Source: Stigmatella ashevillena | Lineage (GTDB): Bacteria > Myxococcota > Myxococcia > Myxococcales > Myxococcaceae | Direction: 5' to 3' | Assembly (NCBI RefSeq): GCF_028368975.1 | Contig: NZ_JAQNDM010000002.1 | Coordinates: 2,676,007 to 2,740,006, forward strand | DNA length: 64,000 bases | Part shown: piece after piece, positions 1 to 64,000 of the stretch | Layout: each line of letters begins with the position of its first letter | Numbering within the stretch: the first letter of the stretch is position 1 | The notes under the pieces: model-generated | Seen by the model: the letters and a program-made list of their open reading frames with translations, nothing else | Told to the model about the DNA's origin: nothing | Database searches by the model: none | Translations under genes and position numbers: made by a program

Positions 1-755
1 TCTTCTCCACCGCCCGCGCGGACCTGCCCAGCAGCACGTGGGTCCCCCTGCCGGGCACCCGTCAGGAGGCCGAAAGCATTCAGCGCCTGCTGTCTCAGGC
101 CCAGCTCTTCCTGGGCCCCGAGGCCACCAAGGAGCGGCTTTTCAATCTGTCCACGCCTGGCATCCTCCACCTGGCCACCCATGGCTTCTTTCTCGAGGAT
201 GCCCCTGCCCGCGCGGGCTCCCGCGCCGTGGGCCATTTCGGTGCGCTCGGCGATCCCCCCCTGAAGCCCGTCCCACAGACACCGCTGCTGCGCTCCGGCC
301 TCGCCCTCGCGGGCGCACGCGCCCTGGAACCTGACGGCTCCTCCGCACCTTCTCAGCATCGTCCCGACGCCGCACTTGTCACGGCGCTCGAGCTGGCAGG
401 GCTCAACCTGTGGGGTACCCAGCTCGTCGTCCTCTCCGCCTGCGACACCGGCCGTGGCCAGATCCAACTGGGCCAGGGCGTCCAGGGCCTGCGCCGCTCT
501 CTCGTGGTAGCAGGTGCCGAGACCGTCGTCATGAGCCTCTGGAAGGTCAATGACGACTCCACCCGCCTGCTCATGGAGGCCTACTACCGCAACCTCCTGG
601 CGGGCCAGGGCCGAGCCTTCGCCTTGCACGAGGCCATGCGCTCACTTCGCGCTTCCAGGCCCCATCCCCACGATTGGGCCCCCTTCATCGCCTTGGGCAG
701 CGATGCCCCCCTGCGAGCCATCACTCCCACCACGCCGCATGCACCGCAACATTAG
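1..755 (+). CDS. CHAT-domain caspase-like protease, C-terminal part
   Basis: The frame is open from the window edge to the TAG at 753-755, so the start and any upstream repeats lie outside. About 250 residues are visible. They carry the two CHAT (caspase HetF associated with TPRs) catalytic motifs: a histidine in LHLATHGFF near residue 59, and a cysteine in LSACDTGRG near residue 150. A typical CHAT ending follows (VVMSLWKVNDDSTRLLM, then a helix and DWAPFIALG). CHAT proteins are cysteine peptidases of the caspase/gingipain clan, usually fused to TPR repeats; in bacteria they act as effectors or regulators and some belong to defence systems. No partner gene that would define such a system is visible here. 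The family call is firm, the role is not. Confidence 0.88.
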   Translation, partial: FSTARADLPSSTWVPLPGTRQEAESIQRLLSQAQLFLGPEATKERLFNLSTPGILHLATHGFFLEDAPARAGSRAVGHFGALGDPPLKPVPQTPLLRSGLALAGARALEPDGSSAPSQHRPDAALVTALELAGLNLWGTQLVVLSACDTGRGQIQLGQGVQGLRRSLVVAGAETVVMSLWKVNDDSTRLLMEAYYRNLLAGQGRAFALHEAMRSLRASRPHPHDWAPFIALGSDAPLRAITPTTPHAPQH

Positions 756-1609
756 CCAACTCGTCTCATGGTCCAGACCTCGACCCCTAGATCCCAAGAA
801 CGGCGGGACAACCATCACGGGAACCATCCTCGAACCTGGCCGCATCCGTTTCGATGCTCCGCCAGGCAGCTATCTGGTCAAGAGCGGCTCCACCAGCTAC
901 TTCTCCATTTCGTGGCGCTCGGTGGACGTTAGCGGCAGGCGGTACGGCGTTCCGAAACGGGGCGACGTGTTCTTCCCGACGCCCACCCCCGTGAGCTTCG
1001 ATCTCACTGGGCTCGAGCCAACGCCGGAGCCGCTTTCGTTCTCCGCGCAACGATGCTCAGACGCCGCTGGTGAGGGAACTGTCCTACGGCAACCCCTACC
1101 CCGCCACCTGGGATGCGATCGCCCAGTTCTCCAGCACCTACTCCTTCCACGTCACGAACCATGATGGGAGCCAGACCTATCTGGCCAGCGAGAGCTTCAA
1201 CTCGACAGAGGCGGTGAGCGATCTGACATCGACGCCGGTCCGCCCCCGCATCTCGCTGCCGAGAGAATTCAAGGTGGACGGGATTCTCGCAACCACTCCG
1301 CGGCTACTGGATTCGGCCCCCCCTGCAGACCTGGGAGCCGCCCTCTCTTGGGACGCCGACGAGCTACACGCTGATCATTTCCATCTACGACCCTGACCTG
1401 GGTTTCCTCAACCCGTGAGCCGCATGTACCTGGGCCCCGATGACCACAGCCTGAAGGTGCCGCCCGGACTGCTCGCGCCGGGCCGTAACTACTACCTGCG
1501 GCTCACAGCTCAGACCGCGCCGGGAGCCAACCCGGAGCGGGTGTGGTTCACGCTGGTCGTGCCCTTTTCCAGTGCGACCACTTCCAGCGCGCTGCTCTCA
1601 GTGCAGTAA
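739..1609 (+). pseudogene. Frameshifted remnant of a secreted/hypothetical protein gene
   Basis: A single protein-like sequence can be followed through this stretch only by changing frame three times. One frame covers about 790-1048 (GRIRFDAPPGSYLVKSG and following). A second takes over near 1049 (NDAQTPLVRELSYGN). A third is needed near 1355 (SYTLIISIYDPDLGFLNP), and the second frame returns near 1412 (VSRMYLGPDDHSLKVPPG) to the stop at 1609. The pieces are Pro/Ser/Thr-rich and beta-strand-like, as in myxobacterial extracellular proteins. No signal peptide precedes them, because the upstream DNA is the end of the CHAT gene. The gene is therefore decayed and 5'-truncated, or the assembly has errors. 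Family not recognised. Confidence 0.5.
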
Positions 1610-1642
1610 CGCGCGGCGCTCGCGCTCCCTCGGAGCCACCTC

Positions 1643-3262
1643 TCAGGGCACGGTGTAGAGCCCGACGACGTTCGGATCCAGCGTTGAACTGGAGAGCCGC
1701 AGGCCGGTGGTGCCACTGATGCTCGTGAAGTCGGTGACGCCCAGATCCGCCAGAGAGAACGAGACGGCCCCCAGCTTCGACTGCACCGTGCCCGCCGGGG
1801 TGCCGGTAATGCTCGCCACGCCGCTCGTATAGGAGACGGTCGCCAGCGCGGTGGACGTGTTGCCCGCGGCCGAGGTGGTGAAGTCGCTCGCGAGCAGCGA
1901 CAGCGAGTAGCTGCCCACCGGCTGGTTGGACGCGTTGAGCAGCGTGACGGTGGTGGCGTCGCCCAGCGTCGTGGACGCGGTCGTGCTGTCGACGATGAAG
2001 AAGCGCGTCTTCGAGGTGAAGGCCGTGCTGAACTGGAAGTTGCCCGTGCCCACGTTGTTCGCACCCTCATGGACACCAAGGCCCGAGGCGGCCACGTTAG
2101 CGTTGGCAGGTGTCGAGCCCCGGGAACTGGGCACGTTGGTGCTCGTGATGCCGCTGGCCGTCGCGCCCGTGAGCTGGGTAAAGGTGCCCTCCGCTGTGGT
2201 AAGCGAGGCCAGCTGGGCAATGCCTGTGAGGCTGACCGGGGTACCCGACGTCACCGCGCCCGTGAACGTCGCGCCAGTGACCATCTGGCGCGTGGAGACA
2301 CCTGCCGGAGGGTCGGCCAGCGCAGTAATTTCGTAGGCGATGCGGTGGAGGTTGCCGGCCTCGGTCGCGCTGATGCCCAGCTCCGCTGCCGCGCTGCCCG
2401 AACCCGTGGCCAGGCCCCGGGGATCGACCTGCGTGATCTTCGCGAACAGCACCGCCGCGGACAGGTAGCTTCCGTACTTGCTCGAGTGACGGCTGTCCTG
2501 GTTGCTCCACAGGTTGACCATGCCGGGGGAAATGCCATCGCTGGGATTCGGGTCAGCCACACCCTGCTCGACCGCGCGCATGAAGCCGTCACCCACTCGA
2601 GCGACACCCTTGAAGCCCAGATCCCGGGAGGCCTTGAAGTAGGCGTCGCGCAGGTCGGTCTGCATCGCTTGCAACCCCGCAGTGCCGCTCGGGTAGCCCT
2701 GCGCGCCGACGGATGCGGGCGAGGACCATGTCTCGTACAGGAACAGGTTCGCGGCGGGGTTCTTGGAGAGCACCAGCGCGCGCAGGTTGCGCGCGCTCTC
2801 CGTGAAGGCCGTGGGCGAGCCTCCCCAGGCCGTGGGCAGCGGCGTTGTGCTCTGCTCCTGGAACACGACGGTGTTCCAGGTGGCCTGGCCAATGGTCGCC
2901 GCCTTGTTGGAGTAGTGCCACCCGAGCGTCTGACCACTGGCGGTCTCAAGGCTCACGTTGAACGCGAGGCCGGCCTGCACGGTCAGCTTCTTGAAGACGC
3001 CTGGGATGCCCCCCACGCCAGAGCCGTTCGTGTCGGAGACAGCGGCCTTGTTGTACGAATAGACCGGCTCCTCATTGCCGTGGGTGAAGCTGTTGCCCAC
3101 GAAGAGGATGTTGCCACCGGTGACCGCCGAGGGGGAGTGGCCCAGGTCGTCCCCCAACTCGGACTCGGGAAGGCCCGCGCAGCTTGCGCTGACCGCGAGG
3201 ACGCTACATGCCACCAAGGCAAGCACTCGGGGGTGAGGGGCGGACAACAGAGAGGGGCGCAT
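1643..3262 (-). CDS. Secreted SGNH/GDSL-type hydrolase with C-terminal beta-rich extension
   Basis: A 539-residue exported protein. Residues 1-30 form a signal sequence ending SVLAVSASC; it could be a lipoprotein, but the lipobox is not canonical. The SGNH fold is marked by block I NILFVGNSFT (nucleophile Ser near 58), by SGQTLGWHY and TVVFQEQS in the middle, and by the C-terminal catalytic pair DSRHSS (Asp 256, His 259). Residues ~320-539 are a Thr/Ser/Gly-rich, beta-strand-like extension without a recognised domain. SGNH enzymes are serine esterases or lipases, often acting on acylated polysaccharides. The protein probably acts outside the cell as part of the secretome. It converges with the decayed gene at 739-1609, and no operon partner is seen. 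Confidence 0.8.
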   Translation of the reverse strand: MRPSLLSAPHPRVLALVACSVLAVSASCAGLPESELGDDLGHSPSAVTGGNILFVGNSFTHGNEEPVYSYNKAAVSDTNGSGVGGIPGVFKKLTVQAGLAFNVSLETASGQTLGWHYSNKAATIGQATWNTVVFQEQSTTPLPTAWGGSPTAFTESARNLRALVLSKNPAANLFLYETWSSPASVGAQGYPSGTAGLQAMQTDLRDAYFKASRDLGFKGVARVGDGFMRAVEQGVADPNPSDGISPGMVNLWSNQDSRHSSKYGSYLSAAVLFAKITQVDPRGLATGSGSAAAELGISATEAGNLHRIAYEITALADPPAGVSTRQMVTGATFTGAVTSGTPVSLTGIAQLASLTTAEGTFTQLTGATASGITSTNVPSSRGSTPANANVAASGLGVHEGANNVGTGNFQFSTAFTSKTRFFIVDSTTASTTLGDATTVTLLNASNQPVGSYSLSLLASDFTTSAAGNTSTALATVSYTSGVASITGTPAGTVQSKLGAVSFSLADLGVTDFTSISGTTGLRLSSSTLDPNVVGLYTVP

Positions 3263-3602
3263 GACTTCTCCCTGGCGAGGGTTTGGGTGACGGCACTCGA
3301 TGCTGAGTCAAGGATTTCTGACTATAACAGAATAGGCCGCCAGGTTCACCTCCAACGGAACGGGTACTCAAGCCACGACCTCTCCAGACAGTCCAGACCG
3401 CTGCTCGAGAGGTCTCCTCGCGTGTATTGCACTGTGGCCAGCGAGTCAGCATTGGCAGTCCAAGCAAATGGCCTAGAGCCAGTGTTCTGCGATTGCCTTC
3501 GCTTGAAATCTCAGAAAAGCATGTAATCCTGTTCTAAATCTGAGTATGCTCCAGCCTGTTTCTCGGGTGAGCCCCGAAGTTCGAACGTGAGGAAACTCTA
3601 CG
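3263..3602. other. Divergent intergenic region, no gene seen
   Basis: These 340 bases separate two genes read outward. The base composition is noticeably more AT-rich than the flanking genes, as expected for two divergent promoters. I found no convincing pair of -35/-10 boxes and no coding potential. A ribosome-binding site (GTGAGGA, near 3585) serves the gene starting at 3603. Confidence 0.5.
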
Positions 3603-4154
3603 ATGCTGAGACATGCGATTGTGGTGATGGGGATGTTCGTCGTTGGTGCTTCGTTGCTCCCGGCCACCGCCGAGGCCCAGCCTGTCCTCATTCAACGCTG
3701 TGCAGCCGACAGCCTGAACTTCGCGCAAATCCAGCAGCGCATCGAGCTGGTGCGCTGGTGTGCGCTGACCCGCAACGTCCACGCTCCAGACTGGACCTGT
3801 CCCTCCGACTACAGCGAGTCAAACGCCAACACCAATCCCCTTGGCAAAAATGCCTATCTCGCCCCTTCGGGAGGGATCAATGCCACCTACATCAATCTCC
3901 TGTATTTGAGCGGAGGCATCTCCTACATGGTGGACGCAGACGGCTACTGCAAGTGGAGCAAGCCTGTCAGCCGCCAGAAAATGCGGCCGCTCTACCCCGT
4001 CTATGGCAGCCAGGCCGACCTCACGAACCCCAATAACCGGCAGCTCTTCTTTCACCCCACACAGTTCAGCTGCACCCTGTACCTAGACAAGAACGGGACA
4101 CAGCCGGCAACAGGCTACGACTTCTATATCAACGGCTTCTGCGAGAGTGCTTAA
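3603..4154 (+). CDS. Small secreted protein of unknown function
   Basis: 183 residues with a clear Sec signal peptide: a hydrophobic run at residues 5-18 and a cleavage site around ATAEAQ. The mature part has about six cysteines, many Asn/Tyr/Thr residues and no recognised catalytic motif. The even cysteine spacing suggests a disulfide-stabilised extracellular domain. The ATG at 3603 is chosen because a purine-rich GTGAGGA precedes it. The last codons and the stop lie in a 22-bp near-tandem duplication (4131-4174), so the present C-terminus may be recent. The following lipoprotein gene is 53 bases downstream on the same strand, so the two may be co-transcribed. Confidence 0.65.
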   Translation: MLRHAIVVMGMFVVGASLLPATAEAQPVLIQRCAADSLNFAQIQQRIELVRWCALTRNVHAPDWTCPSDYSESNANTNPLGKNAYLAPSGGINATYINLLYLSGGISYMVDADGYCKWSKPVSRQKMRPLYPVYGSQADLTNPNNRQLFFHPTQFSCTLYLDKNGTQPATGYDFYINGFCESA

Positions 4155-4174
4155 CGGCTTCTGCGAAGACGCAT
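4131..4174. repeat. 22-bp near-tandem duplication over a stop codon
   Basis: AACGGCTTCTGCGA occurs at 4131-4144 and again at 4153-4166, giving a 22-bp period. The unit is not a multiple of three. The second copy supplies the stop codon of the secreted protein and then continues out of frame, which suggests a small slippage event that reset the C-terminus. Confidence 0.6.
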
Positions 4175-4207
4175 CCCAAACGGACTTCATCAGAACAGGT
4201 CATCTCC

Positions 4208-4969
4208 ATGTCTCGATATCGTGCAGTGTCCCTGTCGTGTCTGGCCTGGATGTCCGGGCTCATCTTGGCGGCCTGCGGTGTGCCAGAAAGCGGGGGTCCT
4301 GAGTCAGAAGAGGCATCCCCGGGAACAATGGAATCGGCGCTCTGCGCCGGCCTGAGCGTCACGTCGCTGTCGGCCACCGACGTCAGTTCCTACGGGGGAG
4401 ACTTGGCCGGAATGGGCCTGTGGAGCGTGTCAACATTCTCCAACGCCGTGCGACTGGAGTACTGGGTGGATGGCACGCTACGCGCCTACGACGAGCGCCC
4501 CGGCAACTCAGGCACCTGGTACCACAGCAACAACGGGATGGGCTGCGGTAACCACACCTTCGAGGTGCGTGCCTATCCCATGGTCATTGATAGCAACAAC
4601 AACAAGACCGTCTGCACGAGCGGCCTGCGCACCGCCACGCGAAGTGTTCCCCAAAGCTGCCCGAGTGCCGCCGTCTCCTGCCAACGCAGCTCCTCCAACT
4701 GGATTACCTGCACCGGTGGGGGTAGCGGTGGTGCGGGCTCTCCCACGCCCTCATGGCGGCAGTATGGCACTGCGTCGGATGGGACGTGGGTCGACACCGG
4801 CTGGAGTTCGGGCGGTGAGTGGAGTGCCAACTTCTTCTGTGTCGAGACCTACGTCTTCTCCCCTGCCGACATTTTCAGCATCGAATTCTCCGTGATCGAC
4901 ATGAGCGGCATGGCGTCTCTCCCCAGTTCGAGCCAGAGCTTCGTCTGCGAGCCAGGGGTCTGGTTCTGA
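4208..4969 (+). CDS. Putative lipoprotein, unknown function
   Basis: 253 residues. A lipoprotein signal peptide ends LILAAC (Cys 22), and an acidic Pro/Ser/Gly-rich linker follows. The rest shows two parts. Residues ~48-150 are an Ig-like, cysteine-containing segment (VRLEYWVDGTLRAYDE and MGCGNHTFEVRAYP are visible). Residues ~180-253 are a Trp/Ser-rich segment with cysteines after a GGGSGGAGS linker. This layout is common in myxobacterial outer-surface proteins. No catalytic motif is recognised. It starts 53 bases after the previous secreted-protein gene and may form a two-gene unit with it. Confidence 0.65.
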   Translation: MSRYRAVSLSCLAWMSGLILAACGVPESGGPESEEASPGTMESALCAGLSVTSLSATDVSSYGGDLAGMGLWSVSTFSNAVRLEYWVDGTLRAYDERPGNSGTWYHSNNGMGCGNHTFEVRAYPMVIDSNNNKTVCTSGLRTATRSVPQSCPSAAVSCQRSSSNWITCTGGGSGGAGSPTPSWRQYGTASDGTWVDTGWSSGGEWSANFFCVETYVFSPADIFSIEFSVIDMSGMASLPSSSQSFVCEPGVWF

Positions 4970-5100
4970 GCCTGACCTGATCCCTGCCGAGGGCCGCCCC
5001 CGTCGCTTCTCCGGCGCCACAGGGGCGTTGAGCCCGGTGGGCGACGAGACCGCCGCTCTGCCTGATATGCTGGCGGGCTCACTTTTCATGAGCCACCACC

Positions 5101-5877
5101 TCAAAGCGCCGATGGCGGCTCCTCAAGGAACGCCAGCGCCGTGCGCACGAAGGCCTCACGGTGCTCCCCGAAGATGGGACAATGGCCTCCGCCAGGGACG
5201 ACCCACAAACGGGACGCGGGAATGGCGCGACACAGTTCGACCGACAACTCGAGCGGATAGAGCGGGTCCTGGTCCCCTTGGACGAGCAGCGTCGGCGCGC
5301 GCACCGTGCCCAGCAGCGGCGGCGTGAAACTCATGTCGTCGAAGCTGTCTGCGAAGCCTCGTCCGTGGCGCCAAAGCGCGCGAATCTGCGCGTCCCCGTG
5401 CATGTGCTTCGAGCGCATGTCCGCCCACTCTGCCTCGGAGCGCGACGCCTCGGTGAAGGTGGTCATGATGCGGCGCGCCTGCGCGGGGTAGTACGGCGTG
5501 CTGGAGACGAGCACCATCCGCTCCACGCGGCCCGGAGCGCGCGTCGCGACATGCAGCAGCGTGTTGCCACCCAAGCTCATGCCGATGGCGCGGAACCGCT
5601 CGAGTTCCAGCGAGTCCAGGAGCGAGAGGACGTCCACCGCGCACTGGCGCGTGGTGAAGTCCTCCGACGGATTGTCGCTCCAGCCGTGGCCTCGCAGGTC
5701 GGGGATGACGAGTCGGTACTGGCGGCCAAGCGCGTCCAGGTCAAACACGTGGTCCCAGTCCGCGCCCGTCCCGGTAAAACCGTGGAGGAGGACGAGAGGA
5801 GGCCCCTCGCCCAGCAGCGTGTAGTGCATCCCCAGACCCTTGAGCGTAACCGTGCGCAGGTCTCCCGTCGTGTTCAT
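5101..5877 (-). CDS. Alpha/beta-hydrolase fold enzyme
   Basis: 258 residues from the ATG at 5877, which has GGAGG six bases upstream; longer in-frame starts lack this and extend into non-coding-looking sequence. The fold is plain: LVLLHGFTGTG forms the oxyanion strand, GMSLGGN holds the nucleophile Ser 101, GDQDPLYP the acid Asp 204 and GGGHCPIF the base His 232. The order and spacing fit esterases, lipases and C-C hydrolases of the MhpC/BioH type, but the substrate cannot be read from sequence. There is no signal peptide, so it is probably cytoplasmic. It lies 158 bases downstream of the Dyp peroxidase on the same strand and might share its transcript. Confidence 0.85.
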   Translation of the reverse strand: MNTTGDLRTVTLKGLGMHYTLLGEGPPLVLLHGFTGTGADWDHVFDLDALGRQYRLVIPDLRGHGWSDNPSEDFTTRQCAVDVLSLLDSLELERFRAIGMSLGGNTLLHVATRAPGRVERMVLVSSTPYYPAQARRIMTTFTEASRSEAEWADMRSKHMHGDAQIRALWRHGRGFADSFDDMSFTPPLLGTVRAPTLLVQGDQDPLYPLELSVELCRAIPASRLWVVPGGGHCPIFGEHREAFVRTALAFLEEPPSAL

Positions 5878-6035
5878 CTCATGCCTCCCGTGAGGGACCG
5901 GAGGAGTTCCGGTCGCGCGGGGAAGTACGGGAGACACTGTCCGGGCTGGACGTCGCGGCGCGAGACGAGTGCTCCGACGGAGACTGCGTCCAGCCCCTGT
6001 CCAGGGCCGTCTCCCATCGCCTGGGAGACGGCCCT

Positions 6036-7493
6036 TCACGACGCCAGAAAGCGCAGGGCCTGAATTCCTGGCAGGAAGAAATAGCCCCCTCCCCGGACGT
6101 GGACGAAGCGAGGCAGGCCCTTGATGTGATGGCGCATCGGCTCGGCGGGGATCGTCACCGAGTGCTCCGCGAGGCGCGAGCCCTCACGTTCCGGATCATG
6201 GTTGGCCCCGAGGATGGGGTCCCGGCTGTCGTAGTGGCCTCCGAACTTGGGATTGTTCACCCAGCTCTGCTGGATGAACTCGAACTGGCGTTGGATGTTC
6301 GCGTTGAGCGCGATGAACACAACCCCCTCCTCACCGTCGTCGCTCTGGTAGGGCCGTCCGCGCCGGATGATGAGATGCCGGTCTGCGACCTTCAGAGACT
6401 CTTTCGGGTCTCCGATGAGCCCATCTCTCGGGTTGCTCCGACGGATATGGGCGCCGATGGGACACCGCAGCCCTCGCGGATCCTCTTTGTACATGAACGC
6501 GTTGATACGCTCGGGATCCTTCGCGAGCTTCGCGTCGTCCTTTTCCGGGCTCAGGACCAGTGGCGCACCGCTGCGCCAACGCCCCATCATCTTGGCCGCC
6601 AGCAACTCGCCCTCCGGGTCCTTGGGGTCCTGACTGTGCGCCTTCAGGAAGTGTTTGAAGGCTCCCACATCCTGGCGCAGCTTGCGCAGGACGAGGTAGG
6701 TGCCATTGCGTCCCAGGTCCTTGAATGACGGGGAGCCCTGGCTCGAAGGCAGGAGCCCGTGGGGGTCCCTCTCCGCAGGAACTCTGGGGGTCAAAGGCAA
6801 CTGCCCATACGCGTTCTCATAGCCGAGAATGAACTCTCCAGCCTTGATGGGCTGGGTCTGCCCATGCCTCCTCTGGGTCCCCTCGATGCAGGGTTGGGTG
6901 ATGCCATCCCGAAAGCCAAACGGCTCCACGAAGCCGCCTTGGTCCGACGCCGCCTTCAGATATGCATCCTGGGCGAAGACCTCGCGCAGGCCGTGCGCTT
7001 TGTAGCGCTTGCGGTGTTCCTCATGGAAAGCCTGGAGCCTCTCCAGGTGCTTTCGGTCCCCCTGCGTGAGGAGCATGAGGACGATGTGGATCTCCTTCGA
7101 CTTGCCCGATCCACCGAACTCCCAGCGGGTTGGCGCGCTCGCGCCCGTGTCGCCCAGGGACCGGGCCCGATAGTCCTGAGCCATGCCCTCCACGAACTCG
7201 GGTGAGAAAGAGTTCATCTCCTGCCGGCTGAGCCCAAGCCGTTTCAACCCCTTCGCGGTGAAGGCGATGTGCAGCACCTGCTTGGGCAGTTCATGCCGTA
7301 GACAGGCCTTTTTGAAGGCCCGCTGGGTGAGCACTTCCTCCGCTTCCACGAACTCCTTCAACCACGCCTTGGCGTTGGCTACGTCCGCGTGGGTCTTCCC
7401 TACCTGGAGGAAGATGTAGCGCGTGACGTGCAAATCCCCATACCCTCCGAAGATCAACGCCTGGATGTCCTGTTCTTCTAAATGCCCCTTCAT
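6036..7493 (-). CDS. Dyp-type heme peroxidase
   Basis: 485 residues. The family signature GFRDG (residues 193-197, with the distal catalytic Asp) and the downstream GAHIRRSNPRDG with proximal heme ligand His 349 are both intact. The fold is two ferredoxin-like (dimeric alpha-beta barrel) halves. At this length, with several insertions, the protein resembles the longer Dyp classes rather than the ~300-residue encapsulin-linked ones. It has neither a Tat signal nor an encapsulin-targeting tail. It would oxidise phenolics, dyes or porphyrin-like substrates with peroxide. The gene starts 25 bases after the stop of the protein encoded at 7519-9051, so the two are almost certainly one operon. Confidence 0.9.
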   Translation of the reverse strand: MKGHLEEQDIQALIFGGYGDLHVTRYIFLQVGKTHADVANAKAWLKEFVEAEEVLTQRAFKKACLRHELPKQVLHIAFTAKGLKRLGLSRQEMNSFSPEFVEGMAQDYRARSLGDTGASAPTRWEFGGSGKSKEIHIVLMLLTQGDRKHLERLQAFHEEHRKRYKAHGLREVFAQDAYLKAASDQGGFVEPFGFRDGITQPCIEGTQRRHGQTQPIKAGEFILGYENAYGQLPLTPRVPAERDPHGLLPSSQGSPSFKDLGRNGTYLVLRKLRQDVGAFKHFLKAHSQDPKDPEGELLAAKMMGRWRSGAPLVLSPEKDDAKLAKDPERINAFMYKEDPRGLRCPIGAHIRRSNPRDGLIGDPKESLKVADRHLIIRRGRPYQSDDGEEGVVFIALNANIQRQFEFIQQSWVNNPKFGGHYDSRDPILGANHDPEREGSRLAEHSVTIPAEPMRHHIKGLPRFVHVRGGGYFFLPGIQALRFLAS

Positions 7494-7518
7494 CGAAATC
7501 TCCCATCCCCGTGCGCTG

Positions 7519-9051
7519 CTATAGGCGCTGCAGCCAATCCTTCGCCGACCTCGCGGACAGGCGCGTCTTCACCTTCGAGCAGATTTCTCTGTCATTGAGG
7601 ATGTTGGAGACGCTCATGTCTGGGTTCCGGCTGAACCATGCCTCGGTGTAGACCTGAGCCTGACGAACCCAGTGCTTGAAGGCATCCTCGCGGGCCGCCC
7701 CCAGTTCGAGCCGAGGAATCCGTAGCTTCTTCCACTGGATCCAGGGAACCCAGTGCGTCCGGGGGAAACCCTCGGTGTTGCACCAGATGCTGGTGAGCCC
7801 AATGCTGGCCCTGTCCACGAAGTTGCCGAGATAGTCCTCCCAGCTCCCGTCGTAGTTGCTAAAGAAGAGCAGGCGGTATTTCTTGCGAGTCCCTCTCGCA
7901 CCGTTGTCTTCCTCGTCCGGAAGGAAAACCCAACGCGCGAAGTGGATGCCCTGGATGCCTCCGAGCTCACCCTCGGCGAAATAGTGATTCGCCCAATAGC
8001 GCCAGATCCCCAGCGACAGCCTGAGCAGGTGCGGCCGCAGAAGACCTGACTTGAGTTCCACGAGATGGGTGAGCTGGTTCTGCCCCCCATGGTCCTCCAA
8101 CTTGCGCAACTGGCGCTGAGCCTCCAGTTCCTTCTCCTGGTACGCCGCCATCATCGCCTCGGGACTGCCTTTTTTCGCTGCCTGCCGCCCTTCCCAGAGA
8201 TCCAAGCCCACCAGAACCGCGCCCGTGGGGATGGCCACTGGCAGCGCGAGCGCGCCCAGGCCATAGCGCACGGGCCGCGTCCGCTGGAGCCGCTTCAGCC
8301 CCCTCTCCCACTTGGAGCCGCGCCGCGGCACGCGCTGCTTCTCCGCGGTCCCCAGAGTGCTGGCCACCTGCCGGGTCTGCGTCTGCTCAAGGTTTTCCAG
8401 GTGCTGCCGGATGTCCCTGTGGAGTTGGACCGCCTCCTGCCCCTGCCGGGTGGGGGGAAGCGACGCATACCGCTTCGACAACTCCATGCTCCGGGCGGCC
8501 GTGGGCCAACGGCGGGCGAGAAACTGGCGGATGTGCCCGTACGTCCGGGCGGCATCGCTGATCTCCTCAACGGTCAGGTCCGGGTAACCTTGAAAGAAGA
8601 GCTTTTCCTTCACCGCGTGGTCGAGCAGGTAGCTCTTGAGTGTCTCGTCCGAGTCCCTGACCGAGAGGGACGGCTCGCCATAGGCGTAGACGCACGCCTT
8701 CAGCGTGTCTCCAATCGCGCCGACGAGTTCATCCAGGAATTCCCCCGCGGTACCGTCAAAGTTGGCCTCGAAGGCCAGCAGCCAGCGGCTCTCTTGCCTC
8801 TCTCCGCCTTGCGGACCTGGGAGAGTGACCCAGCGTAGGAAGTGCGTGGCCCTCAACCCCTTGAGCTGACAGCCCGGAGGGCCACGGACTTCCTGACCGA
8901 TCTTCTTCAGCTCGGCCTCCAACAGATGCCTGGTCCCAGACCGGATGGGCACAACCACCGTCAATGCGTTCTTCCGCTTGGCCACACGGCCCCTTGCACG
9001 AGCCCGTGGAAGCTTCGAAACCTTCCAAGCAGTCGTGTTTCCCATGCGCAC
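7519..9051 (-). CDS. Two-copy alpha+beta domain protein paired with Dyp peroxidase
   Basis: 510 residues, no recognised enzyme motif. The N-terminus is basic. Two regions resemble each other. Residues ~65-125 hold THFLRWVTLPG, LLAFEANFDG, FLDELVG and YAYGEP. Residues ~365-435 hold IHFARWVFLPD, LLFFSNYDG, YLGNFVDRA and CNTEGFP. The match in order and spacing indicates an internal duplication. The pattern (short strand, RWV, a strand with FxxNxDG, a helix) is reminiscent of ferredoxin-like barrels, the fold of the neighbouring peroxidase. A helical, partly hydrophobic segment (~270-330) joins the halves. The tight spacing upstream of the Dyp gene suggests a partner, scaffold or substrate-delivery protein; that role is inference. 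Confidence 0.7.
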   Translation of the reverse strand: MRMGNTTAWKVSKLPRARARGRVAKRKNALTVVVPIRSGTRHLLEAELKKIGQEVRGPPGCQLKGLRATHFLRWVTLPGPQGGERQESRWLLAFEANFDGTAGEFLDELVGAIGDTLKACVYAYGEPSLSVRDSDETLKSYLLDHAVKEKLFFQGYPDLTVEEISDAARTYGHIRQFLARRWPTAARSMELSKRYASLPPTRQGQEAVQLHRDIRQHLENLEQTQTRQVASTLGTAEKQRVPRRGSKWERGLKRLQRTRPVRYGLGALALPVAIPTGAVLVGLDLWEGRQAAKKGSPEAMMAAYQEKELEAQRQLRKLEDHGGQNQLTHLVELKSGLLRPHLLRLSLGIWRYWANHYFAEGELGGIQGIHFARWVFLPDEEDNGARGTRKKYRLLFFSNYDGSWEDYLGNFVDRASIGLTSIWCNTEGFPRTHWVPWIQWKKLRIPRLELGAAREDAFKHWVRQAQVYTEAWFSRNPDMSVSNILNDREICSKVKTRLSARSAKDWLQRL

Positions 9052-9138
9052 CCCCCTTTTCTCATTGGAGCGCTGGGCGGACCTTTGTGACGTCTGCTTT
9101 GAGGGGTCTCAGTAGTCTTGATAGAGCCGGAGGGAACC

Positions 9139-12100
9139 ATGCCCGAGGATCATCGGTGGGAAGGCGAGCAAGCCCTGTCCTCCCCGCTGAGGCGCAGAAG
9201 TGCCTCAGGGGAGGAACTCGCAGGGTCGGACTTCGATAACTCACTGCTACAGGAGATCGCTCAGTCCGGGACCCCGCTCCCAACGCCTCGGCTGAAAACC
9301 CGGCTGGGCGGGCCAGAGGGCCGCCGCTTCGAGATCCTGGAGGAACTGGGCTCGGGGACGATGGGCCAGGTCTTCCGCGCCTGGGATGAGCAGCTCCAGC
9401 GCACCGTGGCCCTCAAGTTCCTGACGCCTCGCCATTGGCAGGACGCCTCGGCGTTCCTGTTGCGCGAGGCGCGCGCCATCGCTCGGCTCGACCACGAGAA
9501 CATCGTCCGCATCCATGATGTCGCGGAATGGCGTGAGAACGCCTGGGCCCCCCGTGTCCCCTTTCTCGTCATGGAATGCTTGGAGGGGGAGTCACTCTCA
9601 GCCTTGATGAAGCGTGGGCGTCTGGGGTTGAGACGGGCCGTGGAACTGATGTACGCGGTGGCCGCGGGGTTGGCCCACGCACATGCCCACCACGTCGTCC
9701 ATCGGGATCTCAAATCCAGCAACGTCTTCATCACCCGCCAAGGTCAGGTGAAGCTGCTGGACTTCGGTCTGGCCCACCTGTTGGCCGAGTCCTCCGAGAT
9801 TCCCCACCTGCCCACGGCTGGCACACCGCTCTACATGGCACCGGAGCAATGGCAGGGTGGGCGGCAGGATGATCGCACCGACGTGTGGGCGGCGGGAGTG
9901 CTCTTCCACGAGTTGCTCACCGGAGCGCCCCCCTACGTGTTCGACACGCCGCAGGACCTGCGAGAGCAGATCCTCTCCCCGAAGCCCATCCTCCCGGTGC
10001 GCGAGAAATTCCCCGAGGTGCCCGAGGATGTGGCGCGGCTGGTGGAGGCCATGCTGGACAAGGAGCCCTCCCACCGTCCGCCCCCGGCAGAGCTTCGCGA
10101 ACGGCTAAAGCGATTGGTGGATGGCTTTGGCCTCTCGCGGGAGACACCGCGCCACCTTGCGCCGGAGCGTCGGCAAGTGACGCTTCTGGTGTGTCGGCTG
10201 GCGGGGCTGGCCGAGTTGGCGGAGTGCCTCAGCACCGAAGACGCCAGCGAGTTGGAATCGGCCTTCCACCGGCTCGCCTCCCGCTTCATCCAGCAGCAAG
10301 GGGGACTGGCCGCCCTGTTCATGGGAGACGAGGTACTCGCCTGCTTCGGCTACCCCTTGGCCCGAGAGGAAGACGCCGAGCGCGCCGTGCGCGCGGGCAT
10401 GAAGCTGGCGCAGGAGCTGACGTCCGTTCTACGGCAGGAGTGGCCCGGCAAACCCCTGGGAGCGGTGGCGGTGCAGGTCGGCTTGCACACGGACTCGGTG
10501 GTATTCGATGACCTGCAACCCGAGTTGCGTGGGCACACACTGTCCATGCAGGGCAAGGCCCCCCAGCTGGCCTCCGCGCTGGCGCGGCGGGCCGAGCCGG
10601 GCACGGTGGTGCTCAGCGGCACCACCTGGTCGTTGGTGCCGGGCGCCTTCGAGGCCGAGGCCCGCGAGCCTTTGTCGGGTGGGGGACTGGCCCAGCCAGT
10701 GCAGACGTGGCGCGTAATGGGCGCGCGCAGGGCGGCGCTGCGCTTCGAGCGGTCATGGGCCACCCGAGGCATCACTCCGCTGGTGGGACGGGAGCCAGAG
10801 CTGCAACGGCTCCAGTCCTTTTGGGAGTGGACCCGTCAAGGCCGGGGGCTCTGCGTACTCCTCGAGGGTGAAGCCGGCATTGGCAAGTCGCGCCTCATGC
10901 TCGAGTGGAGCGGGCACCTTCAGTCCGAGCAGGACCTGGTGCTGCGTGCCCAGTGCTGGATGCAATCCCAGGCCAGCGCCTTGGCTCCCATCTTGGAGAC
11001 GATGAGAAACCTCCTGCGGTTGGGTCCGGAAGCGTCCCCCGAGCAGAACCTGCGCTGGGTGGAGCGGAGGATGGCCCTGCGCGGCTTGACCCCGAAGCAG
11101 ACGCAGCAGGTGGCCTCGCTGCTCTCGTTGCCCGTGGCCCAGGAGTCGTCCCACCTGCTGCTCCCGGCGCAGCGGCAGAAGGAGGAATCGTTCCAGGCCC
11201 TGGCGGAGCTGCTGTGGCACGTGGCCTCCGAGGGCCCGGTGCTGTTCGTCGTCGAAGACCTGCACTGGGCAGATCCGTCCACGCTGGAGTTCATCGGGTT
11301 TCTGCTGGAGCGCTTGGTGTCCCATCCCATGATGATCCTGCTGAGCGTGCGGCCCCACTTCCGCATCGCGTGGCCTGTCCATCCCTGGTTGCACCGGATG
11401 ACCCTGGAGAGGCTGGCGCCGGAGCAGACAGCGGAACTGGTGAGGAAGACGGCCGGGAACCGGGCCCTCCCCGAGGAGACGGTACGCCAGCTCGTGGCGC
11501 GCACGGATGGCATTCCGCTCTTCATCGAAGAGATGGCTCGCCGGGTTCTGGAGAGCGCGCCAGGTGCGGAGACGCCCATCCCTGCCACCCTGCGCGAGCT
11601 GCTGCTGGCACGATTGGATGCACTGCCCCCAGCTCAAAAGGCACTGGTGCACTTGTGCGCGGTGGTCGGGCGCAGCTTCAGCCATGCCCTGCTCTCCGCG
11701 CTCACAGAGCAGGACGAAACCATGCTGCGCGGGCAACTCCGCGGGTTGCTGGAGATGGGGCTGTTGGACCCCCTGGAGGACGCCGCAGTGCCGAGCTATC
11801 AGTTCCGCCACGCGCTCATCCAGGAGGCCGCCTGGGATTCGCAGCTCCGAGGCACACGCCGCCAGCACCACCAGCGCATCGCCCAGATCCTGGCGGAGCG
11901 GTTCCCCGAGGTGGCCGAGGCCAGCCCTGAACGGCTGGCCTGGCATCACACCCAGGCGGGAGACACCGAGCCGGCGCGGAACCTCTGGGCCCGGGCGGGA
12001 GCCCTCGCCCTGCGGCGCTCGGCCAACCTGGAAGCCATCAGCCATTTCAAGCAGGCGCTCGAGCTGCTGCAGGCGCTGCCCGAGTCCCCCAGCCGCCGGG

Positions 12101-13278
12101 GCGAGGAGCTGAAACTGCTGTTCGCCCTGGGCATTCCCCTGATGCAGAGCCAGGGCTTCGCTTCGCCCGAACTGGAGCGAACCTATGTGCGAGCCCTCGC
12201 GCTCTTCTTGGAGGCGATGGATGCGCCTGGGCGGGTGGTGCTGCCGGACTGGAGTTGGGGCTCCTACGCCTACCTCTTCGCCAGGGCTCGGTTCCAGGAG
12301 GCATCCAAGGTAGGGCAGAAGCTGGTGGAAGTGGGGCGGCGCCAGGACAACCGCGAGGTGCTGGCCCTGGGCCACCGGATGCTGGCCACCATCGCCTTCA
12401 CCGGTGGCGACATGCCCAAGGCCCTGCGCCACGTGCAGGAGGCGCTGGCCAGCTCGAACTTCTCTTTGGAACAGCAGCGGGTCCTCGCCGTGCGGCACTG
12501 GGTCAATCCCCGCGCGTATGTGCTGGCTTATGCCTCCGTCGTCCACTCGGCGCTCGGCCACCCCGCCCTGGCCGAGCGTCACGGCCGGGAGGCCCTGGCG
12601 CTGGCTCACAAGATAGGCCACCCGCACACGCTGGCCTACGTGCTGACGTACGTGGCCTTTGGTGGCCAGTTCCGCCTGGACCTGAGGCAGACCGTGGAGT
12701 GCTCCGAGGAGTGCGTCGCCCTCTCGCGCGAGAACCACTTCTTGCTGTGGGAGATGTGGTCGGCCGTCAACCGGAGCTGGGCGCTGGTCCGGCTGGGGCA
12801 CCGCGAGGAACATCAAGTTCTCCGCTCCCATCTGGAGCAATGGCAGGCCATGGGCATGCGGGCTGGCATGCCGGTCTTCCACTGGATGCTCGGGGACACC
12901 TGCTTGATGAAGGGTGAGAGCGAAGAGACGCTGGTGCAGACCCAGAAGGGACTGGAGTGGGCGAGAGCGACGGGGGAGCGCTCCTACGAGGCGGAGCTGT
13001 ATCGGCTCCAGGGCGAGGGCCTGCGCGCCATGAGACAGGAGGCGGCGGCACAGCATTGCTTCCTGAGGGCGCTCACCGTGGCCCGTCAGCAGCATGCCGG
13101 CACTTTCGAGGTGCGCTCCACGACCAGCCTCTGCCGCCAGCTCCGGGACCAGGGGAAGTGGAAGGCGGCGCGCCAGAAGCTCTCCAGGGTCTGCGACCGG
13201 TTCGACGCTGGGCTCGATTCGGCCGACATGCGGGAGGCCCGGACACTGCTCGCGCAGCTCTGGGAGCAACCCCACTGA
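9139..13278 (+). CDS. Ser/Thr kinase fused to cyclase-like, AAA ATPase and TPR-type regions
   Basis: 1379 residues from the ATG at 9139, preceded by GGAGGG. Residues ~60-330 are a Hanks kinase with an intact active site: G-loop GSGTMG, VALK Lys 93, HRDLKSSN with Asp 190, DFG Asp 208, and APEQW. Residues ~345-530 resemble a class III nucleotide cyclase (MGDEVLACFGYP is present). However, the first metal-binding Asp of the usual VTVLFCDLVG motif is replaced (VTLLVCRLAG), so catalysis is doubtful. From ~560 there is an ATPase with Walker A GEAGIGKS and Walker B LFVVEDLHWAD. The remainder is helical repeat, TPR-like. No membrane segment is seen. Such kinase/STAND fusions are common in myxobacteria as signalling hubs. 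It is read divergently from the Dyp operon. Confidence 0.9.
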   Translation: MPEDHRWEGEQALSSPLRRRSASGEELAGSDFDNSLLQEIAQSGTPLPTPRLKTRLGGPEGRRFEILEELGSGTMGQVFRAWDEQLQRTVALKFLTPRHWQDASAFLLREARAIARLDHENIVRIHDVAEWRENAWAPRVPFLVMECLEGESLSALMKRGRLGLRRAVELMYAVAAGLAHAHAHHVVHRDLKSSNVFITRQGQVKLLDFGLAHLLAESSEIPHLPTAGTPLYMAPEQWQGGRQDDRTDVWAAGVLFHELLTGAPPYVFDTPQDLREQILSPKPILPVREKFPEVPEDVARLVEAMLDKEPSHRPPPAELRERLKRLVDGFGLSRETPRHLAPERRQVTLLVCRLAGLAELAECLSTEDASELESAFHRLASRFIQQQGGLAALFMGDEVLACFGYPLAREEDAERAVRAGMKLAQELTSVLRQEWPGKPLGAVAVQVGLHTDSVVFDDLQPELRGHTLSMQGKAPQLASALARRAEPGTVVLSGTTWSLVPGAFEAEAREPLSGGGLAQPVQTWRVMGARRAALRFERSWATRGITPLVGREPELQRLQSFWEWTRQGRGLCVLLEGEAGIGKSRLMLEWSGHLQSEQDLVLRAQCWMQSQASALAPILETMRNLLRLGPEASPEQNLRWVERRMALRGLTPKQTQQVASLLSLPVAQESSHLLLPAQRQKEESFQALAELLWHVASEGPVLFVVEDLHWADPSTLEFIGFLLERLVSHPMMILLSVRPHFRIAWPVHPWLHRMTLERLAPEQTAELVRKTAGNRALPEETVRQLVARTDGIPLFIEEMARRVLESAPGAETPIPATLRELLLARLDALPPAQKALVHLCAVVGRSFSHALLSALTEQDETMLRGQLRGLLEMGLLDPLEDAAVPSYQFRHALIQEAAWDSQLRGTRRQHHQRIAQILAERFPEVAEASPERLAWHHTQAGDTEPARNLWARAGALALRRSANLEAISHFKQALELLQALPESPSRRGEELKLLFALGIPLMQSQGFASPELERTYVRALALFLEAMDAPGRVVLPDWSWGSYAYLFARARFQEASKVGQKLVEVGRRQDNREVLALGHRMLATIAFTGGDMPKALRHVQEALASSNFSLEQQRVLAVRHWVNPRAYVLAYASVVHSALGHPALAERHGREALALAHKIGHPHTLAYVLTYVAFGGQFRLDLRQTVECSEECVALSRENHFLLWEMWSAVNRSWALVRLGHREEHQVLRSHLEQWQAMGMRAGMPVFHWMLGDTCLMKGESEETLVQTQKGLEWARATGERSYEAELYRLQGEGLRAMRQEAAAQHCFLRALTVARQQHAGTFEVRSTTSLCRQLRDQGKWKAARQKLSRVCDRFDAGLDSADMREARTLLAQLWEQPH

Positions 13279-13357
13279 CAGCGCCTGGAGCTGCTGGGCA
13301 AAAATCCGACCCGTGCCCGGCTAAAGCATTATTTCCCTGTTTAGATCGATTTACCTA

Positions 13358-13386
13358 TTGACACTCCGATTTCGGCGCTCGCAATG
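13358..13386 (+). promoter_or_regulatory. Possible promoter upstream of the GH18-like gene
   Basis: A perfect TTGACA lies at 13358-13363 inside a short AT-rich island (about 13320-13375) in otherwise GC-rich DNA, 75 bases before the chosen start of the next gene. The hexamer 17 bases downstream matches TATAAT poorly, so this is only a candidate -35 element. Confidence 0.3.
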
Positions 13387-13438
13387 TTGGCCCGTCGCCG
13401 CCATCGCGTCCACGACGCTCATTGCAGGGGATCTCACC

Positions 13439-15043
13439 ATGTCGAAGTCGAAGCCACTCTCGTCCCACCTTAGTCCCGCCCGCCGAGCCTGGTCGGCGCT
13501 CGCCGCCCTCGCCCTGGCCGCGATCTCGCCGACGGCCCTGGCCGATTCGGCGATCTACGGCGGCGGCCCGTTCTATTCCGGCGGCACCGCAGTGATGGAC
13601 GACCTGCGCAACTCGGGCATCACCACCGTGATCCTGTGGAGCTTCCACATCGAGGACAACGGCGACCTGGTCTACAACGACATCCCGGTGGTCAAGAACG
13701 GCGCCTACATCGGCGACTCGGCTTGGCCGACGCGGCTGGCCACGCTCAAGAAGGCGCCGACCTCGGTCAATCGCATCGAAGTGTCGATCGGCGCCTGGAG
13801 CGTTCCCGATTTCGAGCGCATGGCCAAGTTGGTCAACGGCACCGCCGCCGGCTGCGGCAGCACCCTCGTCTGCGGCACCGGCAGCAACAGCATCCTGTAC
13901 CGCAACTTCCAGGCGCTGAAGACCGCCACCGGCGCCGACGCGGTCAACTTCGACGACGAGAGCGCCTACAACCTCTCCCCGACCATCCAGTTCGGGCAGA
14001 TGCTGATCGGCCTGGGCTACAAGATCACCTTCGCGCCCTACACCAATCAGAGCTTCTGGAGGAGCCTCAAGGACAACCTCGGCAGCGCGGTCGACATCAT
14101 CTACCTGCAGGTGTACGACGGAGGGGCCGGCAACAATCCGGCGAGTTGGAACACCGCGATGGGCATGACCGTCGACCCGGGCCTGTGGTCGCGCCACGGC
14201 TCCGGCTGCAGCAGCGGCGACAGCCCGGCCACGGTGCAGAGCAAGATGAGCAACTGGAAGGCCACCGCCGGCATCGCCGGCGGCTTCCTCTGGCTGTATG
14301 ACGATATCCAGGCGTGCTGGTCGCAGGGCACGACCGCGCAGTACGCGGCGGCGATCAACACCGCAGTCAGCGGCAACACCCCGCCGGTGGCCAATTTCGG
14401 CGTCAGCGTGAGCGGACTGACCGCGAACTTCAGCGATGCCTCCAGCGACAGCGACGGCAGCATCGCCTCGCGCAGCTGGAATTTCGGCGACGGCAGCGGC
14501 TCGACCGCGGCCAATCCCAGCCATGCTTACGCCAGCGTCGGCAACTACAACGTCAGCCTGACCGTGACCGACAACGGCGGCGCCAGCCACACCAAGACCC
14601 AGACCGTCTCGGTCGGCGCCGGCAACGTCAACCTGGCGCTCAACAAACCGGCGACCGGCTCCAGCGCCTGCAACAGCAGTGAAACGCCGGCCAAGGCGGT
14701 CAACGGCAGCGTCTCCGGCGGCACCACCGACAAGTTCTGCTCGTTGACCTCTCCGTCCTGGCTGCAGGTCGATCTCGGCTCGGCTCAGACGGTCAGCAGC
14801 TTCGTGGTCAAGCATGCCGGCGCGGGCGGCGAATCGAGCGCCTGGAACACCAAGGCCTTCACCATCCAGACCTCCAGCAACGGCACCAGTTGGAGCACCC
14901 CCGTGACGGTGACCAACAACACCGCCAACACCTCAACCCACTCGATCAGCGCCACCTCGGCGCGCTACATCAAGTTCAACGTGAACACCCCGGCCCAAAA
15001 CGGCGACCCGGCGACGCGCATCTACGATTTCGAGGTGCGTTGA
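13439..15043 (+). CDS. Secreted GH18-like hydrolase with PKD and F5/8C domains
   Basis: 534 residues from the ATG at 13439, which has AGGGG upstream; the earlier in-frame extension is not signal-like. Residues 1-37 are a signal peptide ending PTALADS. Residues ~38-310 look like a GH18-type barrel: the motif DAVNFDDE near residue 165 resembles the DxxDxDxE catalytic motif of chitinases and endo-N-acetylglucosaminidases. A PKD domain follows (~314-397, with WNFGDGS and YNVSLTVTDN), then a discoidin/F5/8C carbohydrate-binding domain (~400-534). Codon use differs from the neighbours: proline is almost always CCG and glycine almost always GGC, whereas adjacent genes mix codons freely. This resembles Xanthomonadaceae/Lysobacter genes and suggests horizontal gain. 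GH18 assignment moderate, secretion and accessory domains strong. Confidence 0.75.
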   Translation: MSKSKPLSSHLSPARRAWSALAALALAAISPTALADSAIYGGGPFYSGGTAVMDDLRNSGITTVILWSFHIEDNGDLVYNDIPVVKNGAYIGDSAWPTRLATLKKAPTSVNRIEVSIGAWSVPDFERMAKLVNGTAAGCGSTLVCGTGSNSILYRNFQALKTATGADAVNFDDESAYNLSPTIQFGQMLIGLGYKITFAPYTNQSFWRSLKDNLGSAVDIIYLQVYDGGAGNNPASWNTAMGMTVDPGLWSRHGSGCSSGDSPATVQSKMSNWKATAGIAGGFLWLYDDIQACWSQGTTAQYAAAINTAVSGNTPPVANFGVSVSGLTANFSDASSDSDGSIASRSWNFGDGSGSTAANPSHAYASVGNYNVSLTVTDNGGASHTKTQTVSVGAGNVNLALNKPATGSSACNSSETPAKAVNGSVSGGTTDKFCSLTSPSWLQVDLGSAQTVSSFVVKHAGAGGESSAWNTKAFTIQTSSNGTSWSTPVTVTNNTANTSTHSISATSARYIKFNVNTPAQNGDPATRIYDFEVR

Positions 15044-15299
15044 CCACACCGATTGCGTCCACCGATCGCCGGGTGGGTGCCGCTGGAATGACCCAGCAGC
15101 GCCTGCTCCTGCGGGCGCTGCGCAGCCGCCCGAGGCGCGGGAGCGCGCGGTGTAGAAGTGGGAGGCCTGAGCCCATCTGTCGGGACTTGGGCCTTTTACA
15201 CGGAACTCTCGAAATACTGCTTGAACATGAATGGAGCTGTCTGATAGGAATTGCGCGTGCTGCGTATGATGCCAGCACATCTGCAAAGGACCGACTCCC

Positions 15300-15593
15300 A
15301 TGAAAAACATCGTTGGTGGCATCGCTCTGGGCCTGCTCCTCGCGGGGTGTGGTGGGCCCGAAGTGGATGAGGGGATGAACAGCGCCGAGCCCACGCTGGC
15401 TGAGACCGAGCAGAGCCTCTGCGAGGGCTGGCAAGACCCAAATGCGTACCGTTGCACCGCGAAGTGCGGCGCCACCTGGGTCACCGCCGGCTACTATCCC
15501 TCCGTGGATTACGGCCAGTGCGGCGCTGTGGCGGATTCCCACTGCCGTTATCATTACGGCGTCGCCGCGAGCGGGGCCTGCTGGAGCCGCTAA
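15300..15593 (+). CDS. Small cysteine-rich lipoprotein
   Basis: 97 residues. The lipoprotein signal ends GLLLAGC (Cys 17), followed by an acidic stretch (~18-40). The compact C-terminal domain holds six cysteines in patterns such as CEGWQDPNAYRCTAKCG, likely disulfide-bonded outside the cell. No known family is recognised. The same layout (lipobox, acidic linker, small Cys-rich domain) recurs in the gene at 17498-17752. The ATG at 15300 follows AAAGGAC. The 255 bases upstream hold no gene. Confidence 0.6.
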   Translation: MKNIVGGIALGLLLAGCGGPEVDEGMNSAEPTLAETEQSLCEGWQDPNAYRCTAKCGATWVTAGYYPSVDYGQCGAVADSHCRYHYGVAASGACWSR

Positions 15594-15722
15594 GCGGTAC
15601 CCACCACGGAAGCGCGGTTAGTGACGAAGTACGTTCCAGGCACCTGGCCCGAGAACGCCTGGTTCAGCGTCTGCGGTTGGCCGAGGCGTGGCCATCATCC
15701 ACCACGCCCCGGCTGAATCGTC

Positions 15723-17183
15723 CTACATCACCGAGAAGAAGGCGGGGACAGCCGCGCCACTCGAGTCTGAGGCCCGGACGACGGCCCGCAGCCGGGTGGT
15801 TCCGGTCGAACCACTGCCCACGCCGCTCGGCTGGATATAGGTGTAGCTGGGCTCCACCGAGAGTTGGGCGCTGCAGGTGGTGCCATCATCCACGTAGGTG
15901 ATGTTGCCTCCGCCCATGCGCGCCCAATACCCCACGCCCGTCCAGCGGTAGTAATCGACGTGCGCGGTATGGCCGTCGACGCACGTGGAGGCTCCCGCGG
16001 AGAGCGTGTGGCCACCGGGCACATTGGGAATCTCGATCTCGGCGATGTACCGCTTACAGTCTCCCGAAGTGGCGTAAGCGGCCGTACCGGAGCTGACGGA
16101 CCAGGGGGTGCTCGGGGTGCTCGTGGGCGAGTTGTCCGCGCCGTCGATCAGGCAGTCGAACACGGACTTGGTGGCGGTGGCGACCTGGTTCCGCCGGGTG
16201 GCATTGCCCAGGATGAGCGTGCTGTCCTGCTCAAGCTGCAAGCCCCGGCCGTTGACGCTCATGGCGTTGACGAAGTTGGTGGGCGCAGTGCCATCGAAAC
16301 AGATTCCCGAGCTCCAGTGAACACGCAGTGTGGGATCATTCAGCTCCTCACGGATGATCTCCGCCACGCCCTGGCGGAAGGCAGCCTCGATGGCCCCGCC
16401 GACCCGGACCTCGCTGGTGGTGCAGCTCAGCTCACCGTGGAAGGACACTGCGTTGGTGATCTGGCTGCTGATGAAGCTTCCGAGTCCCGGGAAGCTTGCC
16501 CCGCTGATCTCCGCAGCGGTGATGTGATACCGACTGAGGGTCCCCGAGACGTTGTTGTCGATTCCCAGGGCCCAGATGGCGTTGCGCACGGGGTCGGCGT
16601 TGTGGATGAGTTCGGCTTGCTCGAAGGTGTATTTCTCGAAGGGGTGCGGGACGGTGTAGGCGACCCGCGCGCCCGAGGCACGGGCCGTATATTCCTTCAC
16701 CTTCCCGGACGAGTTGGTGTTGGCATCGGTGAGCGAGGTGGCCGGCTCGGCGATGCCCGGGGCAGTTCCGGCCGCATACTCGTTGGCCACCTCGACCGTA
16801 TTGCCCGTCGCGGAGAGGCTGGGATCACCGATGATCCGGACGCGGTTCAAGAATCCCGCCGAACTCATCTCGAAGTCCCCCGAGGTACTGGCGACGACAT
16901 CGACGGTGCAGATTCCGCGCAGCGTGGTGCCGCGCCGGATCAGCAACTGCCGGTTGGCTTGGAAATTTCCCGCAGTCAGCAGGCTCGAAGGCACACGGCA
17001 GCGCTCATCGTCTCCACTCATGACGGAATTGACCACGAACTTCTGACCCGTCAGGACCAGGGACTGGCGGCCCGTTTCCACCGGGCCCGCCCCCTCCTCT
17101 CGTCCGGGCTCAGGAGCACAGCCCACGGCGGCTGTCATACAAAGCGGTGCGGCAATACCCAACAACAAGGATCTTCTGTTCAC
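15723..17183 (-). CDS. Putative lipoprotein, possibly polyglutamate hydrolase-like
   Basis: 486 residues from a GTG at 17183, preceded by AGGAGAGG. The lipoprotein signal ends AAVGC (Cys 22). Residues ~165-330 recall the phage-type poly-gamma-glutamate hydrolase family: FEKYTFEQAELIHNADP, YHITAAEIS, NAVSFHGE, then VGGAIEAAFRQGVAEII. The leading HGGGIE motif of that family is missing, so activity is uncertain. The C-terminal ~120 residues (from about VPGGHTLSAGAST) form a cysteine-containing beta-rich domain. If the call is right it would cut gamma-linked glutamate polymers, which would suit a predator facing capsulated prey. I would treat the enzyme assignment as tentative and the exported-lipoprotein call as solid. 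Confidence 0.5.
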   Translation of the reverse strand: MNRRSLLLGIAAPLCMTAAVGCAPEPGREEGAGPVETGRQSLVLTGQKFVVNSVMSGDDERCRVPSSLLTAGNFQANRQLLIRRGTTLRGICTVDVVASTSGDFEMSSAGFLNRVRIIGDPSLSATGNTVEVANEYAAGTAPGIAEPATSLTDANTNSSGKVKEYTARASGARVAYTVPHPFEKYTFEQAELIHNADPVRNAIWALGIDNNVSGTLSRYHITAAEISGASFPGLGSFISSQITNAVSFHGELSCTTSEVRVGGAIEAAFRQGVAEIIREELNDPTLRVHWSSGICFDGTAPTNFVNAMSVNGRGLQLEQDSTLILGNATRRNQVATATKSVFDCLIDGADNSPTSTPSTPWSVSSGTAAYATSGDCKRYIAEIEIPNVPGGHTLSAGASTCVDGHTAHVDYYRWTGVGYWARMGGGNITYVDDGTTCSAQLSVEPSYTYIQPSGVGSGSTGTTRLRAVVRASDSSGAAVPAFFSVM

Positions 17184-17361
17184 GATGTCCTCTCCTGGGA
17201 TGAGTGCAGCGATGGGCCCTGCGGAGAGCAGAACGAATGACTTTGGAAATCTTCCCGCGAAGGGACGGCCCGGACGCGGTCTTGAGCCCGCTCGAATCGC
17301 CAGGCTCTTCGTCCTACGACCCGTGCGACCAAGACTGCCTTGTTGAGCCCTGCGCGCAGCC

Positions 17362-17423
17362 TCAGAACACGGCCATCAGGACCGGGTAGGCCTAACCCCC
17401 CATCCATCCTTCCTATGCTCCGA
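17362..17423. repeat. 62-bp direct repeat, left copy
   Basis: The 62 bases here match 58 of 62 bases at 21600-21661, in the same orientation; both begin TCAGAACACGGCCATCAGG and end around CCTATGCT. The two copies bracket a 4.2-kb segment holding the small lipoprotein, the crotonase, an alpha/beta hydrolase, the SDR and the AraC-type regulator. This copy lies 180 bases upstream of the divergently read gene ending at 15723. The nature of the repeat is unknown (element end, recombination scar or shared regulatory DNA). Confidence 0.75.
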
Positions 17424-17497
17424 ACGTCCTCCTTGGGGGAGCACGAAACGGCGAAAGGCGTGTGCTGTCGCGCAGAGCAGCGCTGGTGCGCTTCATC

Positions 17498-17752
17498 TCA
17501 TGGACAGACCCACTTGAACATGGACGAGCATCCACAGGCGGTGGCGATGCTCCCCTCGCAGCAGGCCTGCGTCGTGCCCGAAGGCTTGCAGAGACCACCC
17601 TCGAGGGACGCGCAATCCGGGAGTGAGCCGGGGCATACTGCGAGCGAATGGGAGGCCGACGGTTGCTCCTCGGTCTCCGGGGCCCCTGCCGAGGCACCAC
17701 ATCCCGTTGCCAACAAGGTGGCGGCGGCGAACGCTACGAACACGCGCTTCAT
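17498..17752 (-). CDS. Small cysteine-rich lipoprotein
   Basis: 84 residues from the ATG at 17752, chosen because AGGAGAG lies upstream. The lipoprotein signal ends LLATGC (Cys 18). An acidic linker follows, then a short domain with eight cysteines (CPGSLPDC, GGLCKPSG, ACCEGS, CGCSS, WVCP), dense enough for several disulfides. It resembles the layout of the lipoprotein at 15300-15593 but is not clearly homologous. No function can be assigned. It lies just inside the left 62-bp repeat. Confidence 0.6.
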   Translation of the reverse strand: MKRVFVAFAAATLLATGCGASAGAPETEEQPSASHSLAVCPGSLPDCASLEGGLCKPSGTTQACCEGSIATACGCSSMFKWVCP

Positions 17753-17863
17753 GCACTTCTCTCCTGTGATTTGCCAGAGGTGCACCTTATTACCACACCT
17801 GCCAGCATCTAGAGAGTGGGGCGGCGTAGCAACGGTCAGCAGTGACAGCGCGGCGCGCCTGCC

Positions 17864-18694
17864 TCAGCGGGGCTCGTCGACGATGCCGAGGTACTCGCCG
17901 AGCCGAAGCTCGACATCGAGGCCCTTCGCGGCGAAGTGCTTACCGAGCCGCGCAAAGCTCTCCTGAAAGCCAGGCTGCGTCAGCGAGCTCGTGTACTCCC
18001 CATAGGCCGTAGCAAAGTCTGTGTCCGGGGGCAGTGACGCCCGGTTGATCTGGGCCTTGGCTGCCGTCATGACGGCCTTGTTGAACGAAGCCAAGCGGGC
18101 CGCAAGCTGATCCACGAAGCGATCGAGCTCGGCGTCGGGCAAGGTTCGCGTGACCCAGCCGTATCGCTCGGCGAGCTCAGCGTTGTAGTCCTGGCTGGTG
18201 AGGATCGCTTCGAGGGCGCGGTCACGCCCGATGAGGCGTGGCAGGCGTTCGCTGCCACCCCCCCCGGGCAGGATGCCGGTGCCGACCTCCGGCTGTCCGA
18301 AGAGGGCGTGCTCGCGGCTCGCGTAGCGCAGATCGCAGGCCAGGGCGAGCTCGTTGCCGCCTCCGCGGGTGCGTCCACGAATCTTCGCAATGCTCACGAA
18401 GGGAGCTTTCGATAGGCGAATCACCAGGTCGACCCAGGCCGGGACGGACCCTGAGCCCGGCGTGAACGGGAACTTGCCGGCTTGCCGGAGATCGAAGTGG
18501 TTGAAGTAGAAGCCGCTGGTGCTGCTCGTGAAGATGACAACCTGGACTTGATTGTCATTCGAGAGCTCGACGACGATCTCGTGCAGCCGTTTGACCGTCT
18601 CCGGCACGATGACGTTCGCGGCTGGGTTCGCGAAAGTGATGGTTGCGATCTTCGGCGTCGAGCGTTCGACGCTCACGGTGCTTTGCTCGCTCAT
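17864..18694 (-). CDS. Enoyl-CoA hydratase/isomerase family (crotonase) protein
   Basis: 276 residues with the crotonase core. AKIRGRTRGGGNELALACD (~103-121) gives the oxyanion-hole loop and the conserved GG..LA.ACD helix. FGQPEVGTGILPGGGG (~130-146) supplies one catalytic Glu position, followed by RLPRLIGRDRALE. The C-terminal helices are usual for a ~270-residue member. The family acts on acyl-CoA thioesters (hydration, isomerisation, dehalogenation or C-C cleavage) in the cytoplasm; the substrate is not predictable. It is the last gene of a probable three-gene minus-strand operon with the hydrolase (101 bases upstream) and the SDR. Confidence 0.88.
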   Translation of the reverse strand: MSEQSTVSVERSTPKIATITFANPAANVIVPETVKRLHEIVVELSNDNQVQVVIFTSSTSGFYFNHFDLRQAGKFPFTPGSGSVPAWVDLVIRLSKAPFVSIAKIRGRTRGGGNELALACDLRYASREHALFGQPEVGTGILPGGGGSERLPRLIGRDRALEAILTSQDYNAELAERYGWVTRTLPDAELDRFVDQLAARLASFNKAVMTAAKAQINRASLPPDTDFATAYGEYTSSLTQPGFQESFARLGKHFAAKGLDVELRLGEYLGIVDEPR

Positions 18695-18795
18695 GTTACG
18701 CTCCTAAGATTGTCTTGCTCAACGGTCCGGCCAGTGGACTGGCCGCGAAGTCTTTCAACATAATCCTGGATACCGATTATTTCGCGGACAGACCA

Positions 18796-19653
18796 CTAGC
18801 GGCCGAGGAAGCGGTTCACGTCAGCAGCAAACTCTTCTGGATACTGGAACAAGAATGCGTGCCCAGCATCCGGGTAGATTCGCAGCTGCGCATTCGCAAG
18901 ATGCCGGGCCATCAGATAGGAGTTGGCCGTCGGCACCATGATGTCGTTGTCTCCGTTGGCCACCAGCACTGGCTGTTTGATCGCCGCGAGGCGCGAGAGC
19001 TTCGACGCGTCCGGGATACCCCAGGCCGAGATGGCAGTCAGATGCGCGTTGGCGGTCTCCCGGGTCACGGGAACGTCTCGATTGGTCTGCCGCAAGCGAA
19101 GGCGCGCGATGAACTCGCTGCCCTTGGCACGACTCGACTCCGATTTTTCGAAAAAGATGGTTAGCATTGCCTCCGCGTCGATCTTTTCGCGCAGCGCGAT
19201 CTCGAGCACTTCCGGCACGTACATGTGCATGCCCTCGCCGCCTTGGGGGCCCGTTCCGGCGAGGACCAGGCGGCGCACCTGATGGGGCCTCATCAGGGCG
19301 AACTCTTGCGCCACGAAGCCACCGAGCGAGAAGCCCAGAATGTCGACACGCGCCAGATTGAGCGCATCGACGAAGGCGATGGCGCCGTGAGCCATTTCAG
19401 CGACCGTGTCCGGCGTCCTGCCACTCGAGCCCGCGACGCCGACGTTGTCCATTAGGATGATCTCACGCTCTTCGGCGAGCGCGTCGACCAGGGCCGGGTC
19501 CCAGTTGTCTAGATTGGCGCGATAGTGAACGAAGCACACGAGCGGCGCCGCCGAGCCGTCGTTCTTGCCGAACCGCCGGTAGGCGTACCTCACGCCGTTG
19601 GCCGCTTCGAGCGTCAGGTTCGGAGCAGTCAGTTGCCCAGTTTTCATGGTCAT
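18796..19653 (-). CDS. Alpha/beta-hydrolase fold enzyme
   Basis: 285 residues from the ATG at 19653; the longer frame start lacks a ribosome site. The nucleophile elbow is GFSLGG (Ser 109), the acid is in GDNDIMVP (near 230) and the base in DAGHAFLFQYP (near 263). The usual HG oxyanion motif after the first long strand reads FVHYRANLDNWDP, a variant found in a subgroup of epoxide-hydrolase/haloperoxidase-like proteins. It is probably cytoplasmic. It sits between the SDR (86 bases upstream) and the crotonase (101 bases downstream) on one strand, which suggests a shared catabolic or detoxifying pathway. Confidence 0.87.
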   Translation of the reverse strand: MTMKTGQLTAPNLTLEAANGVRYAYRRFGKNDGSAAPLVCFVHYRANLDNWDPALVDALAEEREIILMDNVGVAGSSGRTPDTVAEMAHGAIAFVDALNLARVDILGFSLGGFVAQEFALMRPHQVRRLVLAGTGPQGGEGMHMYVPEVLEIALREKIDAEAMLTIFFEKSESSRAKGSEFIARLRLRQTNRDVPVTRETANAHLTAISAWGIPDASKLSRLAAIKQPVLVANGDNDIMVPTANSYLMARHLANAQLRIYPDAGHAFLFQYPEEFAADVNRFLGR

Positions 19654-19739
19654 GTTTGGTCCTTTCGCTCGCGAGGTCCGGCTGCGCGAGCCGCAGCCCT
19701 TTGCTGCCACGTGGGGAGACGTGGGGCCGGTGGCGCTCT

Positions 19740-20450
19740 TCAGCCAGTCGGTCCCGAAGGCGGGCGGAGATACAGCCCCTGCGACAAGCCGTCTTTCACC
19801 TTCCTTGTGAGCTCGTCGACGAGCACCTCGTCGGAGCCAGCCTCCACACCATCAAGTGCCAGTCGCGCGACTTCCTCCGGCCGCACCTTCGGGACATCGA
19901 GCCCGCGCACCATGTCCGTGTCGATGTAGCCGACGTGCACTGCGGTCACCTGTGTGCCTTGCGGCCCGAGCTCTGCCCGCAGTCCGTTGGTCAGCGCCCA
20001 CGCTGCGGCCTTCGAGGCGCAGTAGGTCGTCGAGCCAGGCGGTGCCACCCAGCTGAGCACCGACAGGACGTTGAGAATCGCGCCGCCGCCGTTCTTCGCG
20101 AGGACGGGGGCGAAGGCCTCACTCACCGCGAGGAGCCCGAAATAATTGGTCTCGAACTCCTCGCGTGCATTCGCGACGATGTCTCCCGCAAGCAGCCTGC
20201 GCGGCCGAAGGATGCCGGCGTTGTTCACAATGAGTGTGACGTCGCCGAGTTCACGAGCCGCGGCCGCGATGGTCTCGGGCTTCGTCACGTCGAGGGCCAC
20301 TGGCACGACGCCGTCGATGGAACTCGGGGTGGGAGTGCGAGTTGCTGCGTAGACCTTCCTGGCGCCGCGATCGACCAGCGCTTTCGCGAGGCTGAGACCG
20401 AGGCCACGGCTGGCGCCTGTGACGAGCGCGACGGACTGCTGAATGTTCAT
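19740..20450 (-). CDS. Short-chain dehydrogenase/reductase
   Basis: About 236 residues. A Rossmann start VALVTGASRGLGLSLA gives the TGxxxGxG cofactor motif, and AATR after the second strand hints at NADP(H) use. NNAG (~84), a catalytic Ser in LSVLSW and YCASK (Tyr/Lys pair near 150) complete the classical SDR active site. The start is either the ATG at 20450 or a GTG six bases upstream, both behind GAAAGG. It is the first gene of the SDR-hydrolase-crotonase set and lies 160 bases from the divergent AraC-type regulator, the usual position for a regulated operon. Confidence 0.88.
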   Translation of the reverse strand: MNIQQSVALVTGASRGLGLSLAKALVDRGARKVYAATRTPTPSSIDGVVPVALDVTKPETIAAAARELGDVTLIVNNAGILRPRRLLAGDIVANAREEFETNYFGLLAVSEAFAPVLAKNGGGAILNVLSVLSWVAPPGSTTYCASKAAAWALTNGLRAELGPQGTQVTAVHVGYIDTDMVRGLDVPKVRPEEVARLALDGVEAGSDEVLVDELTRKVKDGLSQGLYLRPPSGPTG

Positions 20451-20610
20451 GACCACCTTTCAGTCCAGGCGGACGCCGACGGGGCCTCGGGTTGGAGCCA
20501 CTCGCTGGGACCGCCGGGACGGGCACGCTGGAAACCACGCCTTCAACATCGCAGCGGCGCGGAGTTCGAGCCAGTGGCAGAATCGACAATGTTCGGTCTA
20601 TGCTTGCCAT

Positions 20611-21597
20611 GTGTTCGTGCACCTGCTGCTGGAAGGCGTTGCTGACAGCTCGCTCGGCGTGGCGCTCGACGTCGTCAGCACGGCGTCGTTCCTCGCGGAG
20701 GCTGGGCTGGCCCCGTTACCTCGAGGAACGAAGGCGCTGCTCCAGCGCGTGGTGTCACTCGACGGCCAGCCGGTGCGTTCCTCTGCCGGGCGCACCATCG
20801 CCGTGGAAGGTGCGTTCAGCCTTCGCGGCCTCCGCAAGGGCGATGTCGTCATCTTGCCCGGGATGTTCTCCGCCAGCGGGCGAACCGTCGGGCAGTTGCT
20901 GGCGCGCGAGGACGCTCGACGTGCCGCAGGCCTCCTCCCGGAGGCCGCCGCCAAGGGCGTGATGCTCGCCGCGTCGTGCTCGGCCACGTTCGTGCTCGCC
21001 GCGTCCGGCCTCCTCGATGGACTGCCCGCGACGACGACGTGGTGGCTCGTACCGGAGTTCGCGCAGCGATTCCCCCGGGTGTCGCTCTCGGCCGACCGCA
21101 TGGTGGTCGACGCCGGGGACATCCTTACCGCAGGCTCCGCGCTGGCCCACGCCGATCTCATGCTCGCGATCGTCGCGCGGCGGCTAGGACCTTCCGTGGC
21201 GCATCTCGTGGCGCGCTACCTCGTGCTCGACGAGCGGCCGTCCCAGGCGCGCTACATGGTCGCGGAGCATCTGCGTGTGTCCGACCCCGCGCTGCAAGCG
21301 GTCGAACGCTTCATCCTCCAGAACGTCGGCCGTCAGCTGTCACTCGACGAACTCTCCCGCGTGGCCGCGCTGTCTCCACGCACGCTCGCCCGCCGAGTCC
21401 ACGCCAGTCTCGGAATGACGCCGCACGAGTTCGTACAGCGCATCCGCGTGAGCAGGGCCGTCCATCTCCTCGAGACGACGCGCGTCTCGGTCGAGGACAT
21501 CGCCGCACGGGTAGGCTACGCGGACGCGGCGGCCTTCCGCCGTATCTTTCGCCGCTTCACGGGGGAGTCTCCTCGGCGCCGACGTGCGCCGGCTTGA
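20611..21597 (+). CDS. GlxA-type AraC-family transcriptional regulator
   Basis: About 328 residues from a GTG at 20611 (VFVHLLLEGVADSSLGVALD matches the usual start of the family's DJ-1/PfpI-like domain). Residues ~1-190 are the glutamine-amidotransferase-like sensor domain, with the Cys-elbow region MLAASCSATFVLA. Residues ~225-328 form an AraC DNA-binding domain with two helix-turn-helices, including LDELSRVAALSPRTLARRV and VSVEDIAARVGYADAAAFRR. It is read away from the SDR-hydrolase-crotonase operon across a 160-base gap, so it is the likely regulator of that operon. The inducer is unknown. The 62-bp repeat begins two bases after its stop codon. Confidence 0.88.
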   Translation: MFVHLLLEGVADSSLGVALDVVSTASFLAEAGLAPLPRGTKALLQRVVSLDGQPVRSSAGRTIAVEGAFSLRGLRKGDVVILPGMFSASGRTVGQLLAREDARRAAGLLPEAAAKGVMLAASCSATFVLAASGLLDGLPATTTWWLVPEFAQRFPRVSLSADRMVVDAGDILTAGSALAHADLMLAIVARRLGPSVAHLVARYLVLDERPSQARYMVAEHLRVSDPALQAVERFILQNVGRQLSLDELSRVAALSPRTLARRVHASLGMTPHEFVQRIRVSRAVHLLETTRVSVEDIAARVGYADAAAFRRIFRRFTGESPRRRRAPA

Positions 21598-21599
21598 TT

Positions 21600-21661
21600 T
21601 CAGAACACGGCCATCAGGACCGGGGAGGCTTAACACCCCATCCATCCTTCCTATGCTCTGA
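21600..21661. repeat. 62-bp direct repeat, right copy
   Basis: Partner of 17362-17423, with four mismatches in 62 bases and the same orientation. It begins immediately after the stop of the AraC-type regulator and abuts the decayed sulfatase. Together the pair delimits a self-contained regulator-plus-operon segment. Confidence 0.75.
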
Positions 21662-21734
21662 TATTGCAGCGGGGAAGGCTTGGCTGGGGTACCACGCCTG
21701 CCACGCCCACATGACCCTGCCCCCTCAAACATCT

Positions 21735-22302
21735 CTCCACTCACCGGCGAGGAGCCACCTGGGGCCAGGGAGTCAGCTTCTCCTTCTCGTAGCGCTCGAG
21801 CAGCGCGCCCAGCCTCGTGGCCTTCTCCTTGACGTCGGGCTATCGCGGCAAAAGACACCACCGCCATCCAGGGCGCCTGCTCGGCGGGAGGGGCTGGCTG
21901 GCGGGGGGCATTCTCGGAGGCGTTGGCGCTGGAGCGGTCCACCTCGATGGCCAGCGCCTTACGGCGCAGAAAAGTGCAGGCGAGATCAGCGCAGCCGAAG
22001 TCCCGGTAGAACGCCAGGTTATTGGGGCTGGCGCCGTGCGGCTCGGGGTAGCTCAGCTCCCAGTCATCGAAGCCGTAGCGGGTGAGCGAATGCTCCGGCG
22101 GATTCGAGACGTGCCACTTGCCGAAGTAGTGCGTGCGGAAGCCCGCCGCGCGGAACCAGTGGCACAGGGTGGGAATGCCGTCCGGCTTCAACCAGGGGAA
22201 GGCGGCCGCATCGCCACTCTTGAAGACCCCATCCGTCTGGGTGACCCCCGTCATGATGACCAGGAGGTTGCGAGGAGGAGACGGAGGCTTGGATCGGGAC
22301 AT
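21735..22302 (-). pseudogene. Sulfatase remnant
   Basis: From the ATG at 22302 the frame begins like a sulfatase of the alkaline phosphatase superfamily (RNLLVIMTGVTQTDG, then LCHWFRAAGFRTHYFGKWHVS). The segment that should hold the metal-binding acids and the CxPxR formylglycine motif is deleted, since GVTQTDGVFKSGD runs straight into later sequence. Further on are scraps such as PWMAVVSFA out of register, and then the homology ends. With no nucleophile and no C-terminal domain it cannot be a working sulfatase. The break lies next to the right 62-bp repeat, which suggests that rearrangement there destroyed the gene. Confidence 0.65.
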
Positions 22303-22425
22303 GCTTCGGAGACTCCCGCGAGAAGCAGCGTGAAAAACCGATGCCTGAGATGGGCATGAGCGCATGCCCCAAGAGTCATTGCGCCAGGGCGCGAAACACC
22401 CTGGCTGTCCCCGTCGTCAGAGCGG

Positions 22426-23901
22426 TCACTCAGCGGAGGACACTCCGCTCTCTCGGAAAGTGCGCACGGGAGTGAATTCGATCTCGTTCGTCACATCTCG
22501 GTAGATGGTGAGCTGGCCGAAGTTGCCATCGGGGAAGACCACCGGCCGTGAGGTCCATCGAATGATGCGCCGCGGGAAGCAGGTGAGCTCGAAGTCCTCT
22601 CGCCCCACATAGGGGCCATCCGCAGGGATGAACACCCGCTGCAGGAAGTCTGCGGGATCCTTGAAGCGGGCCGAGAAGGTGCGGATGAATGCATCACGGT
22701 GCATGCCGACCAGCTGCGACACGCTCTTGTCCGCCAGCAGGGCCATGTATTCGTTGGCGAAGAGGATGACGCGCCGGTGATCGAAGAGCAGCACCCCGTC
22801 CTCCAGGCCGTTGAGCACGGCCGCCAGCACGTCCGCCTGCAGGCGCACTGCCACGTGCGCATCGCGCTCCTGGCTCAGGGCGCGCTGGCTCTTGCGCAAC
22901 TGGGCGCGAAGATCGATCTCCCCCGCTACCCTGCGTGCCAGTGCCACCAGCCCGGACACCTGCTCGGCGGAGATGGCCAACGGCTTGTGGTCGAGGATGC
23001 ACAGCGTGCCGAGCACCGTGCCCTCACGGGTGATGAGGGGCGCGCCCGCGTACGAGCGAAATACACCCTCACGCACCAAGCGGTTGGAGCTGAACACGGG
23101 GTGAGTGGCGGCGTCGGGGACGACCAGGGGCTCGGCCGTGTCCGCTTCCACCACATGAGCACAGAGCGCCACCTCGCGCTCGGTGCCGCGCTCCTCGCGC
23201 AGCTTGCCTGCGAGCCCCACATGCGCCTTGAACCACTGCCGATCCTTCAGCACCAGCGACAGCAGCGCGATGGGCACGTTGAAGGTTCGCGCGGTCTCCT
23301 GCACAAGGCTCTGGAGCAGCTCCTCCGGGGGCGCGTCGTCGACCAGGTTCATGTGGGCGATCTTCGCCAGGCGCACCTGTTCTCGCAGCGAGAAGGTGGG
23401 GGCCGCAGCGGGAGGGGGAGCGTGCGGCGCCATGGGGAGCAGCTGCGCTTCCAGAAGAGGCAGCAGCGGCAGTTCGGGCGGAGCGGGGAGCGCGGCCTCC
23501 ATGGCGAGTGCGGGGAGGGCCTCGGGGAGCTTGAGGCCCATCAACCGGTAGAGGGTCCGACGGATGGACTCCAGTGGACTGCACTTGGCGAACACCGCTT
23601 CGATGTTGAACTGCTTCTTCTGCTCAAGTGCGGCGTTGCGCAGCTTCACGAACGAGGAGATCACCAGGATGTGAGCCTGGGGCACGCTCTGCCGGAGTTC
23701 GCGGATCAGCTGAAAGCCATCGATGCCCGCCAAGGACAGCTCCGTCAGCACCACGCTGGGCGCCTCGGTGCGTTGCAGGAGCAAGGCCTTGGCCGCTCCC
23801 CCATCCTTCGCGACGAAGGGCTCGAGGCCCACATCCACGAACAAGGCACTGAGCTTCGAAGACGAGACGGTGTTGGGTTCGACGATCAATCCCCAGGGCA
23901 T
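22426..23901 (-). CDS. Receiver-like, GAF and PAS sensory protein
   Basis: 491 residues without a signal peptide or membrane segment. Residues ~1-120 match a response-regulator receiver, but the phosphoacceptor position reads VVLTELSLAGIDGF, with Glu 54 in place of Asp; the conserved Lys 106 (VFAKCSP) is kept. A Pro/Ala/Leu-rich linker follows, then a GAF domain (~200-345, with ALCAHVVEADTAEPLVVPD and SYAGAPLITREGTVLGTLC) and a PAS-like domain (~365-475, with VLNGLEDGVLLFDHRRVILF). There is no kinase, cyclase or DNA-binding output. The Glu may mimic phosphorylation or mark a pseudo-receiver. It probably works as an adaptor through protein contacts. Partner genes are not adjacent. Confidence 0.8.
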   Translation of the reverse strand: MPWGLIVEPNTVSSSKLSALFVDVGLEPFVAKDGGAAKALLLQRTEAPSVVLTELSLAGIDGFQLIRELRQSVPQAHILVISSFVKLRNAALEQKKQFNIEAVFAKCSPLESIRRTLYRLMGLKLPEALPALAMEAALPAPPELPLLPLLEAQLLPMAPHAPPPAAAPTFSLREQVRLAKIAHMNLVDDAPPEELLQSLVQETARTFNVPIALLSLVLKDRQWFKAHVGLAGKLREERGTEREVALCAHVVEADTAEPLVVPDAATHPVFSSNRLVREGVFRSYAGAPLITREGTVLGTLCILDHKPLAISAEQVSGLVALARRVAGEIDLRAQLRKSQRALSQERDAHVAVRLQADVLAAVLNGLEDGVLLFDHRRVILFANEYMALLADKSVSQLVGMHRDAFIRTFSARFKDPADFLQRVFIPADGPYVGREDFELTCFPRRIIRWTSRPVVFPDGNFGQLTIYRDVTNEIEFTPVRTFRESGVSSAE

Positions 23902-24125
23902 GGCGGCCCTCTAGCTTGCCAACTCCCCCGCATCAACGATCTGTGGCGGCCTCTTTCCTGCTGCCGACACTGGGGCGAGGCGGCGGGAGTCGAAACCGCA
24001 GCCCGGCTCCGTCCCCCGCTCCGTCCCGTCTCGACCTCTTCTTATCCCCGCTGGAGGGGCACACTGGGGCACATGCAGCCCAACAGGGTCACTCAGCGCC
24101 CACCGGTCGCGACGAGGGCAGTCTT

Positions 24126-25166
24126 CTACTGCCTGATGCGCACCTTGACGGCGGAGATCACCTCGACGGTCTTCCCGTCCACCTGGACGGTGGTCCTCTC
24201 GTAGTCTAACGGCTTGACGAAGAGCCCGAGCGCCTCGTGCTCATTGACGGACTTGGCGCTGAACCGCGCCATCACCGTCGTGCCCATGGCCATGCCCGTG
24301 CAGCCCACACACTTGGGAGCGCGATACACGAACACCGTGCCACCCTCGATCTGGTTCGTGCCGTTGAGGCGCGGCTTCGGGACGGCGATGAACAACCGCT
24401 GCTCCGTCCCGGGGATGTCCCAGAGCACGCCCAGCGGGTGGCTGCTGGTGCTGTCGGCATTGTTGCCCACCGCCCGGATCCAGAGGTCGATGGAGCCCTT
24501 GTTGTCGAGGGTCGAGTTCACCTTGACGAGCTCCTCCTTCTTCGTCCAACCCAACCAATGGAGCTGCGGGAGGTTGTAGTTGTCCGACGCATTGCTACCC
24601 ATGAACGTGCTCGAGTCGGCGTATGCGTTGATCTTGCCCGTCACAGGGTCTCGCGTGTTGCCGTGTGCGAGGCCCAGGACGTGCCCGACCTCGTGGGCGT
24701 AGTCACGAAACAGGCCACCCTTGATGTTGACGGAGCGCGACCCGGCATTCGAGGTGGAGCACATTCCGCTGGGCAGCGAATACACGGTCAGGAACGCGCT
24801 CGACTTGGCTTTCTGGACGGCTTGGCGCTTCGCCGTCGCGCAGTTCGCGCTCGTCACCTCCACGGTCTGCGAAGCGACGATCTCCATGCCCACCTGGCCC
24901 CGCGACGCGACGTCGAAGAAGTCGTACAGCTCGCGGACGTTGTTCCGGATGGCGGCCAACGTGGGGGTATTTCTCCCAGGGCAGGTGATACGAACAACCT
25001 TGACGGTGTGCGTCTTGTTGATGGCGCCCAATCGGGTGTTGTCGTTCTGGACGCACGTTGGCTCCGCCGCGGTGCAGTCGTACCGGTATGGCGAGGAAGG
25101 AGCCTCGACGTCCTGAACCCACCATCTCGCTCCAGTGAGCCCAGTCGCGGGTCTCCGTATCGGCAT
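24126..25166 (-). CDS. Zinc metalloprotease (metzincin-like), 5' end disrupted
   Basis: The open frame gives 346 residues with a complete zinc site HEVGHVLGLAH (His 158, 162, 168) and the metzincin-type order of Cys-rich N-terminal part, HExxHxxGxxH and later MGSNAS. This is close in layout to gametolysin/M11-like secreted peptidases. The start at 25166 is not convincing. An adjacent frame running back to about 25230 reads VSTHQAVVSQAPEESL and GYADTETRDWAHW, which joins smoothly to ARWWVQDVEAP only if one base is inserted or lost near 25130. No signal peptide is found upstream in any frame. The gene is therefore frameshifted near its 5' end or affected by a sequence error. Confidence 0.65.
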   Translation of the reverse strand: MPIRRPATGLTGARWWVQDVEAPSSPYRYDCTAAEPTCVQNDNTRLGAINKTHTVKVVRITCPGRNTPTLAAIRNNVRELYDFFDVASRGQVGMEIVASQTVEVTSANCATAKRQAVQKAKSSAFLTVYSLPSGMCSTSNAGSRSVNIKGGLFRDYAHEVGHVLGLAHGNTRDPVTGKINAYADSSTFMGSNASDNYNLPQLHWLGWTKKEELVKVNSTLDNKGSIDLWIRAVGNNADSTSSHPLGVLWDIPGTEQRLFIAVPKPRLNGTNQIEGGTVFVYRAPKCVGCTGMAMGTTVMARFSAKSVNEHEALGLFVKPLDYERTTVQVDGKTVEVISAVKVRIRQ

Positions 25167-25322
25167 ACCCCTTGATACATGTGAGCGACTCCTCGGGCGC
25201 CTGGGAGACGACCGCCTGATGGGTGGACACGACAGATGCTACGGTATTTTTCCGGGCCGTCCGCCTCTCATTCTGTGAGCACTTGGATTGCGCGATGCAT
25301 CAGCGTGAGTGCCAAACCTCCG

Positions 25323-26861
25323 CTACAGATTGTTGCGGCGCTGGAGCTCCGTGTCCCAGGTCTTCCAGAGCGTGGTGTAGTCGCTCAAGCGGTTCTGCTC
25401 ACAGGGACCATAGACCGCGTCGCCTCCGCCCCAGTCCTCCGTGCCTCCACCTGCGGGGCAGGTGAATTGGACGCCCCATTGGAGGATGGCGTCCACCCCG
25501 TTGTCGTCATAGAGCTTCCGGAAGTACTCCTTCATCCGGTTGAAGTCATTCCGGGCGGCGGCGAGCCCCGCTTCCTCAACAATGACGGGCTTGCGTGGAT
25601 TGAACCACTGCTTCGCGCGCCAGATGTCGTCGTCCTCGTCATGTTCGTTGTCGTCGTCGTACTCGTGGACCACCACGTAGTCGATGTTGGGATCCTCGTA
25701 GAGCAACCGCCTGCGCACATCATCGAGGCCCGCCCAGCTCGTGCTGATGAGGCCCGTGGTCACCATGTGGTTCGGGTCCGCCTGCTTCAGCATCTTCGCC
25801 ATGTTCCTGTAGAAGGCCACCTCACTGTCCAGCAGCGCGCTGTTGCTTGCGTTCGACACATTGGTCTCGTTCGCAATGTCCCAGGCGAAGACCCCCGCGT
25901 GGTCCTTGAAGGCGGACGCAATCGCCCAGGCGAAATCCTTGTAGGAGCCCCCCGTGCGCGCATAGCCCTCTTGAATCCACCGGTCATTGAGCATCAAGAG
26001 GCCTTCATAGGCGCGGGTGTAGTAGCTCGCGTCCCCCCACACGACATGTCTGCCGCCCCGGCCCTCCCAACCCCAGACACCCTGATTGTAGTTGTGGGCC
26101 AGCGCCACGGTGACCCGGATGTCGCGCTGGAGGGCAGCGTCCAGGACCCCCTTCAACCGATTGCGAATCTCCCAGGGGTCCCAGGCACTCCCCTGCATGG
26201 CGTCATTGGGAAGGAAGACCCGCACGTGCCGGATGCCCGCGGCCTTGGCCCGGTCCAGGGTGGTCGTCACCTGGGAGGAGGGTTGATAGACGAGCTGGGG
26301 AGTATTGATGCCCACGTGCTTGAAACGCTTGCCATTGAGGTAGAAGTGGCCACCGGAGGCGGAGACGAAGCCCGTCGGCGTGCTGGGCGGGCGCGCGCGA
26401 CAGAACGCGTAGGTGGCCCAGATGGGTGCGCCGTTGTGGTAGATGACGAGGTTGCAGTCGTCTTGGAGGCTGAGGGACGCACCCCCGCGGTTACTGGTCT
26501 GGGAATTCCAGACAGGTGTCGAGCCATTGTAGAGCACGAGGTTTCCGTCTCCCTGCATGGTGAGCCTCGTGGTGGCCCGGCCATTGGTTCCCGTGAACCA
26601 GAGGGCGCTCTGGCGGTCGTAGACGACGACGTTCCCGTCCGACTGGTGACGGAACTCGACGAGGCCATTGCAAGACCAGAGGGATTGCCCGCGAGCCAGA
26701 GACTCGTCGGGAAGCAGGCGCCCACAGACGAGTGGGGCCGCTTGCCGGACTGGGTCAGGCGAAGTGGGGACTGGCGCATCCCCACCGTCACAGGCACAAA
26801 GGCCCAGGAGCAGGGGGAGAAGGGGGAGTGCTCGTGCTAGGATTCGGGAGAGGTCATGCAT
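25323..26861 (-). CDS. Lipoprotein with bulb-type lectin domain and GH5-like hydrolase domain
   Basis: 512 residues from the ATG at 26861; the open frame runs further upstream but without coding character. The signal ends LLLGLCAC, with Cys 24 the best lipidation site. Residues ~45-155 are a bulb-type (monocot mannose-binding) lectin domain with three complete QxDxNxVxY sites: QSDGNVVVY, QGDGNLVLY and QDDCNLVIY. Residues ~165-512 are a GH5/GH-A barrel: GINTPQLVY, HVRVFLPND, general acid Glu 332 in AWDIANET, HEY near 400, and nucleophile Glu 429/430 in VIVEEAG. Mannanase- or cellulase-like action on a bound mannan-type polymer is likely. It is exported and probably surface anchored. Confidence 0.85.
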   Translation of the reverse strand: MHDLSRILARALPLLPLLLGLCACDGGDAPVPTSPDPVRQAAPLVCGRLLPDESLARGQSLWSCNGLVEFRHQSDGNVVVYDRQSALWFTGTNGRATTRLTMQGDGNLVLYNGSTPVWNSQTSNRGGASLSLQDDCNLVIYHNGAPIWATYAFCRARPPSTPTGFVSASGGHFYLNGKRFKHVGINTPQLVYQPSSQVTTTLDRAKAAGIRHVRVFLPNDAMQGSAWDPWEIRNRLKGVLDAALQRDIRVTVALAHNYNQGVWGWEGRGGRHVVWGDASYYTRAYEGLLMLNDRWIQEGYARTGGSYKDFAWAIASAFKDHAGVFAWDIANETNVSNASNSALLDSEVAFYRNMAKMLKQADPNHMVTTGLISTSWAGLDDVRRRLLYEDPNIDYVVVHEYDDDNEHDEDDDIWRAKQWFNPRKPVIVEEAGLAAARNDFNRMKEYFRKLYDDNGVDAILQWGVQFTCPAGGGTEDWGGGDAVYGPCEQNRLSDYTTLWKTWDTELQRRNNL

Positions 26862-27245
26862 GTGGCACCTGCCTGGAGGCTGGACGTTCGAGACGACGGC
26901 CACCATCCACGATGTCGATGGCTTCCTGGCCAGTGACGTCGTCTGGCATACGGAAGCCACTCCCTTCGTGGTCAGTCCCTTTTCTTTGCCTTTTCTCTTC
27001 GGCGGCTTTTGGGATTTCCATGGCCGGACAAGCCTCGGGGATGGCGCTGGTGGAGTCGCTGCACCCTCCTGGACCGTGGGGGCTGGATTTCGTCCCATTC
27101 CCCTGAATATTTTCGGGTCTGCTTGAGGGAGCAGGACGACCCGGCGTAGGCCTCGCCCCCCACACAAGCAGGCAGGGGCTCCACGGGGGGCCCGTGGGAG
27201 GCGAACGGGAGCGTGTGCCCTGACGTGTGTGGCTGGGGAGGGGCA
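26862..27245. other. Intergenic region upstream of the lectin-GH5 gene
   Basis: 384 bases. Frames are open on both strands, but none has a start with a ribosome site, a recognisable domain or typical codon pattern. It should contain the promoter of the minus-strand lipoprotein gene. I see no convincing consensus boxes, repeats or hairpins in it. Confidence 0.4.
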
Positions 27246-27476
27246 CTACCTCGCCCCTGCGTCCAGTGCGTCCAGCACGGCGGGCTTCAGCTCCACCACC
27301 GGCTTGTCCTTGAGGTGTGCCTGGGCCGTTCCCTTGGGCACACCGGCCGTATCGACGTCGATGAGCCCGCTGCCCTCCATGTGGAAGCCGCCGCCACGCT
27401 CGAACATCAGCAACAGGGGCTCGAAGGGCAGGGACACCGAGGTGAGGTGGAGCAGTTGCTGAGGGTGGTGCGTCAT
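27246..27476 (-). CDS. Short hypothetical protein or gene fragment
   Basis: 76 codons with protein-like composition: LTSVSLPFEPLLLMFERGG, then a glycine/aspartate segment, then KPVVELKPAVLDALDAG. The codon third positions are strongly GC, as in real genes here. No ribosome site precedes the start at 27476 and no upstream domain is seen, so it may be the surviving 3' end of a longer gene. No known family is recognised. Confidence 0.35.
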   Translation of the reverse strand: MTHHPQQLLHLTSVSLPFEPLLLMFERGGGFHMEGSGLIDVDTAGVPKGTAQAHLKDKPVVELKPAVLDALDAGAR

Positions 27477-27546
27477 CGGGTGCTGCGCCTGCTGGAGAAT
27501 ATGGTCAAAGGTGCAGGTAAGAAATGCGCCTGAGGTCGTCTTTTTG

Positions 27547-27584
27547 GCAGTCCCTGCGTGGCATGAATGCCCCGTAGGGACTGC
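27547..27584. repeat. 12-bp inverted repeat, hairpin
   Basis: The arms GCAGTCCCTGCG and CGTAGGGACTGC pair over 12 positions (one G-T pair) around a 14-base loop, 29 bases before the start of the nuclease-like gene. A T-run lies before the hairpin rather than after it, so it is not a normal intrinsic terminator for either strand. It may be an operator or the remains of a small palindromic element. Confidence 0.45.
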
Positions 27585-27613
27585 TAAAGCGAATCGTTGG
27601 GAGGAATTATCTG

Positions 27614-29230
27614 ATGAGGCATGAGAATTCTCGGAGTACGGTCATGACATCCGCGCGCGGTGGATGGAGGGGGAGCCTGAGGGTGGTCGCTGCTGCGCTG
27701 ACGCTGTGCTCCGCGATACCCGCTCACGCGCGGTGCCTGGAAGGCACTGTCGTGGATTGCACCGTCAATGGGTGTCCCGGAACGTCCACCTGCGATGACG
27801 GCAGGTTCAGCAAGTGCGAGGCCCCAAACTGTCATGCACCGACGGTTTCAGTGTCGTTCCAGACTTCCGGGCTTGGTTCAGGCCGCGAGGTGTCTGTCTA
27901 TGGCAGCATCTACTCCAACGAGCCTGGCACTGACCCGAAGCCCGTCTACCTGTTCACCAAGGGTCAGCGCCACATTTCCTTCACCGCGACCGGAACGTCG
28001 TCCGCGAGCGTGAATTCCGTCAAGCTCACCGGAACGTTGAAGACCACCTGCGCCGCAAAGCGGGTCAACCAGTACGACTCCGAGCAGCACTACGAGACAA
28101 GCGTCCCGTTGGGCAGCGTGAACGCGCCGCCTCAGTCTCAGTCGTCCCTCTCCACCTCTCTGGTGGTGGACTTCCTCTCCTACTTCGAGGAATACCGCTG
28201 CCCTACGGGCTTCCTGCCATGGAAGCAGGAGGCCTCCCTTTACGCCGAGACCACCGGCAACACCGGGATCAAGGCCTACAGCCAACGCAAGAGTTTCATC
28301 TTCATGCAGAGCTTCAAGGTCGCCACCTACAACGTCCAGAATGCCAAGCTCGAGCTGGGGGGAGATACGGTCAACTCCCTCGCCGTGCACATGAATCATG
28401 AGAATGATGTGGACGCGGTCGTCCTGCAGGAGGCGAACCCCACCACGGTCAGCCGACTGCGCCAGAACACGAATCTTGGACTGCTCAAGACCAGCGTCTA
28501 CGAGGCGGGCAGCAACCTCCAAAACGGATCATCCACCGCTATCTTCAGCAAGTTCCCGGTCATCGCGCATGAGAGCATCCAGCACTCCCGGGCCATCTCC
28601 GGCATGGACCATCGGTGGCATTACGCCACGCTCGATCTCGGGGGATTTCCCCTCAAGCTGGCCAACGTGCACTTCATCTCCGATTCGGTTGCCGAACACC
28701 GCGGCCTCAACGCGCCCGATCACCGCTACAGTAACGCGCAGGACGTCATCGATCGCATGGGCCTGCCGGAAACTGCCGCCATCATCGCGGGAGATTTCAA
28801 CACCCCCGTACACGCGGCGGGCTCGAACTACTCGACCTATAATGCCCAGTTGGCGCCCATCACCTACTCGCCGCTCTACCGGCACTTCTGTGTTGCGAAC
28901 AGCTGTGAGGGATCCCTGAATCCCGAGTCCCGCTACAACATCGACCAGATCTGGGTCACGCTTCGCACCTCTCAAGGACTGCGCGTCGTGGACGGCTACC
29001 TGGCAAGACCCCCTCTCTCGAGGAGCCATCGGACCACACGATGCAGGTCAGCCGCTTGGTCCTGGAGGAGGCCCCGTAGCACGCCGGTTGCCGCCGCCCT
29101 GTTCGTTCTCGAAGAGGGCGCACGGTGGCGGTGCCCAGAAAAGCCCCCCCCGGACACTGCGCGTGGCCCTTCTTCCCTGCCTGACCTCCAGGGAGTCCCC
29201 AACTCCGTGTCCGCGCCCAGAGCTCACTGA
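27614..29230 (+). CDS. Secreted EEP-family nuclease/phosphatase, C-terminus frameshifted
   Basis: The start ATG at 27614 has GGAGG nine bases upstream. A signal peptide ends SAIPAHARC. A short Cys-rich segment (~40-75) and a beta-rich domain (~80-215) precede an endonuclease/exonuclease/phosphatase domain: FKVATYNVQNAK, VVLQEAN, LKLANVHFIS, IIAGDFNTP and YNIDQIWVT are all in place. The final catalytic SDH motif is missing from this frame. It appears one frame over just after position 29010 (EEPSDHTMQVSRLVLEEAP) and would end at 29079. The present frame instead runs into a long Arg/Pro-rich tail to 29230. A one-base indel near 29010-29020, biological or technical, is the simplest explanation. 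The intact protein would be an exported, metal-dependent DNase or sphingomyelinase-like enzyme. Confidence 0.75.
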   Translation: MRHENSRSTVMTSARGGWRGSLRVVAAALTLCSAIPAHARCLEGTVVDCTVNGCPGTSTCDDGRFSKCEAPNCHAPTVSVSFQTSGLGSGREVSVYGSIYSNEPGTDPKPVYLFTKGQRHISFTATGTSSASVNSVKLTGTLKTTCAAKRVNQYDSEQHYETSVPLGSVNAPPQSQSSLSTSLVVDFLSYFEEYRCPTGFLPWKQEASLYAETTGNTGIKAYSQRKSFIFMQSFKVATYNVQNAKLELGGDTVNSLAVHMNHENDVDAVVLQEANPTTVSRLRQNTNLGLLKTSVYEAGSNLQNGSSTAIFSKFPVIAHESIQHSRAISGMDHRWHYATLDLGGFPLKLANVHFISDSVAEHRGLNAPDHRYSNAQDVIDRMGLPETAAIIAGDFNTPVHAAGSNYSTYNAQLAPITYSPLYRHFCVANSCEGSLNPESRYNIDQIWVTLRTSQGLRVVDGYLARPPLSRSHRTTRCRSAAWSWRRPRSTPVAAALFVLEEGARWRCPEKPPPDTARGPSSLPDLQGVPNSVSAPRAH

Positions 29231-29281
29231 TCGAGGGGGCCGGCGCACAAACGGCGGCCCCTTCGGCACGCGCGCGGCCAA

Positions 29282-30292
29282 TTACCGGTCGTAGAAGAGG
29301 AGACTCGGATCGAGGAAGGGACCCGGGCCGGCCAGGGTGCCGAACACGATGGCATCCCAGGTCTGGCGCCAGTCTGTATACCGCGCCACCTGGGAGAGGG
29401 CCCCACGCCCATCCACCGCATACAACTCGCCAAGCCCTTCCATCCGGTCATAGAACAGCAGCCCATTGGAGTTTCTGCCGGAGATCCTGCAGGGGATGAT
29501 CATGTCCCAGCTCTGGCGCCAGCCGGTGTGCTCTGACAACAGGGCGATGCCGCCGTGTCCATCCACTGCGTACAGCTCTCCCTGCCCCGCGCTCCGGTCA
29601 TAGAACACCAACACGGTGCGATTGGCATCACTGGTGAACTCGACGAAGGGGACGATCAGGTTCCAGGTGCGGCGCCAATCGAGGTGACGCACCACCCTTG
29701 AGAGGTGGCCTTGTCCATCCGTGGTATAGAACTCACCTTGGCCTGCGGCCTTGTCGTAGAAGAGGATCGAGGTGAAGGCCCGTTCGGTGCCGGGGGAAAT
29801 GTCCAGGGGTAGGACCGGAACGATCACATTCCACGTGCGGCGCCAACCGGTGAAGCTCGCGACCCGGAAGACGCCCCCCTCACCGTCCATGGCGTGCAGT
29901 TCTCCCGAGCCCGCTTCTCGATCATAGAAGAGCAGAGAGTCTCCCTTACTGACTTCCAAGAAGGTGCCTGGGATGATGATGTCCCAGCCGCGGCGCCAGC
30001 CGGTGTGCCGCTTGAGCAGTTGGAGTTCTCCCTGTGGCCCTGTGGGCAGGTAGAATTCAGCCAGTCCCGCTGAGCGGTCATAGAAGAGCAGGTTCGTGGC
30101 CTCCGTGTGCTCCAGGTAGGCGCCTGGGATGAGCAAGTCCCAGGTGCTCCGCACGTTGCGCTGGGTATACGCGCGCTCAAGCCGTCCCTCCAAGAAAGTA
30201 TAGGCTTCCAGTTCCCCTCTGGAATGGAGGCCAGGGGACTGGCTCTCGGACAGCTCCTGCGTCGATAGCGGCGGCTGCGTCTCGTGCTGCAT
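29282..30292 (-). CDS. Six-repeat, propeller-like protein
   Basis: 336 residues from the ATG at 30292, with GGAGG upstream. After ~25 residues the protein is a run of six units of 50-56 residues. Each unit has a W(D/N)xIxP strand preceded by WR (WRRGWDIIIP, WRRTWNVIVP, WRRTWNLIVP, WRQSWDMIIP, WRQTWDAIV), then (L/I/V)xFYDR/K, then GxGELY-type strands and a GxG turn. The first unit lacks the LFYDR strand and the last residues of the protein are exactly LLFYDR, as expected when the N- and C-terminal strands close one ring. A six-bladed beta-propeller is therefore inferred. There is no signal peptide. Some propellers of this kind bind sugars; no ligand can be named. Confidence 0.7.
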   Translation of the reverse strand: MQHETQPPLSTQELSESQSPGLHSRGELEAYTFLEGRLERAYTQRNVRSTWDLLIPGAYLEHTEATNLLFYDRSAGLAEFYLPTGPQGELQLLKRHTGWRRGWDIIIPGTFLEVSKGDSLLFYDREAGSGELHAMDGEGGVFRVASFTGWRRTWNVIVPVLPLDISPGTERAFTSILFYDKAAGQGEFYTTDGQGHLSRVVRHLDWRRTWNLIVPFVEFTSDANRTVLVFYDRSAGQGELYAVDGHGGIALLSEHTGWRQSWDMIIPCRISGRNSNGLLFYDRMEGLGELYAVDGRGALSQVARYTDWRQTWDAIVFGTLAGPGPFLDPSLLFYDR

Positions 30293-30538
30293 GGTTGCCT
30301 CCAGATAGCGGGCGCGTGGCCCCTGGTAGAAATTGAGGAAAATGTCGGCCGTTGTGAGCAACCTGCTTCCGAGCCCTCGGTCGGAGGGAAGGAGAGAAGC
30401 GAGGCTCACACCACCGTCGGGCCTCTGCTGCCTGGGTGGGCCGCCGCCTGGACAGGCGTGTGAGTCAAACGTCCCGGTGACCTCCATGGAGTATGGCAGG
30501 GTTCCATCCTGGACCGGGCGCTCGACACTCGGGCCTTT

Positions 30539-30826
30539 GAAGCCACGAGGGCGCTGAGTTCTCGAGACGCTCAAGCGGAGGCGGAGCTGGGGCTGGAGGA
30601 GGAGAGCCCGGCGCTGGCTGCGACGGTGGAGTCGACGAAGGAGCGCACGCCGCGATTGGATGGGGCGGGGCTGCTGCGCCGTACTTTCGCGCTGGATGTC
30701 TGAGCCTGCTCTGGGTGTGGAGCCCGCAGGCGGGGACTGGCATACCTGTCGGCCCCCAGTGGGGTGCATGCCATTCTGGAGCACCTGGCATTGCCCTCGC
30801 GGCCTGCTCGGCTGCTGGGTAAGTTG
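30539..30826 (+). pseudogene. IS91-type transposase, C-terminal remnant
   Basis: One frame reads GAGLLRRTFALDV, an in-frame TGA, then ACSGCGARRRGLAYLSAPSG and HAILEHLALPSRPARLL. This is the usual end of IS91-family Y1 transposases (LLRRTF.DV, CxxCG, GG...ILEHLGLP.RP). The upstream part of the transposase, including its catalytic region, is absent, and the TGA interrupts what remains. The remnant runs without a break into DUF932-like sequence, so a deletion has joined the two. Confidence 0.6.
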
Positions 30827-31247
30827 CACGAGCCCATGCGCGTCCGGGGAGATTCCAGCCCCATCAAGAGGTACGTGCTGGGCTACTGCGGCCACGATGG
30901 CACCACGACGATTACGCTCAAGAACGTGGCCACGCGCGTCGTCTGCCAGAACGCCCTGGGCGTCGCCCTCGGCGAGAAGTACAGGGCCGAGTGGCACATC
31001 TTACAGCAAGGCCAAGGTGCGGCTTGAGAAAGCGGTCCGGGCCTTCCGCAAGCTCCTTGAGGGCTACGCGCACTTCGAGGCCCTGGCCAACCAGCTCGCC
31101 ATGACGCCCTTCTCCGAGAAGCAGCTCGGCCACGTCATCAACGTGGTGCTTCCCCTGCCCGAGGACGAGGAGAAGCACCCGCGCCTCGTCAAGGCAAGAG
31201 CCAAGGTTGTGGACACGTTCCCTGGGAGGCCCTCTGCTCCGAGGTGA
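30827..31247 (+). pseudogene. DUF932 (plasmid/phage-like) remnant, frameshifted
   Basis: In the frame continuing from the transposase remnant, YVLGYCGHDGTTTITLK and TRVVCQNALGVALGEKY match the core of the DUF932 family (HDGS..., T..RVVC.NTL..AL). Near 31008 the frame changes, and the rest of the domain continues as AKVRLEKAVRAFRKLLEGY and LANQLAMTPFSEKQLG up to the stop at 31247. The N-terminal third is missing. DUF932 genes ride on plasmids, phages and integrative elements, which fits the position beside a duplicated ssrA end. Non-functional as it stands. Confidence 0.6.
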
Positions 31248-31319
31248 CCAAGCTCCAGGTGCAGCGCCAAGAGCGCGGCCGGTTCGGCCGACTGCCCCTG
31301 GCGGCCTCAGGGAAAAAAG

Positions 31320-31354
31320 AAAACCCCGGCTCGCCAAGTGGCGCCCGGGGTTTT
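31320..31354 (-). terminator. Copy of the ssrA-type intrinsic terminator
   Basis: The arms AAAACCCCGG and CCGGGGTTTT form a 10-bp stem with further pairing inside (CGCC/GGCG). Read on the minus strand it is followed by TTTTCTTTTTT, a classic intrinsic terminator. It sits at the same distance from the duplicated ssrA 3' end (31364-31430) as the real terminator does from the real ssrA gene, so it is part of the duplication. Confidence 0.7.
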
Positions 31355-31363
31355 GCTACATCC

Positions 31364-31430
31364 CTTGCTACAGTCTCCCGGAAAGCTGAGTCCTTTCCGG
31401 AAGATATGGAGTGGAGGCGGCGGGAATCGA
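31364..31430 (-). repeat. Duplicated ssrA 3' end and flank, att-like site (distal copy)
   Basis: 67 bases matching 34002-34068 with three mismatches. The last 18-20 bases are the 3' end of tmRNA (T-arm and acceptor sequence, GGAGGCGGCGGGAATCGA on the plus strand); the rest is the tmRNA 3' flank with CTTGCTACAGTCTCCCGG. Integrative elements that target tRNA or tmRNA genes leave exactly such a duplicate of the gene's 3' end at their far boundary. Weaker similarity continues outward for another ~120 bases past the terminator. Confidence 0.75.
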
Positions 31431-31690
31431 TCTCACAGCCGAGCGGTGCGAAACTCCAGCAAAATGGCCCCCTTACGTCGTAACCGCCCGGAAGGATTCA
31501 GGTTCGTCATCCCGCCGCATCCCCTGTGGTCCCGTCCTATTCCAGCCCATTCCGCAAGCTCCTGCGACATATGTGCAGCATGGCGGCGCCCGTCGCCGTG
31601 GGGCCGTGGTGCTGGTGCGTGCTCATTTCCGGGCGCCCCTTCCTGGCAGGAGCAAAGTTACCAAACCGGAGCAGGCTCAAGGATGGAGGC

Positions 31691-32173
31691 TCAGCTCGCA
31701 AGCTTGCAGAGGGGCTTCAGCTCCGCATCGTAGAACCCCTCGCCCGTGACGTAGATGAGTCCCTTCAATTCCTGAGCGATCCAGGCCTCCATGTTGTCGA
31801 CCATCTCCCAGCATTCTTCGGTCACCTTCTCCGAGTCGAGCTCGAAAACAATGAGCTGCTGGGCGTCTTTCAGCCGCGAAATCAACGCCTCGTGTTTCTT
31901 GGCCAAGCCCGCGCTCTGAAGGGCTTCAATGGCCTCGTCCTGATCATCCTTGAACTCGGCGGCACGGGCCTCGCGATGGAGAAGGACCGGTCGCTTGCGC
32001 GCCTGATACTCGATCTTCAGCTCGGTCCACTGCGCATCGTCTGGCTGCGACGGAGGAGACACGGTGACCTTCGGAGGGTTGCCGAAATAGGCACCCTCCT
32101 CAATGAAGTGAGTAATCTCTCGGGCGCGGAGCGGCTTGTCCGCTTGGCAGAATATGTGAATAAACAGGCTCAT
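31691..32173 (-). CDS. Hypothetical protein, probable immunity partner
   Basis: 160 residues, acidic and helical, with no signal peptide and no known motif. The start at 32173 follows AGGTCCGAGG. If the 184-bp insertion at 32193-32376 is removed, this ATG lies 14 bases after the stop of the toxin-like gene at 32378-33492, an arrangement typical of toxin-immunity pairs. The small, acidic, motif-free protein directly downstream of a basic, variable C-terminal domain is the main argument for an immunity role; no family match is recognised. The MITE now separates it from its former upstream gene and may impair coupled translation. Confidence 0.5.
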   Translation of the reverse strand: MSLFIHIFCQADKPLRAREITHFIEEGAYFGNPPKVTVSPPSQPDDAQWTELKIEYQARKRPVLLHREARAAEFKDDQDEAIEALQSAGLAKKHEALISRLKDAQQLIVFELDSEKVTEECWEMVDNMEAWIAQELKGLIYVTGEGFYDAELKPLCKLAS

Positions 32174-32192
32174 CCTCGGACCTTCTCAATCC

Positions 32193-32376
32193 GTAACCGT
32201 TCACGGGGTACGGCCCACCGCACCACTGCATCTTGTGCTCGAAGGGCAGGCAAGCGCGACAGGCAGGACAAGGTTTGGACGCAAGGCACTCAAATTGGTT
32301 TTTCCTGAATGCGTATGGCATCTAACCGGCTGGAAGAATTGGGCTTTTTGCCCCCCTCCAGCCCGTGAACGGTTAC
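32193..32376. mobile_element. 184-bp MITE, copy A
   Basis: Perfect 15-bp terminal inverted repeats (GTAACCGTTCACGGG / CCCGTGAACGGTTAC) flank 154 internal bases. An 8-bp target duplication CTCAATCC lies directly outside at 32185-32192 and 32377-32384. It encodes no transposase. The GTAA terminus together with an 8-bp duplication is what IS66-family elements show, so an IS66-type enzyme probably mobilises it. It sits between the toxin-like stop codon (inside the target duplication) and the immunity-like start. It appears identical in sequence to copy B in inverted orientation. Confidence 0.9.
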
Positions 32377-32377
32377 C

Positions 32378-33492
32378 TCAATCCTTCCATGTCTTGGTGT
32401 CAACCACACTGGGCTTGTCGCCATATTCATAAATAATGCGTTTAGATGGATCCAGTTTGTCGATGTAGATGAGCCTGTCTTCTTCCTTCAAGCCGTCCAG
32501 TTCGATCTTGAGCTTCTCACGCAGCCGCTTGATGGGAGTGCCTTTCTTGAGCATTGCATCCACCTCCACGTAATCTACGCCGCCCTTTTCATTGGGCTTG
32601 ATGAGGTCGACGTATTTGTCATTCAGCACAGTGGTTTCAGTATTCTGGAAGCCCTCATTCTGCTCAAGGAACTGACGGGTTTTGACTTGGTTTCCTCCCC
32701 CGCTGCGTCCTGGGCGGCCCCCCTCGGCGGCAGCCTTGTAATGACGTCTCTTGTAGGTCTCGAAGTCGAGGAGATCCTCTTGTTTCCAAGGTAACCGTTC
32801 ACGGGCTGGAGGGGGGCAAAAAGCCCAATTCTTCCAGCCGGTTAGATGCCATACGCATTCAGGAAAAACCAATTTGAGTGCCTTGCGTCCAAACCTTGTC
32901 CTGCCTGTCGCGCTTGCCTGCCCTTCGAGCACAAGATGCAGTGGTGCGGTGGGCCGTACCCCGTGAACGGTTACTTGTTTCCTTCCTTTCTTGAACTGTT
33001 GATGGCGGTAACGCTCGTAGCGCCACTCAGCAGCTCCCTTCGTCCCCAGCTTGGGTTTCTTTCCCTCGGGAGCTTTGGGCGGCCAACCGGGCACCTCTTC
33101 AGCCGGTTTCGGCCGAGCCTCCTCCGTGCCGCCTGTCTCGGACTTCTCCTTTTTTTCCCGGACTCCAGGTTCTCACGAGGAGACTTGCCTTTACCGGCGG
33201 CCGTCACTCGCTCTCGAAGCCATGAACCGAGCCGACTCTCGCCGAAGGCTCTCTCCACCGCAGTGCCCTTGAGCGCCTTGAGCGCGGCCTGGACTCCCTT
33301 GGCCGACGCCCACATGACGAGCGCTTCGACCAGCACGCCAGCCAGGACGCCAATCGCCTCGGCCAGTTCGCGTGCCGCGTGCTCGAGCTTTTTGGAGTTG
33401 CCGCGGGCGTTCCACACGCTGCTGAAAAAGGTGGCGAAGGCCGACCCGATGCGAACGACAGCGTCCGCGGCCCAGGTAACGAGGAAGGCCAA
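32378..33492 (-). pseudogene. Polymorphic-toxin-like gene, truncated, frameshifted and MITE-interrupted
   Basis: The 5' part (33492 to ~33160) encodes a small-residue-rich helical segment (WAADAVVRIGSAFATFF and following) like the linker of a polymorphic toxin; the N-terminal delivery part is absent. At an A7 run near 33151-33158 the frame must change: ENLESGK is continued by KEKSETGGTEEARPKPAEE in another frame. The C-terminal domain contains EWRYERYRHQQFKKGRK, LLDFETYKRRHY, KYVDLIKPNEKGGVDYVEV and EDRLIYIDKLDPSKRIIYEY, which recalls toxin nuclease domains common in myxobacteria. Copy B of the MITE splits it after GRKQ and, with its duplication, adds 195 bases (65 codons) without a stop. Toxin function is inferred, not shown. 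Confidence 0.55.
32791..32974. mobile_element. 184-bp MITE, copy B (inverted)
   Basis: Same length and, by eye, same sequence as copy A in opposite orientation, with the same 15-bp inverted ends. The flanks repeat TTGTTTCC at 32780-32787 and 32975-32982, with three extra bases (AAG) between the left repeat and the element. It lies inside the toxin-like reading frame and is readable through in that frame. The lack of divergence between copies points to recent transposition. Confidence 0.9.
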
Positions 33493-33504
33493 CCCCAGCC
33501 AATC

Positions 33505-33732
33505 GAGATCGGCATGTGCCGTGTGTCCACGCTCACCGGCGTCCCGAAGAGCACCGTGGCGGACATGAAGAGGCGCCTTCTGGAGGCGCAGTTGAGCGCG
33601 CCCTCACATCGCTTGAACTCGGATGCCCTGGGGACTCACTCCGTGCCCTCTGAGGGCCACCAACCACCTGACCATTCTCCCAAGGATGGTGCTCATCACG
33701 AGGAGATGATCCATGACGAGCGCCGCCGATGA
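33505..33732 (+). other. Possible fragment of a helix-turn-helix protein gene
   Basis: A plus-strand frame here reads IGMCRVSTLTGVPKSTVAD and MKRRLLEAQLSAP, which looks like a short DNA-binding helix-turn-helix, and then becomes low-complexity to a stop at 33732. No proper start lies upstream, because that DNA is the opposite-strand toxin remnant. It may be a leftover of another inserted gene. The following ~240 bases to the ssrA terminator hold only short broken frames. One of them, ending in SQRHERRQLVRLSLAAS, resembles the sequence before the distal att-like copy near 31260-31310. Confidence 0.25.
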
Positions 33733-33970
33733 AGAGGACATGGGCTCCTCGCCACCATCCAAGAATTCGGAAGTTCCGGCAGCCCGTCAGGAAACACAGG
33801 ACGAGCATCCCAGAGGGCATTCTTCCGACTGCGCCGGACGATGATCCCCCTGGCCCGCCCGGACTCTGCACCCACACGCCGCGCAAGAGCGGCAGCGCCA
33901 TGCGCAAGAGCCAGCGCCACGAGCGCCGCCAGCTCGTCCGGCTGTCCCTCGCGGCCTCGACCGCAAAAGA

Positions 33971-34004
33971 AAGCCCCGAAGCACCTGATGGTGCCCGGGG
34001 CCTT
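33971..34004 (-). terminator. Intrinsic terminator of ssrA
   Basis: Read on the minus strand, GGCCCCGGGCACC pairs with GGTGCTTCGGGGC (small bulges) around ATCA, followed by TTTCTTTTGC. It lies 46 bases past the mature tmRNA 3' end, a normal place for the ssrA terminator. Confidence 0.75.
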
Positions 34005-34068
34005 GCTACAGTCTCCCGGAAAGCTGAGTCCTTTCCGGGAGATGCGGAGTGGAGGCGGCGGGAATCGA
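34002..34068 (-). repeat. ssrA 3' end and flank, att-like site (gene-proximal copy)
   Basis: Partner of 31364-31430 (64 of 67 bases identical). It spans the last bases of the genuine tmRNA gene and about 48 bases of 3' flank, and marks the gene-proximal boundary of the 2.6-kb segment that holds the toxin/immunity remnants and the MITEs. Confidence 0.75.
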
Positions 34069-34410
34069 ACCCGCGTCCGAAAGCCTTCCGTCCTTCGACC
34101 CTACGTGCGTAGTCCGCGCTTTGCTACGTCCCGAAGGCTCCCACGGACGGGATCCTCCGAGCCGATCCTGGAAAAGTCTCGCCACCTCGGTCCCAGGAAC
34201 CCTCGGCAGCCAGCCCGCATTCTGACGGTCCTACCCCACCCCACAGGCCGAGAGCGGGAGGACCGCGCGCTAAAAGCTGTTGTTAGGCAGCCAGCGCGAG
34301 CTCAACGTTGTCGTTGGCTTTTGTGTCTTTGCCATCGGTTTTTACGAGCCATTGGCCCACTCGGCACGCGTCTCGGACTTCTATGCCCCCGTCGAAACCA
34401 GGTCGCCCCC
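34050..34410 (-). ncRNA. ssrA: Transfer-messenger RNA (tmRNA)
   Basis: About 361 nt before CCA addition. The 5' end GGGGGCGACCTGGTTTCGACG carries the conserved D-loop-like start of tmRNA. The 3' end has the T-arm GGGTTCGATTCCCG and an acceptor strand CGCCTCC plus discriminator A; its seven bases pair with the 5' GGGGGCG (one G-U). CCA is not encoded. The tag reading frame at 34283-34318 gives ANDNVELALAA followed by TAA, a normal proteolysis tag ending in LAA. The molecule rescues stalled ribosomes with SmpB. It is intact, and its 3' flank has served as an integration target. Confidence 0.97.
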
Positions 34411-34519
34411 TTTGGTCGACCTCTCTACAGTAACCGCTGACGCCGCTCCGTCAATCCTCCTGACACGATTAGGGTGCCTCCCGCCCAGGTCACCCCTTGC
34501 CCGGCCGTCAGGTCCTCCC

Positions 34520-35863
34520 ATGCGAAAACTCCTGCTGTTCCTCCTTTTGAGCGCGGCGGTCCCTTCGGCCGCCCAACCCAAGGCCCCCGAGGCCTTCCCC
34601 TACCCGGTGAAGACGGACAGGCTGCCCAATGGCCTCACCGTCGTGCGCGTGCCCTTCCACTCCCCCGGTCTCGTCGCCTACTACACCGTCGTGCGCGTGG
34701 GCTCACGCAACGAGGTGGAACCCGGCAAGACGGGCTTTGCTCACTTCTTCGAGCACATGATGTTCAAGGGCACGAAGAAGCACCCGGAAGGGGAGCGCGA
34801 GCGGCTCCTGGCCACCTACGGCTTCAACGACAACGCCTTCACCACCGACGACTTCACCGTCTATCACTCCTACGGCCCCACCGCGGGACTCGATGCCCTC
34901 ATCGAGTTGGAGGCCGACCGCTTCCGGAACCTCGAGTACGCCGAGCCCTCCTTCCGCACCGAGGCCCTCGCCGTGCTCGGCGAGTACCACAAGAACGAGG
35001 CCAACCCCTGGCTGCGGATGGAAGAGCGGCTGCTGGGCACCGCCTTCCAGCAGCACACCTACCGGCACACCACGCTCGGCTTCTACGAGGACATCAAGGC
35101 CATGCCCGAGGCCTACGCCTACAGCCGCTCCTTCTTCGAGCGCTGGTACACCCCCGACAACACCCTCCTCTTCATCGTCGGGGACTTCCAGGACGGCGAA
35201 GTCCTGGCCGGCATTCGTGAGCACTACGGCCCCTGGAACCGCAAGGTGGCCCAGGTCCCCATCCCCGCCGAGCCCCCTCAAAAGGAAAAGCGCACCGTCT
35301 CCGTCGAGTGGCCCTCCAGCACCCTGCCCCGTCAGGTGCTCGCCTGGCACACCCCCGCGGCCTCCCTCACCACCCCCAGTGCCGCCATCCAGTCCGTGCT
35401 CTCGGACTACCTCGTGGGCGCCACCAGTCCGGTCTACAAGGAGCTGGTCCTCGACAAGCAGCTCGTCGAGTCCATCGGCAGTGGCTTCTCCCCGCACCGG
35501 GATCCCTCCCTCTTCAGCCTCCATGCAACCCTCAAGGCAGAGGAGGGCCGCCCCGCCGCCGAGGCTGTGCTCACCCGGGCGATCCAGGAGCTGGCCTCGG
35601 GCAAGGTGGACACCGCCCGCGTCCAGGCCATCCAGAGCAACATCCGCTACAGCCTCCTCATGAACCTGGAGGCGCCCGACGAGGTGGCCGGCCAGCTCGC
35701 CTGGTACGCGGGGATCTTCGGCTCCCCGGACGCGCTCTCCCGCCACCTCCAGAACGTCGCTCGCGTCCAGCCCGAGCAGCTCGTCTCCTTCGCGAAGCGC
35801 TACCTCGTCGAGACCAACCTCACCGTCCTCACCCTCACCCCCGCCACCGGAGGCAAGCCGTGA
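34520..35863 (+). CDS. M16 family zinc metalloprotease (catalytic partner)
   Basis: 447 residues from the ATG at 34520. A short signal peptide ends AVPSAAQP. The inverted zinc motif HFFEHM (HxxEH) is followed by the third ligand region RTEALAVLGEYHKNE, so this is the catalytic member of a pitrilysin/processing-peptidase pair. Two M16 half-domains are seen, the second beginning near ASLTTPSAAIQSVLSDYLV. The export signal places it in the periplasm or on the surface, where it would degrade oligopeptides. The stop TGA overlaps the start of the next M16 gene (TGATG), so the two are translationally coupled, as in bacterial heterodimeric M16 systems. Confidence 0.9.
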   Translation: MRKLLLFLLLSAAVPSAAQPKAPEAFPYPVKTDRLPNGLTVVRVPFHSPGLVAYYTVVRVGSRNEVEPGKTGFAHFFEHMMFKGTKKHPEGERERLLATYGFNDNAFTTDDFTVYHSYGPTAGLDALIELEADRFRNLEYAEPSFRTEALAVLGEYHKNEANPWLRMEERLLGTAFQQHTYRHTTLGFYEDIKAMPEAYAYSRSFFERWYTPDNTLLFIVGDFQDGEVLAGIREHYGPWNRKVAQVPIPAEPPQKEKRTVSVEWPSSTLPRQVLAWHTPAASLTTPSAAIQSVLSDYLVGATSPVYKELVLDKQLVESIGSGFSPHRDPSLFSLHATLKAEEGRPAAEAVLTRAIQELASGKVDTARVQAIQSNIRYSLLMNLEAPDEVAGQLAWYAGIFGSPDALSRHLQNVARVQPEQLVSFAKRYLVETNLTVLTLTPATGGKP

Positions 35864-37467
35864 TGAACACGTTCCATCGCTCGGTGCTTTTCCTCGCCGT
35901 CGGGGCCTGGCTCGGAGGCTGCGCCACCGCCTCTCACGCCCCGCCGCCGCCTTCCGCGCAGGTGTCCCCCCCCACGCCGCCTCCGGCGCCCACCCTCCAG
36001 GCCGAAGCGTCCGTTCCCGCCGAGCCCCTGCGGAAACCCGCTCCGCTGGAGACCGTCCTTCAGAGCAATCCCCAGAGCCCCATCGTCAGCTTCCGGCTCG
36101 TGTTCCACTCGGGCTCCGTGGACGACCCACCGGGCCGGGAGGGCCTGACAGCGCTCGTCGCGAACCTGCTCTCCCAGGGGGGCACCCGCGAGCTCAGCTC
36201 CGCGCAGCTCCTGGAGGTCCTCTTTCCCATGGCCGCGGAGCTCGCGGTCTTCCCGGACAAGGAGTTCACCACCTTCTCCGGACGCGTCCACAAGGACTTC
36301 CTGCCGCGATTCCTGAAGATCTTCACCGACGTCCTGCTCGAGCCCCGCTATGAACCGAGTGAGTTCGAGCGGCTGCGCACCGATGCGCTCAACACCGTGC
36401 GCAACACCCTGCGCAACGAGGATGACGAGGAGCTCGGCAAGGTGGGCCTTGATGCGCTCCTGTTTCGCGGGCACCCCTATGCCCACTTCGTGGGTGGGAC
36501 CGTCCAAGGGCTCCAGGCCATCACACTCGATGAACTCAAGGTCCACGCCCGCCGTGTCTTCACCCAGGACCGGCTCGTCATCGGCCTGGCCGGTCCCGTG
36601 GACGAAGCCCTGAAGCAGACCCTCACCTCGCGTCTGTCCGCGCTGCCCGCCACGGGCGCTCCCGCCGTGACGCTGCCCTCCGTGACGACCCACCCCGGCT
36701 CCGCCCTCGTCCTCCAGAAGTCCACCCTGTCCACCGCCGTCTCCATGGGCTTTGCCACCTCGCTGCGCCGCGGAGACCCAGACTTCTTCCCGGTGGCGCT
36801 CGCCCTCTCGTATCTGGGCGAGCACCGTCAAACCCATGGCTGGCTCTTCCAGGAGCTGCGCGAGAAGCGAGGCCTCAACTACGGCAACTATGCCTACGCC
36901 GAGCACTTCATCGAGCAGCCCGGTACCACCTTCACCCGGCCCAATCTCGCGCGCACCCAGCAGGACATCTCCCTGTGGCTCCGCCCCGTGGTGCCCACCA
37001 CGGCCGTCTTCGCCACCCATGGCGCCCTCTACTACCTGGACCGGCTCATCCAACAGGGCATCTCCCGGGATGCTTTCGAGCAGACCCGTGGCTTTCTCAT
37101 GAGCTACACGCGGCTGTGGGAGCAGACGGACCAGCGGCGTCTGGGCTACGCCATCGACTCGCTCTTCTACGGGACACCCGACTTCCTCGACAGCTACCGC
37201 AAGGCCCTGGAGCAGATGACGCCCGAGTCCGTCCAGGCGGCCGTCCGCCGGCGCCTGCACCCCTCTGCCCTTTCCTTCGTCTTCGTGACCCAGGATGCGC
37301 CCGCCCTCGTGGCCGGACTCACGGCCCAGGCCCCCCCGCCCCTCTCCTACGCGTCCGCCAAACTCCCCGCCGTGCTCGAAGAAGACCAAGCCATCCTCCG
37401 GCAGCCGCTTCCCCTGCGGCCGGAGGCCATCGAAGTCCTCTCCGCGAGCACCTTCATGGAGAAGTAG
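35863..37467 (+). CDS. M16 family protein, non-catalytic lipoprotein partner
   Basis: 534 residues. The lipoprotein signal ends AWLGGC (Cys 20), followed by a Pro-rich linker (~24-55). The fold is M16, but at the usual HxxEH position the sequence reads REGLTALVANLLSQGG, without zinc ligands. The C-terminal half keeps the substrate-binding Arg/Tyr region (LREKRGLNYGNYAYAE). In characterised pairs one subunit holds the zinc and the other supplies this Arg/Tyr pair, which fits here. Lipid anchoring would hold the complex at a membrane. It overlaps the upstream gene by one base and ends before a bidirectional terminator. Confidence 0.88.
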   Translation: MNTFHRSVLFLAVGAWLGGCATASHAPPPPSAQVSPPTPPPAPTLQAEASVPAEPLRKPAPLETVLQSNPQSPIVSFRLVFHSGSVDDPPGREGLTALVANLLSQGGTRELSSAQLLEVLFPMAAELAVFPDKEFTTFSGRVHKDFLPRFLKIFTDVLLEPRYEPSEFERLRTDALNTVRNTLRNEDDEELGKVGLDALLFRGHPYAHFVGGTVQGLQAITLDELKVHARRVFTQDRLVIGLAGPVDEALKQTLTSRLSALPATGAPAVTLPSVTTHPGSALVLQKSTLSTAVSMGFATSLRRGDPDFFPVALALSYLGEHRQTHGWLFQELREKRGLNYGNYAYAEHFIEQPGTTFTRPNLARTQQDISLWLRPVVPTTAVFATHGALYYLDRLIQQGISRDAFEQTRGFLMSYTRLWEQTDQRRLGYAIDSLFYGTPDFLDSYRKALEQMTPESVQAAVRRRLHPSALSFVFVTQDAPALVAGLTAQAPPPLSYASAKLPAVLEEDQAILRQPLPLRPEAIEVLSASTFMEK

Positions 37468-37483
37468 CTCACCAGACACACGC

Positions 37484-37519
37484 AAGCCCCAGAGCTGGCA
37501 TGCGCCGGCCCTGGGGCTT
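37484..37519. terminator. Bidirectional intrinsic terminator
   Basis: AAGCCCCAG and CTGGGGCTT form a 9-bp stem between the convergent M16 operon and the S8 protease gene. The A/T ends of the stem provide short U tracts in either direction, but there is no long run. Confidence 0.6.
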
Positions 37520-37537
37520 CGCTCCCGCCTGGACGGG

Positions 37538-40090
37538 TTAGAACCGCACCGTCACCTGATTCGTACAGGTGTTCGTGCCCGCCTTGCAGACCTTGTAGAT
37601 GTACGAGCCCGACATGAAGAACCGCTCAGAGTAAGTGCCATCGTTGGGCGTGGTGGCGATCCGCTTGTTGTTGCGGAAGACGTCCACCTTGGAGGCGGTG
37701 GTCCCGGACCAGGAGAGGTCCACGTGCCTCCCTGTCATATTATCGCGCCACACGCTGGCCGTGAGCGTCATGACCTCCGGGGGAGGAGGAGGAGGCGGCG
37801 GCGGCGGCGGCGGTGCCGTCACCGTGACCGCCTGCGTCTTTGTCCCCGTCTTTCCCGCGCTGTTCTTCACCGACAATGACACGTTGTAGGTACCGGCCGC
37901 CGTGAAGGAATGGCTCGGGTTGCTCTGGGTGGACGTGCTCCCATCCCCGAAGTTCCAGGTCCAGGACACCAGGGAGCCGTTCGCGTTGGTGCTGGTGTCC
38001 GTGAAGCCACACGCCAGGTCCGTGCACGAGAAGGAGAACGAGACCACGGGAGCCGCCTCGCCTCCCGCCACGGGAAAGACCAGATCGTCCCGGTCGTCGT
38101 AGCTGCCCGTGCTGCAGTTGCCCACCGCGCCGTTGTACCGGAAGTTGCCCCGGACGGCTTGCAGCGCGCCTTCCGGCAGCACGTAGGTGGCCGACAGGAC
38201 CTGAGCTCCTCCCACGGTGGGCGTCAGCGTCGCCAAGAAGGTCCACGACGGCTCGTTCGCGTTGGAGGCGTAATAGACGTCCAGCTCGTCCGCAGTGCCC
38301 GAGCCCCACGACCACACCGTCATTTCTACCCGCACCGTCTTGCCGGGCGCCAGCGGCGTCCCATCGACCGTGGAAACCCGGATGCGCTCCAGAGACTCGT
38401 CTGCTTGGTAGGTCCCGCTGTTGCCATCGCCACACGCATTGCCCAGCGTATTGGGCGCATTGGACTCTGGCCCCAGGGAGCCACGCCCCTGAACCAGGGT
38501 GCCCGTATCGCAATACGCACCCGGCGTCACACAGCGAGGCACCTTGAGCGCCGCGTCGTAGCTGGCGAAGCCCTGGTTGGACACATTCACCGTGACGGCG
38601 GTGCTGGAGCCCACGTTGCCGCCCGCGTCATACGCCTTGACCAGCACCGCGTGCGCGCCATTGCCTGCGCGCGTCGTGTCCCAGGAGAACGCGTAGGGGG
38701 CACTGGCATCCGAGCCCATCAGGACGCCGTTGACGAAGAAGGACACCCGGATGACGCCCACGTTGTCGTTGGCCACCGCAGTGATGGAGACGGTGTTCGA
38801 AACGCTGGCACCATGGGCCGGAGCGGTCACCACCGATGTGGGAGCCACCCCATCCCCCGAGCCGTTGCCCAGAGAAGCCATGTACAGCAGCAGGTTGGGC
38901 GAGCCCGTCCCGGGATTTCCCACGTGGTCCGACGTGGCGATGTTGGAGAGCATGCCCACCACCTGCTCTGGCGTCGCGGTGGGGTTGCCGCTCAGGTACA
39001 GCGCCGCAGCCCCCGCCACGTGGGGAGCCGCCATCGACGTCCCGTTGAGAACGTTGGTGGCCGAATCGCTCGAGAACCAGGCCGAGGTGATGCTCGACCC
39101 CGGCGCAAAGAGGTCCACGCAGTTTCCGTAGTTGGAGAACGAAGCCCGGGCATCCGCGTCGGTGGTTGCCCCCACGGTGATGGCATTGGGGGTGCGGGCT
39201 GGAGACTTGGTACAGGCATTGCCGTTGTCGTTGCCCGCGGCGATCGCGTAGACCACGCCCGCGGCGATGGACGCCGTCACCGCGTCATCCACCGCCTGCG
39301 ACGCGCCGCCCCCCAGGCTCATGTTCGCCACCGCGGGCTTGATGTGGTTGGCCGTCACCCACTCCACGCCCGCGATGACCCCGTCGTACGTTCCAGAGCC
39401 TCCACAATCCAGCACCCGCACCGCGTGCAGGCGCACTTCCTTCGCCACGCCCCACGTGACGCCGCCCACCGTGCCCGCCACGTGCGTGCCGTGCCCGTTG
39501 CAGTCGTTGGCCCCATTGCCGTCCGTGATGGCGCTGTAGTCCAGGCTGGCCCGGCCCGCGAACTCGGCATGGGTGGTGCGAATACCCGTGTCGATGATGT
39601 ACGCGTGAACACCGGTTCCGACCGTGTTGTAGGTGTACTTCTTGTCCAGCGGCAGGTCGGCTTGATCCACGCGATCCAGCCCCCACGTCGCATTGTCCAT
39701 GACCCCCGAGGCATGCACGCGCCCGTTCTCCTCCACGTACGCCACCCCCTGATCCTCGGCGAGCTTGAGCGCATCCGCCTCGTTCATCTGGATCATGAAG
39801 CCCTGCAGGGTATGCTGGAACACCCGGACCACCTCACCGTTGTAGGTGGAGGCCAGCCGCAGCGCGTCCTCGTGGACCTTCATCCCCACGCTGCTCTTCA
39901 TGAGGGCAACGATGTACTGCCCCTCCACCGGCTCCGCGCTCCGGCGGAACTTCTTTCCCTGAGACTCCTTGATGGCCGCCTCCTGGGACTCGCGCGCGAG
40001 CGTGTCCCCCGAGATTTCGGCCTGGCAGCCCGTCAGCAACATGTGAGCCGCCACGATGATGATCAGACCTCTCCCCATCCCCATCCCCAT
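37538..40090 (-). CDS. Subtilisin-like (S8) protease lipoprotein with Ig-like and PKD domains
   Basis: 850 residues from the ATG at 40090, chosen because GGGGGAAG lies 6-7 bases upstream. The lipoprotein signal ends HMLLTGC. Residues ~55-125 are an inhibitor-I9 propeptide ([11 protein letters not shown]). The S8 domain follows with Asp 167 (YIIDTGIR), His 200 (NGHGTHVAG), oxyanion Asn 287 (AAGNDNG) and Ser 352 ([12 protein letters not shown]). A bacterial Ig-like domain (~415-505), a cysteine-containing beta domain (~515-655), a PKD domain (~660-735, WNFGDGST), a run of 12 prolines and a fibronectin-like C-terminus (~765-850) complete it. It is an extracellular proteinase-K-type enzyme for prey or protein degradation, and the gene is monocistronic. 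Confidence 0.92.
37778..37813. repeat. Trinucleotide tract encoding 12 prolines
   Basis: Twelve consecutive proline codons (six CCG, four CCT, one CCC, one CCG) form a CGG/AGG microsatellite-like tract between the PKD and C-terminal domains of the S8 protease. Such tracts can change length by slippage in whole codons. Confidence 0.7.
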
Positions 40091-40212
40091 TTGAGACTTC
40101 CCCCCACGCAAGCTTGATTGCTTGGTTAGCCACCGACTGAGCAGCGATTTCCGCTGTGTTCCAGGAGCCCTTTTCTTCCGCCCCTAAAAAACGAGCGCTA
40201 TAAGCGCCTTCC

Positions 40213-42081
40213 ATGCGAGGTCTGATCCCTGAGACCGCCCAGCGGCCATGCCTGCGCGGCGTCGCGATCGCGCTCGCGATCTTTTGCTTCTTTGCTGGAG
40301 GGATGGCGGCCTGGGCCGACCACGAGCCCTTCGCCCGGAGCTTCGACATTGTTCCTGTGAAGCTCGCCGCTGATCCGTCCGGCGGCATCGCACTGGAGGG
40401 TACTCGCTCTCTGCCCCCTGGCAGCCTGCATGCTGCCATCGCCCTCGACTTCAACCTGAACATCCTGTCGCTCAAGCTCGGGGACGAGAAGCTGGGCAAT
40501 TTGTTGCCCTACCGGCTCGACGCCCATGCGCTCTTCGCCTACCAGCTCCACCGGCGGTTGCAGCTGGCGCTGGATCTGCCCTTCACGGTGCTCCAGGGAG
40601 ATCAGTTCGGTCTCTTGCGGGATGCGCTGGGTGCTCCGGACTTCCCCGGTGCAGCGGGGGTGAGCCGGGCCGGCCTGGGCGATGTGCGCCTCTTGCCCCG
40701 TGTCAGCCTGTTGGACCCCGAGCAGTTTCCCGTGGGCCTCGCCCTGGTGGGCGAGGTGCGGCTGCCCACCGGCGATGGGGGCAGCTTCCTCGGTGAGCGG
40801 GGAGTGCTCGTGGCCCCGAGGCTCGCGGTGGAGCGGGCGTTTGGCCCGGTGCGATTGCTGGGCAACCTGGGCTGGCGCTTCCGGCGGCACGCGCAGTACC
40901 TCAACCTCTTCGTGGATGACGAGCTGACGCTGGGCGCGGGCGCCGTGGTGGATCTGCCCAACATCGGCCGGTTCACCGACGTGCAAGCGCTGGGCGAGAT
41001 GCACCTGTCCACGCCCTCTTCGGCGCCCTTCAACTTCAGCCAGGCCGACTCCCTCAAGACGCCGTGGGAGGTGCTCGCCGGGGTCCGCACCCGGGTGGCG
41101 GGCCCCTGGGGCATCGCGCTGAACGTGGGCCGGGGCATCGGGCTGCGCGGAGGCTACGGGCGAGAGGACCTGCGCATCACCTTCACCGTGAGCTACGACA
41201 AGTCCGCCTTCGAGTTGGACAGCGATGGCGATGGCGTTCCCGACACCGTCGACAAGTGCCCCACCGAGAAGGAAGACCGTGACGGGTACCTGGACGATGA
41301 CGGGTGCCTCGATGCCGACAACGATGGCGACGGCATCTCCGATGGCGAGGACCGCTGCCCCAACAAGCCTGGGACCGTCGAACATCGCGGCTGCCCGGAA
41401 GATCAAGACACCGACGGCGATGGCATCCCCGATGTCCTGGATGCCTGCCCCGACAAGCCAGGCCCCAAGGAGTACGACGGCTGCCCGGACTCCGATGGCG
41501 ACGAGGTGCCCGACAATGTGGATGATTGTCCGGACCTCTCCGGCCCCCCGGAGAACAATGGATGCCCCTACGACTCGCCGCCCTTCGTGCTCGTCGAGTC
41601 CGACCGCATCCGGATCAAAGGCAACATCCTCTTCGAGACCGGCCAGGCGAAGATCCAGAAGCAGTCGTTCAAGCTGCTGGACGAAGTGGGCACCGTGCTC
41701 AGGCGAAACCCCACGCTCGGCCCCGTCCTCATCGAGGGCCACACCGACAACGTGGGCTCACGCAACTACAACGTGGATCTGTCCCAGCGCCGGGCCAAGG
41801 CCGTCTTGGACTACCTGGTCGGCAAGGGCATCGATCGCAAGCGCCTGAGCTCCAAGGGCTTCGGCTTCGATCAGCCCATCGCCACCAATGACACGCCGCT
41901 GGGCCGCGCCAAGAACCGCCGCGTCGAGTTCCGTCTCATCAAGTCCGAGATCGAGACGGCACCGCGAGAGGTTCCCGCGCCCACGCCCCCGGCGGCGCCT
42001 GCCACGCCCGCGGCAACCCCCGCCACGCCTGCGCCAAGCCCAGCTCCCGCCGCCCCACCGCCCGCGGCGCCCAAGCCGTGA
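40213..42081 (+). CDS. OmpA-family outer membrane protein with thrombospondin type 3 repeats
   Basis: 622 residues. A signal peptide ends MAAWAD. Residues ~35-330 are a beta-barrel-like region with alternating strands. Residues ~335-465 hold Asp-rich calcium-binding type 3 repeats (DSDGDGVPDTVDKCP, DNDGDGISDGEDRCP, DTDGDGIPDVLDACP, DSDGDEVPDNVDDCP). Residues ~470-585 are an OmpA C-terminal domain that binds peptidoglycan (ILFETGQAKI, LIEGHTDNVGSRNYN, LSQRRAKAV, NRRVEFRL). A Pro/Ala tail ends the protein. This architecture links the outer membrane to the cell wall and is frequent in myxobacteria. It is divergent from the S8 protease gene. Confidence 0.93.
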   Translation: MRGLIPETAQRPCLRGVAIALAIFCFFAGGMAAWADHEPFARSFDIVPVKLAADPSGGIALEGTRSLPPGSLHAAIALDFNLNILSLKLGDEKLGNLLPYRLDAHALFAYQLHRRLQLALDLPFTVLQGDQFGLLRDALGAPDFPGAAGVSRAGLGDVRLLPRVSLLDPEQFPVGLALVGEVRLPTGDGGSFLGERGVLVAPRLAVERAFGPVRLLGNLGWRFRRHAQYLNLFVDDELTLGAGAVVDLPNIGRFTDVQALGEMHLSTPSSAPFNFSQADSLKTPWEVLAGVRTRVAGPWGIALNVGRGIGLRGGYGREDLRITFTVSYDKSAFELDSDGDGVPDTVDKCPTEKEDRDGYLDDDGCLDADNDGDGISDGEDRCPNKPGTVEHRGCPEDQDTDGDGIPDVLDACPDKPGPKEYDGCPDSDGDEVPDNVDDCPDLSGPPENNGCPYDSPPFVLVESDRIRIKGNILFETGQAKIQKQSFKLLDEVGTVLRRNPTLGPVLIEGHTDNVGSRNYNVDLSQRRAKAVLDYLVGKGIDRKRLSSKGFGFDQPIATNDTPLGRAKNRRVEFRLIKSEIETAPREVPAPTPPAAPATPAATPATPAPSPAPAAPPPAAPKP

Positions 42082-42105
42082 GGCGCAGGCTCGGGGCCCG
42101 GACAC

Positions 42106-42696
42106 TCAGGGCTTGAGCGCTCTCTCGATTCGCTGACGAATGGCGGCCTCGGACATCGAGCCGCGCACCGCGTCCGTCACCTTGCCCTCGCGATCCAGGA
42201 AGTAGAGCGTGGGCAGCGCCTCCACGCGGTAGGCCCGCGCGATGCTATCGCTCGCGTACACCACGTAAGGGGCCAGGTCCGGCAGGCGCCGCTTGACGAA
42301 GTCGTCCACCACCCGGGGCGCGACGTCCGCGTCATCCCGGCTGGCCGCGACGAACGCCAGCCCCTTGCTCTCGTACTCCTTGGCCAGCTTCACCAGCGAC
42401 GGCATCTCCTCCTGGCAGGGCCCGCACCACGTCGCCCAGAAGTCGAGCATCACCACCTTGCCCCGCAGCTGCTCCAGCCCCATCGTGCCACCGAGGTAGC
42501 GCTCCATCGGGAATTCGGACATCGCGGTCCCATCCGGGACCAACTGGGCCCGCCGCGCCTCCATCACCCCGAGATAGACCATTCCCGCCAGCCCAAACCC
42601 CGCCGAGAGCACCAGCAGGAACTTGGGCATGCCACCACCGCCTCCGCCCCGGGAGGGTGGCGGCGTCTCCTGAGGTTGCATCGCCGGCTGCGTCAC
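42106..42696 (-). CDS. Membrane-anchored TlpA-like thioredoxin
   Basis: 196 residues. A Gly-rich N-terminal stretch precedes one membrane anchor (~24-45), then a TlpA/ResA-type thioredoxin domain. FWATWCGPCQEEMP holds the redox pair Cys 91/Cys 94, and the cis-proline is in VEALPTLYFLD. It should face the periplasm and reduce disulfides, for example during cytochrome c maturation. Its start overlaps the stop of the upstream gene by four bases (42693-42696), so the two are translationally coupled. The acceptor protein is not evident from context. Confidence 0.9.
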   Translation of the reverse strand: MTQPAMQPQETPPPSRGGGGGGMPKFLLVLSAGFGLAGMVYLGVMEARRAQLVPDGTAMSEFPMERYLGGTMGLEQLRGKVVMLDFWATWCGPCQEEMPSLVKLAKEYESKGLAFVAASRDDADVAPRVVDDFVKRRLPDLAPYVVYASDSIARAYRVEALPTLYFLDREGKVTDAVRGSMSEAAIRQRIERALKP

Positions 42697-43775
42697 GCGT
42701 CACCTTTCCTCGTCAGGCGGCGGTGTACGAGCGTCAACACCCCGCGCACCCCCGCTTTCACCCGCGGATGGCGGACCACCCACTCCGCCAACCCGGGACC
42801 ATGGCGATAGTATCCTCGAATGAAGGCCCGGCCGATCCCATGGTGGCGCAGCACCTCATCCCGGAAAGCCCGGAAGGCCACCAGTTCGGGGGCATGCGCT
42901 CCAAAAGCCGCCGTCGCGACGAAGCACGAGGAGGCCGGGCTGATCCACATCAAGCGGCCGTTGGTGACGTTCACCACCACCTTCAGCTTGGGCTCTTCCG
43001 TGTAGAGGAACGCCAGCAAGTCCCTCCGGGCCACGGGGAACTCGGCGCCGCTGGCTTCCTCGAAGTCGATGCGCGTGTTGCCCCCGCTCCCCAGCTCGTC
43101 CACCGTGAAGAGGTAGCGGTTGGAGCTGCTCAGCCGCTCGACCTCCAGGCCCCGCAGCTCGCCGAAGTACGCCTTGAAGGGGGTGTTGCACGCCAGGCAG
43201 ACAAAGCGGTGGTAGGCGTGGCTGGTGGTGAAGGCGTAGTCGTCGATGCGCTTGCAGCCTGTGTTGGGGCAGGCGAGCTTGACCTTCGCTTGGGGGGCCG
43301 CCTGCGGATCATACCGCGACAGGCCCGTGTGCTTGTCGTACACGGCGGGCAGTTCGAGCGGCCGTGTGCCCAGGTTGCGCGTGGGGTGCGCGGCCCGCTC
43401 CAGCACCAACCCCGAACGCCACGCTGCCTCCGCAGGCCCCAGACGGCCTGCCACCGTGTGGCACAGCGCTTCGGCGTGGGCTCGCACAGCCGCCAGAATG
43501 CCGTGCGCCGACGCGGGGGACTCCGGCTCCCGGGCCACCGCCATCGCCTCGGCCAGCACGCGCTCCACATCGGGCAACAGGGCCTCGGCCGCCTTGCGAG
43601 CGGGATCCTCGGCACGCCGGTACAGGGGCGGCTCGGGGATGCGCGCGAACAGGGCCGAGGCATTCGCGCGCAAGTGCTCCAGCGCCACGGGCAGCTCCTC
43701 CCGCCGCACCTCGATTTTCGCCGCCCTCGCCTGGGCGGCCTGGAACAAGTCTTCAGGCTGCAAGGCGGCCCACAT
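42693..43775 (-). CDS. Zinc-ribbon and CFI-box protein of unknown function
   Basis: 360 residues, no signal peptide. The first ~150 residues are helical. CPNTGC (~189) and CLACN (~213) form a two-knuckle zinc-ribbon-like pair. The C-terminus carries a CFI-box-like motif, SSCFVATAAFGAHAPELVAF, followed by FRDEVLRHHGIGRAFI, as in the CFI-box-CTERM family of unknown role. It is coupled by a four-base overlap to the TlpA-like gene, which suggests that cysteine redox state matters to both. No enzyme motif is recognised. Confidence 0.65.
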   Translation of the reverse strand: MWAALQPEDLFQAAQARAAKIEVRREELPVALEHLRANASALFARIPEPPLYRRAEDPARKAAEALLPDVERVLAEAMAVAREPESPASAHGILAAVRAHAEALCHTVAGRLGPAEAAWRSGLVLERAAHPTRNLGTRPLELPAVYDKHTGLSRYDPQAAPQAKVKLACPNTGCKRIDDYAFTTSHAYHRFVCLACNTPFKAYFGELRGLEVERLSSSNRYLFTVDELGSGGNTRIDFEEASGAEFPVARRDLLAFLYTEEPKLKVVVNVTNGRLMWISPASSCFVATAAFGAHAPELVAFRAFRDEVLRHHGIGRAFIRGYYRHGPGLAEWVVRHPRVKAGVRGVLTLVHRRLTRKGDA

Positions 43776-43876
43776 TACGGGCGCCCCCTGGCCCTGTCAG
43801 CGCTGAAACCTTCCCGGTCCCAAAACTGGCCCGTTCCGGCCCTTCGATGTACGAATAGGTAGGAGGGTGTAAACGC

Positions 43877-44179
43877 ATGGGTATCCTGAAGTTCCTGGTG
43901 TGGACGGCGTGCGCGGTGGGGCTGGGCATCTTCCTGGCCAAGGGGCAGATCGACGGGCGCACGCCGCTGGACCACATGGACAGGGCCTGGAAACAAACCA
44001 CCCACCCCTCGCAAATGGATCGCATGAAGAACGGGGTGGAGCGGGTGAAGGGCGGGTTGGAGGATGCCCTGGAAGATGCCCAGGACGCTGTCGGCAAGAA
44101 GACACCGTCGGCCCCGCGGGAGCGCATCACCGCCGAGGACCGGGAGGCGGTGAACCGCATCATTGCCCAGAAGAAGTAA
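43877..44179 (+). CDS. Small membrane-anchored hypothetical protein
   Basis: 100 residues. An N-terminal hydrophobic segment (LKFLVWTACAVGLGIFLA) is followed by a charged helical region rich in Lys, Asp and Glu. It probably has one membrane span with a cytoplasmic or periplasmic helix. GGAGGG lies upstream of the ATG. It precedes the HtrA gene by 91 bases on the same strand and may be co-transcribed. No family recognised. Confidence 0.6.
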   Translation: MGILKFLVWTACAVGLGIFLAKGQIDGRTPLDHMDRAWKQTTHPSQMDRMKNGVERVKGGLEDALEDAQDAVGKKTPSAPRERITAEDREAVNRIIAQKK

Positions 44180-44270
44180 GCAGCCCCTCCTCCCGAGGCC
44201 CCTCCCGCTTCCGCGCCCGAGTCCTCCTCCTTAGCTTGGACGGGACGGTGGTCGGGTGTGGAGGCGGTCC

Positions 44271-45416
44271 ATGGTGAGGACGCAGGCGAAGTGCGTGCTG
44301 CTGGCGATTTCGTGCGCGCTGGGGGTGGCAGCGCCCGCGCAGGCAGCGCAGCGCCGGGGTGGGGAGCGGCTCTGGCTCGAAGCGAAGGGTCAGGAAGTGC
44401 GCACACAGCGCTCCTCGCTCAGCCATGTGGCCCGGGCCGCCATGCCCTCCGTGGTGTCCATCACCACCCGGCAGGTGAGCCCCGAGTCCTCCGGTGAGGA
44501 GGAGGCGCAGAAGGGCATCGGCTCGGGCTTCATCATCCACCCGGACGGCTACATCCTCACGAGCGACCACGTGGTGGAGGGGGCTTCGGACATCAGCGTC
44601 ACGGTGCTCTCGCCCCAGGGGTATCCCGAGGAGTTTCCCGCCGAGGTGGTGGGCGAGGATGCCCGCACGGACTGTGCCCTGCTGCGCATCCACGCGGGCC
44701 GGCCGCTGCCTGCCCTGAAGCTCTCCTCGGCATCGCGCGTGGAGGTAGCCGACTGGATCGTCGTCATCGGCAACCCGTTCGGGCTGGCGCACTCCGTCAC
44801 CGTGGGCGTCGTCAGCTACAAGGGCCGCACCGAGGTGACGCCCAACGGGCGAGACGGGGACTTCGACTACATGCAGATGGACGCGTCCATCAACCCGGGC
44901 AACTCCGGGGGCCCGGTGCTGGACCTGAAGGGCCACGTGGTGGCCATCGCCAACGCGGTCAACGTGGCCGGACAGGGCATCGGCTTCGCGGTCCCCATCG
45001 ACATCGCCAAGGCCGTGTTGCCGCACCTCCGGGCCCACGGCAAGGTGCGCCGGGGCTGGATGGGCATCACCGTGGAGGACTTCTCTCCAGACATGGCCAC
45101 GGAGTTCGGGCTGGAGGGCTCGCGCCAGGGAGTGGTCGTCTCGGGTGTGCAGGAAGAAGGGCCTGCGGGCCGGGCAGGGCTTCGCGCCGGTGATGTCATC
45201 GTGGCCCTGAATGCCCAACCCATCGCCCGGGCCCACAAGCTGCGCTGGCAAGTGTCCGCGCGCGGGGCCGGCCGGAGCGTGGTGCTGCAGGTTCGGCGGG
45301 GCCGGCACCCCCTGAAGCTCCGAGTCACCCTGGAGGATCTGCCCACCGAGGAGGCTCCGGTGGCCCCCGTGGCGGCCAGGCCTTCGCCCCCCAGCAAGCC
45401 TGTCCGCTCGCCGTGA
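44271..45416 (+). CDS. HtrA/DegP-type serine protease with PDZ domain
   Basis: 381 residues from the ATG at 44271, which has GGAGG six bases upstream; a GTG 15 bases earlier is possible. A signal peptide ends AAPAQAAQ. The trypsin-like domain keeps all three catalytic residues: His 100 (LTSDHVVEG), Asp 134 (ARTDCALLRI) and Ser 212 (NPGNSGGPVL). A single PDZ domain (~265-355, GVVVSGVQEEGPAGRAGLRAG) and a Pro-rich tail follow. It is a periplasmic quality-control protease that degrades misfolded envelope proteins. One PDZ rather than two makes it DegS-like in layout, although it has a cleavable-looking signal. Confidence 0.92.
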   Translation: MVRTQAKCVLLAISCALGVAAPAQAAQRRGGERLWLEAKGQEVRTQRSSLSHVARAAMPSVVSITTRQVSPESSGEEEAQKGIGSGFIIHPDGYILTSDHVVEGASDISVTVLSPQGYPEEFPAEVVGEDARTDCALLRIHAGRPLPALKLSSASRVEVADWIVVIGNPFGLAHSVTVGVVSYKGRTEVTPNGRDGDFDYMQMDASINPGNSGGPVLDLKGHVVAIANAVNVAGQGIGFAVPIDIAKAVLPHLRAHGKVRRGWMGITVEDFSPDMATEFGLEGSRQGVVVSGVQEEGPAGRAGLRAGDVIVALNAQPIARAHKLRWQVSARGAGRSVVLQVRRGRHPLKLRVTLEDLPTEEAPVAPVAARPSPPSKPVRSP

Positions 45417-45552
45417 ACTTGCAGGGAGAGAGCCCTTGAGCCGCCTCGCGGCTTGCGTTCCCCTTGAGTGAGCGCTACACAGTGCGCCTTTTCGCACCCC
45501 GGCGGGCCACGTGAGTGGCGTCTGGGCGCGCATCGCAAGAGAGAGGAACCCC

Positions 45553-45825
45553 ATGGCCGAGGAAGCCAAGAAGACCAACCCGCACAAGAGCTGGCCGCGA
45601 ACGGCCAAGGGCGGGGGCAAGAAGGCGTGCACCGTTGACGGCTGTAAGCGCCCCTACCGCGCCAAGGGCTACTGCTTCTTCCACTTCAAGAAGTGGCGTC
45701 AGGCGGAGCTGCCCCACTCCCGCTACAGGACGTGCTCCAAGCCGGAGTGCCGCGTGAAGACCTCCAAGGGCGGCCTGTGCGAGAAGCACTACGCCGAGAC
45801 CTACAAGAAGGAGGCGGCGGCCTAA
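45553..45825 (+). CDS. Small basic protein with two zinc-knuckle repeats
   Basis: 90 residues from the ATG at 45553, with AGAGAGG upstream. The protein is lysine-rich and carries two copies of a CxxxxC...CxxH unit: CTVDGCKRPYRAKGYCFFH and CSKPECRVKTSKGGLCEKH. The spacing suggests two treble-clef-like zinc-binding units, and the basic charge suggests contact with nucleic acid. No signal peptide. The gene ends just before a hairpin shared with the convergent methyltransferase gene. Similar short proteins occur in myxobacteria, but no function is known to me. Confidence 0.7.
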   Translation: MAEEAKKTNPHKSWPRTAKGGGKKACTVDGCKRPYRAKGYCFFHFKKWRQAELPHSRYRTCSKPECRVKTSKGGLCEKHYAETYKKEAAA

Positions 45826-45849
45826 GCGCCGTTGCCCCTCTGGCAGCAC

Positions 45850-45884
45850 GGGGCGCCGCCTCGCTCAAGGAGCGGAGGCGCCCC
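45850..45884. terminator. Hairpin between convergent genes
   Basis: GGGGCGCC and GGCGCCCC form an 8-bp GC stem between the zinc-knuckle gene and the methyltransferase gene, and it overlaps the last codons of the latter. There is no clear U-run, so termination is only likely. Confidence 0.45.
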
Positions 45885-46599
45885 GCTTCACCCCACGCCC
45901 CAGGTGCTTGAAGGCCGAGAGCCACAGCTCCGCCTCGCGCTGGGAAAGCCTCGCACGCAGCAGCGTCCGCTCCATCTCTCGCAACACATGCTCTGGCGCC
46001 TGCGGGTTGAGAAACTCCGAGGCCAAGAGCACCTCGTTCATCCGCGCCCCGAGCGCGCTCAGCGTGCCCATGCGTGCCCCCGGCTCGGACTCCGGCGGCA
46101 GCGCGGGCGGAGCCTCCTCCCGGCCACACAGGTACAACAGCACAGCGGCCGCCTGGGCCAGGTTCATGGAGGGCTGCACCTCACCCGTCGGAATGACGAG
46201 GACATCCGCGCACACCGCCAGGTCAGCGTCGGACAGGCCGCGCTGCTCCCCTCCGAGCACCAGCGCCACCCTGCCCCGCGCGCTCTCTTCCGCCAACCGC
46301 CGCACCGCCTGTTCCGGCGTGAGCGGAATGCGCCCCTTGAGCTGGGTACGAGAGGTGGTGCCAACCGCGTACACGCACTCCGACAGCGCCTCGGGAAGCT
46401 CCCGCGCCACCGCCATGCGCTCCAGCACCCGCTCTCCTTTGACGGCGAGCCGCTCGGCGCCGCGGAAGGCATAGGTGGCGGGGTCTGACAAGACGAGGCG
46501 GAAGAATCCAAAGTTCGCCATCACCCGGGCCACGGCCCCCAGGTTGTCTGGAGAACGCGTCTGATGAAGGACAACGGTCAACTGCTCACCCAGCCCCAT
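45865..46599 (-). CDS. TrmH/TrmJ-type RNA 2'-O-methyltransferase (SPOUT family)
   Basis: 244 residues from the ATG at 46599. The SPOUT knotted methyltransferase motifs are present: the N-terminal VVLHQTRSPDNLGAVARVM (motif 1, with catalytic-type Asn/Arg), VALVLGGEQRGLSD (motif 2) and VIPTGEVQPSMNLAQAAAV (motif 3, the S-adenosylmethionine knot). A helical C-terminal extension follows. These enzymes methylate the ribose of tRNA or rRNA; TrmJ acts at position 32 of the tRNA anticodon loop. The C-terminal helices make TrmJ-like more likely than TrmH, but the exact target is inference. Confidence 0.85.
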   Translation of the reverse strand: MGLGEQLTVVLHQTRSPDNLGAVARVMANFGFFRLVLSDPATYAFRGAERLAVKGERVLERMAVARELPEALSECVYAVGTTSRTQLKGRIPLTPEQAVRRLAEESARGRVALVLGGEQRGLSDADLAVCADVLVIPTGEVQPSMNLAQAAAVLLYLCGREEAPPALPPESEPGARMGTLSALGARMNEVLLASEFLNPQAPEHVLREMERTLLRARLSQREAELWLSAFKHLGRGVKRGASAP

Positions 46600-46651
46600 A
46601 CCCTGGAGTTTAGCTGGATGCCTCGGGCGGTGATCGGTATATTCCCGGTCG

Positions 46652-47236
46652 ATGCGTCGTTGGGTCCCTGCACTTCTCGTGTCTCTCGTCCTGGCCGCCT
46701 GTGGCGGAGCGGGCACCCCTGTACGCACCGCTCCCAGCGCGCGTCAGGCCCTCACGGGGTCTCCGGAGGCGCTGGAGTTCGAGCCCGCCTCCACGCGGCT
46801 CGAGTTGTTCCGCGAGCTGGCCCGGTTGTCCGAGCACGAGGCGGGGCGTGCGGCACAGGCCCTGGTGCTCTTCCCCATCACCCAGAACGGCGAGTTGGTG
46901 GCGGCTCCCGGTTTCGAAGCGCGGATGGACCTGCTCCAGTCTCCCGAGACGGGCGGGGCGATGCAGCTCGCGTTCGATGGGCGCGCCGGTGAGCCCTGGC
47001 AGGATGATCGCCGCGACAGCCTCCAGGGGCTGTCAGAGCGGGAGGCCGCTGAGCTGGTGGCGCGCACCCTGCTGACCCACTGGCAGATCCAGCCCGCGGG
47101 GCCTGTCCAGGTGGAGCGTGTCCCCGGGGCGCCGTACGCGGTCGCCTACGTGGACGGCATCCTGCGCATCAACCCGGCCTTCCTCTACCTGGCGGCGGCG
47201 TCAGGTCCTGCTTCCACTGCGGTGAGCGTCCAGTAG
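46652..47236 (+). CDS. Putative lipoprotein, unknown function
   Basis: 194 residues. The lipoprotein signal ends VLAAC (Cys 17). The rest is a compact, mixed alpha/beta domain (LELFRELARLSEHEAG, then FPITQNGELVAAPGFEAR) without a recognised motif. It starts 42 bases before the end of the purC-side intergenic region and reads toward purC, with only 42 bases between them, so read-through is possible. It is divergent from the methyltransferase gene. Family not recognised. Confidence 0.65.
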   Translation: MRRWVPALLVSLVLAACGGAGTPVRTAPSARQALTGSPEALEFEPASTRLELFRELARLSEHEAGRAAQALVLFPITQNGELVAAPGFEARMDLLQSPETGGAMQLAFDGRAGEPWQDDRRDSLQGLSEREAAELVARTLLTHWQIQPAGPVQVERVPGAPYAVAYVDGILRINPAFLYLAAASGPASTAVSVQ

Positions 47237-47278
47237 AGTCCGCGCCTCCCCGCAAACCCGCGGGTCCCGAGGCGCCTC

Positions 47279-48235
47279 GTGAACACGTCCGCTCTCCACG
47301 CGCAGCTTCCCCACACCCTCCGGAAGACCCACCTGCCCGCGCTGGGCTCGCACTACCAGGGCAAGGTCCGCGATACCTACCGGAAGGAAGACCGGCTCAC
47401 CCTGGTCACCACCGACCGGCTGTCCGCGTTTGATCACGTGCTGACCACCATCCCCTTCAAAGGGGAGGTGCTCAACCGGTTGGCGACGTTCTGGTTCGAG
47501 CGGACCCGGCACATCCTCCCCAACCACGTGCTGGATGTGCCGGACGCCAACGTCACCGTGGCGCGCGCCTGCCAGCCCTTCGCCATCGAGATGGTGGTGC
47601 GCGGCTACCTCACCGGCAGCTTGTGGCGCGACTACCAGAAAGGAACGCATACGGCCTACGGCCTGCCCTTCCCCTCCGGGCTTCGCAAGGACGAGCGCTT
47701 TCCCCTGCCCCTCATCACCCCTTCCACCAAGGCAGAGTATGGGCAGCACGACGAGCCCATCTCCGAGGCGGAGATTCTCGCCCGGGGGCTGGCCAGTCCG
47801 CGCGACTGGTCCCGGCTCTCGGAGGCGGCCCTGGGGCTGTTCGCCGAGGGCCAGCGTCAGGCCCGCGAGCGGGGGCTGATCCTCGTGGACACCAAGTACG
47901 AGTTTGGAAAGGTGGGCAACGAGCTCTACGTCATCGACGAGATGCACACCCCGGACTCCAGCCGGTACTGGGTGGCGGAGGAGTACGAGGCCCGCTTCGC
48001 GAAAGGCGAGGACCAGCAGATGCTCGACAAGGAGAACATCCGCCAGTGGCTCATCCGCGAGCGGGGGTTCTCGGGCCAGGGCACGCCCCCGCCCATCCCC
48101 GACGAGGTGCGCGTGGATCTGGCCGTGAAGTACCTCTCGGCCTACGAGCGCATCACCGGAAACTCCCTGCGGCTGGAGCCCGGCGATGTCCACGCGCGCA
48201 TCGAGCAGAACCTGCGCGCCGCCCACTACCTGTAG
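47279..48235 (+). CDS. purC: Phosphoribosylaminoimidazole-succinocarboxamide synthase
   Basis: 318 residues from a GTG at 47279, preceded by GAGG. This is the long, yeast-like form of SAICAR synthetase: YQGKVRDTY, TTDRLSAFDHVL and the signature LVDTKYEFG with DEMHTPDSSRYW are all present. It joins CAIR and aspartate with ATP in step eight of purine synthesis, in the cytoplasm. purB, which releases fumarate from its product, lies convergently just downstream, so two consecutive pathway steps are side by side but on opposite strands. Confidence 0.96.
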   Translation: MNTSALHAQLPHTLRKTHLPALGSHYQGKVRDTYRKEDRLTLVTTDRLSAFDHVLTTIPFKGEVLNRLATFWFERTRHILPNHVLDVPDANVTVARACQPFAIEMVVRGYLTGSLWRDYQKGTHTAYGLPFPSGLRKDERFPLPLITPSTKAEYGQHDEPISEAEILARGLASPRDWSRLSEAALGLFAEGQRQARERGLILVDTKYEFGKVGNELYVIDEMHTPDSSRYWVAEEYEARFAKGEDQQMLDKENIRQWLIRERGFSGQGTPPPIPDEVRVDLAVKYLSAYERITGNSLRLEPGDVHARIEQNLRAAHYL

Positions 48236-48260
48236 GCCCGAGCGGCCGTGCGCCGCCCGT

Positions 48261-49574
48261 CTACCCCGTGCGGCCGAACACCCGGCGGAAGATGTCGTCC
48301 ACGTGCCGCGTGTGGTAGCCCGTGGAGAAGCAGTCGCGGATCTCCTCGGGCGTCATCACCTTCAGCAGGTCTGCGTCCGCGAGGAGCGCCGTGCGGAAGT
48401 CCGCTCCCTCCTCGTACATCTTCATCGCGTTGCGCTGGACGATGACGTAGGCCGCCTGCCGGTCCATCCCCTTGCGCGCCAGCTCCAGCAGGATGCGCTG
48501 CGAGTTCACCACGCCGCCGAGCAACTCCAGGTTCTTCTGCATCTGCTCAGGGTAGACGCGCAGGTTCTCCATCAGCCCCGCGAAGCGGTGGAGCATGAAG
48601 TCCATCACGATGGTGGCGTCCGGCCCAATCACGCGCTCCACGGACGAGTGGGAGATGTCCCGCTCGTGCCACAGCGCCACGTCCTCCAGGGCACTCACCG
48701 CGTAGCCCCTCAGCAGCCTCGCCAGCCCCGACAGGTTCTCCGACAGGATGGGGTTGCGCTTGTGCGGCATGGCGCTGGAGCCCTTCTGGCCCGGGGTGAA
48801 GGCCTCCTCCACCTCGCGCACCTCCGTGCGCTGGAGGTGGCGGATCTCCACCGCGAACTTCTCGACGCTGGCGCCCAGCAGGGCCAGTGCCCCGAAGTAC
48901 TCTGCGTGACGGTCTCTCTGCACAATCTGGCTGGAGGCGGGCGCTGGGTGGAGGCCCAGCTTGCGGCACACGGTCTCCTCCACCGCGGGGGGCAGGTGCG
49001 CGAACGTGCCCACCGCGCCGGAAATCTTCCCGACGGCGATGGTCTCCCGCGCCCGCTCCAACCGGGCGCGGCCTCGGCTCAGCTCGTCGTACCAGATGGC
49101 CAGCTTGTGGCCGAAGGTGATGGGCTCGGCGTGGATGCCGTGGCTGCGGCCCATCATCACCGTGAGCCGGTGCTCGAACGCACGCTTCTCGACCGCGGCC
49201 ATCACGCGCCCCAGCCCCTTCAGGATGAGATCCAACGCGTCGCGCAGCGTGAGCCCCAGCGAGGTGTCCAGCACGTCCGAGGACGTCATCCCCAGGTGCA
49301 GCCAGCGGGCACTCGGCCCCACCCGCTCCTCCATGAAGGTCAGGAATGCGATGACGTCGTGCTTGGTGGTGCGTTCGATCTCCTCGATGCGCGCCGCGTC
49401 CTCGGCCGTGAAGTCCCCCGCCCGGGCCCGGCAGTCCTCCAGCGCCTCGCGCGGGGCAAGCCCCGCCTCCACCATGCCCTCCAACGCGGTGAGCTCCACA
49501 TCGCGCCAGCGGCGCAAGCGGGCCACATCGGACCAAAGGGCGGACATCTCCTGTCGGCTGTATCGAGGAATCAC
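48261..49574 (-). CDS. purB: Adenylosuccinate lyase
   Basis: 437 residues with the fumarase/aspartase superfamily signature GQKGSSAMPHKRNP near 265-278, holding the catalytic flexible-loop serine. HLGMTSSDVLDT and MGRSHGIHAEPITFG give the other active-site regions. The enzyme removes fumarate from SAICAR and from adenylosuccinate in purine synthesis and acts as a cytoplasmic homotetramer. The length is that of the bacterial ~430-residue form. It converges with purC, with 25 bases between stops. Confidence 0.97.
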   Translation of the reverse strand: MIPRYSRQEMSALWSDVARLRRWRDVELTALEGMVEAGLAPREALEDCRARAGDFTAEDAARIEEIERTTKHDVIAFLTFMEERVGPSARWLHLGMTSSDVLDTSLGLTLRDALDLILKGLGRVMAAVEKRAFEHRLTVMMGRSHGIHAEPITFGHKLAIWYDELSRGRARLERARETIAVGKISGAVGTFAHLPPAVEETVCRKLGLHPAPASSQIVQRDRHAEYFGALALLGASVEKFAVEIRHLQRTEVREVEEAFTPGQKGSSAMPHKRNPILSENLSGLARLLRGYAVSALEDVALWHERDISHSSVERVIGPDATIVMDFMLHRFAGLMENLRVYPEQMQKNLELLGGVVNSQRILLELARKGMDRQAAYVIVQRNAMKMYEEGADFRTALLADADLLKVMTPEEIRDCFSTGYHTRHVDDIFRRVFGRTG

Positions 49575-49612
49575 ACGTAGACCTTTATGAGAGAGCTATG
49601 AGAGAGCGCTGT

Positions 49613-51820
49613 TCACGGCTGGAGCCCCGCGCAGCAGCGGAACCCCACCGTGCCCGCGCGTGCCGAGGGAAGGCCATTGAGCCGCGCCGAGCAGCGCACC
49701 GCGAACGCCGAGCGGTTGAAGGCACCGCCCTTCTGGGTCATGTCCGCGCCTCCGGCGTAGGGGGTGGACGTCCACTCCGCCACGTTGCCCGAGAGATCCG
49801 CGACCCCGTGGGAGGAGCGGCATTGAGCGAACCGGCCGGCCTCGGCCAGCACCCGGTCATTGCCCACGGCGTCGTCGGTGCTGCATCGGTTCGCATCGAA
49901 CTCGTTGCCATAGGGGAAACGGGCGTTGCCCGCCCCCTTGCACGCCTTCTCCCACTCCTCTTCCGTGCAGAGCCGCTTGCCCATGTTCTGGCAGGCATCC
50001 TTCGCCTCCAGCCAGCTCACGTTGACGGTGGGAAACACCCCAGCCTGGTTGGGGAACTCGAACTCGTCCACACAGAAGGAAGGCACCTGACGGCTCTCGA
50101 GCGGACGCTCGTCGGACGCACGCTCCGGATCATCCGGGGCGGAGCCCATCTTGAACGCCCCGCCGCTCACCAGCTTCATCCCCGGGGGACAGCTCCCCGC
50201 GGGGGCCATTGCCGCGGTCGGCAGGCCCTGCGGAGGCACCGGAGACTGCCCCTGAGGCGCCCCTGGCACGGGAAGCGACGGCGCCCCCGTGGCCCCAGTC
50301 CCCTGGCGAAGCCGCTTCAGCAGCAGGTAGCCGACAGCGGAGCCCGTCACCAAGCCCGCGACCGTCAACAGCGCCAGCCACAGCAGCAGACGGCGGCGCT
50401 CGCCCGTGTCCTGCTTGCCCCGCGCGGGCCTTCTCTTGGCACTCCTCGGCTCGGGAGGAATCGAAGGCGCCACGGGAGGACTGGCAACAGGAGCCGCGGG
50501 GGCCGCGGAAGGCCGGGAGGCTGGGGGAGGCTTGCTGGAACGCGGCTCTGGCGCGGGCCGAGACTCCGCCGGAGCACTTGCCCCCTGGGGGCGAACGGGC
50601 GGTTCAGGGGCATCTCCTCGACGGGAGACAGGCGCCGCCGGGGGCGCGGCCATGATCACGGCCAGCATCGCCGCATCCATGGGCTGGGTAGCCTCGGAAG
50701 GAGGCTCCGGGTGCTGAGCCCCCCGGGAAGGCCCTGGGGGCGCCACCTGAGCGAGCGGAAGTTGATCCGTGGGCACCGGAGGCGGCGGCTTCTCGGCCTG
50801 TCGCACCGAGGCCAGGCTTCGCGAGGGCCGGCTGGCGGCTCCCGGACTGCGCGCCGCGATGGCGGAAACCTCGGCGGAGAACTCCCCCGCCGTCTTCGGC
50901 CGGGCCAGCGGGTTGGCGTTGAGTGCCCGCCGGTAGATGGACTCGAAGGAGGGCGGAAGCTCCGGATTCTTCGCCAGGAGCTCCGGCACTCCATTCCCAT
51001 CGGGGGTGAGCCCGGTGAGCATCTCGCCCACGATGGCCGCGAGCGAGTAGATGTCCATCCGCGCGTCGATCTCCCCGCCGGAGACATACTCGGGGGCGAT
51101 GTATCCCTCCACCCGATGCCCTTTCTGGGCCTGAACGAACGGCGGGCGAGGAATCCCCAGGGCGAGCCCGTAGTCCGTCACCTTGAGCATGTCCGGCAGG
51201 ACGATGATGTTCTCTGGCTTGAGGTTCGAGTGAGGGCCGTACCGGTGCGAGGCATCGATCGCGGCGGCAAGCTGCGCCAGCAGCGGCTCCACTTCCCTCA
51301 AGGAGAAGAGCTGCCCCTTGGCCGCGCGCCCCTCCATCATCCGGCGCAGCGTCATGCCCTCCACCAACTGCGCGGTGAAGAAAGGCCGATCCCGGTCGGC
51401 GCCCTCCTCGTAGACCCGCAGCATGTTGGGGTGGGTGAGTTTCTTTCCCACCCTCAACACCAGCGAGAATTGGGTCCGCTCCTCGGGCTCCTGCAACAAC
51501 CGGGGACTGATGACCTTGAGGGCCACCTCGACGTCATGTGCCTGATCCAGGACCCGGAAGACGTGGCCCAGCGGCCCCCCGCCCACCCACTCTTGGATGG
51601 CGAAACGCCCCGCGATGACGTCGCCCGGCTTGTAGGGCGCATTCTCGGACCCGCTGCGGCGGCGCGCGGACGCCCCCGGCGCCTGCCGGGCCGCGTCGTA
51701 CTTCTGACCGCAGGTCGGGCAGGTCTCGCTCGTGTCAGGGACGTGGCTGCCGCAGCGGTAGCAGAGCACGGGGGAGGGGCTCCAGATCCTTACGGGCCCT
51801 TGGCCGACAGCCCGCGTCAT
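49613..51820 (-). CDS. Membrane pseudokinase fused to FGE-sulfatase domain
   Basis: 735 residues from the ATG at 51820, which follows AGGATAGGG; an in-frame ATG at 51883 would overlap dut. An N-terminal zinc ribbon (CYRCG...CPTCG) is followed by a Ser/Thr kinase-like domain (~65-330). The VALK Lys 102 is kept, but the catalytic loop reads HSNLKPEN instead of HRDLKPEN (Asn 199 for the catalytic Asp), the DFG is DYG, and the G-loop is loose (GGGPLG). It is probably a pseudokinase. A long Pro/Ala/Ser linker, one membrane span (~484-509) and a formylglycine-generating-enzyme-like domain (~525-735, MKLVSGGAFKMGSAP, RLCTEEEWEKACKG, GNVAEWTSTP, GFRCC) complete it. FGE-like domains outside the membrane often serve as binding modules. 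Confidence 0.85.
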   Translation of the reverse strand: MTRAVGQGPVRIWSPSPVLCYRCGSHVPDTSETCPTCGQKYDAARQAPGASARRRSGSENAPYKPGDVIAGRFAIQEWVGGGPLGHVFRVLDQAHDVEVALKVISPRLLQEPEERTQFSLVLRVGKKLTHPNMLRVYEEGADRDRPFFTAQLVEGMTLRRMMEGRAAKGQLFSLREVEPLLAQLAAAIDASHRYGPHSNLKPENIIVLPDMLKVTDYGLALGIPRPPFVQAQKGHRVEGYIAPEYVSGGEIDARMDIYSLAAIVGEMLTGLTPDGNGVPELLAKNPELPPSFESIYRRALNANPLARPKTAGEFSAEVSAIAARSPGAASRPSRSLASVRQAEKPPPPVPTDQLPLAQVAPPGPSRGAQHPEPPSEATQPMDAAMLAVIMAAPPAAPVSRRGDAPEPPVRPQGASAPAESRPAPEPRSSKPPPASRPSAAPAAPVASPPVAPSIPPEPRSAKRRPARGKQDTGERRRLLLWLALLTVAGLVTGSAVGYLLLKRLRQGTGATGAPSLPVPGAPQGQSPVPPQGLPTAAMAPAGSCPPGMKLVSGGAFKMGSAPDDPERASDERPLESRQVPSFCVDEFEFPNQAGVFPTVNVSWLEAKDACQNMGKRLCTEEEWEKACKGAGNARFPYGNEFDANRCSTDDAVGNDRVLAEAGRFAQCRSSHGVADLSGNVAEWTSTPYAGGADMTQKGGAFNRSAFAVRCSARLNGLPSARAGTVGFRCCAGLQP

Positions 51821-51863
51821 CCCTATCCTGCCCGTACCCGGGTCCGCAAGGAACGGTCGTGTT

Positions 51864-52319
51864 TCATCGTCCGGTGGAGCCAAAGCCCCCTTCGCCCCGG
51901 CGAGTTACCTCCAGGACCGCGACTTCTTGAATCTCCACGGTCGACACGGGCACCACCACGAGTTGGGCAACCCGGTCCCCCCGGTTCACGGTGAAGGGCT
52001 CCTGCGAGAGGTTCACCAAGATGGCATGCACCTCGCCCCGGTAGTCCGCGTCGATGGTCCCCGGGGAGTTGAGCAGGGTGATGCCGTGCTTCAGCGCCAA
52101 GCCCGAGCGCGGGCGCACCTGCCCCTCGTAGCCAGGGGGCAGCGCGATGGCGAGCCCGGTGGGCACGGCGAGGCGCTCGAGTGGCTGCAATGTCCGCGCT
52201 TCGTCGATGTCCGCCCGGAGATCCAACCCCGCTGCGAGCGCCGTCTCGTAGCGTGGCAGGGGCAACGGCGCTGGATGGCCAGGGCGCACACGGCGCACCT
52301 GCAGGCTCAAGGAGGGCAT
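51864..52319 (-). CDS. dut: Deoxyuridine 5'-triphosphate nucleotidohydrolase
   Basis: 151 residues from the ATG at 52319, preceded by GGAAGGG. All five dUTPase motifs are visible: [41 protein letters not shown] and the C-terminal [11 protein letters not shown] that closes over the active site. The homotrimer cuts dUTP to dUMP and pyrophosphate, which keeps uracil out of DNA and feeds dTMP synthesis. The M23 peptidase gene ends 46 bases upstream on the same strand and the pseudokinase gene follows closely, so they may share transcription. Confidence 0.96.
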
Positions 52320-52365
52320 GCCCTTCCAAGTAACACACTGACCTACACCTGTCAGATTCGTCGCC

Positions 52366-53376
52366 TTACGGAGGAGGCGAGCCGGCGACCGCCTGCGAGC
52401 GGGCACGGAATCGCAAGGGGTCCACCGCCTGAGCGGACATCTCGAGCTGGTAGTGCAGGTGAGGGCCCGTCGACCGGCCCGTGTTGCCCGAACGGGCGAT
52501 GGGCTCTCCCCGAGCCACCTTCTGGCCCGTGCGCACCAGCAACTCCGAGTTGTGACAGTAGGCCGTCGTCACCCCACGGCCGTGGTCGATGACGAGCACC
52601 TTCCCGTTCACCGCGTCCTCGCTCGCGCGGCGCACCGTGCCCTCGGCCACGCCGCGGACCTCGGTCCCTTGGGGGACACTGAGATCCACCCCCGTGTGCA
52701 GCTTGCGCGTCCCCAGCGTGGGGTGAACGCGATAGCCGAAGGGGCTGGAGATACGGGCGGATTCCGAGACAGGCCACGCCAGCCCAAAGGCCGTGGTGAG
52801 CGCGAGGGTCTGGGTGGCCGCCACCGCGGCATCCTCGAAGCCCGGAGGAAGCTGGCGCGACAGCCGCTCCAGGGTGGGTGCCCCTCCTTCCGCCGACACC
52901 CGCTCCACGGCATAGCGGGCGGGCACGCGCCCGGAGAACACGGCGAGGAGGCGAGCCTCTTCGTCCGGAAAGTCCGCCTCGAGGGCTTCGTGGAGCGCCC
53001 TGGCCGCAGCGGGGCCTCCTTCCGCGTCGAGCAGCGACAGCGGAGACACCCCGACTTCCGTGGCAAGCGCCATCGCGTTCCTGCGCGCCTGGGGCTTCAG
53101 CCCCTTCAACGCCAGGTGGGTGCCGTAGGCGAGCGCCTCCGCATCGGAGAGCACCCGCCGCAAGGGCGCCTCCGGCAGGAGCGCGGAGGCCACCACCCCC
53201 GAGCTGCTCACCCCCTCGTAATAGGCGAGCAAGGGACGCGCGGTGCTTTGCGTCCGGGTGGCCCAGGCCGCGCCCCGCCGCACCAGCGCTCCCGCGGGCG
53301 TGTGGTGATACGCCGCCCAGAGACACAGGGCGGCCATCGAGAAGTCGAGCAATCCTCTGGCGCGGCGTGAAAACAC
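52366..53376 (-). CDS. M23 family metallopeptidase
   Basis: 336 residues from a GTG at 53376 behind GAGAGG, eight bases after the upstream gene's stop. An N-terminal hydrophobic segment ([16 protein letters not shown]) acts as signal or anchor. A helical region of about 170 residues follows, then the LytM/M23 domain: HTGVDLS near 230 (His and Asp zinc ligands), [20 protein letters not shown], and HLHYQLEM near 312 with the final His ligand. Such enzymes cut peptidoglycan cross-links or, when degenerate, activate amidases; here the metal ligands are intact. It is probably periplasmic. It forms a tight pair with the membrane protein gene upstream. Confidence 0.9.
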
Positions 53377-53384
53377 GGGGCCTC

Positions 53385-54185
53385 TCAGCGCACGAAGGAG
53401 AGGATGGGAGAAGCATCCAGCACGGCCGCGAGCGCCAGGGGCACCGACAGCGCCGAGCCCACCAGCCCATACGAGAGCGCCTGCCACCGCGAGCCAACAT
53501 GCGCCTGCGAGGCGGCATCGGCGTGTTGAAGGTTTCGCAGCACCGCGCGCCAGCCCAGTGTCGCCAGGATGCCCGCCAGCGCCGCGAGTGCCAGCCCTCG
53601 TGCCGCCCCATCCGCCGCGCCTTCACCGAGCAGCTCCCTCCAGGAGAGATACACCGTGCCCTGGACGAGCCGCGCCACCGCGCACGCCCCCGCGAGGACC
53701 ACGGCCGCCGTGGCCAACGGACGCACCCACCGGACCATCGTGGGCTTGCGCAGCGAGCGCGCGAAGAGCGACTTCCAGCCGGGCCTTGCCTCCTGGGGCA
53801 GGTACTTGCGCCAGGGCTCCTCGTCCCGAGGGGCCTGCGACTCGCGGTAGCCCAGCGCGGGCAGGGCGAGGACCAAATCCACGGCCAACTCCCACATCAA
53901 CGCGAGCCCCCGCGCAATCAGCGTGCGCTGCTCCAACGAGAGGAGGTCCACCCACCCCTCCGTCCACGACGAGCCCCCCACGAGCCGGTCGAACGCGGCA
54001 TCCACCAAATCCACCAGCGCCAGGAGCCGGTCGTCCACCGTATCCGTCGCGGCGTGGACGCCCACGGCGATGAGGGAGAGCAACCCCAACGGCATGAATG
54101 CCCAGCGAAAGCCGCCCATGAAGCGCGAGAGTCCAGACAAAGGACCGGAGGGCGCGGGGGAAGGCGTCAGCGGGCGTAGGGACAC
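53385..54185 (-). CDS. Integral membrane protein of unknown function
   Basis: 266 residues with about four or five hydrophobic segments: near 28-45 (FRWAFMPLGLLSLIAVGV), 95-112, 150-168 (PLATAAVVLAGACAVARLV), 190-210 and 235-255. A charged, partly amphipathic loop lies between the first two. No enzyme or transporter motif is recognised. It directly precedes the M23 peptidase (gap of eight bases), so a joint envelope role is likely but not demonstrable. Confidence 0.7.
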   Translation of the reverse strand: MSLRPLTPSPAPSGPLSGLSRFMGGFRWAFMPLGLLSLIAVGVHAATDTVDDRLLALVDLVDAAFDRLVGGSSWTEGWVDLLSLEQRTLIARGLALMWELAVDLVLALPALGYRESQAPRDEEPWRKYLPQEARPGWKSLFARSLRKPTMVRWVRPLATAAVVLAGACAVARLVQGTVYLSWRELLGEGAADGAARGLALAALAGILATLGWRAVLRNLQHADAASQAHVGSRWQALSYGLVGSALSVPLALAAVLDASPILSFVR

Positions 54186-54348
54186 GAAGGCTCCGAGGCA
54201 GGCTCGCCTTCAACGCGCGAGCAGACCGGGAGATCTTTTCCGTCCTTCCCCTCCGTGCCAAGGCCCCCCCCGGAAACGCGAACGCCCTCCCCCGCAGGAA
54301 GCAGGAGAAGGCGCTGTGTTTCCCCCAGAGGGGCGCCGGAAGGACCGA

Positions 54349-56514
54349 TTAGGCCTTCGCGTCCGGCTGGGTGGCCGAGGGGGCCCCATCGCCCGGAGGC
54401 GGCGTCTGCTGCTGCTGGGCGGCGGCGCGCTCGGCCATCGCCTCCTTGCGCGACAGGCGGATCTTGCCCGTCTTGTCGATGCTGACGACCTTCACCAGCA
54501 CCTCATCCCCCTCCTTCAGCACATCCGAGACGTTCTTGACGCGCTTGTCGGACAGCTCGGAAATGTGGATGAGGCCGTCGGTGCCCGGGAACAGCTCCAC
54601 GAAGGCGCCGAACTCGGCGATCTTGCGCACCGTGCCGGTGTAGATCTTCCCGATCTCTGCCTCGCGCGTGAGCGCCTGGATCATCGCGATGGCGGACTTC
54701 ACCGAGTCCGAGTTCGCGCTGGCGATGTCCACGCGGCCCGAGTCCTCGATGTTAATCGCCGCGCCCGTGCGCGCGATGATGTCCTTGATGACCTTGCCGC
54801 CCGGCCCGATGACGTTCTTGATGTACTCGGGACGGATCTGGATGGTGGTGATGCGCGGCGCGTACTGGCTGATCTCCTTGCGCGGCTCCGCCATCGTCTT
54901 GAGCATCTCGCCCAGGATGTGGATGCGGCCCTGACGCGCCTGCTCCAGCGCGCGGCTCATGATCTCCGTGGTGAGGCCGGTGATCTTGATGTCCATCTGG
55001 ATAGAGGTGATGCCCTTCGAGGTGCCGCACACCTTGAAGTCCATGTCGCCCAGGTGATCCTCGTCACCGAGGATGTCCGAGAGGATGGCGACCTTGTCGC
55101 CCTCCTTCACGAGGCCCATGGCGATGCCCGCCACCGGGGCCTTGATGGGAACGCCCGCGTCCATCAGCGCCAGGGTGCCACCGCACACCGAGGCCATGGA
55201 CGAGGAGCCGTTGGACTCCAGGATGTCCGACACCACGCGGATGGTGTACGGGAAGCTGTCGCTCTTGGGCGCCATGTTGCGCAGGGCGCGCTCGGCCAGG
55301 GCGCCGTGGCCCACCTCGCGCCGGCCCGGGCCGCGCAGGGGCTTCGTCTCGTTCACGCTGAACGGCGGGAAGTTGTAGTGGAGCATGAAGCGCTTGAACA
55401 CCATGCCGCCCAGCAGCTCCAGCCGCTGCTCGTCATCGCTGGTGCCCAGCGTCGTCACCACGAGCGCCTGCGTCTCGCCACGGGTGAACACCGCGCTGCC
55501 GTGGGTGCGCGGGAGCACGCCCACCTCGCAGGTGATCGACCGCACCTCGGCGTGGCCACGGGCGCCGATGCGGCCCCCGTCCACGGTGAGCTGGCGCATG
55601 TGCTCGTACTTCAGATCCTCCACCACCTGCTTGGCGTGCTTCTCCACGGCAGGGGAGTAGGTGTCGCCGAGCTGCTCCTTGAGCCGGGCAATGGCCTCCT
55701 TCTTCGCCTTGCCGAGCGACTCGTAGCGGGCCGCCTTCTCCTTGATGCCGTAGCCCTTGACGATGCCGTCCCAGGCCAGCTCGCGCACCTTGGCCTTGAG
55801 CCCCTCGTCGATGGAGGCCAGCTTCTCGTACGAGCGCACCGTCTTGCCCAGCTCGCGGCGCAGCTCGTCCTGGAGGTCCAGGGCGGGCTGAACGGCCTGC
55901 TTGCCGAACTCGAGCGCGGCCACCATGTCCGCCTCGCTCACTTCCTCGGCGCCACCTTCCACCATCACGATGGCCTCGCGGCTCACCGCCATGACCAGGT
56001 CGATGTCGCTCTGCTCACGCTGCTTCAGCGTGGGGTTGGCCACGAACTTGCCGTCCAGGCGGCCCACGCGGATGCCGGCGATGGGGCCGTTGAACGGGAT
56101 GTCCGAGACCCACAGCGCCGCCGAGGCGCCGGTGATGCCGTGGATGTCGCCCTCGTTCTCCGGCTCCGCGGAGACGACGCTGGCGATGATCTGCGTCTCG
56201 TACGCGTAGCCCTCCGGGAACAGCGGGCGGCACGAGCGGTCCACCAGACGGCTGGCCAGCGTCTCCTTCTCGGTGAGGCGGCCCTCGCGCTTGAAGTAGC
56301 TGCCGGGGATGCGGCCGGCCGAGTACAGCTTCTCCTGGTACTCCACCGTGAGCGGCAGGAAGTCGACGTCCTTCTTCTCCCGCGCGCTCACCGCCGTCAC
56401 CAGCAGCATCGTGTCGCCGTAACGCACCACGACGGCGCCATCGGCCTGCTTGGCCAGACGGCCCACTTCGATGCTCAACTCACTGTCACCAATCTTGACG
56501 CTCTTCTTCAGCAT
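54349..56514 (-). CDS. pnp: Polyribonucleotide nucleotidyltransferase (PNPase)
   Basis: 721 residues. Two RNase PH-like domains are joined by a helical linker, then a KH domain ([20 protein letters not shown], near 565) and an S1 domain ([20 protein letters not shown], near 628), in the standard order. The protein degrades RNA 3' to 5' with phosphate and can add tails. It is cytoplasmic and trimeric and usually works with RNase E in a degradosome. It follows rpsO, as in most bacteria, with a hairpin between the genes. Length and motifs are fully normal. Confidence 0.97.
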
Positions 56515-56831
56515 GTCCTTGCCTTTGCTTCCTGAAGGGCCTCATCCGGCGCGTCCCGCCTCGCACCCGCGAGGGGAGTCCACGCCCCGGAGGGCCTCGG
56601 GTGATGAGCGGTCGCCGGGCCTGGGACAGGCGGAATCGGGCAACCGCAGCCTGACTGCACAGAGGGCGCCTGGGGTCGCGCCGGAGGGGTGCCGCGGAAC
56701 TTTTGATCCCTGATCGAGGAGGCCCACCTGGGTCAGCCCGCTCGAACGGAAACCAAAACCTCCAGCCGCACCCTGCCTTTGCTCCTTTCTCGCCCCACCT
56801 CTTTTCAACAACCCGCTACCAACAAATGAAC
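56515..56831. other. pnp leader region
   Basis: 317 bases between the rpsO-side hairpin and the pnp start hold no gene. In many bacteria this leader is where PNPase and RNase III control pnp expression. I can point to no specific stem here beyond scattered GC-rich pairing. A purine-rich stretch (near 56517-56530, minus strand AAGGACATG context) serves pnp. Confidence 0.4.
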
Positions 56832-56857
56832 GGGGCGCTGGCATTCACCAGCGCCCC
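56832..56857 (-). terminator. rpsO-pnp intergenic hairpin
   Basis: GGGGCGCTGG and CCAGCGCCCC form a perfect 10-bp stem with a six-base loop, 17 bases after the rpsO stop. The minus-strand sequence after it (GTTCATTTGTTGG) is only moderately U-rich, so it is probably a partial terminator or RNA-processing signal, as known in other rpsO-pnp operons. Confidence 0.65.
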
Positions 56858-56873
56858 GGGTGCTACGTCGAGC

Positions 56874-57143
56874 CTACTTGCGGATGCCGAGGCCCTCGAT
56901 GAGCTTCTTGTAGCGGTTCGCATCCTTGGACTTGAGATAGTCCAGGAGGCGACGGCGCTGTCCCACCAGCTTCAGCAGACCGCGCCGAGAGTGGTGGTCC
57001 TTCTTGTGGGTCTTGAAGTGCTCGGTGAGCATGTTGATGCGCTCGGACAGCAGCGCCACCTGCACTTCGGGGGACCCGGTGTCCGTCTCATGGGTCCGGA
57101 ACTTCGTGACCAGCTCGGACTTACGCTCCTGATGCAACGACAT
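56874..57143 (-). CDS. rpsO: 30S ribosomal protein S15
   Basis: 89 residues from the ATG at 57143 ([15 protein letters not shown]), the length of S15 in nearly all bacteria. The conserved core [37 protein letters not shown] and [12 protein letters not shown] binds the three-way junction of 16S rRNA helices 20-22. An in-frame start eight codons earlier is not supported by the family length. The gene stands in the usual truB-rpsO-pnp order. Confidence 0.98.
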
Positions 57144-57268
57144 GTTGGCTTCTCTCGTAAACCCCACTCCGGTGGTACTGCCGAGGCGCCTCAGTCCGCG
57201 GAGGGGTACAGACTGGGCCTGTGCCTACTAACGGGCGGGGGGCTTATAAGCTTCGCCGTCGCAACCGG

Positions 57269-57571
57269 TCAACCATCCAGGCCTGCCCGCTTGCCTCCTG
57301 GGTAACGGGACGGGGCAAACAGGAAGACCTTCTGTCCAGCAGCGAGCCCTTGGGCCCCCAGCGCCAGCGCGAAGTGCAGGACACGCCCGGACGGGTTTTC
57401 CCGGTCTCCAGCCAGCAAGGCCTTGGAGCGGGGGTAGAGGTTGAGCAGCGACTCCACGACATCGCCCACCTGTGCCGTGGACGGCAGGCTCAGGCTCACC
57501 GTGAGCCGGCCGTCGAAGAGGTTCCGAAGAACCGGGGAGAGCACCACGGTGATGTCGAGCGCCCGGGCCAC
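57269..57571 (-). CDS. MoaD/ThiS-like ubiquitin-fold protein
   Basis: 100 residues: DITVVLSPVLRNLFDGRLTV, then QVGDVVESLLNLYP, KALLAGDRENPSGRVLHF and KVFLFAPSRYPGG. The strand-helix-strand order and the ~90-residue length match MoaD/ThiS-type beta-grasp proteins, but the C-terminal Gly-Gly needed for sulfur transfer is not at the very end (PGGKRAGLDG). A role as sulfur carrier is therefore uncertain. It is squeezed between truB (10 bases upstream) and rpsO, an unusual occupant of this conserved cluster. Confidence 0.55.
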   Translation of the reverse strand: MARALDITVVLSPVLRNLFDGRLTVSLSLPSTAQVGDVVESLLNLYPRSKALLAGDRENPSGRVLHFALALGAQGLAAGQKVFLFAPSRYPGGKRAGLDG

Positions 57572-57581
57572 AATCCCCCTG

Positions 57582-58451
57582 TCAGACCAGCACGCGCAGG
57601 TAGCTCAACCGGCCCCGGACCACCTCGGCCACGGCCAGCAAGGCCCCTTCGGGCCCGACCACCCGGATGCGGCCCGGCATGGGCGGGGCTTCCAGCGGAA
57701 CCCCGTGGGAGACGCGGACGGCCGCCTCGGCGCTCACCCGCAGCTCGGGAAGGTTCGAGAGCGCCGCCGAGAGGGGTTGCAGCTTGCGCGCCAGGGCCTC
57801 CCGGTCCTGCGCCAGCGCGGGCAGCTCCGCCAGGGGCAGCGCCTGGGCGAGGACAAACGGTCCACTGACGGTGCGGCGCAGCGCGGCCAGGTGGGCCCCA
57901 CACCCCAGCGCCCGGCCGATGTCATAGGCCAACGTGCGGACGAAGAACCCCTTCGAGCAGCGCACCGAGAGCCTCAGCCGCGTGGCGGAGAAGTCGCGCA
58001 GGGTCAGCTCGTAAACCGTCACTTGACGACCGGCCCGCTCCACCTCTTCGCCCGCGCGCGCCAGCTCGTACAACCGCTTCCCGGCCACCTTCACCGCCGA
58101 GAACATGGGCGGCACCTGCTCGAAGGTGCCCCGGAAGGGTGCCAGCGCGTTCTCCACCAGGGCCGCCGTCAAGGGGGGCACGGGCGCCTCGGCCATCACC
58201 TTGCCTTCGGCATCCTGGGTATCGGTCTCCACCCCGAGGTGCACCGTGGCCTCGTAAGCCTTGTCGCCCTCGGTGACGAAGCCAGCCACCTTGGTGGCCT
58301 CTCCCAGGCAGATGGGGAGCACGCCGGTGGCCATGGGGTCCAACGTTCCGGTATGCCCCACCTTCTTGACCTTCAGCAGCGTGCGCACCTGACGCACGAC
58401 GTCGAAAGAAGTGGGCCCCGAGGGCTTATCGACAACCAGGACTCCATCCAT
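57582..58451 (-). CDS. truB: tRNA pseudouridine-55 synthase
   Basis: 289 residues with the N-terminal signature GVLVVDKPSGPTSFDVV and the catalytic motif VGHTGTLDPMATGVLP, in which Asp 38 attacks uridine. The KxxYE-type region KAYEATVHLGVETDTQD and the C-terminal PUA-like part are present. It makes pseudouridine 55 in the T-loop of tRNAs. It stands between rbfA and rpsO in the standard nusA-infB cluster; 35 bases separate it from rbfA. Confidence 0.97.
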   Translation of the reverse strand: MDGVLVVDKPSGPTSFDVVRQVRTLLKVKKVGHTGTLDPMATGVLPICLGEATKVAGFVTEGDKAYEATVHLGVETDTQDAEGKVMAEAPVPPLTAALVENALAPFRGTFEQVPPMFSAVKVAGKRLYELARAGEEVERAGRQVTVYELTLRDFSATRLRLSVRCSKGFFVRTLAYDIGRALGCGAHLAALRRTVSGPFVLAQALPLAELPALAQDREALARKLQPLSAALSNLPELRVSAEAAVRVSHGVPLEAPPMPGRIRVVGPEGALLAVAEVVRGRLSYLRVLV

Positions 58452-58486
58452 GACGTGCCTATCATCCCGGATGCCGGGCGCCGTGG

Positions 58487-58846
58487 CTACCAGCCTTCCT
58501 TCTGCTTCACCTCGCGCAGCAGGCGGTCGATCTTGTCGCCCTCCCCCACGGACTCATCAAAGGTGAAGAAAACCTCGGGAGACACCCGCAGGTTGACGGC
58601 CGCCGTCACCTCACGGCGCACGAAGCCCTTGGCGGCATCCAGCCCCTTCTGGGTCTCCTCGCGCTCCTGGGCAGTGCCCATCATCGAATAAAAGACGCGG
58701 GCCACGCGCAGGTCCGGGGAGACCTTCACCCCGGTGATGGTGATGAAGCCGATGCGCGGGTCGCGCAGCTCTCCCCGGGTGAGGAGTTGGCCAATGGCGG
58801 CCTGAATCTCCTGGCCCACACGCTCCGGTCGGGAATGCGTCGTCAT
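58487..58846 (-). CDS. rbfA: Ribosome-binding factor A
   Basis: 119 residues of KH-like fold. [37 protein letters not shown] and ARVFYSMM match the family, as does the length. The protein binds the immature 30S subunit and helps form the 5' end of 16S rRNA. It overlaps the upstream ylxP-like gene by four bases (ATGA), so translation is coupled. Confidence 0.96.
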
Positions 58847-59424
58847 TTCTTCTCCCAGTCCCGGGGGTTGCGCAGGGTGCGTGCGCGTGCCCGGGCTTCA
58901 TCCAATGTCCGTGGCTCTGCCGCGGGCGGCGCGGGCCTTCTGGCGCCCTCCCGCCCATCATGCCGCCGCTCCCACTCTCCCATGCCCTCCGCTTCGGCCA
59001 TGGACCGATCTCCCCGGTTCAAGCTGGCAATCAGCTCGTCCGGGCTCAAGCCCTCCGGCTCTGCTTCCGGTCTCCCGCCCTCCTGCTGCCCATCCTCCGG
59101 GGGCAGAGGCCCCACCTCGTGCGCGTACAGCTTGTCCCCGAAGGCCAACAGCTCCTTTTCCCGGGAAATGAGCGGGGCGACGTACATCTCCTCCACGAAG
59201 TGGATGATTTTCTCCATTTGCTCATCCACGTGGCGGCGCTCATTGCCCACCACCGAGAGCGCAATGGAGGCCTTCTGCCAGAGGTCCTGGTCCCCCACCT
59301 CGGCCACGGCGACGTTGAACCGGGCCTTCACCCGGTCCGTGACCCGGCGGAGCACCTGACGCTTGGCCTTGAGCGAGCCGCTCTCGGGAATCTGCAGGGT
59401 AAGGCGTGCAACACAAACGAACAT
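58843..59424 (-). CDS. ylxP: DUF503 (YlxP-like) protein with charged C-terminal extension
   Basis: 193 residues. The first ~95 ([53 protein letters not shown]) are the whole DUF503 domain, a small ferredoxin-like protein found next to infB and rbfA. The next ~95 residues are Glu/Arg/Pro-rich and low complexity and are not part of the usual family, which ends near 95. The family's role is unknown but its place beside ribosome-assembly genes is conserved. It overlaps rbfA by four bases. Confidence 0.9.
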
Positions 59425-59503
59425 GGCAAGACCCTCTGCCCGGCGGCGGCACAGGGCCAGCCGCCGGGGCCACCGGTGAACAACTCCGAAGGCAACGAAG
59501 GGC

Positions 59504-62500
59504 TTACGTCAGACTCTGGCGAGTCTCCTCGATCTCGTACGCCTCGATGATGTCGCCGGCCTTGAGATCATTGAAGTTCTCGATGCCGATACCGCACTCG
59601 AAGCCCTGGGCGACTTCCTTCACGTCGTCCTTGAACCGCCGCAGGGACGCCATCTTCCCGGCGAACAGCTGCTTGTTCTCGCGCATGAGCCGGACGAAGG
59701 CGCCGCGCTTGATGACGCCATCGAGCACCGCCGCACCGGCGATGGTGCCCAGCTTCGGCACGTTGAACGTGTTGCGGACCTCGGCACGGCCCAGCTTCCG
59801 CTCGGTGCGGATGGGCTCCAGGAGCTCTTCCATGGACGAGCGCACCCCATCGATGAGCTCGTAGATGATGCTGAAGCTGCGCAGCAGCACGCCCTCGGCC
59901 TTGGCGGCGGACTCCGCGCCCGACTCCGGCTTGACGTTGAAACCCAGCACCACGCCCTTCGAGGCGGCCGCACGCATGACGTCCGACTCGGTGATGGCGC
60001 CCACGCCGGTGTCGATGACCTCCACCTTGACCTTGTGGGTGGTCAGCTTCTGGACGGCCTGCTTGACGGCCTCGGCCGAGCCCTGCACGTCCGCCTTGAT
60101 GACGACGCGCAGCTCCTTCGGGCCACCGCCCGCCTTGGTCTTGGCGAAGAGCTGATCCAGCGTCTCGCGGCTGACCTTGCTGAGCTCTGTCTGGCGCTCC
60201 TTCATGCCGCGGTGCTCGGCGATCTGCTTGGCCGCCTTCTCGTCCGCCACCACGTTGATGGTGTCGCCCGCGCTGGGCACGCCGGACAGGCCGATGACCT
60301 CGGCGCAGTAGCCGGGGAGCACTTCCTTCACCGATTCGCCGCGGCTGTTGTTCATGGCGCGCACGCGGCCGTAGTCCGTGCCGGTGACGACGGCATCGCC
60401 GACCCGCAGCGTGCCCTCCTGCACGAGCACGGTGGCCACGGGGCCCCGGCCGCGATCCAACTTGGCCTCGATGATGGCGCCCACCGCCGGACGGCTGGGG
60501 TTGGACGTCAGCTCGAGCACTTCCGCCTGGAGGACGACGTTCTCCAGCAGCAGGTCGATGCCCATCTTCTGCTTGGCGGAGACGGGAACCATGATGGTCT
60601 CACCGCCCCACTCTTCGGGCACCAGCTCGTGGTTGGCCAGGTCCTTCTTCACGCGGTCCGGGTTGGCGCCCGGCACGTCCATCTTGTTGAGGGCCACGAC
60701 AATGGGCACCTCGGCGGCCTTCGCGTGCTTGATGGCCTCGATCGTCTGAGGCATCACGCCGTCGTCGGCGGCCACGACCAGGATGACGATGTCCGTCACG
60801 TTGGCGCCACGGGCGCGCATGGACGTGAAGGCCTCGTGACCCGGCGTGTCCAGGAAGGTGATGTCTCCCCGGGCCGTGGTGACGCTGTAGGCACCGATGT
60901 GCTGGGTGATGCCGCCGGCCTCACCCGAGGCCACGTTGGCCGCGCGGATGGCGTCCAGCAAGCTCGTCTTGCCGTGGTCGACGTGGCCCATGACGGTGAC
61001 CACCGGCGGACGCGTGCGCGCGTCCTCGGGACGGGCCACCACCTCGGGCAGGTAGTCCTCCACCTCGAAGCCGACCCGGTCCACCTTCCAGCCGTAGTCG
61101 CTGGCGATGAGCTCCACGGTGTCCGCCTCGACCATCTGGTTGGCGGTCGCCATCTTCCCCAGGCCCATCAGCTTCTTGATGATGTCCGAGGTGCGCACAC
61201 CCATGCGCTGACCCAGGTCGGACACGCTGATGCCCTCCTGGAGCTTGATGACCTTCTTGTCCTCGGCCATCTGGGTGATCTGCGTCTTGGCGCCCTTCTT
61301 CGTGGGCTTCTTCTTCTTGCCACGAAGGGGGATGTTGACGCGGCCCCAGGCCAGGTCCGTCAGCTCCTGCTTGGAGATGGAGGTGTCGTTCGGACCGCCC
61401 CTCTTGCGCGGCGACTTGTCCTTGTTCTTGGAGACGTCGACGAGCTCACGGCCGCGGCCCGCGTGATCCGGGACGACCTTGAACTCGCGAACCTCGCCAA
61501 TGGCCTTCTTGCCAGGCGCCATCGGGTACTGCTTGGCCGAGGACGTGGTCGGCGTGACCCGGCGCACCTGGATGAGCGGACGCGAGATGACGACGGCCTG
61601 GGTGGCCGTGGGGCGCAGCGCGCGAGCGTCCGGAGCGGAGGGAGCGTGCGGGATGCCGCCCACCATGGTGACGTTCTGCGGCTGGCCAGACGCCTGGGCG
61701 CCGGGCGCGGACGGAGCCCCGGGCGCCGTCGAGACCGTGGGACGCACGGGGCCCGAACCACCGGGACGGCCGCTGTACGGCGGTCCTCCCGGACGCTGCC
61801 CTGGTCCTCCCGGACGTCCGCCGTGCGAGGGTCCACCCGGACGGCCCCCCGGTCCAGTAGGGCGGCCTCCCTGATGGCCACCTGGACGGCCAGACATGCC
61901 GCCTCCCGGAGGAGGACGGGAAATCACAGTCGCCTGTGTTCCGGGCGTCCGGACAGAGGGCGGCACTGGATTGCGCGGAGGAGTTGAGGGCAAGTGGGTC
62001 CTTTCCTGAGCAGGGTTACGGGGCTGCGCCGCGGCAGGAGGCTGCACGGCGGCCGGAGGCGTCACCGGAACTTCGGTGCGCACAGGGGGAGTCGGTGCCT
62101 GGGCGGCAGGCTCCGTGGCAACCGGAGCAGCCGCCTTCGGCGCCTCGGTGGCAGGCTCCGTGGCAACCGGAGCAGCCGCCTTCGGCGCCTCGGTGGCAGG
62201 CTCCGTGGCAACCGGAGCAGCCGCCTTCGGCGCCTCGGTGGCAGGCTCCGTGGCAACTGGAGCAGCCGCCCTCGGAACCTCGGCAACGGGCTCCGGCGCA
62301 GAGGCCACCTCGGGGACATACTCCGGCGCGGGCGACTCGGTACCCTGCGCCTCATGAGCGGGCTCGGACGGCGGAGAGGACACATCCGAGGCAGCCTGCT
62401 GCGGCTCCTGGGAAGCGTCATAGACGCCTGAACCCGTGGGTGGGCCGACCTTGCGGCGCACCACGAAGCCCTTGGCCGTGACGGGCGCGGCGGCCTGCTT

Positions 62501-62683
62501 GGGCTTGCGCTTGTCCAGGATCTTCTGGACCGCAGCCGTCGCCTGATCGTCGTCGAGAGAGGACGAGTGGCTCTTGACGTCGTACCCCAGCCCCGCAAGC
62601 TCGGTGACGACCTCTTTGTTGTCGAGCTCAATGCCGTGGCCCTTGAGCTCTTTCGCGATTTCGTGAACGCGCTTCTTCGACAT
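59504..62683 (-). CDS. infB: Translation initiation factor IF-2
   Basis: 1059 residues, longer than usual (~740-890). Residues 1-55 form an IF2N module ([18 protein letters not shown]). An Ala/Pro/Glu-rich region (~130-215) with four 15-residue repeats is followed by a Gly/Arg/Pro-rich region (~245-325, repeated GRPGG). A second IF2N module lies near 475-530. The GTPase then has G1 GHVDHGKT, G3 DTPGHE and G4 NKMD, followed by domains II-IV. IF-2 brings fMet-tRNA to the 30S subunit. Long Ala/Pro-rich N-termini are known for myxobacterial IF-2. Confidence 0.98.
62105..62284. repeat. 45-bp tandem repeat within infB, four copies
   Basis: Four head-to-tail 45-bp units start at 62105, 62150, 62195 and 62240; the first three are nearly identical and the fourth has a few changes. 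They encode the 15-residue unit [15 protein letters not shown] in the N-terminal extension of IF-2. The unit keeps the frame, so copy number can vary without harm. Confidence 0.9.
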
Positions 62684-62782
62684 ACGTTGCTTGGCCTTCT
62701 GCTCCGCCGACTCCGGGGCGCAGCACCCTAATCCAAAAATGTGTGCGAGTGGTCTTTAACACCCACTCCCCCACCCCACCCC

Positions 62783-63094
62783 TCAAGGCCCCGGAACAGA
62801 CTCCCACGCCTGCCCGAGCTTCGACGGGTCAACCTTGCCCGCCTTTCCACGAAAAGCACGCCCGAAGGCCTTTCGCTTGAGCGCCGCCGTTAGACATCCG
62901 GCACCGCAGAGGTAGGAGCCCCGGCCGGGCAACCGCCTCTCCTTGTCCACCACCACCTCGCCCGCTGGGTCCAAGGCAACCCGGGTCAATTCGACCTGCG
63001 CCTTGCGACTCCCACAGCCGATACAACTACGGATGGGCCCCTCTGAAAGCGAGCCCTGCGGAGGGCCGGAACGGGACTTCGAGCGCGTTCCCAT
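62783..63094 (-). CDS. ylxR: YlxR (DUF448) family protein
   Basis: 103 residues from the ATG at 63094. GPIRSCIGCGSRKAQVELTR and RRLPGRGSYLCGAGCL match the YlxR family, a small RNA-binding-type fold with the GRGAY motif (here GRGSY) and four cysteines. It is always found between nusA and infB; in some bacteria it acts as a nucleoid-associated regulator or RNase P partner. Sixteen bases separate it from nusA. Confidence 0.93.
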   Translation of the reverse strand: MGTRSKSRSGPPQGSLSEGPIRSCIGCGSRKAQVELTRVALDPAGEVVVDKERRLPGRGSYLCGAGCLTAALKRKAFGRAFRGKAGKVDPSKLGQAWESVPGP

Positions 63095-63110
63095 GGTCCG
63101 GCCCAGGAGA

Positions 63111-64000
<890 letters not shown>

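Follow-up and report, generated by a model that had tools for sequence, protein, structure and literature searches.

A four-gene operon in Stigmatella ashevillena, encoding a crotonase, an alpha/beta hydrolase, an SDR oxidoreductase and a divergent AraC regulator, is an ordinary accessory cluster within variable DNA next to the tmRNA gene ssrA, and not a cassette known to be moved by the 62-bp direct repeats on either side of it. A transferable operon in an ssrA hotspot is supported by the comparisons reported here, whereas the repeats are not supported as the cause or the means of its movement. The initial annotation had read the segment as a repeat-bracketed cassette. Its discrete four-gene unit was indeed found in varied neighbourhoods, but the causal role that it gave to the repeats was not supported, since the unit occurs elsewhere without them. 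Positions refer to the window, the whole 64,000-nucleotide stretch of DNA that was analysed, which includes the following features.

17362–17423, plus strand: 62-bp repeat, copy 1; end-to-end hairpin in the minus-strand reading
17498–17785, minus strand: lipoprotein-like ORF of 95 amino acids, between copy 1 and the operon; no Pfam family
17845–21598: four-gene accessory unit, common to Hyalangium and other Myxococcota in different neighbourhoods
17864–18694, minus strand: crotonase (enoyl-CoA hydratase/isomerase family, PF00378)
18738–18795: insert relative to the Hyalangium copy; MITE-like, made up of both tips of an IS element (inverted ends flanked by TA) without its interior
18796–19710, minus strand: alpha/beta hydrolase (PF00561); first codons uncertain, conserved part from near 19672
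19740–20456, minus strand: SDR oxidoreductase (PF00106)
20443–21597, plus strand: divergent AraC regulator with a DJ-1/PfpI domain (PF12833 and PF01965)
20461–20548: 88-bp insert in the divergent promoter region between the SDR and the regulator
21600–21661, plus strand: 62-bp repeat, copy 2; first base 2 bases past the regulator stop codon (21595–21597)
21662–22365, minus strand: decayed sulfatase remnant, adjoining copy 2
31364–31430, plus strand: 67-bp duplicate of the ssrA 3' end and the sequence next to it, repeating 34002–34068 with 3 mismatches
34049–34410, minus strand: tmRNA gene ssrA, whose exact 3' end marks the start of the conserved core

The operon and its immediate neighbours

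The Pfam assignments confirmed the crotonase, hydrolase, SDR and AraC regulator that had been described between the repeats. The curated regulator models nearest to the AraC protein were FtrA and GbdR, with scores far below their cut-offs. The annotated start of the regulator is probably too early, with conservation beginning at about 20549. The lipoprotein, which had been counted as part of the module, does lie inside the repeat pair, but it falls outside the unit shared with relatives. On the right, copy 2 begins just beyond the regulator stop, as had been stated, and the adjoining gene had rightly been called a destroyed sulfatase: its alignment to an intact 718-amino-acid sulfatase of a genus member covers only about 136 residues, with 63% identity.

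In its divergent regulator, three enzymes, intact frames and patchy distribution, the operon resembles laterally spread catabolic operons with a GlxA/FtrA-type AraC regulator. It departs from them in its regulator, given the low FtrA and GbdR scores.

The operon in other genomes

Hyalangium versicolor (G006) carries the same four genes at 92–95% DNA identity, and the aligned stretch is limited to 17845–21598. There the operon is set between unrelated genes, immediately after the stop codon of another gene, and has neither the repeat nor the lipoprotein; a relative of the lipoprotein lies on another Hyalangium contig, apart from the operon. Five further Myxococcaceae genomes carry the unit at 76–90% DNA identity by segment, three of them with a partial alignment of the SDR or no SDR match, and it is also present in Minicystis rosea (71–84% amino acid identity). 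Among seven other Myxococcota loci, most pairwise comparisons of the flanks revealed no common DNA, and the larger exceptions were pairs within one genus. Conservation of the cassette in place across the family, which would have spoken against a mobile unit, is therefore not observed: the surroundings differ by species. For the three genes measured between the window and Hyalangium, dS (0.15–0.18) is far above dN (0.02–0.04), and the operon genes are thus under purifying selection.

Small insertions are common in the operon. An approximately 1.1-kb form of the IS element whose tips make up 18738–18795 is present in Hyalangium, and from our own reading of its transposase it looks IS630-like. 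The 88-bp insert at 20461–20548 is missing in all five relatives whose promoter region aligns, Hyalangium and four that are more distant; it is thus a true insertion, which may affect regulation. A further extra stretch relative to Hyalangium, at 19673–19739, could reflect gain or loss in either direction.

A mosaic region beside ssrA

The collinear core starts at 34048–34049 in G001–G004 and at 33911 in G006. On the left, collinearity with the genus member G002, a complete genome, ends at about −6486. The variable region between these limits measures 40.5 kb here versus 44.3 kb in G002, with different contents, and the genes at 1–27 kb each match G002 at scattered chromosomal places, with up to 96% identity. 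The whole 40-kb interval, which reaches from about −6.5 kb to position 34048, is a mosaic hotspot, an ordinary variable region. Since the DNA tens of kilobases around is equally mosaic, the repeats cannot be taken as the borders of a single insertion into otherwise stable DNA.

The 67-bp duplicate of the ssrA 3' end is what an old integration at ssrA would leave, and 31364–31430 is probably a former att site. The DNA that it bounds is only 2.6 kb long and does not include the operon. No match to the tyrosine recombinase family PF00589 was found at genome positions 2669521–2710054, which span the whole variable region. Islands linked to ssrA are well known, for example the vcrABC islands of Dehalococcoides (PMC3146451). 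The present region resembles these in its variable catabolic genes at the tmRNA 3' end and its duplicated ssrA end, and differs from them in that no integrase gene is left and the 62-bp pair is not an ssrA repeat.

Other repeats were observed in the window. A perfect 186-bp inverted pair lies at 32193–32378 and 32789–32974; the sequence that each copy interrupts runs unbroken in G002 (8512181–8513626), with 7–8 bp overlaps that suggest target duplications, and the comparison suggests that the pair is MITE-like and recent. A sequence of about 100 bp at 24002–24099 has many copies in each of the seven genus genomes, several of them near tRNA 3' ends, and here adjoins a tRNA-3'-end-like stretch at 23977–23999. 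At 62092–62295, two overlapping 114-bp tandem copies are 90% identical.

The 62-bp repeat pair

The two repeats are identical at 58 of 62 positions and lie in the same orientation, 4238 bp apart from start to start, as the initial annotation had reported. Identity drops abruptly to background beyond either edge of both copies. A 24-base piece of the repeat, with up to 3 mismatches allowed, was found twice, versus 0.00 times expected in shuffled windows. The search for further copies that had been proposed returned exactly two in 10.95 Mb (two contigs), and the remaining genome matches were pieces of only 15–22 bp. The unit is thus not dispersed at many loci, an outcome that would have told against the cassette reading, and a dispersed repeat family is ruled out. 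No copy was found in 6 other genomes of the genus, 95 of the family and 194 of the phylum Myxococcota, and no match among plasmids or viral contigs. A covariance model built from both copies was run over 1.1 Mb of sequence from this genome and its relatives and detected no further, diverged copy (best other E value 0.29). No target-site duplication was seen when the flanks of both copies were compared, and no parent element was found.

When the minus strand was folded, both copies formed a hairpin from end to end, at −27.0 and −26.2 kcal/mol (z −2.45 and −2.71). The overall fold energy is unremarkable for this GC-rich genome, where 13% of windows reach −26, whereas across 184 kb of the genome pairing of the nine terminal bases on each side, with G-U allowed, is seen in 0.05% of 62-bp windows. 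At its very ends copy 2 has the terminal inverted repeats TCAGA...TCTGA. Of the four differences between the copies, three are in the apical loop; the other converts an A-U pair into G-U, so that pairing is kept. With longer flanks, alternative folds are possible for copy 2, and the hairpin structure is accordingly to be read as suggestive only. The agreement of the repeat ends with the predicted hairpin ends speaks more for a discrete small element than for an arbitrary run of homology, and a self-contained hairpin unit suits such an element at least as well as it suits a recombination scar. Like MITEs and REP-type hairpin repeats, the unit is short, non-coding and intergenic, with complementary ends; unlike them, it has only two copies, imperfect ends, no target-site duplication and no parent element that we could find. 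The 62-bp repeats are without demonstrated function.

Several known classes did not account for the unit. Neither copy is followed by a 3' T-run and a terminator scan found none there, which excludes a terminator; Rfam matches in the window were limited to tmRNA. Retron msd-like repeats have reportedly been described for Nannocystis, and such a repeat would require a third copy in a retron, which the genome does not have. On the minus strand of the repeat, AGGAAGG ATG is a candidate coding start.

Origin of the arrangement

The explanation that we consider probable, if well short of certain, is that a spread operon settled in the ssrA hotspot and that the repeat pair is a small element that does not move the operon. 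A laterally spread crotonase, hydrolase, SDR and GlxA-type AraC operon would have come to rest in the 40-kb ssrA region of a myxobacterium of the Hyalangium/Stigmatella group. The region itself may have grown through one integration after another at ssrA, with the integrases decaying later. The 62-bp pair would most likely be a small hairpin-forming intergenic element present twice, whose second copy may come from another insertion or from local copying. Three observations count against this explanation. A two-copy element with both copies bracketing one operon is a coincidence, which integration or excision would explain more directly; copy 2 lies within two bases of the conserved end of the operon; and neither a target-site duplication nor diverged further copies in the 1.1 Mb were found.

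Alternatively, the 4.2-kb segment, comprising the lipoprotein and the operon, may have come in as a circle or through recombination at a single 62-bp site, with one copy left on each side, and recombination between the copies could remove it again. The pair is unique and directly oriented, copy 2 stands right at the operon end, and the DNA to the right of it is the older sulfatase region, with a partial G002 counterpart from 21666. Excision via recombination between the repeats would be possible. However, the proposed synteny check yielded no empty, single-repeat site in the genus, and no relative carries any copy of the repeat. The operon moves without repeats, the left edge of its conserved unit stops 421 bp inside copy 1, and a tyrosine recombinase gene is lacking in the segment as in the 40-kb region. 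Moreover, the longest unbroken identity between the copies, 25 bp, would be short for efficient homologous recombination. We regard entry at a 62-bp site as a possibility with perhaps a modest chance of being correct.

One 62-bp copy could also have arisen without any mobile element, through accidental local copying of intergenic DNA (by template switching or gene conversion, for instance). The presence of only two copies, their 6.5% divergence and the missing target-site duplication are all consistent with such an accident, but the copied stretch ends exactly where the rare nine-pair terminal stem ends, and we judge this origin improbable. It is more doubtful still, and in our view very improbable, that the 62-bp hairpin serves as the recognition site for a recombinase acting in trans, by which cassettes the size of an operon are inserted into the hotspot or excised from it. 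An integron-type attC site is largely excluded by sequence and hardly worth entertaining: the unit has a suitable length (about 60 bp), an imperfect one-strand end-to-end hairpin and a position just past a stop codon, but its ends do not match the core consensus RYYYAAC/GTTRRRY, there is no tyrosine recombinase in the region, and only two copies exist.

Implications

The analysis documents a hypervariable region adjacent to ssrA in a myxobacterium, where genes with 90–96% identity to their counterparts in sister species are placed differently, and it identifies a compact four-gene operon travelling between Myxococcota lineages. The region and the operon are both of already known kinds.
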